Assembly: GCA_027028005.1 (NCBI GenBank) | Contig: JALVKE010000321.1 | Coordinates: forward strand, 1 to 48,279 | Source of the DNA: Persephonella sp. | Lineage (GTDB): Bacteria > Aquificota > Aquificia > Aquificales > Hydrogenothermaceae | Reading direction: 5' to 3' | DNA length: 48,279 nucleotides | Part shown: positions 1 to 48,279 of the stretch, piece after piece | Numbering within the stretch: the stretch's first letter is position 1 | Layout of the letters: every line of letters starts with the position of its first letter | Translations under genes and position numbers: made by a program | Notes under the pieces: model-generated | The model's database searches: none | Told to the model about the DNA's origin: nothing | What the model saw: only the letters and a program-made list of their open reading frames with translations

Positions 1-1
1 T

Positions 2-211
2 CTATATTTGAACACTTATCAAGCATACATATATACCTATTTATTGTATAAAAAAAGCAATATTTATTTTCTTCAAGTAACAGATAAAGTATTACCTATA
101 CGTCCAGAAAAACCTAAAGTTAAATTTATGTACATCTGGTTTATTTTATATAATGTATTTTCGATTATATTAATAATTTTTTTAAAAAACATAAAAAGGA
201 TTAAAGAGTAA
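2..211 (+). CDS. 3' end of a probable Wzz-type polysaccharide chain-length protein (partial)
   Basis: The reading frame is open to the left edge, so only about the last 69 residues are seen. They contain a proline-rich PEKPK motif followed by a hydrophobic segment of about 20 residues and a short basic tail (KNIKRIKE). That layout is the usual C-terminus of Wzz/chain-length-determinant proteins of the inner membrane, where a periplasmic domain ends in a Pro-rich stretch before TM2. Its stop codon overlaps the start of the next gene by one base (TAATG), so the two are co-transcribed, and the neighbour is a glycosyltransferase, which fits surface-polysaccharide assembly. The catalytic or coiled-coil part is outside the window, so the family call is inferred from the tail only. 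Confidence 0.55.
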   Translation, partial: LYLNTYQAYIYTYLLYKKSNIYFLQVTDKVLPIRPEKPKVKFMYIWFILYNVFSIILIIFLKNIKRIKE

Positions 212-1275
212 TGATCATTGTTAATGCTAGATTTTTAACACAGGAACTTACTGGGACCCAGAGATTTGCAACAGAAATTTCTAAAAGATTAAAAGATATA
301 TTTGGAAAAGATATTATCTTTGTTCATCCTAGAGATACTGTTAAATTAGAAGATACAAAGGAAGAATTAAAGGCTATTTCTTTTGGAAAGAGAAAAGGGC
401 ACCTTTGGGAGCAGATAGATTTGGTAAACTTTTTAAAAGATTACAATAATCCTCTTCTTATAAATCTTATAAACACAGCTCCCATTTTTTACAAAAATAA
501 GATATCAACTATTCACGATATAGCTTGGAAAAGATTTCCTAATACTTATACAAGGAGTTTTAAAATAGCCTACTCTATAATAACTCCTTTAATGGTTAAA
601 ACATCAAAACATATTGTTACTGTAAGTGAGTTTTCAAAAAAAGAAATTTTAAAAGAGTTTCATACAGATGAGAATAAAATCTCTGTTATCTATAATGCTG
701 TTGATGAAAAATTTTTAAAAAGTAAAGGAAGAAAGAAAAAAACAGAAAAGTATATACTTGCTGTATCATCTTTAAATTATAGAAAAAATTTTCATTCTTT
801 AATAAAAGCTTTTTTAAGATTAAATAAAAAGTATCCTGATGTAAAATTGTATGTCGTTGGTGGATTAGACAAAACATTTAACAGAAATAATAAACTAGAC
901 ATATACAAAAAAAATCCTAGTGTAAAATTCTTAGGAAGATTAAAGGATAAAGAATTAATTAGCCTGTATAGAAATGCCCTATGTTTCGCATATCCTTCAC
1001 TGTATGAAGGCTTTGGATTACCCCCATTAGAAGCTATGGCTTGTGGAACGCCTGTTGTTACTTCTAATGTAAGCAGCTTACCTGAAGTTTGTGGAAAAGC
1101 TGCACTTTTTGTAAATCCATATAGTATAGAGAGTATCCAAAGAGGATTAGAGAAAATTATAACTGATGAAAATCTTAGAAAAGAATTGATTAAGAAAGGA
1201 AAAGAACAGGTTAAAAAGTATAGTTGGGAAAAATCTGCTAAAAAACTTGTAGATATTATATCCTGTTATATCTAA
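211..1275 (+). CDS. GT4-family glycosyltransferase (group 1)
   Basis: This 354-residue protein should transfer a sugar from a nucleotide-sugar donor onto a growing surface glycan at the inner face of the membrane. The C-terminal Rossmann half carries the GT4 signature around residues 260-285 (PSLYEGFGLPPLEAMACGTP), including the paired glutamates of the EX7E motif, followed by SSLPEV and a GKAALFVNP segment typical of the family. A linker near residues 175-190 (ILAVSSLNYRKNF) marks the start of the donor-binding half. The start overlaps the upstream Wzz-like stop by one base, with an AAGGA ribosome site before it. The 3' end overlaps convergent pilT by four bases. Donor and acceptor cannot be told from sequence. 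Confidence 0.9.
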   Translation: MIIVNARFLTQELTGTQRFATEISKRLKDIFGKDIIFVHPRDTVKLEDTKEELKAISFGKRKGHLWEQIDLVNFLKDYNNPLLINLINTAPIFYKNKISTIHDIAWKRFPNTYTRSFKIAYSIITPLMVKTSKHIVTVSEFSKKEILKEFHTDENKISVIYNAVDEKFLKSKGRKKKTEKYILAVSSLNYRKNFHSLIKAFLRLNKKYPDVKLYVVGGLDKTFNRNNKLDIYKKNPSVKFLGRLKDKELISLYRNALCFAYPSLYEGFGLPPLEAMACGTPVVTSNVSSLPEVCGKAALFVNPYSIESIQRGLEKIITDENLRKELIKKGKEQVKKYSWEKSAKKLVDIISCYI

Positions 1276-2378
1276 CTAAAGAAACCTGTTCCATAATCCT
1301 CAGAAGAGGATATACCTTTCATCTTTAGTTCTAAATCTGATGGATTAGAAGAGTAAGCTAATGCATCCTCGTAGGAAACTAAACCTTTGTTATATAAATC
1401 CAATATACTTTGATCAAAAGTTTGCATGCCATACTGCTGGGAACCTTTTTCCATATAGTCGTGTATCTGTTCAAATTTATCTGGATCAACAATTGCCTCT
1501 CTAATAGCCCCTGCATTTATAAGGATTTCAACAGCAGGAACAACTCCATTTCCATCCTTTTTTGGAATTAATCTTTGAGATATAACAGCGTGAAGTGTTG
1601 TAGACAAAAGAAGTCTTATATGATTTTGACTTTCTAAAGGAAAAACATCTATTATTCTTGTAAGAGTCTCTTTTGCATCTTGAGTATGAAGTGTAGAAAA
1701 AACTAAATGTCCTGTTTCTGCAGCTCTTAATGCAGTTTCTATTGTTTCAACATCTCTCATTTCACCAACCATAATAACATCAGGGTCTTCTCTAAGAGCT
1801 GCTCTTAAAGCAGATGAAAAGCTAATAGTATCTGAACCAATTTCCCTTTGAACAATGTAAGATTTCTTGTCTTTAAAAACAAATTCTATTGGGTCTTCTA
1901 TTGTCACAATAACATTATTTTTATTTTCATTTCTATACTCTATCATTGCAGCAAGGGTTGTTGACTTACCTGAACCTGTTGGCCCTGTTACCAACACTAG
2001 TCCTCTTGAAGCAAGGGAAATCTCTTTTAATTTCTCTGGAAGCATTAATTCTTCTAACGTTGGTATATATGTTTTTAAAACCCTAAAAGCAAAAGCATAA
2101 GTTCCTCTTTGCTTGTAAACATTTACCCTAAATCTACTTACTCCTGATATTGAATAAGAAAGATCTACTTCCCCATTTTTTATAAGTTCACTTCTCTTCG
2201 TTTTACTAGTTACAACTCTATCTAAAAAATCTAAAATAGTTTCTTCAGTTAATCTTCCAAGATAACCTAATGGTTGAAGTTTTTTATTTATTCTTAAAAC
2301 AGGTGGGAGACCCACCTTTAGATGAATATCTGAAGCTCCTTTATTTACTGCCTCAATGAGAATATCATTGAGTTTCAT
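1272..2378 (-). CDS. pilT: Twitching motility ATPase PilT
   Basis: PilT is the hexameric ATPase that retracts type IV pili from the cytoplasmic face of the inner membrane. The 368-residue protein is of normal length. It has the N-terminal PAS-like PilT domain ([21 protein letters not shown]), Walker [10 protein letters not shown] at residues 132-140, the Walker B region with GEMRD at 205-209, and the His box [10 protein letters not shown] at 223-232. AALREDPD and GEMRD favour PilT over the assembly ATPase PilB. It begins inside the last codons of recA (14-base overlap), so the two are translationally coupled, a linkage also known in other Aquificota. No other pilus gene is in the window. Confidence 0.95.
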
Positions 2379-3384
2379 ATTGTAGTAGTTTCTCCCTGAT
2401 TTGTTTTTCTATATTTTCGGCAATTTCAGGGTTCTGTTTTAGAAATTCTCTAGCTTTTTCTCTTCCTTGTCCAATTTTTTGATCTCCGTAAGAGTACCAA
2501 GCTCCACTCTTCTTAATAATTCCAAGTTCTTCACCTAAATCAAGAAGTTCTCCTTCTTTTGATATACCTTCACCGTATATAACATCAAATTCTGCCTCTT
2601 TAAAAGGTGGAGCAAGCTTATTTTTAACAACTTTGACCTTAACCCTGCTACCTACTTTCTCTCCACTGTCTTTTATATCCTTTTTTCTTACCTCTAATCT
2701 CATATCAGCAAAGAATTTTATCGCTCTACCACCTGTTGTAGTTTCAGGATTTCCAAACATAACTCCAACTTTTTCTCTAATCTGGTTAATAAGAACAAGA
2801 GCAGTATTTGATTTGTTTACAGCTCCCTTTAAAACCCTCATAGCTTTAGACATAAGTCTAGCGTGGAGACCAACATTTGAATCTTCTATATCTCCTTCAA
2901 GTTCTGCCTTAGGCACTAAAGCAGCTACAGAGTCAATAACGACAACATCAACCACCCCACTTCTTATAAGCGTTTCTGCTATTTCTAAAGCCTGTTCTCC
3001 ATAATCTGGCTGAGAAATAATAAGATCTTCAAGATTAATTCCTATTGCTTTTGCATATTTAGGATCAAATGCATGTTCTGCGTCTATAAATACAGCTTTA
3101 CCCCCTCTTTTCTGAGCTTCAGCAATAAGGTGAAGTGTAAGTGTTGTTTTACCAGAAGATTCTGGACCATATATTTCTGTTATTCTACCTCTTGGTATAC
3201 CTCCAATACCTGTAGCAATATCTAAAGAAAGAGAGCCGGAAGGTATAGCTTCAACAGTCTTAACAGCTTCTGAGCTAAAGGTCATTACTGACCCTTTACC
3301 AAACCTTTTTTCAATCTGAGCTAAAGCACTTTCTAAAGCTTTTTTCTTTGCCTCTAGCTCCTTTTGATCGAGAATTTCTTCCAT
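2365..3384 (-). CDS. recA: Recombinase RecA
   Basis: RecA forms the ATP-dependent filament on single-stranded DNA that drives strand exchange and induces LexA-type cleavage. The 339-residue protein has the N-terminal polymerisation helix, Walker A GPESSGKT at 73-80, the FIDAEHAFD and [10 protein letters not shown] segments, the L2 region ([20 protein letters not shown]) and a short acidic C-terminal domain. It contains no intein. It lies 24 bases after gatC and overlaps pilT downstream, so it is part of a crp/gatC/recA/pilT minus-strand run. A TCAGGAGGATAC ribosome site precedes the ATG. No LexA-type operator was recognised upstream. Confidence 0.98.
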
Positions 3385-3408
3385 ATATATGTATCCTCCT
3401 GATATTAA

Positions 3409-3699
3409 TTAATCTTTATCAACAACTCTTGGCACAACAAAAAAACCACTTTCAGCTTCTGGAGCATTTGCCAGAGCTTCTTCCTGAGATAATCCAGGTT
3501 GAGGAATATCCTCTCTCATAGGTGAAGGTTTTTCTATTAACTCATAGAAAGGTAATATATTTTCAGTTTCCAATTCTTCAAGTTTTTCTATAAATTTCAG
3601 TATATTAGGCAACTGCTGGGAAAAAATCTCTATTTCTTCTTCTCTTAACTGAAGTTTAGCAAGTTTAGCAACTTTTATCACCATCTCTTTATCTAACAT
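3409..3699 (-). CDS. gatC: Asp-tRNA(Asn)/Glu-tRNA(Gln) amidotransferase subunit C
   Basis: GatC is the small subunit that holds GatA and GatB together in the amidotransferase converting Glu-tRNA(Gln) or Asp-tRNA(Asn) to the amidated forms. The 96 residues follow the family pattern: VIKVAKLAKLQLREEE at the N-terminus, a central helical stretch (LPNILKFIEKLEELE), then LREDIPQPGLSQEEALANAPEAESGFFVVPRVV. A strong AAGGAGG ribosome site precedes the ATG. gatA and gatB are not adjacent, as is common in Aquificota. Confidence 0.93.
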   Translation of the reverse strand: MLDKEMVIKVAKLAKLQLREEEIEIFSQQLPNILKFIEKLEELETENILPFYELIEKPSPMREDIPQPGLSQEEALANAPEAESGFFVVPRVVDKD

Positions 3700-3708
3700 A
3701 TTTCCTCC

Positions 3709-4341
3709 TTAGAAATACTTTTTTAACTTTTCTTTATCTACTATTTTATATCCACTTTTATCCTTTACTAATATATTTTGCTCTCTAAACTTCTTTAAGA
3801 TTCTAGAAAGAGTTTCAGGGGTTATATTTAAAACAGACGCTATTTTATTATGCTTTAAAGTTAAAAAAAGATCCTCATGCTCATATATAAATTTAGCTAC
3901 TCTCGATACTGCATCCATCATAAGATTTTGAACTATCACATTATCTAAAACTCTTATTTTATACAGAAGTGATTTTACAAGTTCATAAGCTAATGTTGGA
4001 TTTTTCATTAGTTCCTTTTCAAACATATCAAAATTAATTGCAAGGACCTTCCCATCTGTTTCAAACTCAGCTGTAGCCGGATAATTTAGATTTTCAAAAT
4101 TTGCAAGTTCAGCAATAAGAGATACAGGGTAAAAATGATGTAATGTTATCTCGTGTCCTTTGAAATCTGTTTTAAATACTCTTATTATGCCATCTGTTAA
4201 AATATACAGATTTTCAGGTTCCTCTCCCTCATAAAATAAAATATCTCCTTTTTTATACTCTTTTTCATAGGAGAAACGTTCTAACGTTTTTAAATTTTCA
4301 TCAGAAAGATTCTTGAAAATATAAAGTTCTTTAAGGCCCAT
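3709..4341 (-). CDS. Crp/Fnr-family transcription regulator without cysteines
   Basis: The 210-residue protein has an N-terminal cyclic-nucleotide-type beta-roll (about residues 1-115, with GDILFYEGEEPENLYIL), a dimer helix, and a C-terminal winged helix. The recognition helix reads TPETLSRILKKF (174-185); E176, S179 and R180 match the ExxSR residues with which Fnr reads TTGAT half-sites. It contains no cysteine, so it cannot be an iron-sulfur Fnr. Cys-less relatives such as Dnr/NnrR respond to NO, often through heme, so an NO- or redox-responsive regulator of denitrification is a reasonable inference. It is divergent from napA, and a perfect Fnr box lies 47 bases upstream of its start, which suggests autoregulation plus nap control. 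Confidence 0.88.
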   Translation of the reverse strand: MGLKELYIFKNLSDENLKTLERFSYEKEYKKGDILFYEGEEPENLYILTDGIIRVFKTDFKGHEITLHHFYPVSLIAELANFENLNYPATAEFETDGKVLAINFDMFEKELMKNPTLAYELVKSLLYKIRVLDNVIVQNLMMDAVSRVAKFIYEHEDLFLTLKHNKIASVLNITPETLSRILKKFREQNILVKDKSGYKIVDKEKLKKYF

Positions 4342-4387
4342 GGAAACCCTCTAAAATTTACTTTGGAATTTTAATTTATATTTTTAA

Positions 4388-4401
4388 TTGATAAAAATCA
4401 A
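4388..4401. promoter_or_regulatory. Perfect Fnr/Dnr-type operator TTGAT-N4-ATCAA
   Basis: The 14 bases TTGATAAAAATCAA match the Fnr/Dnr consensus at all ten specified positions. The box centre (4394.5) lies about 38 bases from the centre of a TATAAG element (4430-4435) on the nap side. That places it near -47 of a start at about 4442, close to the activator position of class II promoters. It lies 47 bases from the start of the Crp/Fnr gene on the other strand. The binding protein is inferred to be that neighbour. Confidence 0.8.
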
Positions 4402-4565
4402 TGAATAGATACACAACTAAAAACAATTTTATAAGAGGACGAATGAATATGATAAATGACATAAATAAAAGGTATATAGATGAGAGCAGTAGTAGGTCGT
4501 GCATATTCCTATATGTATTCAGGAAAATCCTATCAAAGAGATAACATTCTTTATTTCATAAAAAA

Positions 4566-4634
4566 CCGCCAGCTGGGTCTAGGCGGAATAGAAGTATCCC
4601 AGCCCTGTTGGGTTTAAACCCTTCAGGCGAGGAG
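4566..4634 (+). promoter_or_regulatory. Structured napA leader: putative pseudoknot plus hairpin next to the ribosome site
   Basis: CCGCC (4566-4570) can pair with GGCGG (4582-4586), and GCTGGG in its loop (4572-4577) can pair with CCCAGC (4598-4603), giving an H-type pseudoknot. A hairpin follows at once: CCTG (4604-4607) with CAGG (4624-4627) and GGG (4610-4612) with CCC (4619-4621) around TTTAAA. The hairpin abuts the GAGGAG ribosome site (4629-4634). CGCC (4567-4570) could instead pair with GGCG (4626-4629), which would break the pseudoknot and tie up the start of that site. This resembles a switch controlling translation, possibly a cofactor riboswitch, but I could not match it to a known class. 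Confidence 0.5.
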
Positions 4635-4641
4635 TAGAAGT

Positions 4642-7530
4642 ATGGAGGTAAAAGACAAGGAAAAGCACACATCGGGATTTGATATGTCCCGTAGAGATTT
4701 CCTAAAAACAACAGCTGCTGTAGCTGCTGCTACAGCTATTGGTATGGAAGTACCTGAGGAAGCTCTTGCAGCAGCATCTGGAGCAGAATCTGGATGGAGA
4801 TGGGATAAGGCAGTTTGTCGTTTCTGTGGAACAGGTTGTGGAATTATGATTGCCGTTAAAGATGATCGTATTGTTGCTGTTAAAGGGGATCCTAAAGCTC
4901 CAGTTAACAGAGGACTTAACTGTATTAAAGGTTATTTTACTGCAAAGATTATGTATGGTGCAGACCGTCTTACAAAACCTCTCCTTAGAATGAATGAAAA
5001 AGGTGAGTTTGATAAGAAAGGTAAATTTAGACCTGTAAGCTGGCAGAAAGCTTATGAAGTAATGGCTGAGCAGTTTAAGAAAGCTTACAATGAACTTGGA
5101 CCTGAAGGTGTTGCTATTTTTGGTTCTGGTCAGTACACAATTATGGAAGGTTATGCGGCTGCTAAGCTTATGAAAGCAGGTTTTCGTTCAAATAATATAG
5201 ACCCTAACGCTAGACACTGTATGGCATCTGCGGTTGTTGGATTTATACAAACATATGGAATAGATGAACCACCAGGATGTTACGATGATATTGAGCTTAC
5301 AGATACGTTCTTTGTTTGGGGCTCAAATATGGCAGAAATGCACCCAATTCTCTGGGCAAGGGTTACAGATAGGAAACTTTCAGATCCAGACAATGTACAA
5401 GTAGTTGTTTTATCAACATTTAGACATAGAACAATGGATTTAGCAGACATAGATATTGTTTTTAGACCAAATACAGATCTTGCAATGATGAACTATATTG
5501 CAAGAGAAATTGTTTACAACCATCCTGAAGCTATAGACTGGGACTTTGTAAACAAATACTGTGTATTCACAACTGGTTATATAGATACTGGCTACGGAAT
5601 GAGAAATCCAAACCACGCTAAGGAACTTGGATACAGTGATAAAGAACTACAAACAATAATAAAACAATCTGTTAAAAAAGTATCAGCTCTTGAAGCACCT
5701 GCTCTAAGCATCTACGGATACAAAGAAGGTGATACTATTCATATGAAACATGCTAAACAGGCTGGTAAACACTGGATTATCTCATTTGAAGATTTCAAAA
5801 AGGCTCTTGCACCATATACTCTTGATTACGTAGCTAAAATAGCAAAAGGTGATCCAGATGAACCATTAGAACAGTTCAAAGAAAAACTGAAAAAAATGGC
5901 TGAACTTTACATAGATAAAAACAGAAAAGCTGTTACATTTTGGACAATGGGATTTAACCAGCACACAAGAGGTTCATGGGTAAACGAACAGGCTTATATG
6001 CTCCATCACTTACTTGGAAAGCAAGCTCAACCTGGTAATGGAGCATTTTCTATTACAGGTCAGCCTTCTGCTTGTGGAACAGCAAGGGAGGTTGGAACAT
6101 TTGCACATAGACTTCCTGCTGATATGGTTGTATTTAACCCTAAACACAGAAAAGTAGCTGAAAAGATATGGGCAATACCTCATGGAACAATAAATCCAAA
6201 AGTTGGTTCTCATATTGTTAAGATTATGAGAGACCTTGAAGATGGAAAAATTAAGTTTGCTTGGGTTCAAGTATGTAACCCATGGCAGGACACAGCTAAC
6301 GCAAACCACTGGATTAAAGCTGCGAGAACAATGGATAACTTTATTGTGGTATCTGACTCTTATCCAGGTATATCTGCAAAAGTTGCGGATCTTATCCTGC
6401 CAGCAGCAATGATTTACGAAAAATGGGGTGCTTATGGAAACGCAGAAAGAAGAACACAGCACTGGAGACAGCAGGTAACAGCTCCAGGAGAGGCTATGCC
6501 GGATACATGGCATATAGTTGAGTTTTCTAAATTCTTCAAACTTAAAGAAGTATGGAAAGAATGGAAACTTTCAGATGGAACAGTTCTTCCAAACGTATTA
6601 GATAAAGCTAAGGAAATGGGTTATGACCCAGAAAATGACACTCTCTTTGATGTCCTATTCTCTGAAAAAGCATTTAAGAGAACAATTCCTGACGTTGATC
6701 TAAGATATCCACAACCTGTTGCTAAAAACCCTAACACAGGAGAAATTCATCCAAACACTTGTGCAGTTGGAGATAAGAGAACTGTTATAGGTGTAGATGG
6801 TAAACCATGGAAAGGATATGGATTTTTCATAGATAAAGCTCTATGGGAAGAGTATAGACTGTTTGGTCTTGGACATGGACACGACCTTGCAGACTTTGAT
6901 ACATATCATAAAGTAAGAGGTCTTAGATGGCCTGTTGTTGATGGAAAAGAAACTCCATGGAGATTTAATGCTGACTATGATCCGTATGCAAGAAGAGAAA
7001 TAGAAGCTGGAAGAGCTCCTAAAGATGGTAAATTTGCATTCTATGGACCAGCTCTTAAGAAACTACCAAGAGGTAACCTCTTTGATGTAACAGATCCTAA
7101 GAAAGTGGATCTCACAAACAAAACTAAGATCTTCTTCAGACCTTACATGGATCCTCCTGAGCCACCAGATAATGAATATCCATTCTGGCTTGCAACAGGT
7201 AGGGTTCTTGAACACTGGCACTCTGGAACAATGACAATGAGAGTTCCAGAACTCTACAGAGCTGTTCCTGAAGCATACTGTTATATGAACCCTAAAGATG
7301 CTGCAAAGCTAGGTGTTAAAGATAATGATCTTGTATGGATTGAATCTAGACGTGGAAAAGTTAAAGCAAGAGTTAAAACAAGAGGAAGAAACAGACCTCC
7401 AAGAGGACTTGTATTCGTACCTTGGTTCGATGAAAGGGTTTTCATCAACAAAGTTACCCTTGATGCTACTGATCCAATTTCTAAACAAACAGATTACAAA
7501 AAATGTGCAGTTAAAATCTATAAAGCATAA
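4642..7530 (+). CDS. napA: Periplasmic nitrate reductase catalytic subunit NapA
   Basis: NapA reduces nitrate to nitrite in the periplasm using a Mo-bis-MGD cofactor and one [4Fe-4S] cluster. The 962-residue precursor has a Tat signal (SRRDFLK near residue 16, hydrophobic stretch to an ALA cleavage site near 43), cluster cysteines C59, C62, C66 and C94, and the Mo-ligand cysteine C193 in [15 protein letters not shown] followed by PPGCYDDIE, which is diagnostic for NapA. It is longer than the roughly 830-residue proteobacterial enzyme and matches the long epsilonproteobacterial form (about 920). It is first in napAGHBFLD. Expression is probably set by the Fnr-type box and structured leader upstream. 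Confidence 0.97.
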
Positions 7531-7541
7531 AGGTGTAAACT

Positions 7542-8429
7542 ATGGCAGATAAAGGTCCAGTGGATAAAGATAGAAGGAAATTCTTTATTAGAACTCTCCA
7601 GGGGCTGGGGCTTGCAGCCCTTGGAGGCTCTATATGGGGTGGATATGTAGCTGAAGCTAAGTATGATGAGTTAGTTTTAAGACCTCCAGGAGCTTTACCT
7701 GAAGAAGAGTTTATAAAAAAATGTATAAAGTGTGGTCTTTGTGTTGAAGCCTGTAGATATAGAGAAAATAATCCTGATGAAACAAAGAAAACTGCTACAT
7801 TAAGACTTGGAGCTCCAGGAGATCATAGACCAAAAGAAAAAAATATGTATAACTATCCTAAAGAAGTACCACTGGGCACACCTTATTTTGTTCCAAGAGA
7901 AATACCTTGCTACATGTGTGAAGATATTCCCTGTGCCGTTGCATGTCCTACAGGAGCTTTAGATACAAATACAGTTTCCTCTGTTAAAGATGGCAAAAAA
8001 GTTCTTGATATAAACAAAGCTAGGATGGGTGTTGCTGTTGTTGATCTTGAGCACTGTATAGCATACTGGGGATTACAATGTGATGCCTGTTATAGAGCAT
8101 GTCCTCTTATAGATCAGGCTATAAAACTTGAGCTAAAGAGAAACCCGAGAACAGGAAAACATGCATTTTTACTTCCAGTTGTTTATCCAGATGTATGTAC
8201 TGGATGTGGATTATGTGAACATGCATGTGTTACAGAAAAACCTGCTATATTTGTTTTACCAAGAGATATAGCCCTTGGTAGAGTCGGAAAACACTATATA
8301 AAAGGCTGGGAGAAAAAAGAAGAACAGAGAATAAAAGGTTCAAAAGGAGTAGAAAAAACAATTACTCCTCGCAGTGAAAAAAGGCCTGAAGAATATCTAA
8401 ATGTAGAGGATCTGCTCAATGAAGAATAA
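7542..8429 (+). CDS. napG: Ferredoxin-type quinol dehydrogenase subunit NapG
   Basis: NapG is the periplasmic iron-sulfur partner of NapH that takes electrons from quinol toward NapB/NapA. The 295-residue protein has a Tat-like start (DRRKFFIRTLQGLGLAALGG) and four cysteine groups: 61/64/67/71, 123/126/131/135, 172/180/183/187 and 219/222/225/229, enough for four [4Fe-4S] clusters. It lies 11 bases after napA with a short ribosome site and overlaps napH by 11 bases. No napC tetraheme gene is in the cluster, so NapGH must be the quinol-oxidising branch here, as in Epsilonproteobacteria. Confidence 0.95.
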   Translation: MADKGPVDKDRRKFFIRTLQGLGLAALGGSIWGGYVAEAKYDELVLRPPGALPEEEFIKKCIKCGLCVEACRYRENNPDETKKTATLRLGAPGDHRPKEKNMYNYPKEVPLGTPYFVPREIPCYMCEDIPCAVACPTGALDTNTVSSVKDGKKVLDINKARMGVAVVDLEHCIAYWGLQCDACYRACPLIDQAIKLELKRNPRTGKHAFLLPVVYPDVCTGCGLCEHACVTEKPAIFVLPRDIALGRVGKHYIKGWEKKEEQRIKGSKGVEKTITPRSEKRPEEYLNVEDLLNEE

Positions 8430-9252
8430 TTGGCTGTATAAACATAGGTTTTTAATAGCAAGAAGGATAGTACAATTAACAATTATTGGACTTTATATAG
8501 CTGGAAATGCTTATGGATGGAATATACTAAAAGGAAATTTAAGTTCCTCAAAAATATTTGACGTTATACCTATGGCTGATCCTTATGCTGTTCTTCAGAT
8601 GTTCGCTGCGGGAACTTTATTGGCAACAGATGTTCTAGTTGGTGCTGTTATTGTTACTCTTTTTTACGCCATAATAGGTGGTAGAGCCTTTTGTAGTTGG
8701 GTTTGTCCTATGAATATGGTTACTGACTTTGCAAACTGGCTTAGAGTGAAAACTGGAATACATAAAGAAGAATGGCAGCTTAGAATTTCAAGAAAAACAA
8801 GATACTGGATACTTGGATTAAGTTTAATTCTCTCATTTTTAGTAGCTGCGCCAGCTTTTGAATTTGTTAGCCCTATTTCAATGCTTCATAGAGGACTTGT
8901 TTTTGGAATGGGATTTGGATGGGTAGCTGTTTTAGGAGTTTTTTTATTTGATCTATTTGCTACAAAGAACGGATGGTGTGGGCATCTTTGTCCTTTAGGT
9001 GGATTTTACTCCATTATAAGTAAACCTAGTGTAATAAGAGTTAAGCATGATGCAGATAAATGTACACTGTGTATGAACTGTAAAAATATTTGTCCTGAAA
9101 GACAGGTTTTATGGATGATTGGTAAAGAAAGTGTTTTTGTATCTTCTGGAGAATGTATTAACTGTGGAAGATGCATAGAAGTATGTAATGATGATGCACT
9201 TAATTTTGGTTTAAGACTTAAACCAACAAAGGAGGTAAAAACCAATGCTTAA
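8419..9252 (+). CDS. napH: Quinol dehydrogenase membrane component NapH
   Basis: NapH is the inner-membrane quinol-oxidising component paired with NapG. The 277-residue protein has about four membrane segments (roughly 17-30, 72-86, 130-145, 165-180). It carries the two CX3CP motifs (C92-C96 and C187-C191) characteristic of NapH, and a cytoplasmic C-terminal ferredoxin domain with cysteines 215/218/221/225 and 246/249/252/256. It overlaps napG by 11 bases and napB by 8, so translation is coupled. The absence of napC makes it essential to nitrate respiration in this scheme. Confidence 0.95.
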   Translation: MKNNWLYKHRFLIARRIVQLTIIGLYIAGNAYGWNILKGNLSSSKIFDVIPMADPYAVLQMFAAGTLLATDVLVGAVIVTLFYAIIGGRAFCSWVCPMNMVTDFANWLRVKTGIHKEEWQLRISRKTRYWILGLSLILSFLVAAPAFEFVSPISMLHRGLVFGMGFGWVAVLGVFLFDLFATKNGWCGHLCPLGGFYSIISKPSVIRVKHDADKCTLCMNCKNICPERQVLWMIGKESVFVSSGECINCGRCIEVCNDDALNFGLRLKPTKEVKTNA

Positions 9253-9820
9253 GAAAACATTTTATAAAACATTGATAACAATTCCTATAACAGGATTAAC
9301 TATAGCTTTAATAACAGGTTGCCAAATGCAGGCACAGGCTGGTTCCTCAAAAGAAGAGAAAGCTATATCTCCTCAAGAACTTTCATACAGAAAAGCTCCT
9401 CTTACTGTGAATACTGCACCTCCTCCAATAGAATTTCCTAAAGCTCCTCCAGGTAAAGCTAAAAGATTTGAAAGAGCTTATGAAAATGCTCCACCTTTAA
9501 TTCCTCATAGTGTGGAAGGACTACTTCCTATAACTAAGAACAATAACGCATGTTTAGGTTGCCATGATCCTAAAGTTGCAAAATCAGTAGGGGCAACTCC
9601 ACTACCACCAACTCACTTTATTGATTTCTTCCAACTTATAAAAGGGAAAGTTGTAAAACTTAATAAACTTGACCCTGCAAGATGGAACTGTGTTCAATGT
9701 CACGTTCCACAGGCAAATGCAAAACCACTTGTTAAAAACATCTTCAAACCAGAGTATAGACATCCAGAAACGAAGAAAAAATCTATATTCTATAAACAGA
9801 TTATGGAAGGGGTTTATTAA
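9245..9820 (+). CDS. napB: Diheme cytochrome c NapB, electron-transfer subunit of nitrate reductase
   Basis: NapB passes electrons from NapG to NapA. The 191-residue precursor has two CXXCH heme sites (CLGCH 103-107, CVQCH 149-153), and H88 and H124 are candidate distal ligands, as in the bis-His NapB family. The N-terminal segment ends in LITGC (C26), a good lipobox, so mature NapB may be a lipoprotein rather than soluble; most NapB proteins are soluble. Its stop and the napF start overlap by one base. The proline-rich stretch at 52-70 is typical of the NapB arm that wraps NapA. Confidence 0.93.
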   Translation: MLKKTFYKTLITIPITGLTIALITGCQMQAQAGSSKEEKAISPQELSYRKAPLTVNTAPPPIEFPKAPPGKAKRFERAYENAPPLIPHSVEGLLPITKNNNACLGCHDPKVAKSVGATPLPPTHFIDFFQLIKGKVVKLNKLDPARWNCVQCHVPQANAKPLVKNIFKPEYRHPETKKKSIFYKQIMEGVY

Positions 9821-10362
9821 TGTCCAAGAAAATGGACAGGAGGGGCTTTTTAAAAGCCCTTCCTTTTCTTCCAAAAGCAACATTAGAGGAGATAAAGGAA
9901 GAGAAAACAGAAGAAGTTAAAAAAGATATTATTAGGCCACCTTACAGTGGTGAAATATCGGATTTTTCAATTTGTAGAGAGTGTGAGGGTAGTTGTGTAC
10001 TAGCTTGTGAAGAAAAAATTCTTTTTAGAGATATAGATGGTTCTCCTTATGTTTCTTTTAATGGGAAAGGATGTACATTTTGTAAAAAATGTGCAGAAAG
10101 TTGTGAATTTGGTGTTTTATCTTTAGAAAAAGAAGAAGGAATAAACGTTGAAGTAGTAATAGATAAAAATAGATGTTTAGCCTGGAATGGCACCATGTGC
10201 TTTAGCTGTAAAGAACCTTGTTTAGAAAATGCCATTAAGTTTCAAGGTTTATTTAATCCTAAAGTTAGTCTAGATTTATGTACAGGTTGTGGATTTTGTT
10301 TATCTGTTTGTCCATCAGGAGCTATATATATAAAACCTAAAACAGAGGTAGATAATGGGTAG
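9820..10362 (+). CDS. napF: Ferredoxin-type protein NapF
   Basis: NapF is a ferredoxin-like protein thought to help load or mature NapA in the cytoplasm. The 180-residue protein holds four cysteine groups: C52/55/59/63, C85/88/91/95, a third group (119, 127/130/134) and C154/157/160/164. It begins MSKKMDRRGFLKALPFLPKA, a Tat-like twin-arginine start without a clear long hydrophobic core, as seen in other NapF proteins; export is uncertain. It overlaps napB by one base and napL by 8 bases. Position in the AGHBFLD order supports the name. Confidence 0.9.
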   Translation: MSKKMDRRGFLKALPFLPKATLEEIKEEKTEEVKKDIIRPPYSGEISDFSICRECEGSCVLACEEKILFRDIDGSPYVSFNGKGCTFCKKCAESCEFGVLSLEKEEGINVEVVIDKNRCLAWNGTMCFSCKEPCLENAIKFQGLFNPKVSLDLCTGCGFCLSVCPSGAIYIKPKTEVDNG

Positions 10363-11332
10363 AATTCTTATTTTTTTCTTTGTTATCTATATAAGTTTTG
10401 CCTCAGCTTTTGAAGCATCTTTAGAAAAGAAAGCTAAAGTATCTGGTGCTGTTTCAGATATGGTTTTTTATAAAGGAAAACTATTTGTAGCTACAGAAAG
10501 AAGTAAAGTTGATATTGTGGATCTACAGTCAGGACAGATTATAAAAAGTATTAAATATCCTTTTTTTGAAGATTTCATGGGAGAACTTCAACCTGCAAAA
10601 GTGTTTTCTTTAGATGTATCTCCTAATGGAAAAAACCTTATAACTGTTGTCCAAACTATTAGAGGTGGTAAAGATGTTTACCTTCTAGATTTAACAAAAG
10701 ATAACTCAAAACCTGTAAAGATTCTAACTAGGAAGTCCCATCTTCCAATTGTAAAGGTGAGATATGTAAATAACAACCAAGTAGTCTTTGGTTTAAGTGG
10801 GGATGAAGTGGTTCTATTTGATATACCACAAAAAAAGCAGGTTTATAGAATTTCTGTAGGAATGTCTTTTTTTTCAGACATGGCTCTTGATAATAATAGA
10901 AAGCTACTTGCTGTAGTTGATGAAAGTGGAGATACGCATATTGTTGATGTTAAAAAAGGAAAGCTTATCAGGGATATAGAAGAGATGAATAAAGATAAAG
11001 CCTTTAGTGTTGATATAAAGAACGATATTGTTATATCTGGAGGAAGAGATAAAAAGGCTACTGTTTTCAATCTTAAAACCAATAAAAAAAGAGAGTTTTT
11101 AGCTGATGATTTTATGGTTTTTTCTGTGGGATTATCACCTTCAGGAAAGATAGGAGCTTATGTTTACAATGATAAGTACGATGTTGCTATTATAGATACA
11201 GATCTTGGAGAAAAATTAGGTTTTTTAAAAGGTCACAAATCAACACCATCTCATATTCTTTTTTTAAGTGAAAATCAATTAGCTATAGGTTGTGATAATA
11301 AAGAAATATATGTATGGAGGATAAAACCATGA
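10355..11332 (+). CDS. napL: NapL, secreted beta-propeller-like protein of the nap cluster
   Basis: The 325-residue protein has a signal peptide (hydrophobic residues 4-18, cleavage near FASA) and then repeated propeller-like blades of the type DVSPNGK, LLAVVDESGDTHIVD and ISGGRDKKATVFNLK, ending in an IYVWRI blade. NapL proteins of this kind sit between napF and napD in Epsilonproteobacteria; their role is not settled, though an accessory part in periplasmic maturation or electron transfer is proposed. It overlaps napF by 8 bases and napD by 4. There is no CXXCH, so it is not a cytochrome. The name rests mainly on position and fold. Confidence 0.85.
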   Translation: MGRILIFFFVIYISFASAFEASLEKKAKVSGAVSDMVFYKGKLFVATERSKVDIVDLQSGQIIKSIKYPFFEDFMGELQPAKVFSLDVSPNGKNLITVVQTIRGGKDVYLLDLTKDNSKPVKILTRKSHLPIVKVRYVNNNQVVFGLSGDEVVLFDIPQKKQVYRISVGMSFFSDMALDNNRKLLAVVDESGDTHIVDVKKGKLIRDIEEMNKDKAFSVDIKNDIVISGGRDKKATVFNLKTNKKREFLADDFMVFSVGLSPSGKIGAYVYNDKYDVAIIDTDLGEKLGFLKGHKSTPSHILFLSENQLAIGCDNKEIYVWRIKP

Positions 11333-11682
11333 ATGTATCAAGTGTGTTAGTAACAACAAAACCAGAAGAAGTTGAGGAAGTAGTCAAGACATTAGAAGAA
11401 AGTGGACTATGTGATGTTTACTTCCACGACGATAAAGGAAGAATTATTATCGTTATAGAAGGAGAAGATGTTAATGAAGAAACATTTAAGCTTAGGGAAA
11501 TTCAAAGTTTACCTGGAGTTCTTACAGCAAATATGGTTTTTGCTTATTCAGAGGAAGAATGGGAATCTGCTGCAGAATACCTACAAAAACTTAGTAACGA
11601 AGTTCCAGAAGTTCTCAATGATGAAAATATCAGAGCAGAAAACATTGTCTATAAAGGGCATATAAAGGGTTATATAAGCTAA
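11329..11682 (+). CDS. napD: NapA signal-peptide chaperone NapD
   Basis: NapD binds the Tat signal of NapA in the cytoplasm and holds back export until the Mo cofactor is in place. The 117-residue protein matches the small ferredoxin-like NapD fold: NVSSVLVTTKPEEVEEVVKTL, a central strand (GRIIIVIEG) and the LPGVLTANMVFAYSEEE segment. I take the ATG at 11329, not an in-frame ATG at 11314, because GGAGG (11316-11320) stands eight bases before it and the ATGA overlap with the napL stop is typical coupling. It is the last nap gene; a gap of about 100 bases follows. Confidence 0.92.
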   Translation: MNVSSVLVTTKPEEVEEVVKTLEESGLCDVYFHDDKGRIIIVIEGEDVNEETFKLREIQSLPGVLTANMVFAYSEEEWESAAEYLQKLSNEVPEVLNDENIRAENIVYKGHIKGYIS

Positions 11683-11781
11683 AACTCTCTTTCTCTTTTT
11701 TTGAATTTTTTGACTTAAAACAATGCGAATATAGAAATCTGTTAATAACGTTATCTATAGAAGATCTAGTAGGGGTTTATT

Positions 11782-12318
11782 ATGGACAAAACATTCGATA
11801 TGTTTTGGGAAACAGAGGTTCCAGAAAATGAGCTTATTATCTCAAGAACAGATTTAAAAGGAATTATTACATATGTAAATGAAACATTTGCAAGGATTTC
11901 AGGATACAAGCCAGAGGAGTTAATAGGAAAACCTCATAATATTATCAGACATCCGGATATGCCAAAGGCTGTTTTTAAAGATCTATGGGAAACAATTCAG
12001 AAAGGGGAAACCTGGAGAGGATATATCAAGAATCTTAGAAAAGATAAAGGTTACTACTGGGTTTTTGCAGAGATCTCAGGAGTATACAAAAATGGAAAGC
12101 TTGTTGAGTATAAATCAATGAGATCTCCTGTTCCAAGAGAAAAAAAGATAGAGATGCAAAATCTATATGACAAAATGAGAGAAGAGGAAGGAGGACCTGT
12201 TAGAGTTGTTATGTATATACCAAAAAAAACATACGATAAATTAGAAGAGTTATCTAAGAAATTAAATATGGATGGAGAAAAAGTATTAGAAAAACTTTTA
12301 GAGGAAACAAATCTTTAG
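11782..12318 (+). CDS. Aer-type PAS protein with a C-terminal ribbon-helix-helix-like segment
   Basis: This 178-residue protein has no membrane segment. Residues 15-118 form a PAS domain of the Aer class (ITYVNETFARISGYKPEELIG, then IIRHPDMP and LRKDKGYYWVFAEIS). R56, H57 and D59 sit where Aer has its FAD-contacting residues, so a flavin redox sensor is likely. Residues 140-176 read strand (RVVMYIPK), helix (TYDKLEELSKKLN), helix (GEKVLEKLLEET), the pattern of a ribbon-helix-helix DNA-binding unit. It lies between nap and nir, 11 bases before the porin gene. I infer a one-component redox regulator; a chemotaxis-like adaptor is the alternative. Confidence 0.75.
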   Translation: MDKTFDMFWETEVPENELIISRTDLKGIITYVNETFARISGYKPEELIGKPHNIIRHPDMPKAVFKDLWETIQKGETWRGYIKNLRKDKGYYWVFAEISGVYKNGKLVEYKSMRSPVPREKKIEMQNLYDKMREEEGGPVRVVMYIPKKTYDKLEELSKKLNMDGEKVLEKLLEETNL

Positions 12319-12329
12319 GAGGCTTAGTC

Positions 12330-13625
12330 ATGAGAAAGTCTGTTTTTTCTTTAGGAGCAGCAGCAATTTTAATTGGTGGATCATTTCTTTTAACAGGTTC
12401 TACAAATAATGCATCAGCCCAAGATCTATTAGGAGTTTCTTTTATTGATAATGTAAAGCCATACTTAGAATTTAGGCCAAGATACGAGTATGTAGATGTT
12501 GATGGTAGTCCTAAAGATGCTGCAAATGCTTTAACAATTAGAACAAAAATAGGTGTTAAAATCGGAACAGTCCTTGGTATAAAAGGATTATCTGCTCAGC
12601 TTGAAGCGATAGATGTTTCAGCACTTATTGATGATTATTATCCACAAAAAAATGGATATGAAACAGTTCTTGATCCAGATAACACAAGATTAACGCAGGC
12701 TTTTATTGTTTATAACTATGGAAATTATGCGTTTGTAGCAGGTAGAAAATATGTGATCATTGATGATCATAGATTTATTGGTAACGTTAACTGGAGACAA
12801 ATGCCACAATCTTTAGGTGTTGTAGCAATAGCTGGTTCTCCTATTCAAAATCTTAACTTCTTACTAGCTGGAGTTTATGAAAGAAAAGGTATCATTGATA
12901 AACTAAACGTTGATTGGCATATGGATAAAATGCCAATTGTTTTAGATGTAAACTATAAAGTATCCCCTGCTCTTAAACTGAAAGGTTTTGCATATCTTTT
13001 AACAGATATACACAATACATATGGAGTAAAAGCTTCTGGAAAGATAGATTTCAACGGAATTAAATTCTCATATCTAGGAGAGTATGCAAAACAAACAGAT
13101 CCTTATGAGAATGATAATTTAGATAGAAAGCCAGATATAGATACAGATTACTACAGAATAAAAGTTGGTGCTGCTTACAGTGGATTCTTTGGAAATGTAA
13201 TGTACACATACTTTGGAGATGCAGATGGTAAAGATGCAGGATTTTCAACACCACTTGCTACTCTCCACAAATTTGATGGATGGGCAGATGTATTACTACC
13301 AGGAGCTGCAAAAGGTTTCTACTATGGATTAGATGAACTTTGTGTATCAGTGGGTTATAAAAATAAAGTTTTTGGAAAGTTTATGGTTGCATATTTAGAT
13401 TTTCAGGCTGATAAAGATCAAGGTGACTTAGGAAGCAAAGATATTGGTTCAGAAGTAGATGTTTTATATGCCAAGAAACTTACAAAAAGACTATCTTTCT
13501 TAGCAAAAGCTGCCTTTTACAATGCAGATAATGGATACTGTATAGGGGCTACATGCAATCCAACTACAGCTAAAGGAAGAAATGATGTAACAAAGTATTG
13601 GTTACAACTAGATTATAAATTTTAA
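12330..13625 (+). CDS. Outer-membrane porin-like beta-barrel protein
   Basis: The 431-residue protein has a signal peptide ending near NASAQ (residue 31), then alternating amphipathic strands throughout (YLEFRPRYEYV, AFVAGRKYV, SYLGEYAKQ, YWLQLDYKF) and ends in an aromatic residue (F), the usual beta-signal of outer-membrane barrels. The N-terminal strand pattern resembles alginate-export/OprD-like porins common in Epsilonproteobacteria and Aquificota. The gene is 11 bases after the PAS gene and 28 before nirS, so it probably belongs to the same transcript. A role in nitrite or nitrate uptake through the outer membrane is inferred from position alone. Confidence 0.8.
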   Translation: MRKSVFSLGAAAILIGGSFLLTGSTNNASAQDLLGVSFIDNVKPYLEFRPRYEYVDVDGSPKDAANALTIRTKIGVKIGTVLGIKGLSAQLEAIDVSALIDDYYPQKNGYETVLDPDNTRLTQAFIVYNYGNYAFVAGRKYVIIDDHRFIGNVNWRQMPQSLGVVAIAGSPIQNLNFLLAGVYERKGIIDKLNVDWHMDKMPIVLDVNYKVSPALKLKGFAYLLTDIHNTYGVKASGKIDFNGIKFSYLGEYAKQTDPYENDNLDRKPDIDTDYYRIKVGAAYSGFFGNVMYTYFGDADGKDAGFSTPLATLHKFDGWADVLLPGAAKGFYYGLDELCVSVGYKNKVFGKFMVAYLDFQADKDQGDLGSKDIGSEVDVLYAKKLTKRLSFLAKAAFYNADNGYCIGATCNPTTAKGRNDVTKYWLQLDYKF

Positions 13626-13653
13626 TTTATTTGTTTAAAAAAGGAGGTATGCC

Positions 13654-15291
13654 ATGAAAGTGGCAAAAAAATTAGTAACAGGTTTATTGGGCGCTGCTCT
13701 TGTATCTTTTTCAGCAGTAACAGTAGCTCAGGCATCAGATGATGTTCCTAAACTAACAAAAGAAGAGATGCAAAAAGCTTCTAGAATTTACTTTGACAGA
13801 TGTGCTGGATGTCACGGAATGCTTAGAAAAGGGGCTACAGGTCCTGCTCTTACTCCAGAGAATTTGAAAAAACAAGGATTGAATATTCCTGCCATTGAAG
13901 CCTTTATCTACAATGGAACACCAGGTGGAATGCCTGACTGGGGTAAACAGGGGGTCTTAACAAAAGATGAAATTCATCTATTAGCTAAATTTTTACTAAA
14001 TCCACCACCACCACCACCATTATTATCGTGGAAACAGATTAATGATTCGTGGAAAGTATATGTTCCTGTTGGCAAAAGACCTACAAAACCAGCAAATCCT
14101 CATTGGAAAAACTTCTTTGGTGTTATTTTAAGGGATGTAGGTAAAGTAGCAGTTATAGATGGAACAAATAAAAAACTGTTAAATATTGTTAATACAGGTT
14201 TTGCTGTACATATTTTAAGAACTTCTAAGTCTGGAAGATATCTTTACTCAATTGGTAGAGATGGTAAAGCTACAGTTATTGACTTGTGGATGAAAAAACC
14301 TGATAAAGTAGCAGAAGTTAAAGTATGCTACGATGCTCGTTCTATAGATACAAGTAAGTATCACGGATACGAAGACAAATATGCTGTTGTAGGTTGTTAC
14401 TGGCCACCATCTTTTGTGATACTTGATGGAAAAACATTAAAACCAATTACAAGACATGCAACAAGTGACTACTATTACGATACAAAAGACTTTGTTAGAG
14501 AAGCTCGTGTAGCATCTATAGTGGCATCTCACTATGATCCATTATGGGTTTTAAACATAAAAGAAGCAGGACAAGTTTGGCTTGTTGACTACTCTAAAGT
14601 TGATAAAGGAACTATTTCTATAGATATGATAGATGCTGAAAGATATTTACACGATGGTGGATGGGATCTATCTAAAAGATACTTCCTTGTTGCTGCTAAT
14701 ATGAGAAACAAGGTTGTTGTTGTTGATACAAAAGAAAAGAAACTTGAGGCCATTGTTAAAGTGGGAACAAAACCACATCCAGGAAGAGGTGCAAACATAG
14801 ATCATCCTAAATATGGTCCTATCTGGTGTACAGGGCATATTGGAGAAAATAGAATAGCATGTATAGGAACAGATCCTAAAAATCATCCACAGTATGCCTG
14901 GAAAGTTGTTAAATGGATAGAGTTACCTGGAGTTGGTGGAGGAAACCTTTTCGTAAAAACAAATCCTCATTCAAAATGGCTCCTTGCTGATAGACCTTTA
15001 AATCCTGATAAGGACTTACAAAGAAGTATATTTGTTTATGATAAGAACACATTTAAGCTTGTGAAAACATTAAAAGTTCCTAGTGATATTCCTGGAAGAG
15101 CTGTTCACGAAGAGTATAACAAAGATGGTTCTGAGTTCTGGATTTCTGTTTGGGGTAGAAAAGATCAACCTACAGCTATCCTAATTTATGATGATAAAAC
15201 TCTTAAACTTAAAAATGTTATTAGAGGAGATTGGGTAAGAACTCCTACAGGTAAATTTAACGTTTACAACACAATGAAGGATATCTATTAA
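13654..15291 (+). CDS. nirS: Cytochrome cd1 nitrite reductase NirS
   Basis: NirS reduces nitrite to nitric oxide in the periplasm. The 545-residue precursor has a Sec signal (cleavage near AQA, residue 27). Its cytochrome c domain holds heme site C50-C53-H54 with M93 as likely sixth ligand, followed by a polyproline hinge (117-122). The eight-bladed d1 propeller follows. H186 in TGFAVHI aligns with the d1 heme proximal ligand. H333 (LHDGGWD) and H384 (ANIDHPKYG) match the two catalytic distal histidines, and the TPTGKFNVYNT C-terminus is diagnostic. A full active site is present, so this is the true reductase. Its TAA overlaps the next ATG. Confidence 0.97.
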   Translation: MKVAKKLVTGLLGAALVSFSAVTVAQASDDVPKLTKEEMQKASRIYFDRCAGCHGMLRKGATGPALTPENLKKQGLNIPAIEAFIYNGTPGGMPDWGKQGVLTKDEIHLLAKFLLNPPPPPPLLSWKQINDSWKVYVPVGKRPTKPANPHWKNFFGVILRDVGKVAVIDGTNKKLLNIVNTGFAVHILRTSKSGRYLYSIGRDGKATVIDLWMKKPDKVAEVKVCYDARSIDTSKYHGYEDKYAVVGCYWPPSFVILDGKTLKPITRHATSDYYYDTKDFVREARVASIVASHYDPLWVLNIKEAGQVWLVDYSKVDKGTISIDMIDAERYLHDGGWDLSKRYFLVAANMRNKVVVVDTKEKKLEAIVKVGTKPHPGRGANIDHPKYGPIWCTGHIGENRIACIGTDPKNHPQYAWKVVKWIELPGVGGGNLFVKTNPHSKWLLADRPLNPDKDLQRSIFVYDKNTFKLVKTLKVPSDIPGRAVHEEYNKDGSEFWISVWGRKDQPTAILIYDDKTLKLKNVIRGDWVRTPTGKFNVYNTMKDIY

Positions 15292-16967
15292 TGAAAAGAA
15301 TAAGTAGCCTGCTGCTGCTTGTCCCGTTGGTTGTGTTTTCTCCCATGGCTCATGGGGAAAACAAGGGAAGCCAGCTGTACCAAAAATACTGTGCAAGCTG
15401 CCACGGCATTGACAGGACAGGTACAGTGGCTCCCCCTCTTTTTCCATTATTTTTAAGAAAATATTCTGAAAAAAAACTGATTAATATCATTAAAAATGGT
15501 CTTCCTGCTACACAGATGCCAGCTTTTAAAGACCTGTCGGAAGACCAGATTAAATCTATTATCTCTTTTATAAAAACCCCTGCAAATGTTCAGTGGTCTG
15601 AAAAAAAAATCAAAAAATCTATCGTTTTAGAAAAGCAAAAACCTAAAAAACTTCCAATAAAAGATGTAAAGAACATTGTCGCTGTTGTTGAGAGAGGACA
15701 TCAGAAAGTCTGGATAATGGAAGGATTAGATATTTTAGACAAGTTTGAATTTAAAAATGTCCATGGAGGGCTTAAGTTTTCACCATCAGGATGGAAGATA
15801 TTTATTCCATCAAGGGATGGGTGGATAGGAAGATACGATATAGATAAAGGCTCTTTCTATGGAAAGGTTAGAGCATGTGTTTACCTAAGAAATATATCCC
15901 TTGATAGAACAGGAAAGTATATTCTTGCTTCCTGCTGGCTTCCTAAATCTATTGTAATTCTTGATAGTGAAAGTTTTAGTCCTTTGAAAGTAATAAAGCA
16001 AGAAGGATTAGTTTCTGCTGTTTATGGACTTTATTCAAAAGATCAAGCAATTTTCACCTATAGAGATAAAGCAAAGATAGGGTTTTTAGATACAAAAACT
16101 TTCAAGATTACTTACAAAAATATTCCTGAGGCTTATGAGGACTTTTTTATTGATCCATTTGAAGAGTATGTGATAGGAAGTTCAAGAAAAGGAACAAGGC
16201 TTTCTGTTTATAGTCTTTCAGAAAACAAAGAAGTTTTTTCCTCAAAAATGGAGGGAATGCCCCATCTTGCCTCTGCATCAATATGGTATAAAAAAGGGAA
16301 ATTTTACTTTGCTACGCCCCATATCACAAAACCTTTTGTTACAGTATGGAACCTGTATAACTGGAAATTTGTTAAAAAAGTAGATATAGGAGGAAACGGA
16401 TTTTTCGTCCGTACCCATCCAACAACCCCTTACCTTTGGACAGACAACGGAAAAGATAAAATTGTTCTTATAAACAGAGATGATTTTTCAGTAAAAACTA
16501 TAGAAACCAAGAAAGGTAAAAGGGTTATCCATACAGAGTTTAACGGAGATGGAAATCTGGCTTATGTCAGTCTTTATAATAAAGATGGAGACCTTCTTAT
16601 CTACGACAGCATAACCCTTAAACTTTTAAAGGATATACCTGCAAGCATTCCTATTGGAAAGTACAATATTGTAAACAAATCAAGAAAGTATCAGCCAGTA
16701 TTACTTGGAAAACAGGTTTTTATGGAAAAATGCTGGGGATGTCATCATCAAACTCAAGAGGCATTTGCACCATCTTTTAGATGGATAGTAAACCACAGAA
16801 AACCGGAAGAAATAGCAGCCCAGATAGCAAATCCTGAAGTTATGTATAAAAAACTTGGCTACAAAAGAAACGCTATGCCTAAGTTGAATCTTTCATCTTA
16901 TGAGTTAAGGGCTATCTTGTCTTATATGATGCAATTTAAGGATAAGAAAGATGCTGAGAATAACTGA
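15291..16967 (+). CDS. nirN: NirN-like d1 protein with an additional C-terminal cytochrome c domain
   Basis: The 558-residue precursor has a signal peptide (to about residue 22), a cytochrome c domain (C34-C37-H38, M76), a d1-type propeller (about 125-460, with H158 and the MPHLASAS segment around H325), and then a second cytochrome c domain (CWGCHH 481-486, candidate ligand M529). NirN removes hydrogen from dihydro-heme d1 in the last step of heme d1 synthesis. It normally has about 490 residues and no C-terminal heme. The catalytic HDGGWD and HPKYG motifs of NirS are absent, so it is not a second reductase. The extra domain may stand in for NirC, the electron acceptor. The first 130 bases are unusually GC-rich. 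Confidence 0.85.
   Translation: MKRISSLLLLVPLVVFSPMAHGENKGSQLYQKYCASCHGIDRTGTVAPPLFPLFLRKYSEKKLINIIKNGLPATQMPAFKDLSEDQIKSIISFIKTPANVQWSEKKIKKSIVLEKQKPKKLPIKDVKNIVAVVERGHQKVWIMEGLDILDKFEFKNVHGGLKFSPSGWKIFIPSRDGWIGRYDIDKGSFYGKVRACVYLRNISLDRTGKYILASCWLPKSIVILDSESFSPLKVIKQEGLVSAVYGLYSKDQAIFTYRDKAKIGFLDTKTFKITYKNIPEAYEDFFIDPFEEYVIGSSRKGTRLSVYSLSENKEVFSSKMEGMPHLASASIWYKKGKFYFATPHITKPFVTVWNLYNWKFVKKVDIGGNGFFVRTHPTTPYLWTDNGKDKIVLINRDDFSVKTIETKKGKRVIHTEFNGDGNLAYVSLYNKDGDLLIYDSITLKLLKDIPASIPIGKYNIVNKSRKYQPVLLGKQVFMEKCWGCHHQTQEAFAPSFRWIVNHRKPEEIAAQIANPEVMYKKLGYKRNAMPKLNLSSYELRAILSYMMQFKDKKDAENN
15293..15435. other. GC-rich patch at the start of the nirN-like gene
   Basis: The stretch 15301-15420 contains 62 G or C in 120 bases (31 in each line of 60), about 52 percent, against roughly a third in the surrounding genes. 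From 15421 the composition falls back quickly. It covers the signal peptide and first heme site, and its codons (CTG, GTC, CCG, GGC, TGC) differ sharply from those of nirS just upstream. This may be a junction of recombination or transfer, or selection on RNA structure at this start. Confidence 0.7.
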
Positions 16968-18039
16968 ATATATAAAGAAAACATTGGAAGGAAAAGAGAT
17001 AAAACCTTTTAATGGAAAAATTCTAATCTGGAATCTTACAAATGCCTGTAATCTTTTCTGTCAGCACTGCTACTCAGCAGCAAATACATCAAGAAGTGGA
17101 GAAATATCAATAAAAGATATAGAAAAGCAGATTCCTTATCTAAAAAAAGCAGGTGTAAAAGTCCTTATCCTTTCAGGAGGAGAACCTCTTATCAGAGAAG
17201 ATATATTTGATATTGCCCAGCTTTTTAATGAAAATGGCTTTGTTACAACCCTTTCAACAAATGGGCTTTTGATAAATGAAAAAAATATAGATAAGATAAA
17301 AAAGCAGTTTTCCTATGTGGGAATTAGCATAGACGGAGATGAAGAAACCCATGACAGATTTAGAGGGATGAAAGGTGCTTTCAAACGTTCAATGGAAGCT
17401 GTAAGGCTTGTAAGGGACAGCGGTATAAAAGTAGGCATAAGATTTACTTTATCTTCGGCAACAGAAAAAGCCCTTTCTTTTGTCTTTTCTTTAGCTGAAA
17501 AAGAAAATATCCCAAAAGTTTACATATCCCATCTTGTTTATTCAGGAAGAGGAAAACATCTTACCCAGGCAGAAAAAGAAAGATATAGAAAACATGTTGA
17601 TTTTATAATAGATAAATCCTTTGATTATGTGGAAGAAGGTATTCCTATAGATGTTGTGTCAGGAAATAATGAGGCAGATGCAGTTGTTTTATACCATAGA
17701 TTTAAAGAAAAGTATCCGGAAAAAGCAGGGTTTTTGTATGAAAACCTAAAAAGATGGGGTGGAAATCAGGCAGGAGTAAGAATATTTGATATTGACTACA
17801 GGGGTTATGTAAAGCCAGATACTTACTTCCCATATAAAATTGGGAACATATATGAGAAAAACTTTTATGATATCGTGAATTCAAACGGGGTAATGGCAAA
17901 ACTCCGTCAGCATCCACGCCCGGTAAAAGGAAGATGTGAAAATTGCGATTATATTGAAATATGTAATGGGAACTCCCGTTCAAGAGCTTATGCAGTTTAC
18001 GGAGATATATTTGCAGAAGATCCAGACTGTTACGTTTGA
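16951..18039 (+). CDS. nirJ: Heme d1 biosynthesis radical SAM protein NirJ
   Basis: NirJ is the radical SAM enzyme that removes the two propionate chains of didecarboxysiroheme on the way to heme d1. The 362-residue protein has the CX3CX2C cluster (C33, C37, C40 in NACNLFCQHCYSA), the SAM-binding LILSGGEPLIRED segment, and a C-terminal cysteine group (GRCENCDYIEICNG ... DPDCYV) that ligates an auxiliary [4Fe-4S] cluster. It starts 17 bases inside the nirN-like gene, so the two are coupled. This family also resembles PqqE/SPASM maturases, but the place in a nir cluster decides the call. Confidence 0.93.
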   Translation: MLRITEYIKKTLEGKEIKPFNGKILIWNLTNACNLFCQHCYSAANTSRSGEISIKDIEKQIPYLKKAGVKVLILSGGEPLIREDIFDIAQLFNENGFVTTLSTNGLLINEKNIDKIKKQFSYVGISIDGDEETHDRFRGMKGAFKRSMEAVRLVRDSGIKVGIRFTLSSATEKALSFVFSLAEKENIPKVYISHLVYSGRGKHLTQAEKERYRKHVDFIIDKSFDYVEEGIPIDVVSGNNEADAVVLYHRFKEKYPEKAGFLYENLKRWGGNQAGVRIFDIDYRGYVKPDTYFPYKIGNIYEKNFYDIVNSNGVMAKLRQHPRPVKGRCENCDYIEICNGNSRSRAYAVYGDIFAEDPDCYV

Positions 18040-18055
18040 AAATAGAGCTAACTAA

Positions 18056-18234
18056 TGGACAGAGAACAGAAAAGAAATAGAACTAAGAAAATTAGAAATA
18101 GAAAAAGCTAAAGTATTAGAAGGGATTTTAAGAACTTTACTTTTAGTTGCTGATATAGGAAATACTTTAATTTGTTTTAAACAGGCTCATTCATAGGAAT
18201 AATCTTTGCCATTGGAATGATAACAGAGATATAA
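18056..18234 (+). pseudogene. Probable remnant of a small membrane-protein gene
   Basis: From 18056 a frame without a start codon encodes a charged helix (KEIELRKLEIEKAKVLEG) followed by a hydrophobic run (ILRTLLLVADIGNTLI) and stops at 18194-18196. The hydrophobic pattern resumes one frame over from 18190 (IGIIFAIGMITEI) and ends with TAA at 18232-18234. A single frameshift and the lost start would explain this as a decayed gene of about 60 residues. It lies between nirJ and nirF, where the operon is otherwise tight. I do not know the family; chance is possible. Confidence 0.4.
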
Positions 18235-18301
18235 ATGGAAATTTTTTTGATAAGTGTCATCTTACTATAGAGTTGATATACTCACAATAAAGGAGGAAGA
18301 A

Positions 18302-19360
18302 TTGAGAAAAGCGCTACTGTTCTTACTGATACTAGTTAATATCTCCCTTGCTGAAAAGCTTTATGTTGTAGAAAGGGAAAGAGGTTCCCTTGCTGTGATT
18401 GAAAACGACAAGCTGATTGGTGAAATACACAACCTTGGAAACCTAAACCATGCAATTGTAAAAACAGATGGAGATTACAGCTACTGCATAGCAAGGAATG
18501 GTTATTTTTCAAAAATAGATAACGTCCACGACAAACTAATCAAAAAAATAAAACCTGGGAACAGCGGAATAGGTTTCACGTTTATAGGAAAATATATCGC
18601 AATAGCCCATTATGACCCAAAAAAAGTAACAATACTCACAAAAGATCTAAACATTCATAAAGAGATAAAAACAGGCTCAAGAAATGTAGGAATAAAACCA
18701 TATAAAAACCTTCTAACATTTGCCCTTATGGATAAAGATGAAATATGGGTTCTTGATGAAAAAAAAGATTTCCAGAGGGTATACAAGGTTGAAAATGCAG
18801 GTAAGATGCCATTCGATGCTCTTATTCATAAAAATAGATATATAGTAGGATTTTTCAAAGAAAGAGGCGTTGGGATTTTAGACTTAGACAGATTTTTTTA
18901 CAAAAAGGCAAAGTTTCTATCAAAAAATAAGCAGGAAGTTGTTTTTAAAATTCCACACTTTGGAATGTGGGGTGTTGTTGGAAATATAGCACTAATTCCA
19001 GCTGTGGGAGAAAAAAGAGCTTATGTTGTAGATATAAACAAAATGGCTGTTATTGATCATATAGACCTTGCCGGTTTGCCAGTCTTTATATCAGTATCTC
19101 CAGATAAAAAAGTTGCAGTTGTTAACTATAGTGGAAATAAAGATCATTTATTGTCTGTTATAGATCTAAAAAAACTAAAAGTTGTAAAAACCTTCCCCGC
19201 AGGTAAAAGGGTGATGCATATAAGATTTTCAAAAGATGGAAAAAAACTGTATGTATCCTCATATTTTGATAACTCTGTGAAGATTTTTGATACAAAAACA
19301 TGGAAAAAAATAAAAGAAATAACTATTCCAAACCCGTCAGGTATTTTTATTGTTAGATAA
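18302..19360 (+). CDS. nirF: Heme d1 biosynthesis protein NirF
   Basis: NirF is a d1-type propeller without a cytochrome c domain that binds heme d1 intermediates in the periplasm. The 352-residue protein matches the family along its length: KLYVVERERGSLAVIEND, GNLNHAIV, the MPFDALI segment, KIPHFGMWGVVG with the conserved histidine, LPVFISVSPDKK and the PSGIFIV end. I take TTG at 18302 as start, because AAGGAGGAAG stands just before it and the product then opens with a proper signal peptide (RKALLFLLILVNISLA); the longer GTG form from 18254 would bury that signal. It is the last plus-strand gene of the nir set. Confidence 0.88.
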   Translation: MRKALLFLLILVNISLAEKLYVVERERGSLAVIENDKLIGEIHNLGNLNHAIVKTDGDYSYCIARNGYFSKIDNVHDKLIKKIKPGNSGIGFTFIGKYIAIAHYDPKKVTILTKDLNIHKEIKTGSRNVGIKPYKNLLTFALMDKDEIWVLDEKKDFQRVYKVENAGKMPFDALIHKNRYIVGFFKERGVGILDLDRFFYKKAKFLSKNKQEVVFKIPHFGMWGVVGNIALIPAVGEKRAYVVDINKMAVIDHIDLAGLPVFISVSPDKKVAVVNYSGNKDHLLSVIDLKKLKVVKTFPAGKRVMHIRFSKDGKKLYVSSYFDNSVKIFDTKTWKKIKEITIPNPSGIFIVR

Positions 19361-19388
19361 GATTTAGTTTGTGACTTTAGATGTGGAG

Positions 19389-19412
19389 CTTCCCTACTTC
19401 ATCGTAGGGAAG
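19389..19412. repeat. 9-bp hairpin, possible remnant of an IS200/IS605-type right end
   Basis: CTTCCCTAC (19389-19397) and GTAGGGAAG (19404-19412) form a perfect stem around the loop TTCATC. No U-run follows directly, so it is a poor terminator. The surrounding layout (GGAGCTTCCC ... GGGAAGGTTC) resembles the conserved hairpin near the 3' end of tnpB elements. No transposase gene or fragment is present, so the identity is a guess; it may simply end nir transcription. Confidence 0.4.
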
Positions 19413-19635
19413 GTTCCTATTCTATAATTTTTTGGAATTTAGCTTGTACTTTTTTTGGTGCAAAAACACAACTATATTAAAAAAGAAATTGCTTCAGCCT
19501 ATTTAACAAATATTTCTTTAGCCAAAAATAGACAAAGGTAGCTTTATCAGATTTACAGTATTTTATTATATAAATAACATAGAAATATTAAGAGAACTTT
19601 AAATTATCATTTTTGACGAAAGATTTTTAGTAAAG

Positions 19636-19660
19636 AACTTTTCTTTTTAAAAGAAAAGTT
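19636..19660. repeat. Perfect AT-rich palindrome
   Basis: Twelve-base arms, AACTTTTCTTTT (19636-19647) and AAAAGAAAAGTT (19649-19660), are exact complements around a single T. In RNA this could act as a weak hairpin, or in DNA as a site for a dimeric protein. It lies just before the intrinsic terminator in the convergent region. Confidence 0.6.
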
Positions 19661-19672
19661 TAAATTAAAGAA

Positions 19673-19697
19673 AAAAGGTGGCACTAAGCCACCTTTT
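19673..19697 (-). terminator. Intrinsic terminator after the diheme cytochrome c gene
   Basis: AAAAGGTGGC (19673-19682) and GCCACCTTTT (19688-19697) pair perfectly around the five-base loop ACTAA. On the minus strand the stem is followed by a run of U (19676-19671). It lies six bases past the stop of the cytochrome c gene and should end the Rieske/cytochrome b/c transcript. The U-run on the other side is short but may also help stop nir transcription. Confidence 0.85.
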
Positions 19698-19702
19698 AGT
19701 GA

Positions 19703-20557
19703 TTAATGAACATTTTTCCAGATTTTCTTTTTCCAAGCATAAGTAAGTCCCACCATTACTAGCATATAGAGAAGAACGATGATTCCAACTTTCTTTCTTT
19801 GTTCTTTATGAGGATCTGCTATTTCTTCAAGATATGCTACAATTTCTTCCTGTGATTCTTTATTAAGACCAAGTCTTGGCATCGATGTTCCATGTAATAT
19901 AACACTAGGTCTGTTAATGAATGCATTTAGATATTCTTCTCCTTTAGCCTTATATATAATGGATAAATCTGGAGGAACTTTTCCTAAATATTTTTTTAGA
20001 TTTTCAGCAGGAGTTTCTGCATATATTTTTTGATATTTAATGCTGTGACATCTAGCACAAGCTTCTACAGTTTTTTCCTTTGGAGTTAGATCTTTCTTTG
20101 CAATGCTTTGTAGATATGCAGTTATATCTGCTGCCTGCTGTTCATTTAATCCTAAAGCTGGCATAGCAAATTTAGGGTTTTCTGTAGCTTTTTGAGGATT
20201 CATAAGGAAGTTTATAAGGAATTTTTTGTCTATAAGAGCGCCCATATTTGATAAATCAGGAGGTACTACACCAAAAGATGCTGCTGCTGCTTTAGCATCC
20301 ATAGGAGCTTTTATTCCTTCTGCTTTTATACCGTGACAGGAAGTACAGAACATTTTAGTTGCTTCTTTTCCTTTAGCTGGATCTCCTGAAGTCACAGACG
20401 GATTAGGTAAATCTGAAAATTTGAAGTCTGGTAAGTGGTATTTCTCTATAGCTTCCTCTATTTCTTTATGCATAATACTATGAGCTAGAGGTTCTATCCC
20501 CCAATAACCAATAAGAACTATTACAACTATAACTAAAAGTATTTTTAATTCTTTCAT
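19703..20557 (-). CDS. petC: Diheme cytochrome c subunit of the cytochrome bc complex
   Basis: This is the c-type subunit that takes electrons from the Rieske centre to soluble cytochromes. The 284-residue protein has an N-terminal membrane segment (5-20), two cytochrome c domains with heme sites C71-C74-H75 and C167-C170-H171, candidate methionine ligands in AMPALGL (M132) and SMPRLGL (M226), and a C-terminal membrane anchor (258-274). Two tandem class I domains mark the epsilonproteobacterial/Aquificota kind, unlike the monoheme c1 of mitochondria. It overlaps the cytochrome b gene by one base. NirS is its likely downstream acceptor via a soluble cytochrome. Confidence 0.9.
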   Translation of the reverse strand: MKELKILLVIVVIVLIGYWGIEPLAHSIMHKEIEEAIEKYHLPDFKFSDLPNPSVTSGDPAKGKEATKMFCTSCHGIKAEGIKAPMDAKAAAASFGVVPPDLSNMGALIDKKFLINFLMNPQKATENPKFAMPALGLNEQQAADITAYLQSIAKKDLTPKEKTVEACARCHSIKYQKIYAETPAENLKKYLGKVPPDLSIIYKAKGEEYLNAFINRPSVILHGTSMPRLGLNKESQEEIVAYLEEIADPHKEQRKKVGIIVLLYMLVMVGLTYAWKKKIWKNVH

Positions 20558-21756
20558 TATTGCTCACCTCCACTTGCCACCTTTCTTTTCTCTATAATTG
20601 AGATAATTGGTAGAGAGAAGAAGAATACAAAGAACACGATTGCTCCAAAGAAACCAAGCCAAGCATAAAATCCTGTTGGTGGAAGTTTTCCAAGAATTGT
20701 TAAGAATACAAAGTCAGCAACAAAAATCCACCACATTATTTTAAATAAAGGTCTATGTTTACCACTAACAATTGGAGAAAAGTCTAACCATGGTAAGAAT
20801 AAAGCAATAAACATTGAAGCAACAAAAGCTATAAGACCTAACGTTTCACTAAAGAAGAAACCTCTTAAAACTTCATAGTATGCTAAGAAATACCATTCAG
20901 GATATATATGTGGAGGTGTTTGTAGATAGTTAGCAGGTTGGAAGTTAATAGGATCCATTGCAAAGTCATAGTTAAAGAACACGAGGTAAAAGAAGAATAG
21001 TAAGAACACAGACATTACAAAGAACTCTTTTGACATAAATACAGGCCAGAAAGGTATACCATTTTTCTTTTTCTCTTCCTTCGACATAGGAATTCCATCT
21101 TCATTATTAGAACCAACGATTCTAACTGCGTACATATGAACAGCTGTGAATATTAATATAAGAGCAGGTAAAAGAGTTACATGTAACGCGAAAAATCTTG
21201 TTAATGTTGCATCTGCAACAATATAGTTACCTCTAATCCATATTACAAGATCAGGTCCAATATAAGGTATTTTTTCAAATAGTGTTGTTATCGTTTGTGC
21301 AGCCCAGTAAGACATTTGTCCCCAAGGGAGTAAGTATCCTGTAAATGCTGTAGCAGACATTAAAACAAACAATATGTAACCTGTAATCCAAACTACTTCT
21401 CTTGGTGGTTTAAATGAACCATAGTAGATACCACGAGCCATATGTATATAGAGAACCAGGAACATAATAGAAGCTGCAACTGCATGCGTATGTCTAAATA
21501 CCCATCCAAAAGCAACATCCATCATTATCGTTTTGTTCACACTGTCAAAAGCCATATTAGCATCTGGTTTATAGTACATAAGAAGGATAATTCCAGAAAT
21601 AACAAGAATAACAAATACTAATATGGTAAGAACACCAAAACTCCAAAGAAAGTTTATGTTCTTTGGAAGGTAATATTCAGACATCATAACCTTCCAAAGG
21701 GTAGTTAAAGCTAGCCTTTCATCAAGCCATTTCATTAATCCACCTTTTTTCTCCAT
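20557..21756 (-). CDS. petB: Cytochrome b of the cytochrome bc complex
   Basis: Cytochrome b is the quinol-oxidising membrane core of the bc complex. The 399-residue protein has about eight membrane segments. The heme-ligand histidine pairs lie in the second and fourth helices (FRHTHAVAASIMF and FALHVTLLPALILIFTAVHMY), and the Qo motif PEWY occurs in IYPEWYFLAYYEVLR. The length covers the full b-type (N- plus C-terminal parts fused), not the split b6/subunit IV type. It follows the Rieske gene by 11 bases and overlaps the cytochrome c gene by one. Confidence 0.95.
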   Translation of the reverse strand: MEKKGGLMKWLDERLALTTLWKVMMSEYYLPKNINFLWSFGVLTILVFVILVISGIILLMYYKPDANMAFDSVNKTIMMDVAFGWVFRHTHAVAASIMFLVLYIHMARGIYYGSFKPPREVVWITGYILFVLMSATAFTGYLLPWGQMSYWAAQTITTLFEKIPYIGPDLVIWIRGNYIVADATLTRFFALHVTLLPALILIFTAVHMYAVRIVGSNNEDGIPMSKEEKKKNGIPFWPVFMSKEFFVMSVFLLFFFYLVFFNYDFAMDPINFQPANYLQTPPHIYPEWYFLAYYEVLRGFFFSETLGLIAFVASMFIALFLPWLDFSPIVSGKHRPLFKIMWWIFVADFVFLTILGKLPPTGFYAWLGFFGAIVFFVFFFSLPIISIIEKRKVASGGEQ

Positions 21757-21767
21757 CGTCTATCCTC

Positions 21768-22262
21768 CTAACCCTTCATCATTTTTTCATATTCGGGACC
21801 TGCTTCACCTAAAATGATTTTAGTCCCTTCAATTTTAAATGGTGGAATATCTAATGGTCTTGGAGGTGGTCCAAATATGTTTCTTCCACAAGCATCATAT
21901 TCTCCACCATGACATGGACAGTGCCATATTTTCTTTTCAGCTTCCCAGTTTGGAATACAACCAAGGTGTGTACAGATACCAACCACGACTGTATATTCAC
22001 CTTTCACAGAACGACCTTCACACTTACCCATATCTGGCGTTCTGTGAAGAACAAAGACAGGTTTACCTCTCCAGTTAACAACCTTTATCTGTCCAGGCTT
22101 CACTTTAGATAGATCAAATGTAACTGTTGCTTGGGCCTTTACTTCAGGAAGAGGTTCCCATGTTTTATACATGGCATATAAAACCCCAGCAGCCCCAACT
22201 GCAGCCCATCCTCCTATAGCATATAGGAGGAAATCACGTCTGCTCATTTTTTCATCTGCCAT
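21768..22262 (-). CDS. petA: Rieske [2Fe-2S] protein of the cytochrome bc complex
   Basis: The Rieske protein moves the first quinol electron to the cytochrome c subunit. The 164-residue protein starts with a Tat-type uncleaved anchor (SRRDFLLYAIGGWAAVGAAGVLYAMY). Cluster ligands are C97/H99 (CTHLGC) and C115/H118 (CPCHGG), with C102 and C117 forming the usual disulfide; PPPRPL follows. Extra cysteines C81 and C125 are noteworthy and could form a second disulfide. It is first in a three-gene minus-strand operon, with an AGGAGG ribosome site. A weaker Fnr-like box lies about 90 bases upstream. Confidence 0.96.
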   Translation of the reverse strand: MADEKMSRRDFLLYAIGGWAAVGAAGVLYAMYKTWEPLPEVKAQATVTFDLSKVKPGQIKVVNWRGKPVFVLHRTPDMGKCEGRSVKGEYTVVVGICTHLGCIPNWEAEKKIWHCPCHGGEYDACGRNIFGPPPRPLDIPPFKIEGTKIILGEAGPEYEKMMKG

Positions 22263-22349
22263 TTTTAAACCTCCTATATTATTCCTTCATAAATAGTAAG
22301 TTCTAACTTATTAGCATATATCAATTCAAATAAAATTTAAAGGGAAAAT

Positions 22350-22363
22350 GTGATTTTTATCAT
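22350..22363. promoter_or_regulatory. Candidate Fnr/Dnr-type site upstream of the Rieske gene
   Basis: GTGAT-TTTT-ATCAT matches the TTGAT-N4-ATCAA consensus except at the two outermost bases. Its centre (22356.5) lies about 39 bases from a TATATG element on the minus strand (22320-22315), almost the same as the 38 bases seen at the nap box. It overlaps the last codon of the rRNA methyltransferase gene. The match in spacing supports shared control, but a single site with two mismatches may be chance. Confidence 0.45.
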
Positions 22364-23097
22364 AGGTTATATCTCTGTTTTACAACCTCCCACAAGGCTA
22401 TTGCTGTAGCAGATGAAACATTCAAGGATGTAACCTTTCCTTTCATTGGTATAGTTGCTATTAGGTCAGAAGCTTCTAAAACAGACTTTGATACACCTTT
22501 TCCTTCAGAACCTACAACAACAGCTAAAGGAAATGGGAAAGATAATTTATGAATAGGTTTTCCTCCTTTTTCTACGGATACTACCCAACCTCCTTTTTTC
22601 TTAAATTTTTCTAAAAACTGTCTTAAACTTCCTACTTTTACAATAGGAAGATGAAATATTGCTCCTGTAGATGCTTTAACTACAACTTCATTTATAGGAG
22701 AACTTCTTTCCCTTGGCACAACAATTCCGTGAGCTCCTAAAACTTCTGCAGTTCTTATAATATTTCCTACATTTTGAGGATCTGTTATGTGATCTAATAT
22801 CACTGCTATTCCTTCCTGAGATATTATGTGGTCTATAAATTCATTTTCGTCCCAATATTGTACTGGACTTAAAAGGGCTACAACACCCTGGGTTTTTTTT
22901 GTTCCAGCTAACTCTTCTATTTTTTTTCTTGGAGCTTTTTGAATCTTTATTTTTTTCTTTTCAGCTATTTTTAGTAGCTCTTTTGGGGCATGGGAATCAT
23001 GAGCTACAAGAATTTTTTCAATGCTTCTATCAGCTTTTAAAGCTTCTATTATTGGATTTCTTCCCCATATTGTAAACTTTTCCTCTTTGTTTTCCAT
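22360..23097 (-). CDS. rlmB: SpoU/TrmH-family RNA 2'-O-ribose methyltransferase, RlmB type
   Basis: The 245-residue protein has an N-terminal substrate-binding domain (IWGRNPIIEALKADRSIEKILV) and a C-terminal SPOUT knot domain with the three family motifs: LDHITDPQNVGNIIRTAE, VVVGSEGKGVS and IPMKGKVTSLNVSSATAIALWE. By family it methylates a ribose in 23S rRNA (G2251 in E. coli for RlmB). The N-terminal layout fits RlmB better than a tRNA TrmH. It lies eight bases after the Tim44-like gene. The exact target cannot be read from sequence. Confidence 0.87.
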   Translation of the reverse strand: MENKEEKFTIWGRNPIIEALKADRSIEKILVAHDSHAPKELLKIAEKKKIKIQKAPRKKIEELAGTKKTQGVVALLSPVQYWDENEFIDHIISQEGIAVILDHITDPQNVGNIIRTAEVLGAHGIVVPRERSSPINEVVVKASTGAIFHLPIVKVGSLRQFLEKFKKKGGWVVSVEKGGKPIHKLSFPFPLAVVVGSEGKGVSKSVLEASDLIATIPMKGKVTSLNVSSATAIALWEVVKQRYNL

Positions 23098-23105
23098 TGA
23101 AACCT

Positions 23106-23951
23106 CTAAAGTTGTTTTATATCATCTATTTTCCAGTTTAATGTTTTTCCAACTATAGACCAGTATTCCTTTACCCTTATTTTTTTATCAGGATTTCCTG
23201 ATATTACTTTGCCATTTTGGTCTGTTATATAATTTATCATTTCAGCATCTATCTCTGCTATAACAAGATTATTTCCATCTGGCAGTTTTTCTTTATGAAT
23301 AATATCTATATTTTTTACATTTATATCTTTTATAACATTTGTTAAGCCTTTTTGAGTTAGATCCATAAGCTCCATCTCTAAATGATTATATAACCTCTCT
23401 GTTAAATATTTTTTGATAGTTGTCAACTCTCCATTAGACCATTCTTTTTTTAGTTTTATGAATATATCTTTTATAAAATTTTTTATATACTTTTCACTAA
23501 AAAATTCTTTAGTATCTTCTTTATTAGTGGTTTCATTTTTTACTGTTTCCCTTATATTACCGGAAGGATTTTTTTTAAATCTTTTAAAAAGAAAGTATAC
23601 AATTCCTCCTATCAGTAGAATTTCTAAAAGACTTGGTGCTCCAAAATGAAATCCATAACCCATTAAAAAGGATAAAATAGCGCCAAAAATCAATCCACCT
23701 ATTAACCATCTAAAGAGAGGATTTTGAAGAAAAGGTGGTATCCTCTTTTGATTTGTAGTTCTGTTCTTACGTATATTTTGTTTTTTTTCCTGTTTAGAAT
23801 TAAAGGTTTTCTGTTTAGATTTATACTTTGGAACAGAATATTTATAATTCTTGTAGCTTTTAAATCCTTTTCCAAAACCACCTTTTGCGTTAGCATCTAA
23901 ATAAAAAAAGAGTATAGAAAAACCTACAAATACATAAAATATTTTTCTCAT
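23106..23951 (-). CDS. Tim44-like domain protein, membrane-anchored
   Basis: The 281-residue protein begins with a signal or anchor (IFYVFVGFSILFFYLDANA), a glycine- and lysine-rich linker (FGKGFKSYKNYKYSVPKYKS), two close hydrophobic segments (about 82-100 and 105-122) and a C-terminal Tim44-like domain (about 150-281), recognisable by SNGELTTIKKYLTERLYNHLEMEL and the VKEYWSIVGKTLNWKIDDI end. Bacterial Tim44-like proteins of this layout are widespread, but their function is not settled. It is transcribed with the downstream rRNA methyltransferase gene. Confidence 0.8.
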   Translation of the reverse strand: MRKIFYVFVGFSILFFYLDANAKGGFGKGFKSYKNYKYSVPKYKSKQKTFNSKQEKKQNIRKNRTTNQKRIPPFLQNPLFRWLIGGLIFGAILSFLMGYGFHFGAPSLLEILLIGGIVYFLFKRFKKNPSGNIRETVKNETTNKEDTKEFFSEKYIKNFIKDIFIKLKKEWSNGELTTIKKYLTERLYNHLEMELMDLTQKGLTNVIKDINVKNIDIIHKEKLPDGNNLVIAEIDAEMINYITDQNGKVISGNPDKKIRVKEYWSIVGKTLNWKIDDIKQL

Positions 23952-24012
23952 TTAAAGCTCCTTCTATTAAGCTTATTATAATTATTACGTATTTTTTATA
24001 AAAAACAATTAT

Positions 24013-24948
24013 TTAGGTTAATTTTTCGCCAATTTCTATATGATATCCCCTTACTGCATCTGCAGCTGATATAACTTTACTGTTTGGAAACTGCACTTTT
24101 TTTATAAGGAGTCTTCCTTTACCTGTTTGAACAATAAAACCTCTATCTTTATCTATCTCCACTATCTCCCCTGGATTTCCTAAAGAACTCTCATCAACAA
24201 TTTCAGCTTCAAGAATTTTTATCTCTTTATCTCTAAATGTTGTAAAGGCTTTTGGCCACACTTTTAAGGCCCTTATCTGGTTAAAAATCTCTCTTGCAGA
24301 TTTTGTCCAATCTATTTTACCCTCTTCTTTTTTTATAGGTTTGGCATACGTTGCTTTTTCATGTTCCTGAGGTTTTTTAGTTATCTCTCCTTTTTCTATC
24401 TTGTCTAAAACCTCAATAAGAAGATTAGCTCCTTCTTTTGCAAGTTTGTCATGGAGGGAGATGATATCATCTTTATCAGTAATTTCTACCTCTTTGCACT
24501 TATATATATCTCCTGCATCAAGTTCCTCAGTTATTTCCATAATACAAACACCTGTTTTTTCTTTCCCTTCCATTATTGCCCTGTGAATTGGAGCTGCTCC
24601 TCTAAATTCTGGGAGTAAAGAAGCATGAACATTGATAGTTTTATATCTTGGAAGCTCTATTATCTCTTTTGGGAGAATTTTTCCATATGCTACCACAACA
24701 GATATATCAGGATTCAATTTTTTCAGCTCTTCAAAAAACTCTTCATTGTTTTTTATTTTTTCAGGCTGTAAAACAGGTATACCTGCTTCTTGAGCTACTA
24801 CTTTAACTGGTGGAGGCTGAACCTTTTTTCCTCTACCTTTTGGTTTATCTGGCTGTGTAACTACTGCTATAACCTTATGTTTTGAATTTAGTAAAGCCTT
24901 TAAACTCTCAGCTGCAAAATCTGGAGTCCCCCAAAAAATAACTCTCAA
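24013..24948 (-). CDS. fmt: Methionyl-tRNA formyltransferase
   Basis: Fmt formylates initiator Met-tRNA with 10-formyl-tetrahydrofolate. The 311-residue product has the N-terminal [18 protein letters not shown], the catalytic region [20 protein letters not shown] with the conserved Asn and His, and [10 protein letters not shown], then a C-terminal tRNA-binding domain. I choose TTG at 24948 because AGGAGG stands six bases before it and the product then begins at the family's usual first strand; the longer ATG form adds ten basic residues ([10 protein letters not shown]) with no counterpart. The gene is divergent from pyrB. Confidence 0.95.
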
Positions 24949-24997
24949 TCTAATCCTCCTCTTTTTAATCAAGTTCATAAATTATACATTTCTCAAT

Positions 24998-25027
24998 TAG
25001 ACAAATCCTTTATGAAAAGGATAAAAT
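24998..25027 (+). promoter_or_regulatory. Candidate sigma-70-type promoter for pyrB-hemL
   Basis: TAGACA (24998-25003) and TAAAAT (25022-25027) are separated by 18 bases and lie about 35 bases before the pyrB ATG. Both hexamers differ from consensus by one or two bases. No attenuator or PyrR-type leader is visible in the short gap. Confidence 0.5.
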
Positions 25028-25061
25028 ACTTTTTTAGGTAAAAACAGTTGGAGAAAACAAA

Positions 25062-25970
25062 ATGAAAGATCTAATATCTGTTAATCAGATAGATGAGAGA
25101 GTATTTCAAGATATACATCATCTTTTTAAAGAATATAAACAAAGGTATAAAGACGGAGAAACAAAGATATCTGACTTAAGGGGATACTCAGTTCTTCTTC
25201 CTTTTTTTGAAGAGTCTACAAGAACGAGAACTTCTTTTGAGCTTGCAGGAAAGATAATGGGGGCAGATACAATAAATATAAGTGGTTCTTCTTCTTCTGT
25301 AAAAAAAGGTGAAACCCTTTATGACACAATAAAAACCCTTGAGGCTATGCAGTCTGATTTTATCGTCCTAAGGCATTATATGTCAGGAGCAGCACACATT
25401 GTAGCTAAAGAGGTAAAATCCCATGTTATAAATGCAGGAGATGGAGCAAATGAACATCCATCTCAAGCTCTTTTAGATGCTTTTACCATTCTCGAAAAGA
25501 AAGGAAAGATAGAAGGGTTAAAGATAGCTATTATTGGAGATATTCTTCATAGCAGAGTTGCTAGATCAGATATGAAACTTCTAAAAATGTTAGGAGCTGA
25601 GATAACAGTATGTGGTCCTCAAACTATGCTGCCAAGACATATGGAAGTTTTTAATATTGATTATGTTACTACTAATATAGATGAAGCATTAAAAGATAAA
25701 GATGTTGCCATATTCTTAAGAATTCAGCTTGAAAGACAGAAAAAAGTTTTCTTCTCTACGTTAAACGAATACTCTATAAAGTATGGATTAAATCAAGAAA
25801 GAATAAACCTTTTGAAAGAAGATGCAGTTATCATGCATCCAGGTCCTGTAAACAGGGGAGTGGAGATGCAAAGTGAACTTATTTACGGCGAAAGAAGCTT
25901 AATCTTAGATCAGGTTGAAAATGGTTTGTTTACAAGAATGGCTATTTATAGATATCTACTAGAACACTAA
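25062..25970 (+). CDS. pyrB: Aspartate carbamoyltransferase catalytic subunit
   Basis: PyrB joins carbamoyl phosphate and aspartate to carbamoyl aspartate, the first committed step of pyrimidine synthesis. The 302-residue protein has the carbamoyl-phosphate site ESTRTRTSFELAG, the loop SSSSVKKGETLYDT, GANEHPSQALLDAFTI, and the aspartate-binding MHPGPVNRGVEM near the C-terminus. The last motif separates it from ornithine carbamoyltransferase. No pyrI is adjacent. It is followed after 12 bases by hemL, with which it should be co-transcribed. Confidence 0.95.
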   Translation: MKDLISVNQIDERVFQDIHHLFKEYKQRYKDGETKISDLRGYSVLLPFFEESTRTRTSFELAGKIMGADTINISGSSSSVKKGETLYDTIKTLEAMQSDFIVLRHYMSGAAHIVAKEVKSHVINAGDGANEHPSQALLDAFTILEKKGKIEGLKIAIIGDILHSRVARSDMKLLKMLGAEITVCGPQTMLPRHMEVFNIDYVTTNIDEALKDKDVAIFLRIQLERQKKVFFSTLNEYSIKYGLNQERINLLKEDAVIMHPGPVNRGVEMQSELIYGERSLILDQVENGLFTRMAIYRYLLEH

Positions 25971-25982
25971 AAGGAGAAAAAG

Positions 25983-27266
25983 ATGAAATTAGAGAAATCT
26001 AAAAAACTTTTTGAAGAAGCTCAAAAGTATCTTGTTGGAGGAGTAAACTCTCCTGTTAGAGCTTTTAAGTCTGTTGGAATGGAACCTATTTTTATAAAGA
26101 AAGGAAAGGGAAGTAGAGTTTGGGATGTGGATGATAACGAGTATATAGATTATGTTCTTTCTTGGGGGCCTTTAATTCTTGGTCATGCAAATGATCAGAT
26201 TATAAACGCTATAAAAGAAGTTTCAAACTATGGAACAAGTTTTGGAGCTCCAACAGAGTTAGAGATAGAGATGGCTAAAGCTGTTGTAGATGCTGTTCCT
26301 TCAATAGAGATGGTTAGATTTGTTAATTCTGGAACAGAAGCAACTATGTCTGCTATAAGACTTGCAAGAGGATATACAGGAAGAAAGAAAATAATAAAGT
26401 TTGATGGATGTTACCACGGACATGGAGATAGTCTTCTTGTTTCAGCAGGCTCAGGAGTTGCTACTTTAGGAATTCCTGGAACTCCTGGAATTCCTGAAGA
26501 GTTAGCTAAGCTAACTATCGTTCTTCCTTACAACAACATTGATGCTGTTGAAGAAGCTTTTAAAAAACACGGTGACGATATTGCATGTGTGATAATAGAA
26601 CCTGTTGCTGGAAATATGGGAGTTGTTGCTCCTTCTAAAGAATATCACCAGAGACTAAGAGAGATAACTAAAGAGTATGGAGCTCTTTTAATATGGGATG
26701 AGGTTATGACTGGTTTCAGGCTTGCCTTAGGTGGTGCTCAGGAGCTTTACGGAATTGAGCCTGATTTAACAACCCTTGGAAAAGTTATAGGTGGAGGTTT
26801 ACCTGTAGGAGCCTACGGTGGAAAAAGAGAGATAATGGAACATGTTGCTCCTGTAGGTCCAGTATATCAAGCTGGAACTCTTTCAGGAAACCCTCTTGCT
26901 ATGGCAGGTGGTTTAAGACAGCTTAATATACTAAAAGAGAAAAATCCTTATCCTCAGTTAGATGAGAAAGGTAAAAAACTCGAAGAAGGTTTTAAGTTCT
27001 TAATAGATAAGTATGGAATAAAGGCAACAGTAAACAGAGTAGGCTCTATGATAACTGTATTCTTCACAGATAAACAGGTTGTAGATTTTGAAACAGCAAA
27101 ATCTTCTGATTTAGAAACATTCTCTAAGTTTTTCAGACTTATGCTTGAAAGAGGTGTTTATCTTGCTCCTTCTCAGTTTGAAGCTTCATTCTTAAGCACA
27201 GCTCACAGTGATAGTGATATAGAAGAAACATTAAACAAAACAGAAGAAGCTTTTAAGCTTTTATAA
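25983..27266 (+). CDS. hemL: Glutamate-1-semialdehyde 2,1-aminomutase
   Basis: HemL turns glutamate-1-semialdehyde into 5-aminolevulinate in the C5 tetrapyrrole pathway, which also feeds heme and heme d1. The 427-residue PLP enzyme shows [10 protein letters not shown], the [20 protein letters not shown] segment, the [10 protein letters not shown] motif with the PLP-contacting Asp, the PLP lysine in [17 protein letters not shown] and the [14 protein letters not shown] loop. An AAAGGAG ribosome site precedes it, and a strong hairpin terminator follows directly. Confidence 0.97.
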
Positions 27267-27293
27267 AAAGAAGTCCCTTAAGGGACTTCTTTT
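27266..27293. terminator. Bidirectional intrinsic terminator between hemL and the FAS1 gene
   Basis: The 28 bases are a perfect palindrome: AAAAGAAGTCCCTT (27266-27279) against AAGGGACTTCTTTT (27280-27293). The arm ends give U-runs on both strands, so it should stop hemL and, from the other side, the FAS1 gene. It overlaps the stop codon of the latter. Confidence 0.9.
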
Positions 27294-27771
27294 ATAAAAT
27301 AACTCCTTTTATTGTATGAATAAAACCATTAAAACATACAAGATTTGCTGTTTCTATCTCATTATCGTTAATTTTAGCTTCCACGTAGCAAGCATTATCT
27401 ATAGGAAACTCAAAATCTTCTCTAATATTACAGCTTACATCCACCTTTATTTTTTTTCCTGAGAGAGTAGTTAACTCTTTAATATCAAGCATTTCCTTTA
27501 ATGATATAGCTTCATCAATAAGATGATTTTCTATAATCTCCTTAGCTTTCTTTTCATCTTTTAGTGCTTCTTTAAACTGGGCAAGTTGTTCAGGTGTTAT
27601 ATAATCAAATGTATCTTCGACAGGGACAAATAGTGTTACAACCATTTCTGTTAGCTTTTCTGCATACTCTGTGGTATTTAGAAGCTGGAAAAATAGAGGA
27701 AATGCAATTCCTTCTTTTAATCTGTCAATAACATTTGGTAAATTCTCTGCTGGTGGTTTCCAGTGCTTCAT
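27292..27771 (-). CDS. FAS1 (fasciclin) domain protein without a signal peptide
   Basis: The 159-residue protein is essentially one FAS1 domain. It has TLFVPVEDTFDYITPEQLAQFKEA (the H1 region), ENHLIDEAISLKEM in the middle, a SGKKIKVDV strand and the H2-like ANLVCFNGFIHTIKGVIL end. FAS1 domains usually sit outside the cell, but the N-terminus here (MKHWKPPAENLPNVIDRLKEG) is polar and shows no export signal, so it appears cytoplasmic. It stands alone between hairpin and promoter regions. No function is evident. Confidence 0.8.
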   Translation of the reverse strand: MKHWKPPAENLPNVIDRLKEGIAFPLFFQLLNTTEYAEKLTEMVVTLFVPVEDTFDYITPEQLAQFKEALKDEKKAKEIIENHLIDEAISLKEMLDIKELTTLSGKKIKVDVSCNIREDFEFPIDNACYVEAKINDNEIETANLVCFNGFIHTIKGVIL

Positions 27772-27951
27772 ATTAGCCCTCCTTTTGTTTTTATATATAA
27801 GTTAGTAAAAACTAACATATTTTCTATAAGAAAACTAGTGTTTCTTAAAATCCTCTGTTTGTTATCTCGAATCTATAACAAACCGAAGTTTATCATAAAA
27901 AACAGCTTAATTTATCCATAACATTTATCAAAATAAAAAGTGAGGATGAAA

Positions 27952-30015
27952 ATGAAAACGGAGAAGAAAGCAAATAGACTTATAAATGAAAAAAGTCCTT
28001 ATTTAAGGCAGCATGCTTATAATCCTGTTAACTGGTATCCATGGTCTAAGGAAGCTTTTGAAAAAGCAAAAAGAGAAGATAAGCCAGTTTTTCTTTCTAT
28101 TGGTTACTCCACCTGTCACTGGTGTCATGTTATGGAAAAAGAAAGCTTTGAAGATGAGGAGATATCACAGATATTAAATGAATACTTTGTTCCTATAAAA
28201 GTTGATAGAGAAGAACGCCCTGATATTGACAGCATTTATATGAATGTATGTATGTTGATGACAGGACACGGAGGTTGGCCTTTAACAGTTTTTCTAACAC
28301 CTGATAAAAAGCCCTTTTATGCAGGAACTTACTTTCCTAAAGAAAGCACATATACAAGAATTGGATTAAAAGATCTTCTTTTGAAAATAGCTAAAATGTG
28401 GAAAGAAGATAGAGAGGCTCTTCTCAACCGCTCTAAAAAAGTTCTTGAGTATCTAAAAGAGTATAATCAAAAGAAAGGGGAAAAACAGTTAAAGCTAGAT
28501 ATCTTTGAAAGAAGTTACGAGAGATTTAAAGATATATTTGACCCTTACTATGGGGGTTTTGGACACAGACCAAAGTTTCCTTCTCCTCATAACTTTATGT
28601 TTCTTCTTAGATACTACTACAAAACAAAAAGAGAGAATGCCCTTACTATGGTTGAACATACTTTAAAAAACATGAGATTAGGTGGGATTTTTGATCATAT
28701 AGGATACGGTTTTCATAGATATTCTACAGATGAAAGATGGCTGCTACCTCACTTTGAAAAGATGCTTTATGATCAGGCAATGCTGACTATAGCCTATGCA
28801 GAAACATATCAGGTTACGAAAGATCCTTTTTATAAAAAAGTAGTAGAAGAGATACTAGAGTATGTAAAGAGAGATATGACCTCACAGGAAGGAGGTTTTT
28901 ACTCGGCTGAAGATGCTGACAGTGAAGGAGAAGAAGGAAAGTTCTACGTATGGTCTTACAAAGAGCTAAAAGAGATTTTAGGAGAAGATTTTGATATTAT
29001 CCGCAGAGTTTTTAACATAACAGAAGAAGGAAACTACAGAGAAGAGGCAACAGGAAGGCTAACAGGGAAAAATATTCTCTATATGAAGAAAACGTTAGAA
29101 GAGGTAGCTCAAGAGTTAAAAATGCCTGTAGAGGATATAGAGAAGATAGTTGATAGAGCAAGAAAAAAGCTTTTTGAGGTTAGAAAAAAAAGGGTGCATC
29201 CTCTAAAAGATACAAAGATACTAACAGATTGGAATGGACTTATGATTGCTGCATTTTCAATAGCAGGACAGGTATTAGATAGAAAAGAGTATACAGAAAC
29301 TGCTAAAAAAGCTGCAGATTTTATTCTAGAAAAAATGAAAACAGAAGAAGGGTTTTTATTACATAGATATAAAGATGAAGAGGCTAAATTTGAAGGGAAA
29401 CTAGACGATTACGCTTTTTTAACGTGGGGATTAATAGAACTTTATAATGTTTCATTTGAGAAAAAATATCTAAAAGAAGCTATTCAACTAACAGAAAAAA
29501 TGATTAAACACTTCTGGGATGAAAAAGATGGTGGATTTTTTATGACTCCAGACTTTATAAAAGAGGAGCTTATTATTAGACCTAAAGAAAGTTATGATGG
29601 AGCAATTCCCTCAGGAAACTCTGTGGCTGCTTACAACCTTTTTAGACTGTTTAAAATAACAGGAAATAAGAAGTATGAAGATTACGGAATAAAAACAGTA
29701 AACGCTTTTGCAGATAAGATTGAGTCACTACTGACAAGCTACTCAATGATGCTTGTTGCTTTTGATTTTTATGCAGCAGAAGGAATAGATATTATTTTAA
29801 CAGGGAAAAATATTGATAGTTTCATTAAAAATATAAACAGCAAATTTTTACCTCATAAAACAGTTCTCTACAAAAAAGAAGACACTATCTCTGAGATAGC
29901 TCCTTTTACAAAGGATATTCCTGTAAGCAAGGAACAAAAAGCTTATATATGTAAAAACTTCACCTGTGGCATGCCAGTTGATAATGTAGAAAAACTTTAT
30001 AAGGTACTTGAGTAA
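27952..30015 (+). CDS. DUF255 thioredoxin-domain protein (YyaL/SPATA20 family)
   Basis: The product of about 687 residues starts with a DUF255 thioredoxin-like domain ([22 protein letters not shown] ... [21 protein letters not shown] in CHWC) and continues into an (alpha/alpha)6-barrel related to N-acylglucosamine 2-epimerases ([46 protein letters not shown]). The function of the family is not firmly known; a redox or carbohydrate role has been proposed. I prefer ATG 27952 to GTG 27940 because GTGAGG lies six bases before it. It stands alone and is followed by a short hairpin. Confidence 0.9.
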
Positions 30016-30026
30016 ATGATTATTAC

Positions 30027-30047
30027 GCCCACTTAATTAAGGTGGGC
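30027..30047. terminator. Hairpin between the DUF255 gene and mtnB
   Basis: GCCCAC (30027-30032) pairs with GTGGGC (30042-30047) around a nine-base AT-rich loop. It lies between two convergent genes, just past the DUF255 stop and just before the mtnB stop. U-runs are weak on both sides, so termination efficiency is uncertain. Confidence 0.55.
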
Positions 30048-30051
30048 ATAT

Positions 30052-30699
30052 TTAGAAAATATCTTTTTTTCCTTTAAACAAAATCATATTTTTCATATAC
30101 TCAAACATAAATTCAAAAGCTTCTATATGTCTTTTTGCTTCAAACTCATTTTTTCCCCAAGCATATATGCCGTGATTTCTAATAAGAATACCAGGGACTT
30201 CAGGATTTATTGCTTTTCCTGCTTCTTCAGCTAACTTATCTAAATCAAACCAGTTCTCTATAATTGGAACTTTTACAAAAGCGTCTTCCTTCCATATATC
30301 TAATGCTTTTATCATCTCCATATTTTTTAAAGGGACATATCTGTCTTCAAAAAATACTTCAGAAATAAAATTATTGTTTACTGTGTGAATATGTATAATA
30401 CATCCTGCATCTGTTTTCTGATATATTTGAGAGTGAACCTTTGTTTCTGCAGAAGGTTTTAAGCGGGTTTTTTCTATAGGTTTCGCCTCTTTATCAACAA
30501 AAATAACATCTTCATGGGTTACTGTTCCTTTATCTTTTCCACTGCTTGTTATGGCAAAATAAAGAGGATTATCATGTAGTTTATATGATAAATTTCCACT
30601 TGTAGCAGGAAACCAGCCTCTTTGATAAAGTTTTACCTTTATATCATTTAATACATTAACAGCCTTTTGTTTTTCCTCTTGATATAAACGATATGGCAT
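30052..30699 (-). CDS. mtnB: Methylthioribulose-1-phosphate dehydratase
   Basis: MtnB dehydrates 5-methylthioribulose-1-phosphate in methionine salvage. The 215-residue protein is a class II aldolase-fold enzyme with the family patterns LYQRGWFPATSGNLSYKL, ITSSGKDKG, LKPSAETKVHSQIYQ, the zinc-binding HIHTVN and ILIRNHGIYAWG. GWFPATSGNLS points to MtnB rather than L-fuculose-phosphate aldolase. A TATAAT -10 element lies upstream on the minus strand (30756-30751); no SAM riboswitch was seen. Other methionine-salvage genes are not nearby. Confidence 0.9.
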   Translation of the reverse strand: MPYRLYQEEKQKAVNVLNDIKVKLYQRGWFPATSGNLSYKLHDNPLYFAITSSGKDKGTVTHEDVIFVDKEAKPIEKTRLKPSAETKVHSQIYQKTDAGCIIHIHTVNNNFISEVFFEDRYVPLKNMEMIKALDIWKEDAFVKVPIIENWFDLDKLAEEAGKAINPEVPGILIRNHGIYAWGKNEFEAKRHIEAFEFMFEYMKNMILFKGKKDIF

Positions 30700-30825
30700 A
30701 TATGTAACCTCTTTGCTATTTTAAGATTTTTGTAGCTAAATATTACTAACATTATATCTTATCTCTACCGATAAAATAATCATTAACTTGCGTTTATAAA
30801 GTATTTAAATTAGGAAGCACATTAA

Positions 30826-32079
30826 ATGGATAAGGTGTATATAAAAAAAGCATTAGATCTATATTTTGAGAATTTAAAAAATGAAAAATTAGTCAAATTT
30901 TTAAAAAATAGATCTATAGACGATTTAAAAGAAAAAAAAGCACAAATTTTATTTAATATATACAAGGAAAATATAGTATCTGAACAAATAAAAAAGAAAC
31001 TTATAGAATTAGGGAAATTGCATTTTGATCTTGGCATTAGTTACGTTGATTTTTTAGATGCTTTTGATAAAATTGAATATTATATAAATACAATATTAAT
31101 TCAGGAAAATAAACTTAATTATTATTTTTTCAGGAAAAATACAGAAATCTTTAAAAAATCAAAAGATTACGCTTCATTAGGTTATTTAGAAAAATACATT
31201 CAACATGATAAAAGAACGTTACAGCTTTTATATGAAAAAGAAAAAGAAACAGAAATTGTTAAAAACTTTATAATTTCTCATATTTTGTGGCTTTTATCTA
31301 TACTAAATAGCCTTGAATCATTGAAACAGATAAATTTTATTTCAAAAAGACAGTGTGAATTTTCCTGGTTTTTAAAAAGTAAAGAGGTTATTGCTGTTCT
31401 TTCAAAAAAAGATTTAAATCTTATTGAATATATGCATAATATTGTTCACGATAATGCAGAAGATATTTATATCCAGCTAAAAAATAGAGAATACTCTAAA
31501 CTTCTAAATTCTTACATTTCTTTCATAAGAAATTCACTAGCACTTTTAAATCTTCTTGCAAGCCTTGCAATACAGGAAAATGTATGGAAAATAAAAATAG
31601 ATCCTTTAACTGGACTATTTAACAGAAGAACTATGGATGAAATCCTAGAACATAATTTAAGAATAGCTCAAATTGCAGAGGAACCTTTTACAGTAGCTAT
31701 GATAGATATTGATAACTTTAAACTTGTAAATGATATGTATGGACATATTGTAGGGGACTGTGTTTTAAAGCAAGTGGCATCTCTTATAAAAAGTAATCTT
31801 AGAAAATCAGATTTTATTTTTAGATATGGTGGTGAGGAATTTTTGGTGTTTTTACCTGCTACAAAATTAGAAGATGCAGTAAATGTTATGGTAAAGGTTA
31901 GAAAGAATATAGAGAAAACTGTTTTTACATGTGACAACTATCACATAAAACTTACAGTGAGTATTGGTGTTGAAAGTACAATTCCTGATGAAAGAACAAT
32001 TATTACAGATATAATAAGAAAAGCTGATGAAAAACTTTACGAAGCAAAGAGAACAGGTAAAAATAAAATAATTTTTTAA
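30826..32079 (+). CDS. Diguanylate cyclase with globin-like and CZB zinc-binding sensor domains
   Basis: The 417-residue soluble protein makes cyclic di-GMP. Its GGDEF domain (about 252-417) has DPLTGLFNRRTMDE, an intact active site GGEEF (335-339) and an inhibitory I-site R326-K-S-D329 five residues ahead. Residues 1-140 look like a globin-coupled sensor: LGKLHFDLGISYVDFLDAF places H66 as the possible heme ligand (IGxxHxxxG pattern). Residues 148-245 resemble a CZB domain, with H152 (HILW), C177 (CEFSWFL), H204 and H208 (HNIVH) as the 3His/1Cys zinc site. O2/NO and zinc or oxidant sensing is inferred. Confidence 0.83.
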   Translation: MDKVYIKKALDLYFENLKNEKLVKFLKNRSIDDLKEKKAQILFNIYKENIVSEQIKKKLIELGKLHFDLGISYVDFLDAFDKIEYYINTILIQENKLNYYFFRKNTEIFKKSKDYASLGYLEKYIQHDKRTLQLLYEKEKETEIVKNFIISHILWLLSILNSLESLKQINFISKRQCEFSWFLKSKEVIAVLSKKDLNLIEYMHNIVHDNAEDIYIQLKNREYSKLLNSYISFIRNSLALLNLLASLAIQENVWKIKIDPLTGLFNRRTMDEILEHNLRIAQIAEEPFTVAMIDIDNFKLVNDMYGHIVGDCVLKQVASLIKSNLRKSDFIFRYGGEEFLVFLPATKLEDAVNVMVKVRKNIEKTVFTCDNYHIKLTVSIGVESTIPDERTIITDIIRKADEKLYEAKRTGKNKIIF

Positions 32080-32090
32080 AGAGGTAAAAA

Positions 32091-32381
32091 ATGCAAAAGG
32101 AACTTTATGGAACACTAACTATGTATGGAGATCCTAAAGAAGAAGTTGTAGATGAACTTAGACTTGCTATACATGATGCTGATGGAAATCTTATATTTGC
32201 TACTTACTGGGAAACCTCAGTAATGGAAAAAGAAGATATAATAAAATCTATAAATGTTTTGTGTAATCAGTATGGTATAAAGGAGCTTCATACTATAGAA
32301 GAGATCTTAGAACCGGAATTTCAAGAGGTAGATGGAAAAAAGATGAGAGTTTTTAGAGCAAAAAAATTAAACAACAGTTAG
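32091..32381 (+). CDS. Small conserved-looking protein of unknown function
   Basis: This 96-residue acidic, soluble protein is not recognised. It opens with a strand-rich segment (KELYGTLTMYGDPKEEVVDELRLAIHDADGNLIFATYWE), has one cysteine in NVLCNQYGIKELHTIEEIL, and ends in a basic tail (MRVFRAKKLNNS). It begins 11 bases after the cyclase gene with a GAGG ribosome site, so the two are probably co-transcribed. No catalytic motif, signal or membrane segment is visible. Confidence 0.75.
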   Translation: MQKELYGTLTMYGDPKEEVVDELRLAIHDADGNLIFATYWETSVMEKEDIIKSINVLCNQYGIKELHTIEEILEPEFQEVDGKKMRVFRAKKLNNS

Positions 32382-32423
32382 TATATCTGCTAAAATTCTA
32401 AAAAAATATATGGAGGGTAGCAA

Positions 32424-32714
32424 ATGAAAAAGTTATTAGTAGGTATTTTAACAGCAGGTTTAATGACAAGTTCATCTTTTGCTATAACAAAAGATGAAGC
32501 TGTAAAAAAGATTAAACATTATATTTCAGGTATGAAAGCTGTTTCTAATCAGATAACTGTATGTGAAGATAAGAAATACTACATAGGAGAAGTATATAAT
32601 AAAGGTTATGAAGGTTTTGATGTAGTAAGAATCATTTTTGTTAATAAAAAAACAGGTGATCTATTACCGGCTTTTGCTGAAAGAAAAGCTTACTGCTATA
32701 TGCACAGTAGGTAA
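32424..32714 (+). CDS. Small secreted protein of unknown function
   Basis: The 96-residue protein has a clear signal peptide (KKLLVGILTAGLMTSSSFA) and a mature part of about 76 residues with two cysteines (ITVCEDKKYY and KAYCYMH) that could form a disulfide. The pattern DEAVKKIKHYI followed by a strand-rich segment is faintly like PepSY domains, but the match is too weak to name. A GGAGGG ribosome site precedes the ATG. pfkA follows two bases after its stop, so it is part of that transcript. Confidence 0.75.
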   Translation: MKKLLVGILTAGLMTSSSFAITKDEAVKKIKHYISGMKAVSNQITVCEDKKYYIGEVYNKGYEGFDVVRIIFVNKKTGDLLPAFAERKAYCYMHSR

Positions 32715-32716
32715 TC

Positions 32717-33694
32717 ATGGATAGAAAAATAGCTGTACTAACAAGTGGTGGAGATGCTCCTGGATTAAATGCTGCTATAAGGGCTGTCGTAAGGGCAGCC
32801 TACCATTATGAATATAAGGTGCTTGGCGTAAAAAGGGGATATAAAGGACTTATTGAAAAGGATTTTTGTTATTTAAATCCTAGAGATGTTGGGCTTATTA
32901 TAAATAGAGGTGGAACAATTCTTCTTACTTCAAGAGAACCTAGATTTAAAGAGTATGAGTACAGGAAAAAAGCTATAGAAAATCTTAAAGAAGAGGGTGT
33001 TGAAGCTCTATTTGTTATTGGAGGAAATGGTTCATTTCAAGCTGCAAATCTTCTTGTAAAAGAGTTTAATTTTCCTGTTATAGGAATCCCTAAAACAATA
33101 GACAATGATACATATGGAACAGATTACACAATAGGATTTGATACAGCTGTAAATAATGCTGTTGATGCTATAGATAAGATAAGAGATACAACTATGTCCC
33201 ATGAGAGAGTTTTTGTTGTTGAAGTTATGGGTAGAGATAGCGGTTTTATTGCTCTTGAAGCTGGAATTGCTTCAGGTGCAGATGTTATTTTAATTCCTGA
33301 ATATCCTTTTCCTATGCATGTTATAGTTGATACAGTGATTAAGTCTAGAGAAAGAGGGAAGAGATTTTCTATTATCGTTGTTGCTGAGGGAGTAGCTTCT
33401 GCAAAAGATGTTGCACAGGTACTAGAAGAAAAATTAAAACCTTATGATTTTGGTGGAGTTAGATATTCCGTTCTTGGTTATATACAAAGAGGTGGTTCTC
33501 CTACTGCATACGATAGAAACATGGCATCAAGATTTGGTGTTTTTGCAGTTGAGGAGTATAAAAAAGGTAATAAAAACTTTATGGTTGCCTATGAGAAGGG
33601 GGAAGTTGTATCTAAGCCTCTTGATGTATCTTTTGGAAAGATTAAAAAACCAGACTTGAAAGAGTTTGAATTAGGAAATATTTTAAGCCTGTAA
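32717..33694 (+). CDS. pfkA: 6-phosphofructokinase with a mixed ATP/PPi signature
   Basis: PfkA phosphorylates fructose 6-phosphate. The 325-residue protein matches the family: LTSGGDAPGLNAAIRAVV, GGTILLTSREP, PKTIDNDTYGTDYTIGFDTA, EVMGRDSGFIALEAG and IPEYPF. Two specificity positions stand out. The GGDGS motif reads GGNGS (N104, G105, S106), so the conserved Mg-binding Asp is Asn. The following loop has Lys (K126, PKTIDND), the residue typical of PPi-dependent enzymes, while G105 is typical of ATP enzymes. The phosphoryl donor is therefore unclear. spoVG follows after 22 bases. Confidence 0.92.
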   Translation: MDRKIAVLTSGGDAPGLNAAIRAVVRAAYHYEYKVLGVKRGYKGLIEKDFCYLNPRDVGLIINRGGTILLTSREPRFKEYEYRKKAIENLKEEGVEALFVIGGNGSFQAANLLVKEFNFPVIGIPKTIDNDTYGTDYTIGFDTAVNNAVDAIDKIRDTTMSHERVFVVEVMGRDSGFIALEAGIASGADVILIPEYPFPMHVIVDTVIKSRERGKRFSIIVVAEGVASAKDVAQVLEEKLKPYDFGGVRYSVLGYIQRGGSPTAYDRNMASRFGVFAVEEYKKGNKNFMVAYEKGEVVSKPLDVSFGKIKKPDLKEFELGNILSL

Positions 33695-33716
33695 AAATAA
33701 ATTTTATGGAGATTTT

Positions 33717-34001
33717 ATGCAGGTAACAGATGTAAAACTTTACCCTTTTGATACAAGCAGTATTGGTGGAAGGGTTAGAGCTGTAGCAGATGTAACAATA
33801 GATAATATGTTTGTTATAAAAGGAATAAAACTTGTAGAATCAAAGCATGGGGGTCTTTTTATATCTTTTCCTAAAAAAGCAACATCTAGAGGAACATTTG
33901 TAGATATTATCCAGCCTATTGATAACAGCTTTACAGAGATAGTAAGAAGAGCTGTTGTAGACAAATATAAAGAAATGATAGGTGTACCTATCACAAAGTA
34001 A
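33717..34001 (+). CDS. spoVG: SpoVG family protein
   Basis: SpoVG is a small nucleic-acid-binding regulator, first known from Bacillus septation and sporulation and widely found in non-sporulating bacteria. The 94 residues fit the family closely: [55 protein letters not shown] and the final [14 protein letters not shown] helix. It lies after pfkA on the same strand, and its last 11 bases overlap the end of surE on the other strand. Confidence 0.93.
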
Positions 34002-34770
34002 TAAATTCATCTAGTTTATCTAAAAGTTTTAATGCCTGATAATCTGTAAGATCTAATCTTAAAGGTGTTATAGATACATATCCCTCTTTTACAGCCGTAT
34101 AATCACTGTCGGGTTCACACTCCTCTTCAAAGCTTTCTTCTCCTCCTATCCACCAGTATTCTTCTTTAGATGGAGATATATATTTTTTTATCTCCTCTTT
34201 GTATGCTCCTCTTCCCTGTTTTGTAAATCTGTAACCCTTTATCTTATCTTTTTCTAAATTTGGAACAGATATGTTTAAAAATGTTTTATCAGGAAGTCCG
34301 TTTTTTAAAACATATTCAACAACACTCATAGAAAGTTCAGCAATTACTTCAAATCTTGGTTTTTTAGATGAAGATGGAGAAATTGCTATTGAAGGTACCC
34401 CAAGTAATGTTCCTTCCCTCGCTGCTCCAACTGTACCTGAGTAAAAAATATCATTACCTAAATTCGGACCTGTATTGATACCTGATATAAGAATGTCAGG
34501 CTTTTTATCCTTTAAAACTACATGATATCCTAGGTGAACGCAATCAGCAGGGGTTCCATCTTCAATATAGTAAAATTTTTCATACTTATCTAATTTCACT
34601 ATCTTTAATGGTCTAGTAAATGTAAGAGAGTGACTTGAGCCAGACATATTTCTATCAGGTGTAACCGTTGTAACATCGTAACCATATTTTAATAAAACTT
34701 CCCTCATTGTTAGAATACCTTCAGAATGGTAACCATCATCATTAACAAGTAAAACTTTGTATTTTTTCAT
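33991..34770 (-). CDS. surE: 5'/3'-nucleotidase SurE
   Basis: SurE is a metal-dependent phosphatase acting on nucleoside monophosphates under stress and stationary conditions. The 259-residue protein has the metal-binding N-terminus [12 protein letters not shown], the conserved [22 protein letters not shown] and [23 protein letters not shown] region, and the family C-terminus ([25 protein letters not shown]). It overlaps the 3' end of spoVG by 11 bases in convergent orientation. Confidence 0.96.
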
Positions 34771-34884
34771 TATTTTTCCTTATTAGATTTGCTATAAACC
34801 TTATTAATATTTTACTTATTTTAATGGTTTATAATAGATAAAATTTAATCTTAATACAAGTGCTAAGGAGGTAAATTCTTATAA

Positions 34885-35349
34885 TTGTTAAGAAGAGCTA
34901 ATGTAAAAGATGCACAGGATATTTTCAAAATTTTACAAGAATATGCAATAAAAGGAATACTCCTACCAAGGAGTCTTAATTCTATATATGAAAATATAAG
35001 AGATTTTTTTGTTTATGAGGAAAATGGAAAGATTGTAGGAATAGGTTCTTTGCATGTATACTGGGAGGATTTAGCTGAGATAAAATCTCTCGCTGTATTA
35101 GAAGATTTTCAACATAAAGGAATAGGAAAACAGATTGTAGAAAGATGCATAGAAGATGCAAAAGAACTTGGTTTAAAAAAAGTTTTTGCTCTCACCTACG
35201 TTCCTGAGTTTTTTAAAAAGTTAGGATTTAAAGAGACAGAAAAATCAGCTTTTCCCCAGAAAGTCTGGACAGAGTGTATTCACTGTGTAAAGTTCAATGA
35301 CTGTAAAGAAGTTCCTGTACTTTTAGACTTAGAGGAAAGAAATGTTTAA
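34885..35349 (+). CDS. GNAT acetyltransferase, short ArgA-like N-acetylglutamate synthase type
   Basis: The 154-residue protein is a GNAT domain with LRRANVKDAQDIFKILQEYA, the acetyl-CoA loop FQHKGIGKQIVERC and a C-terminal cysteine-rich motif (VWTECIHCVKFNDCKEVPVLL). That KVW-x-C-x-x-C-x-KF-x-x-C ending is characteristic of short stand-alone ArgA-like synthases, which start arginine synthesis. The start is TTG: an in-frame TAA directly precedes it (34882-34884), and AAGGAGG lies 13 bases upstream, slightly far. It overlaps the next gene by 8 bases. Confidence 0.82.
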   Translation: MLRRANVKDAQDIFKILQEYAIKGILLPRSLNSIYENIRDFFVYEENGKIVGIGSLHVYWEDLAEIKSLAVLEDFQHKGIGKQIVERCIEDAKELGLKKVFALTYVPEFFKKLGFKETEKSAFPQKVWTECIHCVKFNDCKEVPVLLDLEERNV

Positions 35350-35980
35350 AAATATCTTTCTAGTTAGACATGGAGAAAGCGAATACAATGCAAAAAGAAT
35401 TATTCAAGGACATATAGATACAGATCTAACTCCAAGAGGCATTGTTCAGGCTAGGCTTGCAGGAGAAGAACTGAAAAATTTTCAGATAAATAAAATCTAT
35501 ACATCTGACCTAAAAAGAGCCTATAGGACAGCATACATAATAGGAGATGTTCTTGGTTTAGAACCGATTATCGATAAGAGATTGAGAGAGATGAACTTTG
35601 GAAAGTGGGAAGGTCTAGCTTATGAGTATATTTATAAAAATCATGAGGAGGATTTTCATAACTGGCTAAAAAATCCTGTAGTCTGTCCTCTTCCTTCTCA
35701 GGAAGATATTAAAGAATTTGAAAAAAGAATAAAAGATTTTTTAGAAGAGATCAAAAGTATTAAGGAAGAAAATATACTTGTAGTGGCCCACGGTGGTTCC
35801 ATTCAGGGAATTATATGTATTGCCTGCGAGTTAGGCTTAGAACATATATGGGGACTCAGGCATACAAATACAGGAATATCTCATATAAGACTATACAGAG
35901 ATATTCCTGCAGAACTTAGGTTTTTAAACTACTCTAAACATTTAGAAAAACTAGCAGAGCAAGTTAATCCAGCTTTATAA
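35342..35980 (+). CDS. Histidine phosphatase family protein, possibly a phosphoserine phosphatase
   Basis: The 212-residue protein has the catalytic LVRHGESEYNAKRIIQGHIDTDLTPRG signature with the phospho-accepting histidine, the TSDLKRAYRTA segment, REMNFGKWEG with the acid-base glutamate, and the second histidine in VVAHGGSIQGI. In Aquificota such cofactor-independent phosphoglycerate-mutase homologues include the metal-independent phosphoserine phosphatases first described in Hydrogenobacter, so serine synthesis is one candidate role. A phosphoglycerate mutase or CobC-like phosphatase is also possible. It is coupled to the GNAT gene. Confidence 0.85.
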   Translation: MFKNIFLVRHGESEYNAKRIIQGHIDTDLTPRGIVQARLAGEELKNFQINKIYTSDLKRAYRTAYIIGDVLGLEPIIDKRLREMNFGKWEGLAYEYIYKNHEEDFHNWLKNPVVCPLPSQEDIKEFEKRIKDFLEEIKSIKEENILVVAHGGSIQGIICIACELGLEHIWGLRHTNTGISHIRLYRDIPAELRFLNYSKHLEKLAEQVNPAL

Positions 35981-35983
35981 CCT

Positions 35984-36343
35984 TTACTCTGCTCCAAATT
36001 CATCGCAGGCATCAAATACATATTTCATATAAGCTACTGAAGGACCTCCACCCATTAATGCGGCTACCATTGCTGATTCTATAATTTCTGCTCTTTTAGC
36101 ACCGTGAGCTATAGCATTTTTTACATGGAAAGCAATACAGTATGGACATTGAGATTTTACAGATAAAGCTACAGATATAAGCTCCTTTGTTTTCACATCT
36201 AAAGCACCAGAACCTTCTGTAGCTTTAAAAAACCCCATAAAAGATTCAACAAATGTTGGATAATCTTTTTTTATCTCTTCAAATAGATCTAAAAATCTTT
36301 TGTAGTAAAGTTCCATATCTATTTTTGTTTCTTTATTTTCCAT
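35984..36343 (-). CDS. AhpD-like carboxymuconolactone decarboxylase family protein
   Basis: The 119-residue protein is an all-helical CMD-fold protein with the redox motif QCPYCIAFHVKNAIAHGAKRAEI, where the CXXC pair and the following histidine match AhpD-type peroxidase or disulfide reductase sites. A thiol-dependent peroxide defence role is likely, although no ahpC is adjacent. I choose ATG 36343 because AAGGAGGT lies seven bases ahead; an upstream in-frame ATG would add ten residues (MKNIFKEVCR) that include that ribosome site. Confidence 0.85.
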   Translation of the reverse strand: MENKETKIDMELYYKRFLDLFEEIKKDYPTFVESFMGFFKATEGSGALDVKTKELISVALSVKSQCPYCIAFHVKNAIAHGAKRAEIIESAMVAALMGGGPSVAYMKYVFDACDEFGAE

Positions 36344-36465
36344 TCTACAGACCTCCTTAAAAATATTCTTCACAAATAAATATGGTTATTTACTACTAAC
36401 TTAGCAAGAAATATTTGATAATCTATATTGTCTGAATTATTTTTTAAAAAAAGGAGGTTAGAAGA

Positions 36466-37053
36466 ATGAAAGTTAAAATAACAGATATCGATGCTCTTAT
36501 CGTGGTTGACGTTCAGAATGATTTTATGCCTGGAGGAGCTCTTCCTGTTCCTGATGGAGATAAAGTAATAGAGCCATTAAACAAATATATATCTGTATTT
36601 GAGGAAAAAGGAAATCCTGTATTTTTCACAAGAGACTGGCATCCTGAAGATCATATATCTTTTAAAGGGCATGGAGGAATATGGCCACCTCACTGTATAA
36701 AAGATACAGAAGGTGCAAAATTTCATCCTAATTTAAAAATTCCTCTAGATAATAAGTTTATTATTTCTAAAGGAACAAGTAGAGATTTTGACGCATATTC
36801 TGGATTTCAGGGAACTATTCTTAATGATCTTTTAAAAGAAAGAGGTATAAAAAGAGTATTTATAGGTGGTGTTGCAACTGATTACTGTGTAAAAAATACA
36901 GCCTTAGGAGCTTTAAATCTTGGTTATCAGGTTTTTGTTTTAGAAGATGCAATAAAAGGAGTTGATGTTCATCCAGGAGATAGTGAGAGAGCTTTAAATT
37001 TATTACTCTCAAAAGGAGTATCTTTGATTAATCTAAACGATGTTAATACATAA
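36466..37053 (+). CDS. pncA: Nicotinamidase
   Basis: PncA hydrolyses nicotinamide to nicotinate in NAD salvage. The 195-residue isochorismatase-fold enzyme has the catalytic Asp in LIVVDVQNDFMPGGALPV, the metal site in FTRDWHPEDHISF, the WPPHCIKDTEGAKFHP segment, a lysine at ISKGT and the nucleophile cysteine in GGVATDYCVKNTALGAL. The WPPHC segment separates true nicotinamidases from general isochorismatases. AAAGGAGG precedes the ATG. It stands alone. Confidence 0.93.
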   Translation: MKVKITDIDALIVVDVQNDFMPGGALPVPDGDKVIEPLNKYISVFEEKGNPVFFTRDWHPEDHISFKGHGGIWPPHCIKDTEGAKFHPNLKIPLDNKFIISKGTSRDFDAYSGFQGTILNDLLKERGIKRVFIGGVATDYCVKNTALGALNLGYQVFVLEDAIKGVDVHPGDSERALNLLLSKGVSLINLNDVNT

Positions 37054-37104
37054 CATTAAATTTTTTGTAAAATAAAGCAGTTTAAAAAATTTTAAGGAAG
37101 GGAC

Positions 37105-38532
37105 ATGTTTGAGGATTTAAATATTTTATTGAAACAAAGTACTGGATGTGGAATATTTTTATTTAAATCAGATGAAGAGTTAGAGGAGGCTTTAAAGTAC
37201 ATAGAAAGTAACACAGAGGAAAATAACTATATTCTTATTACGGCAGAAGATATAGGTGTTTTAGATATTGAAGAATTTTTAAAACAAAAGTTAAAGGAGA
37301 AAGGTTTTACATCCCTGAAAGAGTTTGCTGAAAAACAGTTAAGAGAGAGAAAAAAACTGGTAGTTGTAATAAAAAATATAGAATATCTATCATTTGAACA
37401 GTTAAAGTCCTTTGAAAAGTTATGTAAGGAAGCAAGAAGTAGTTTTTCTTTGTTTTTACTTGGAAAAGAAAAAATTCAATCTTTAATAGACTCCTTTTAT
37501 CTAAAAGATTTAAGAAAAAATGCTGTTATTTTATATAACTGTGGAAATCTAAAGAAAGAAGAGATAAAAGAATTTACTGAGAAGTATTTTAAAACAACAT
37601 TAGGAAAAGATATATCTGTTGAAGCAGGTGTTGAGTCTATTTTGTATAAACTTTCTGAAGGAAATGAGAAAAAGTTAGAGCAGGTTCTTACAAAACTTGC
37701 AGGTTATATAAAAGATAACCTCCTTTCAAAGGAAATATTAAATACATATTTGAAAGATAAAGGTATAGAAATATCTTCAGAAGAAAAACAGGAAGTTGAA
37801 AAGAATGTAGAAACGAAAGGTATAGATGCTAAAAAAATCGGATTTGTAACATTAACTGTTGTTTTTATTGGTGCTTTATTAATCATTTTTACAGGGAAAG
37901 GTAAAAAAGCAACAAAAGAAGTGTCTAATCTACAACAGGTAGGAGAAAGTGTTAAAGATAAGAAACTATCTACTTTAAATGTAGATAAAGATAATGAAAA
38001 TGTATCGCAACAAGAAAAACAGTTATTAGCTTCAGAAAGTAAAAATATACCTGTTAAAGAAGAAAAAAAAGCTACTGTAGAAAAAGTAGAAAAAAAAGTA
38101 TATACAAAAAAATACTTTCCATTAAAAAAAGTTATTTTCTTAAGAGAAAAACCTGATATTAAATCAAAAAAAATAGCCAGAGTTACGAATAAACAGCTTT
38201 TAGAAGCTGTAGATGAAAATAAAGAATGGTTAAAGGTTAAAGTTAAAAAAGGTGAGAAAGTAGTAGAAGGTTGGGTAAAAAGAGAACAGGTTACTGTAGT
38301 TCCTGAAGGAAAAGGTGTTATATTTGCAAAATCCTTAAATCTTAGGGAACATCCTAGTTTGACAGCAAAAATAATAAAATCTATTCCTTATGGAACTGTT
38401 GTTGATGTAGAGAAAACATTAAATGTGGAAAATAGAACATGGTACAAGATAAGCTATATAGATCAAAATGGAAATATATATGAAGGCTGGGTAAGTGGAA
38501 AGTATGTTATCTACAATAAAAAAGAAGATTAA
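37105..38532 (+). CDS. Membrane protein: degenerate AAA-like N-terminus, one membrane helix, two SH3 domains
   Basis: The 475-residue protein has a cytoplasmic N-terminus (1-240) resembling an ExeA/GspA-type ATPase (ERKKLVVVIKNIEYLSFEQLKSFEKLCKE like a Walker B region), but the usual Walker A is not seen (STGCGIFLFK). One membrane helix follows (245-263), then a lysine-rich spacer (265-335) and two bacterial SH3 domains (about 336-395 and 400-470; both with LREKP/LREHP and GWVKR/GWVSG features). SH3b domains commonly bind peptidoglycan, so a cytoplasm-to-wall coupling role is inferred. It may help cell-wall passage of pili or secretion machinery. Confidence 0.75.
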   Translation: MFEDLNILLKQSTGCGIFLFKSDEELEEALKYIESNTEENNYILITAEDIGVLDIEEFLKQKLKEKGFTSLKEFAEKQLRERKKLVVVIKNIEYLSFEQLKSFEKLCKEARSSFSLFLLGKEKIQSLIDSFYLKDLRKNAVILYNCGNLKKEEIKEFTEKYFKTTLGKDISVEAGVESILYKLSEGNEKKLEQVLTKLAGYIKDNLLSKEILNTYLKDKGIEISSEEKQEVEKNVETKGIDAKKIGFVTLTVVFIGALLIIFTGKGKKATKEVSNLQQVGESVKDKKLSTLNVDKDNENVSQQEKQLLASESKNIPVKEEKKATVEKVEKKVYTKKYFPLKKVIFLREKPDIKSKKIARVTNKQLLEAVDENKEWLKVKVKKGEKVVEGWVKREQVTVVPEGKGVIFAKSLNLREHPSLTAKIIKSIPYGTVVDVEKTLNVENRTWYKISYIDQNGNIYEGWVSGKYVIYNKKED

Positions 38533-38558
38533 AGATGGCAGTTTGAACTGCCATCTTT
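38531..38558. terminator. Bidirectional terminator between the SH3 protein gene and hslU
   Basis: AAAGATGGCAGTT (38531-38543) and AACTGCCATCTTT (38546-38558) are exact complements; the loop is the central TTTG or so. U-rich sequence follows on the minus strand (after hslU), and weaker on the plus strand. It overlaps the ends of both convergent genes. Confidence 0.85.
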
Positions 38559-39903
38559 ATAGGATGTATCTTGTTAGATCTTCATTCTGAATAATATCTT
38601 TAAGCTTAGATCTTACTAGATGTTCATCAATAATAATATGCTGGCCTTTTAAATCTGGTGCTTCAAAAGAAAAGTCTTCCATAATTCTTTCTAAAATAGT
38701 ATGAAGTCTCCTAGCTCCTATATTCTCTGTTTTTTCATTAACTTCTTCAGCTATTTCTGCAATTGTTTCTATTGCTTCATCTGTGAATTCAAGTTCTACT
38801 CCTTCAGTAGCCATTAAAGCTTTATACTGTTTTATTAGAGCGTTTTTTGGCTGAGTTAAGATCTTCACAAAGTCTTCTTTTGTTAAAGGTTGAAGCTCTA
38901 CTCTTATAGGAAACCTCCCTTGAAGTTCAGGAATGAGATCAGAAGGTTTTGCAAGATGAAAAGCTCCTGCTGCTATAAATAAGATATGGTCTGTTTTTAT
39001 AGGTCCATACTTTGTTGAAACGGTTGTTCCCTCTACAATAGGAAGTAGATCCCTCTGAACACCTTCTCTTGAAACATCTGGACCAGAACCTGACTGTTTT
39101 CCTGCAACTTTATCTATTTCATCTATAAATACAATCCCGTAGTTTTCTGCTCTGTATACTGCTTCAGATGTCACTTCATCCATATCTATAAGCTTTTCAG
39201 CCTCTTGCTGTTGAAGGACTTTCAAAGCCTCTTTAACAGTCATCTTTCTTCTTTTTTTCTTTGATGGGGCAAGACTTGAGAAAAGGTCTTTTAACTGATT
39301 TTCTAAATCTTCCATTCCTGGAGCTATAACACCACCAACTACAGATACAGGTTTTTCCTCAACTTCAATTTCTACAATTCTATCATCAAGTTCCCCTTTT
39401 CTAAGCATCTCCCTGAACTTTTCTCTTGCTGGAGATTTCTCTTCCTCTTCATAGGTTTCTAATGTACCAATTCTCCTTACTTTCCTTGGTACAAGATAAT
39501 CAAGAATTTTTTCCTCTGCTAACTGTCTTGCTTTTTCCTGAACTTCTTCCATCTTTTCAGCTTTAACCATTTTAAAAGAGGCTTCAGCTAGTTCCCTTAT
39601 AATACTTTCCACATCTCTTCCAACATAACCAACTTCTGTAAACTTTGTTGCTTCCACTTTTATAAAAGGCGCTCCAACTAAATTTGCCAATCTTCTTGCT
39701 ATTTCTGTTTTACCTACGCCTGTTGGACCAATCATAAGAATATTTTTGGGTATAACCTCATCTCTAAGCTCTTCAGGAAGTTTACTTCTTCTCCATCTAT
39801 TTCTTAATGCGACTGCAACAGCCTTTTTAGCATCTTTTTGACCAACTATATATTTATCAAGTTCTTCCACTATCTGTTTAGGGGTAAGTTCTTCTCTAAT
39901 CAC
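38557..39903 (-). CDS. hslU: HslUV protease ATPase subunit HslU
   Basis: HslU unfolds proteins for the HslV peptidase. The 448-residue AAA+ protein has the N-terminal [35 protein letters not shown], Walker [10 protein letters not shown], the conserved [16 protein letters not shown] pore region, the inserted I-domain (about 110-235), Walker [10 protein letters not shown] and the C-terminal DLTRYIL that docks into HslV. hslV is not next to it. It follows the acyl-CoA synthetase gene by 10 bases on the same strand, in order acs-like then hslU. Confidence 0.97.
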
Positions 39904-39913
39904 TTAAATCCTC

Positions 39914-42043
39914 CTATAAAAGTATTGAATTTTTTTCCACTTCTTTTGAAAGTTTAATCCTTCCATCAACTGCAAAAACTTGTTTTTCCTTTGCTAAAAG
40001 GGGATTTATATCTAGTTCTTTGATTTGGGGAAAATCTAAAAGCAAGTTAGAAACATTAAGTAGTATATTCACAATTTTTTCAATATCAACAGGTTTTTTA
40101 TCTCTGAAACCATTTTTTAGCAGTTTATAAATCTTTGTTGATTTTACCATCTCTTCAGCATATACCTTCGATAAAGGTATAAAATCAAAAGAAACATCTT
40201 TAAAAAATTCAACAAATGTTCCACCCATTCCAAACATAATATACTGTTTGAAAATGTTATCGTATGAGCTACCTATAATAAGTTCAAAATCACTTTCTAC
40301 TTGTTTTTCAACTGTTATTCCTTCTATATATGCATCCTTTTTGTATCTCTTTGCATTTTCTAGTATTCTGAAAAATGCATTTTTTAACTCCTCAGGATTT
40401 CTGATATCTTTTGTTATGGCCTTAGCATCTGTTTTATGAAGGATATCAGGGGAATTAACTTTTAAAACAACAGGAAATCCAATTTTTTCAGCAATATTAA
40501 CGGCTTCTTCTACATTTTTAACAAGGTATGTTTCATTTACAGGAATTTCATACTCTTTAAGAATAAGTTTTGTTTCATACGCAGGAAGATAGATTCTTCC
40601 CTCATTTAAAAATCTTTCAATAATCTCTTTAACTTTTTCTGATTTTTTTGATACTACATGTAGATCATCTTTTTCGACAAGCTGTTTTCTTCTTGTATAC
40701 GTGTATGTTAGATACATACTATCTACTGCTTCTTCAGGTGTTTCAAAAACAGGAATGTTATGTTCTTCAAGAAACTGTTTTGCTTTTTTTAATTTTGCTC
40801 CACCTAACAAAACAGCATAGAAAGGTTTATCTTTTCCTTTGGAAACCTCATAAAAAACCCTTGCTGTTTCATAGGGTTTTGTCATAAATTGAGGTGTGAG
40901 GATGCATATTATTCCATCTACTTCCTCTGCACCGAAAAGAATTTCTAATGTGTTTTTGTATCTTTCTGGCGGAGCATCTCCTATAATATCAACAGGATTT
41001 CCATGACTCCATACAGGAGGAAGTATCTCATCTAACTTTTTTATTGTTTCTTTTGAAAGCTCTGCTGGTTTTATATTCCATTTATCAAACTCATCTGCAG
41101 CCATTACTCCTGGTCCGCCGGCATTTGTCACAACAACAAATCTATCTCCTGAAGGAATAGGCTGTTTTGAAATAGCTTCTGTTAGATCAAATAACTGTAA
41201 GACATTTTCAGAACGAACTGCACCAACTCTTTTAAATAATGCAGAGTACAGAAAATCTTTTCCTGCTATGGCTCCTGTATGAGATGCTGCAGCTTTCTGT
41301 CCACTCTCAGAACGCCCTGCTTTTGCGATAATAATAGGCTTTTTTAAAGATACCTTTCTAACAGCTTGAGCAAACTTTGAGGCATCAAAAAGACTTTCCA
41401 TATATACAAGGATTGTATCCACCTCTTCCTTTTCCCCTAAATACTCTATAAGCTCCCCAAATTCTATATCTGCCATATTTCCTATACTTACAGCATAGGA
41501 AAAACCAATTTTTTCCTCTAATGCCCAGTCCATTATTGCTGTAAAAAGAGCGCCACTTTGAGAAATAAAAGCTGTTTTTCCTTTTAATGGTTTATCTAAA
41601 CCAAAGTTAGCATTTAGGTCTATCAATGTATTTGCAAATCCAAGACAGTTTGGACCAAGGAATCTTATCCCATACTTTCTTGCTTTTTCTTTAATTGCTT
41701 CTTCTATCTTTCTTCCTTCCTCCCCTGCTTCTCTTCCTCCAGCAGATATAATAACAGCTGCTTTTACACCTTTCTTTCCAAGTTCATCAAATAAATCTGG
41801 TATGTACTGTATAGGTATGCTTATGATAGCTAAATCTACTGGTTCTGGAATATCTAGCACAGATTTATAAACTTTGTATCCTTCAAGAACATCAAGTCTC
41901 TTATTTACTGGAAAAACTTTTCCTTTATAACCACCTTCTACTATATTCTTAAAAATTGCATAACCTACTTTCTCTTTTTTATCTGTTGCACCAATGATAG
42001 CAATAGATCGTGGGTTAAAAAGATAATCTAAGTAATTTTCCAT
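39914..42043 (-). CDS. ADP-forming acyl-CoA (acetyl-CoA) synthetase, fused alpha-beta
   Basis: The 709-residue protein fuses a CoA-binding/ligase alpha part (1 to about 460; FNPRSIAIIGATDKKEKVGYAIFKN, PNCLGF, SQSGALFTAIMDWA, and the phospho-histidine region ASHTGAIAG) to an ATP-grasp beta part (about 475-709; PAYETKLILKEYEIPV, FPVVLKVNSPDILHKTDAKAI, FGMGGTFVEFFKDVSF). Such NDP-forming enzymes make ATP from acyl-CoA or activate acids. Relatives with a GNAT domain are protein acetyltransferases, but no GNAT domain is present here. Substrate is unknown. It is transcribed with hslU. Confidence 0.9.
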   Translation of the reverse strand: MENYLDYLFNPRSIAIIGATDKKEKVGYAIFKNIVEGGYKGKVFPVNKRLDVLEGYKVYKSVLDIPEPVDLAIISIPIQYIPDLFDELGKKGVKAAVIISAGGREAGEEGRKIEEAIKEKARKYGIRFLGPNCLGFANTLIDLNANFGLDKPLKGKTAFISQSGALFTAIMDWALEEKIGFSYAVSIGNMADIEFGELIEYLGEKEEVDTILVYMESLFDASKFAQAVRKVSLKKPIIIAKAGRSESGQKAAASHTGAIAGKDFLYSALFKRVGAVRSENVLQLFDLTEAISKQPIPSGDRFVVVTNAGGPGVMAADEFDKWNIKPAELSKETIKKLDEILPPVWSHGNPVDIIGDAPPERYKNTLEILFGAEEVDGIICILTPQFMTKPYETARVFYEVSKGKDKPFYAVLLGGAKLKKAKQFLEEHNIPVFETPEEAVDSMYLTYTYTRRKQLVEKDDLHVVSKKSEKVKEIIERFLNEGRIYLPAYETKLILKEYEIPVNETYLVKNVEEAVNIAEKIGFPVVLKVNSPDILHKTDAKAITKDIRNPEELKNAFFRILENAKRYKKDAYIEGITVEKQVESDFELIIGSSYDNIFKQYIMFGMGGTFVEFFKDVSFDFIPLSKVYAEEMVKSTKIYKLLKNGFRDKKPVDIEKIVNILLNVSNLLLDFPQIKELDINPLLAKEKQVFAVDGRIKLSKEVEKNSILL

Positions 42044-42090
42044 AGGAGCTCCCTATTTGAATAGTTAAGTTATAGATTAAATATATAAGG

Positions 42091-42112
42091 AGGCTTCCTA
42101 TTTAGGAAGCCT
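42091..42112. terminator. Hairpin at the 3' end of pyrG
   Basis: AGGCTTCCTA (42091-42100) pairs with TAGGAAGCCT (42103-42112) around TT. It overlaps the last codons of pyrG. The U-run (CTTTTCTTTT) is on the plus-strand side, where no gene ends, while on the minus strand only CCTTAT follows. It may therefore be an imperfect terminator or a pause site before the acyl-CoA synthetase gene. Confidence 0.5.
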
Positions 42113-43721
42113 TTTCTTTTGAAAGTCTATTTTTATAAGATGCTTCAACAAATGAAACAAAGAGGGGATGAGGTGAAAAAGGTTTACTTTTAAACTCTGG
42201 ATGAAACTGACATGCAATAAACCATTGATGCACATCATCAGGAAGTTCTATTATTTCAACAAGATTTTTAGCTTTATAGACTCCTGAAACAACAAGACCT
42301 TTCTCCTCTAAGATAGGTCTAAACTCAGGATTTACTTCATACCTATGCCTATGTCTTTCATAAATCTCTTTCTGTTTATAGATGTTATAAGCTTTTGTTC
42401 CTTCTATAAGGGTACACTTATATGCACCTAATCTCATAGTTCCACCTTTTTTATGGATATGTTTCTGCTCAGGCATTAAATCAATAACAGGATATGGTGT
42501 TTCAGGATCAAACTCTGTTGAGTTAGCTTCTTTTAATCCTGCAACGTTTCTTGCAAATTCTATAACTGCTACCTGCATTCCAAGACAGATACCAAAGTAA
42601 GGGATATTGTTTTCTCTTGCATACTTAACAGTAAGTATCTTTCCTTCTATACCCCTTTCTCCAAACCCCCCTGGAACTAATATTCCATCGAGATTTCCAA
42701 GTAAATCATCTACATTTTCATCATTAATCTCATCTGCATTTATCCAGTGGATATTTACCTTGACTTTATTAGGTATCTGAGCATGCGTTAATGCTTCTGA
42801 AATACTTTTATAAGCATCTTTAAGCTCAACATACTTTCCAACAATACCTATATCAACTGTTTTTTCAAGCTTAGATAGTATGTTTACTATTTTTCTCCAC
42901 TCTTTAAGTTCTGGTTCTCTATACTCAAGATTTAAATGTTTTGCTATTACCTGATCTATTTTTTCCTTTTTAAGGATTAAAGGGATTCTGTAAATAATAT
43001 CCACATCTGGAGCAGACAATACTGCATCTTCACTTACGTTTGTAAATAGAGCAATCTTTCTTTTTATGGGCTTTGGAATGTTTCTATCAGCTCTACAAAT
43101 AAGGATATCAGGCTGAATACCAATAGCTCGAAGTTCTTTTACTGAATGCTGAGTTGGTTTTGTTTTAAGCTCTCCAGCTACTGCTATGTATGGAACATAC
43201 GTTAGATGAATGAAAAGAGCGTTTTCCTTTCCAAGTTCAAGTCCCATCTGTCTTATAGCTTCTAAAAAAGGTAAGCTTTCTATATCTCCAACTGTTCCGC
43301 CTATCTCTATTAAAGCTATATCAGAACCTGTTGCTGCTTTTTCAATACTTCTAATGATCTCATTTGTTAAATGGGGAATAACCTGTACAGTAGCTCCTAG
43401 AAAAGCTCCCCTTCTCTCTTTTTCTAAAAGCGTATGATAAAGTTTCCCTGATGTTGTATTGTTGTACTTTGTAAGAGTTACATGGGTAAAACGTTCGTAG
43501 TGTCCTAGGTCTAAATCTGTTTCTGCTCCATCTTCTGTAACATAAACCTCTCCATGCTGATAGGGATTCATTGTTCCAGGATCTATATTTAAATAAGGAT
43601 CTAACTTAAGAAAAGTTATTTTATAACCCATCTCTTCAAGAATAGTTCCAATACTAGCAGAGGTAACACCTTTACCAAGAGAAGATAAAACACCACCAGT
43701 TATGAATATGAATTTTTGCAA
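42102..43721 (-). CDS. pyrG: CTP synthase
   Basis: PyrG makes CTP from UTP, ATP and glutamine. The 539-residue protein has the complete synthetase domain ([60 protein letters not shown]) and a C-terminal class I glutaminase (GGFGERG, the nucleophile in FGICLGMQ, and CQFHPEF with the catalytic His and Glu nearby). It is transcribed away from the polysaccharide genes and toward the acyl-CoA synthetase gene. Confidence 0.98.
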
Positions 43722-43829
43722 TTCCTCACCTCACAGAAAATTTTCATAAACTAATATTTTATCTTAGTTTTAGAAATTTAGAAGATATGCTAGAATATTT
43801 AAAATCCATTTAATTAATATTAATCAATA

Positions 43830-44822
43830 ATGAAAACAATAAATGTAGAAAAACCAAATTTTAAGTATAGTCCATATGTATTATATGCTTGCGATAAGGA
43901 AATAAGGTTTAAGGGTAGTGCTGGTGGTGTTGCTACACAATTAATAAAGTATATGTTCGATAAAAATTATATTTCATCAGCTTTAACTTTTAAATTTGCA
44001 GGGGAAAATTTGTATATTCCTAAAATAGCTCGATCTTTTGAGGAGTATAATATTACAGGGTCAATATATCATGAAATTGATATATTTTCTTTTTTAAAAG
44101 AAAATATAAAAAATTTTACTGATCATTTTGCTATAACAGCTTTACCATGTCAAGTTAAAGCTATTCGAAAAATAGCAGAAAGGCATAATAAAAATGTGAT
44201 TATTATTTCATTAACATGTTCTGCGCAACAGGAAAAGGAAGCAACGTATTACTTACTTGAATATTTAGGTATCGATTCTTCAGATGTTGAACTATTGAAA
44301 TATAGAGGTAATGGCTGGCCATCTGGAATTTTCATAAGAACAAAAGATGGAAAAGAGTATAAAATAGAAAACATAAATTCAATTTGGATGTATATATTTC
44401 ATTCTATGATTTTCTCTCTTGATAGATGTATAACATGTAAAGATACTTTTGGTATTGAAAGTGATATTATATTGGCAGATCCTTGGTTAAAAAGGTATAA
44501 AGAGAAAGAAAAAATTGGAGCAAGTATTACAATTCCTAATTCAGAAATAGGAAACCTCTTAATAGAAAAGGCAATAGATGATAAATATTTATGTGTGAAT
44601 GAAAAAATAACTATACAGGAAGTTATAGAATCTCAATACCTGACATTAGAAAAAAAATATATTCAAAGAAAATATAGAAAGTTCTTTAAATTTTTAAAAA
44701 GTATTTTTAAATATTTTCCGTATTTACACTTTAAAATGTTATCAATTTTATATCATAAAATTTTGTTTAAAATGGTAGGAGAAGATGGAAATACTGATAA
44801 TAAATCAACATACTTCAAATAG
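43830..44822 (+). CDS. Coenzyme F420 hydrogenase beta-subunit (FrhB) family protein in a surface-glycan setting
   Basis: The 330-residue protein matches the FrhB family: FKGSAGGVATQLIKYMF near the N-terminus, ITALPCQVKAIRKIA, a central YRGNGWPSGIFI segment and CITCKDTFGIESDIILADPW. In polysaccharide clusters such proteins sit beside pyruvyl transferases and are thought to reduce or activate sugars; F420 itself is not expected in this organism. No clear ribosome site precedes the ATG. It overlaps the next gene by 38 bases. Base composition is more AT-rich than in the housekeeping genes, which suggests acquisition. Confidence 0.82.
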   Translation: MKTINVEKPNFKYSPYVLYACDKEIRFKGSAGGVATQLIKYMFDKNYISSALTFKFAGENLYIPKIARSFEEYNITGSIYHEIDIFSFLKENIKNFTDHFAITALPCQVKAIRKIAERHNKNVIIISLTCSAQQEKEATYYLLEYLGIDSSDVELLKYRGNGWPSGIFIRTKDGKEYKIENINSIWMYIFHSMIFSLDRCITCKDTFGIESDIILADPWLKRYKEKEKIGASITIPNSEIGNLLIEKAIDDKYLCVNEKITIQEVIESQYLTLEKKYIQRKYRKFFKFLKSIFKYFPYLHFKMLSILYHKILFKMVGEDGNTDNKSTYFK

Positions 44823-46029
44823 AGGTGATGAAGCAGCAGGAAAAGCCCTTGTTAGAAAATTAATTAAAGAAAAAAACATAGAAAAAATACACATTATATA
44901 TAGTGCTGCAAAGGAAATAAGGGAAGAGGAAAAATTCTGCAGAGATATAAAATCTGGAAAAATTATAAACTATGGTAGTTTCTCTAATCTATCCTTATTG
45001 GAAAAGCTTTTTGTAAGATTACCTTTATTTATTCCTTTTAAAATAGAAAAAAAAATTGTAGGATCTATAAAAACTCCTAATTTATTTCCTATATTAGAAA
45101 AAATAGAGAAGGTAGATAAAGTTATTAATGCTCCAGGAGGAGTTAATTTAGGACCATATATGGATACAAAATATTTATGGAGATTGTTTAATTCTGTTCA
45201 CCAAAAAGATACAGCTGTATATTCTATATCTTTTGGTCCATTTTTTGAAAGAAACTTTTTTGAAAAAAGATTTAAAAAGATAAGTGTTGAAACGTTAAAA
45301 AAGGCAAAATTTCTATCTTTAAGAGATAAACAAAGCCAAATATTTGCACAGGAATATGGTATTAGTTATATACCTTCAATTGATACAGCTTTTCTTGATG
45401 AATATTACGAAAAGAAACTACCAGATGATTTAAATTATTTAAAAAATAAAGAATATGTAGTTTTTGTTCCTAACCAATTATATAATTGGCATGTTTTCTT
45501 TAAAAATATGGAAAAACATATACTAGATAAATTTTACTTAAAAATTATGGATTTTTTCTTAAAAAAAAGGTTAACTATAGTTATGATTCCACAGCTTTAT
45601 GGCCAATTAGATGATTACAACTATTTTCTTAGTTTAAGAAAACAGTTAGACAATGAAAATATTTATGTAATAGATAAAAAACATAATTCAGATATACAAC
45701 AATTGATAATTAGAAATGCTATATTTTTAATTGGAGCAAGATATCATTCTATAATATTTGCTATACGTAATAACGTTCCTTTTGTGTCTTTATCTTATGA
45801 ACATAAAATGAGCCACACCTTAGAGTTATTAAATTTAACAGATTTAAATATTGAACTAAAAGATGTAGTTGGATCTAAAAAAGATCAATATATCCTTGAA
45901 CATATAAATGATTTATTTGAAAATAGGCAAAGTTATAAGGAAAAGATTTCAAAAGCTTCCCTTTATGCCAAAAATATAGCTGAAAGAACTTATGAAAAGC
46001 TAAAAGAAGACTTTTTGTTTAAAAAATAA
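44785..46029 (+). CDS. Polysaccharide pyruvyl transferase family protein
   Basis: The 414-residue protein has the family's features: LIINQHTSNRGDEAAGKALVRKL at the N-terminus, a central NAPGGVNLGPY, FGPFFERNFFEKRFK and LSLRDKQSQ, and the C-terminal GARYHSIIFAIRNNVPFVSLSYEHKM motif with the conserved histidine. The family transfers pyruvate as a ketal onto surface sugars, or forms related modifications (CsaB-like). It begins 38 bases inside the FrhB-like gene, with a GGAGAAG ribosome site, so the two are a functional pair. The acceptor sugar is unknown. Confidence 0.87.
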   Translation: MEILIINQHTSNRGDEAAGKALVRKLIKEKNIEKIHIIYSAAKEIREEEKFCRDIKSGKIINYGSFSNLSLLEKLFVRLPLFIPFKIEKKIVGSIKTPNLFPILEKIEKVDKVINAPGGVNLGPYMDTKYLWRLFNSVHQKDTAVYSISFGPFFERNFFEKRFKKISVETLKKAKFLSLRDKQSQIFAQEYGISYIPSIDTAFLDEYYEKKLPDDLNYLKNKEYVVFVPNQLYNWHVFFKNMEKHILDKFYLKIMDFFLKKRLTIVMIPQLYGQLDDYNYFLSLRKQLDNENIYVIDKKHNSDIQQLIIRNAIFLIGARYHSIIFAIRNNVPFVSLSYEHKMSHTLELLNLTDLNIELKDVVGSKKDQYILEHINDLFENRQSYKEKISKASLYAKNIAERTYEKLKEDFLFKK

Positions 46030-46244
46030 CTTTTATTTATTGGCTTTAGTTGGAACCCGGGGAAAATATTCATTAATCCTATTAAATTTTGATTGGATAT
46101 TTAGATACGAAATTGTAGAAGGGAAATCCAAACATTTTATAGAACATAAAGAAGAACAAAGTTTAACTAAGGAATTTTTTTATTGTTTGTTAAAAACGCT
46201 TGCTGTGATTAGTTTAATCGCTATATATAAAATCTTCTTTTTTT

Positions 46245-46596
46245 TGGTGGAGGCGGGGGGAATCGAACCCCCGTCCGAGAACGGCCGTTGCTCGGGCCTT
46301 CTACAGGCTTAGCCTGTGTTTAGTTTTTCGCCTGCGGCGACCCCACAGGCAGGGTATCCGCAGGCTAGCCCTGTAGAGTTTCGGAAGATGCCTACAGGGC
46401 GGTTAGCATCTTCCTATCCCGTGTGTCTTACGCCCTTCCTGAGCCCACGGGCAAGCTCAGGAGGACGTCGCTGCGTTAATTAAGCAGCGAGAGCGATTTC
46501 GCGTTCGGGAATTGTTGTTGTTTGGTTTTTTACGGAGTCTCCTTCTCCGGCCTGCTGACCCGGCGTAACCGTTCCCGTCGAACCCGGATCGCCCCC
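46245..46596 (-). ncRNA. ssrA: tmRNA
   Basis: tmRNA rescues stalled ribosomes. On the minus strand it starts GGGGGCGATCCGGGTTCGACGGG (tRNA-like 5' arm, from 46596) and ends in a T-arm with GGTTCGATTCCCCC and encoded CCACCA (46250-46245); the acceptor stem GGGGGCG pairs with CGCCTCC. The tag frame (around 46521-46480) reads TTTIPEREIALAA and then TAA, with the ALAA ending of proteolysis tags; the resume codon is not certain. The gene is very GC-rich against its surroundings, which signals a thermophile. Confidence 0.95.
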
Positions 46597-46622
46597 ATAT
46601 TCAATTTTCAAGTTCTGCACTA

Positions 46623-46650
46623 AATTTATGCAACAAATTTTTTTTGTCAA
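46623..46650 (-). promoter_or_regulatory. Promoter of the tmRNA gene
   Basis: On the minus strand a perfect TTGACA -35 box (46650-46645) is followed after 16 bases by TAAATT (46628-46623). The mature tmRNA begins about 26 bases past the -10 element, leaving room for a precursor 5' leader trimmed by RNase P. Confidence 0.7.
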
Positions 46651-46661
46651 GAGGTTTTATT

Positions 46662-47372
46662 TTATCCAACCTTTTTTAGAATACCTTTAACTCCATACTT
46701 TCTCATAAACTCTTGAGCTTCTTTTCTAGTTTTAAATTTTCCTATCATAAGTTTATAAAGCTTTCCTGTTTTCAGTACATAGAAATGCGAAGAAGGCACT
46801 TTATAGTTTTTCATTGCTTTTTTAACATTCTTTTCACTTGTAAATGCACCTACCTGTATGTAGTAGAAACCTTTTACTACAGATTTTAATCCTGTTTCTT
46901 TTTTAACAACCTTTTTAGGCTTTTTCTTCTCAATCTTTTCTGGCTTTTTATGGATTACCACTTTAGTTTTTTTCTCCTCTTTTTTTACAATCTTTTCTAC
47001 CTTTTTTGCAGTTTCTTTCTTTACTACTTTTTTGCTAATTTCCTTTTTCTTCTCCTTTAAGGCTTCCTCTATAGTTTTACCCTGTGGTTTTTTTGCCTCC
47101 TTTTTAACATGCTTTTGTATTTCTTGTTTATTCTCAACTTTTGCTATCTTCTTTTTCTCTTTAGCCGGTTTTTCTACAGGTTTTTCATCTACAATATTTA
47201 TCTCAGGTTCAGAAATTTTTTCTCCTTTTCCAGAGTAAAGATTTATACCTATTACAGTAAAAACGATTATAATTAAAATTCCTGACAGAATTATTATTGT
47301 TTTTTCTAATCTTTCCTGTTTCTTTTTAGCTTCTTCTATTTTCCGTATTGTATCTTTTAAATCTTTATCCAT
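46662..47372 (-). CDS. SPOR-domain membrane protein
   Basis: The 236-residue protein has a short cytoplasmic head (a charged coil, KDTIRKIEEAKKKQERLEK), one membrane helix (about 24-46), a long lysine/glutamate-rich periplasmic linker (about 50-160) and a C-terminal SPOR domain (about 163-236; GFYYIQVGAFTSEKNVKKAM, YVLKTGKLYKLMIGKFKTRKEAQEFM). SPOR domains bind denuded peptidoglycan at division sites, so a septal role is likely (FtsN/DedD-like layout). It lies two bases after argS on the same strand. Confidence 0.88.
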   Translation of the reverse strand: MDKDLKDTIRKIEEAKKKQERLEKTIIILSGILIIIVFTVIGINLYSGKGEKISEPEINIVDEKPVEKPAKEKKKIAKVENKQEIQKHVKKEAKKPQGKTIEEALKEKKKEISKKVVKKETAKKVEKIVKKEEKKTKVVIHKKPEKIEKKKPKKVVKKETGLKSVVKGFYYIQVGAFTSEKNVKKAMKNYKVPSSHFYVLKTGKLYKLMIGKFKTRKEAQEFMRKYGVKGILKKVG

Positions 47373-47374
47373 TG

Positions 47375-48277
47375 TTACATCCTCTCCACAGGGGTTATTC
47401 CCATAAGTTTAAATAATGTTCTAAGGGCATATTTGATTGCTTTTAGGAGATATAATCTGGCTTTCATTAAATTTTCGTCCTCTTCAACGAGAAACTTAAA
47501 GTTATTGTAATAATAGTGAAATTCAGAAGCTAAATCGTATGTTATCTGTGTAAGTTTATGGGGTTGTTGCTTTTCTGCTGCTTCAGAGATAAGGTCTGGA
47601 ATAAATGCAAGATATTTCATAATAACTCTTTCTTGCTCTTCTTTTAAAAGAGATAGGTCGGCTTCAAAATCTTTTTCTGGGTCAAAACCAAATCTTTCTT
47701 TTGCCTCTCTAAAAACAGAAGATATTCTCGCGTGAGCATATTGAACATAGTAAACAGGGTTTTCAGAGGATTTTTTTAGAGCAAGATCGATATCAAAGTT
47801 TAAATGGGTATTACTATCTTTTGATAGGAAAAAGTATATAACTGCATCTTTTCCAACTTCCTCTATAAGCTCTCTTAACGTAACAAAAGAGCCTGAACGC
47901 TTAGACATTTTAACTTCCTGTCCATTTTTAAACAGTTTTACCAGCTGAATAAAGATAACTCTAAGCCAGTCCTCAGGAACTCCAAAGGCCATAACTGCAG
48001 CTTTTAATCTAGGGAAGTATCCGTGGTGATCAGCTCCCCATACATCAACAACAAAGTCATATCCTCTTTTGAACTTGTCATAGTGATAAGCTATGTCACC
48101 TGCAAAGTATGTGTATGAACCATCAGATTTTATAATAACCCTATCTTTGTCGTCCCCGTATTCAGTGGTTTTAACCCATAAAGCTCCATCTTTTTCATAT
48201 ATAAGACCTTTTTTCTTTAGAAACTCTATTGCCTCATCTACTTTTCCTGAGGTATATAGAGACTTTTCACTAAACCA
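47375..48277 (-). CDS. argS: Arginyl-tRNA synthetase (3' part, truncated by the window edge)
   Basis: ArgS charges tRNA(Arg). The frame is open to the right edge, so about 300 C-terminal residues are visible and the N-terminal tRNA-binding domain and HIGH motif are outside. Seen are ADHHGYFPRLKAAVMAFGV, the KMSKRSG catalytic loop, DAVIYFFLSKDSNTHLNFDI, NPVYYVQYAHARI and the DALR anticodon-binding domain ending in LFKLMGITPVERM. An internal ATG at 47992 would cut the protein inside the catalytic core, so the longer frame is clearly the gene. The SPOR gene follows after two bases. Confidence 0.97.
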   Translation of the reverse strand, partial: WFSEKSLYTSGKVDEAIEFLKKKGLIYEKDGALWVKTTEYGDDKDRVIIKSDGSYTYFAGDIAYHYDKFKRGYDFVVDVWGADHHGYFPRLKAAVMAFGVPEDWLRVIFIQLVKLFKNGQEVKMSKRSGSFVTLRELIEEVGKDAVIYFFLSKDSNTHLNFDIDLALKKSSENPVYYVQYAHARISSVFREAKERFGFDPEKDFEADLSLLKEEQERVIMKYLAFIPDLISEAAEKQQPHKLTQITYDLASEFHYYYNNFKFLVEEDENLMKARLYLLKAIKYALRTLFKLMGITPVERM

Positions 48278-48279
48278 TA

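Follow-up and report, generated by a model that had tools for sequence, protein, structure and literature searches.

The window, that is the whole stretch of 48,279 nucleotides analysed here, carries napA and, directly upstream of it, a leader RNA which reaches almost to the Shine-Dalgarno site of the gene (Table 1). A Crp/Fnr-type regulator gene, divergent from napA, adjoins an FNR-type palindrome; this palindrome is likely to control the napA promoter, as judged from its sequence, and is outside the leader RNA family described below. A tmRNA gene is also present in the window. Between 4565 and 4644 the leader reads ACCGCC-A-GCUGGG-UCUA-GGCGG-AAUAGAAGUAU-CCCAGC-CCUG...CAGG-C-GAGGAG-UAGAAGU-AUG, where two helices (P1 and P2) are linked by an A-rich strand (L3) and followed by a hairpin (P3), with 14 nt between the end of P3 and the napA ATG at 4642, inside the family range of 13–17 nt. 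Single-sequence folding of the 141-nt napA leader region was not better than that of shuffled sequences (z -0.52), and by itself would have missed this RNA. Since the fold of the window alone is unremarkable, the case for a structure in the napA leader rests on comparison.

Table 1. Features of the napA leader region and of the window (positions in the window)
Feature	Positions	Strand	Basis
Crp/Fnr-type regulator gene	3709-4341	-	
FNR-type palindrome TTGATAAAAATCAA	4388-4401	+	sequence only; comparable boxes lie 5' of other napA leaders
P1 helix, 5' strand CCGCC	4566-4570	+	sequence; model 2 match 4565-4603; pair counts on relatives
P2 helix, 5' strand GCUGGG	4572-4577	+	compensatory changes across napA leaders and RNA family
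P1 helix, 3' strand GGCGG	4582-4586	+	sequence; model 2 match; pair counts
L3, A-rich strand linking P1 and P2, AAUAGAAGUAU	4587-4597	+	conservation across 81 distinct cores
P2 helix, 3' strand CCCAGC	4598-4603	+	compensatory changes
P3 hairpin CCUG...CAGG, directly 3' of P2	4604-4627	+	sequences vary across family, arms match
Shine-Dalgarno site GAGGAG	4629-4634	+	sequence
napA, gene downstream of the leader	4642-7530	+	ORF; TIGR01706/NF010055
tmRNA gene	46245-46596	-	Rfam RF00023, 196 bits

A preliminary description of this region had proposed that CCGCC/GGCGG and GCTGGG/CCCAGC interlock as an H-type pseudoknot, and had looked to compensatory changes in both helices across homologues as support. 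The sequence is as described, and the helices covary in the napA leaders. In fact, P1, P2 and P3 are kept in the napA leaders of five Hydrogenothermaceae genera (g1, g2, g5, g7 and g10) through compensatory changes, P2 changing on both sides (GCUGGG/CCCAGC, GUUCGGU/ACCGAAC, GUAUG/CAUAC and GCUAAA/UUUAGC) and P3 varying together with its partner strand. The element was not found in the napA leaders sampled from the Hydrogenothermaceae genera g8 and g9, from Aquificaceae and from other phyla. A covariance model built from 12 napA leaders (model 1) was used in a first sweep and gave many further strong matches within Hydrogenothermaceae. Because this model includes ribosome-site columns, a second one (model 2) was built without them and from 29 non-napA cores only; model 1 is biased toward copies near start codons, while model 2 is not. 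With model 2, 13 napA leaders were recovered and the window copy scored E 8.4e-7; applied to the window genome, the model found the napA leader as the only copy, at E 8.4e-6, the E-values of both models being rough.

Among the 29 non-napA relatives, pairing holds in 96.5% of the P1 and P2 cells and two-sided changes occur in 8 of the 12 P1/P2 pairs. The covariation score of these helices was 0.317 versus 0.134 in shuffles, none of 500 shuffles being as high, in a control that is inflated by the relatedness of the sequences; shifting the partners by 1–3 columns lowered the score to at most 0.08. The pair counts on these relatives constitute the independent test of P1, since over the larger set of 81 cores the P1 counts hold by construction, the partner strand having been located by complementarity. 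Compensatory changes were thus present both in orthologous napA leaders and in relatives in front of other genes, and it is virtually certain, on this comparative evidence, that the RNA family exists and that the window copy is a member of it.

The members share a recognizable anatomy. L3 follows the family consensus AAUAnAAnUA, where two positions are invariant in 81 distinct cores and most of the others nearly so. The second hairpin that the preliminary description had placed beside GAGGAG corresponds to P3, which was found in 112 of 116 leaders, in 95 of them at offset 0 after P2. The gap between P3 and AUG measures 13–17 nt in 93 of these 112 leaders, and Shine-Dalgarno-like bases fall inside the gap in 95 of the 112. 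Furthermore, 107 of the 108 non-transposon copies are followed, no more than 150 nt beyond P2, by the start of an ORF at least 60 aa in length, at a median distance of 37 nt (quartiles 34–42 nt), these being raw counts and distances. In a subset of copies, -10-like hexamers pile up 4–10 nt before P0, an extra stem, exceeding neighbouring positions. P0 pairs the bases before P1 with the loop that follows the 5' strand of P2 and is interlocked with both P1 and P2; with at least 8 bp, it was present in 85% of the 170 located copies versus 5% in controls.

With P0, the strand order becomes P0-P1-P2-P0'-P1'-P2', or ABCABC, which equals, in most members of the family, that of the "pseudotrefoil" topology (PMC3390330). 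The survey in question counted the ABCABC pattern in 51 sequences versus 1688 with ABAB, and the leader RNA is likened to those ABCABC sequences by strand order only. P0 is absent from the window copy and from the other napA leaders of genus g1, as well as from the napA copies of g5 and g10. The full ABCABC fold is therefore not required there, and P0 is treated as an optional feature of the family.

Model 2 has matches in 82 of the order's 112 genomes and in 85 of the 136 genomes of the heat-loving Aquificota, the remaining 51 having none. The number of copies per genome reaches 35, further genomes having 18, 16, 11 and 10, and in several Persephonella-type genomes the napA leader is the only copy found. 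As the copy number varies so widely and 51 of the 136 genomes have no match, the element is not essential to Aquificota. Outside this phylum, only weak matches were obtained in 45 genomes of other phyla reached through their napA loci (best, and rough, E 0.005), and spread by viruses was rejected, one exact pattern searched in viral contigs having given no match. Few regulatory RNAs are known from Aquificota, to which a covariation-supported RNA family is hereby added. It is unusual in its rarely seen strand topology and in its distribution, the same leader fold recurring, up to 35 times in a genome, at an almost constant spacing ahead of genes that are unrelated to one another.

The genes behind the leader, as assigned by NCBIfam, include hfq (in three genomes), rplY, rpsT, rpoA, infC, rho, tsf, acpP, ppa, ndk, ftsZ and htpX, to which rpsM, rpsN, adk, leuB, leuC, metE and ilvC would be added from our reading of the N-termini. 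Three of them, rpoA, infC and the gene of a TIGR03879 "probable regulatory domain" protein (L127, L140 and L344), are preceded by the leader in Hydrogenothermaceae (f1) as well as in Aquificaceae-type (f2) genomes. The downstream genes have no pathway in common. This bears directly on the ligand first considered, the molybdenum cofactor, which had seemed reasonable for NapA. A switch specific for napA, responding to that cofactor or to nitrate, would agree with the keeping of the leader on napA in five genera, and with those Persephonella-type genomes where no other copy was found. Nevertheless, dozens of unrelated housekeeping genes carry the same RNA, the napA leaders of Aquificaceae and of two Hydrogenothermaceae genera gave no match, and a napA-specific ligand is for the first of these reasons unsupported. 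The switch itself had been envisaged as an alternative pairing of 4567-4570 with 4626-4629, excluding the pseudoknot; such pairing needs GGCG before the ribosome site, which occurs in only 2 of 13 napA leaders, and so is not conserved. The Moco riboswitch, reported for one Aquificales species (PMC4227106), would be looked for beside a molybdoenzyme gene like napA, but the leader shows no covariance match to it and the target genes of the family are unrelated to molybdenum. A napA-specific switch is accordingly regarded as very improbable.

A broader riboswitch has also to be weighed, in which the P1/L3 core would form the pocket for some metabolite or ion in general use, whose binding beside the ribosome site would alter the translation of many genes. 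preQ1-I and SAM-II are H-type pseudoknot riboswitches, and the leader resembles them in its two interlocked helices, its A-rich connecting strand and its position near the ribosome site; besides, a conserved core (P1 and L3) lies within variable helices, as in ligand-binding RNAs. It differs from them in lacking a covariance match, in the third interlocked helix P0 of most copies, and in downstream genes which share no pathway. Moreover, the families of Rfam 15, with Moco, preQ1 and SAM among them, gave no relevant match at gathering or relaxed thresholds, which bears out the earlier suggestion of a new RNA class distinct from the Moco motif. The translational-switch geometry suggested at the same time has not stood up, since conserved pairing of the Shine-Dalgarno region with the P1 and P2 strands of the element was no better than in swapped controls; sequestration of the Shine-Dalgarno site by either strand was rejected on the same grounds. 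Taken with the absence of a conserved alternative pairing, these data make a riboswitch of this kind rather doubtful.

Concerning novelty, no report of this RNA was found in the open-access literature, which was the literature covered, nor is it described in the accessible portion of PMC4227106, a survey of Aquificales ncRNAs.

Another possibility is that the element is the site of a general RNA-binding protein, controlling the set in trans from a gene with the element on its own leader, for instance Hfq or the TIGR03879 protein, the latter being a candidate trans-acting factor. The hfq leaders mentioned above and the presence of the element on the TIGR03879 gene in both families point in this direction, as does the occurrence of TIGR03879 in 116 of the 136 Aquificota genomes. 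TIGR03879, however, also occurs beyond Aquificota, and within it in genomes with no RNA match, and is missing from some genomes which do have one. From the sequences available, such a protein site would seem unlikely.

The best reading is that of a ribosome-compatible folded 5' leader with a cis effect on translation or mRNA stability, a reading for which, on sequence evidence, we would put belief and doubt in about equal measure. Given the known geometry of the 30S subunit, a fold ending 13–17 nt before AUG suggests that the ribosome could bind with the leader still folded. The RNA would then form a compact cis-acting structure immediately beyond the mRNA channel of the small ribosomal subunit, leaving the ribosome site single-stranded, and could either protect the mRNA or help the ribosome to bind, possibly tuned by a general factor. 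On this reading, transposons inserting beside the Shine-Dalgarno site of a gene would bring a copy able to replace both the displaced leader and its ribosome site. Should the fold influence the ribosome or the decay of mRNA, it would represent a general module of translation or stability instead of a switch for one ligand.

Many of the Hydrogenothermaceae copies are found in a different setting, at the 3' end of genes for TnpB proteins of 500–560 aa (TIGR01765, TIGR01766), and in some of these loci the upstream ORF is probably an IS607 serine recombinase, as read from its ending. In 13 of 20 copies (boundaries of L231-L250) the left end of these IS607-type elements is immediately preceded by AGGAGG or a near match to it, and the right end, ..CCAGG, is usually a few bases before a start codon, where it may supply a substitute ribosome site. 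These boundaries agree with published data, AGGAG being the TAM of an IS607 TnpB (PMC11061315) and GG the insertion site of IS607 elements (PMC10711439). Some of the elements are located within a ribosomal-protein operon (L147, beside adk, rpsM and rpsN). The known reRNAs of IS607 TnpB (RAGATH-18-derived, PMC11061315; ISXfa1, PMC10711439) resemble the transposon copies in their location at the tnpB 3' end, and contain pseudoknots as the leader element does. Unlike them, most copies of the leader family are 5' leaders with no TnpB, and close TnpB relatives have no P1/P2 module; besides, RAGATH-18 gave no match for the leader element at a relaxed threshold.

TnpB and the RNA often occur one without the other. 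No TnpB match was obtained in the genome with 35 copies, nor any RNA match in two genomes rich in TnpB, and many leaders, that of the window included, belong to genomes with no detected cognate TnpB. At the window copy neither tnpB nor a transposon right end was detected, and its genome (a fragmented assembly, 95% complete) gave no TnpB match. Moreover, close full-length TnpB relatives can be without the P1/P2 module while retaining P0, P3 and the CCAGG end, the presence or absence of the module requiring at least 4 changes on the TnpB tree, some branches of which are long; the pattern looks as if the module had been swapped in or out among TnpB relatives. The right ends of L299 and L300, for example, hold only two simple hairpins and no P1/P2, and their close relative L311 has the full module. 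A pure TnpB guide-RNA reading was rejected because of this mismatch among genomes and the lack of the module in close relatives, and the transposon copies are treated as carriers of the leader module.

Another reading is exaptation, in which the RNA would have arisen within the guide RNA at the right end of an IS607/TnpB element, been left at ribosome sites and been kept as a 5' leader. This origin would explain why leaders are always at ribosome sites, and is consistent with the many copies located at the 3' end of TnpB elements that begin next to AGGAGG or a close variant, as well as with the published TAM. Against it stand the genomes just listed in which TnpB and the RNA are dissociated, the window genome, which has neither a TnpB match nor a second copy, the close TnpB relatives with no module and the result with RAGATH-18, so that exaptation is considered quite unlikely.

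Returning to the ribosome-compatible leader, its fuller and bolder version can be put forward only tentatively, as a conjecture that may well fail: the ABCABC leader would dock at the mRNA exit of the small subunit, promoting or tuning the translation of dozens of housekeeping genes with no relation to one another, and would be carried by Shine-Dalgarno-targeting IS607-TnpB transposons to replace the ribosome site which they displace. The presence of the RNA in such elements suggests how a transposon could reduce the harm done by inserting at a ribosome site.

Two further candidates for the napA leader were rejected. Attenuation was dismissed because no terminator was found in this leader. A conserved leader peptide was considered in view of the upstream ORFs, of 46–73 codons, which cross the RNA in the majority of g1 and g2 genomes (around 4400–4610 in the window, and at the napA genes of L002-L010). 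These ORFs are absent, shifted or closed in other genomes, and their changes are non-synonymous at least as often as synonymous, so that coding conservation looks weak. Translating an upstream ORF across the leader RNA would unfold it. In addition, the napA upstream regions of L002-L011 contain, about 80 nt before the RNA, an extra stretch conserved in genus g2, ACAAAGGCACCA, which is in frame with an upstream ORF in most copies (not in L009).
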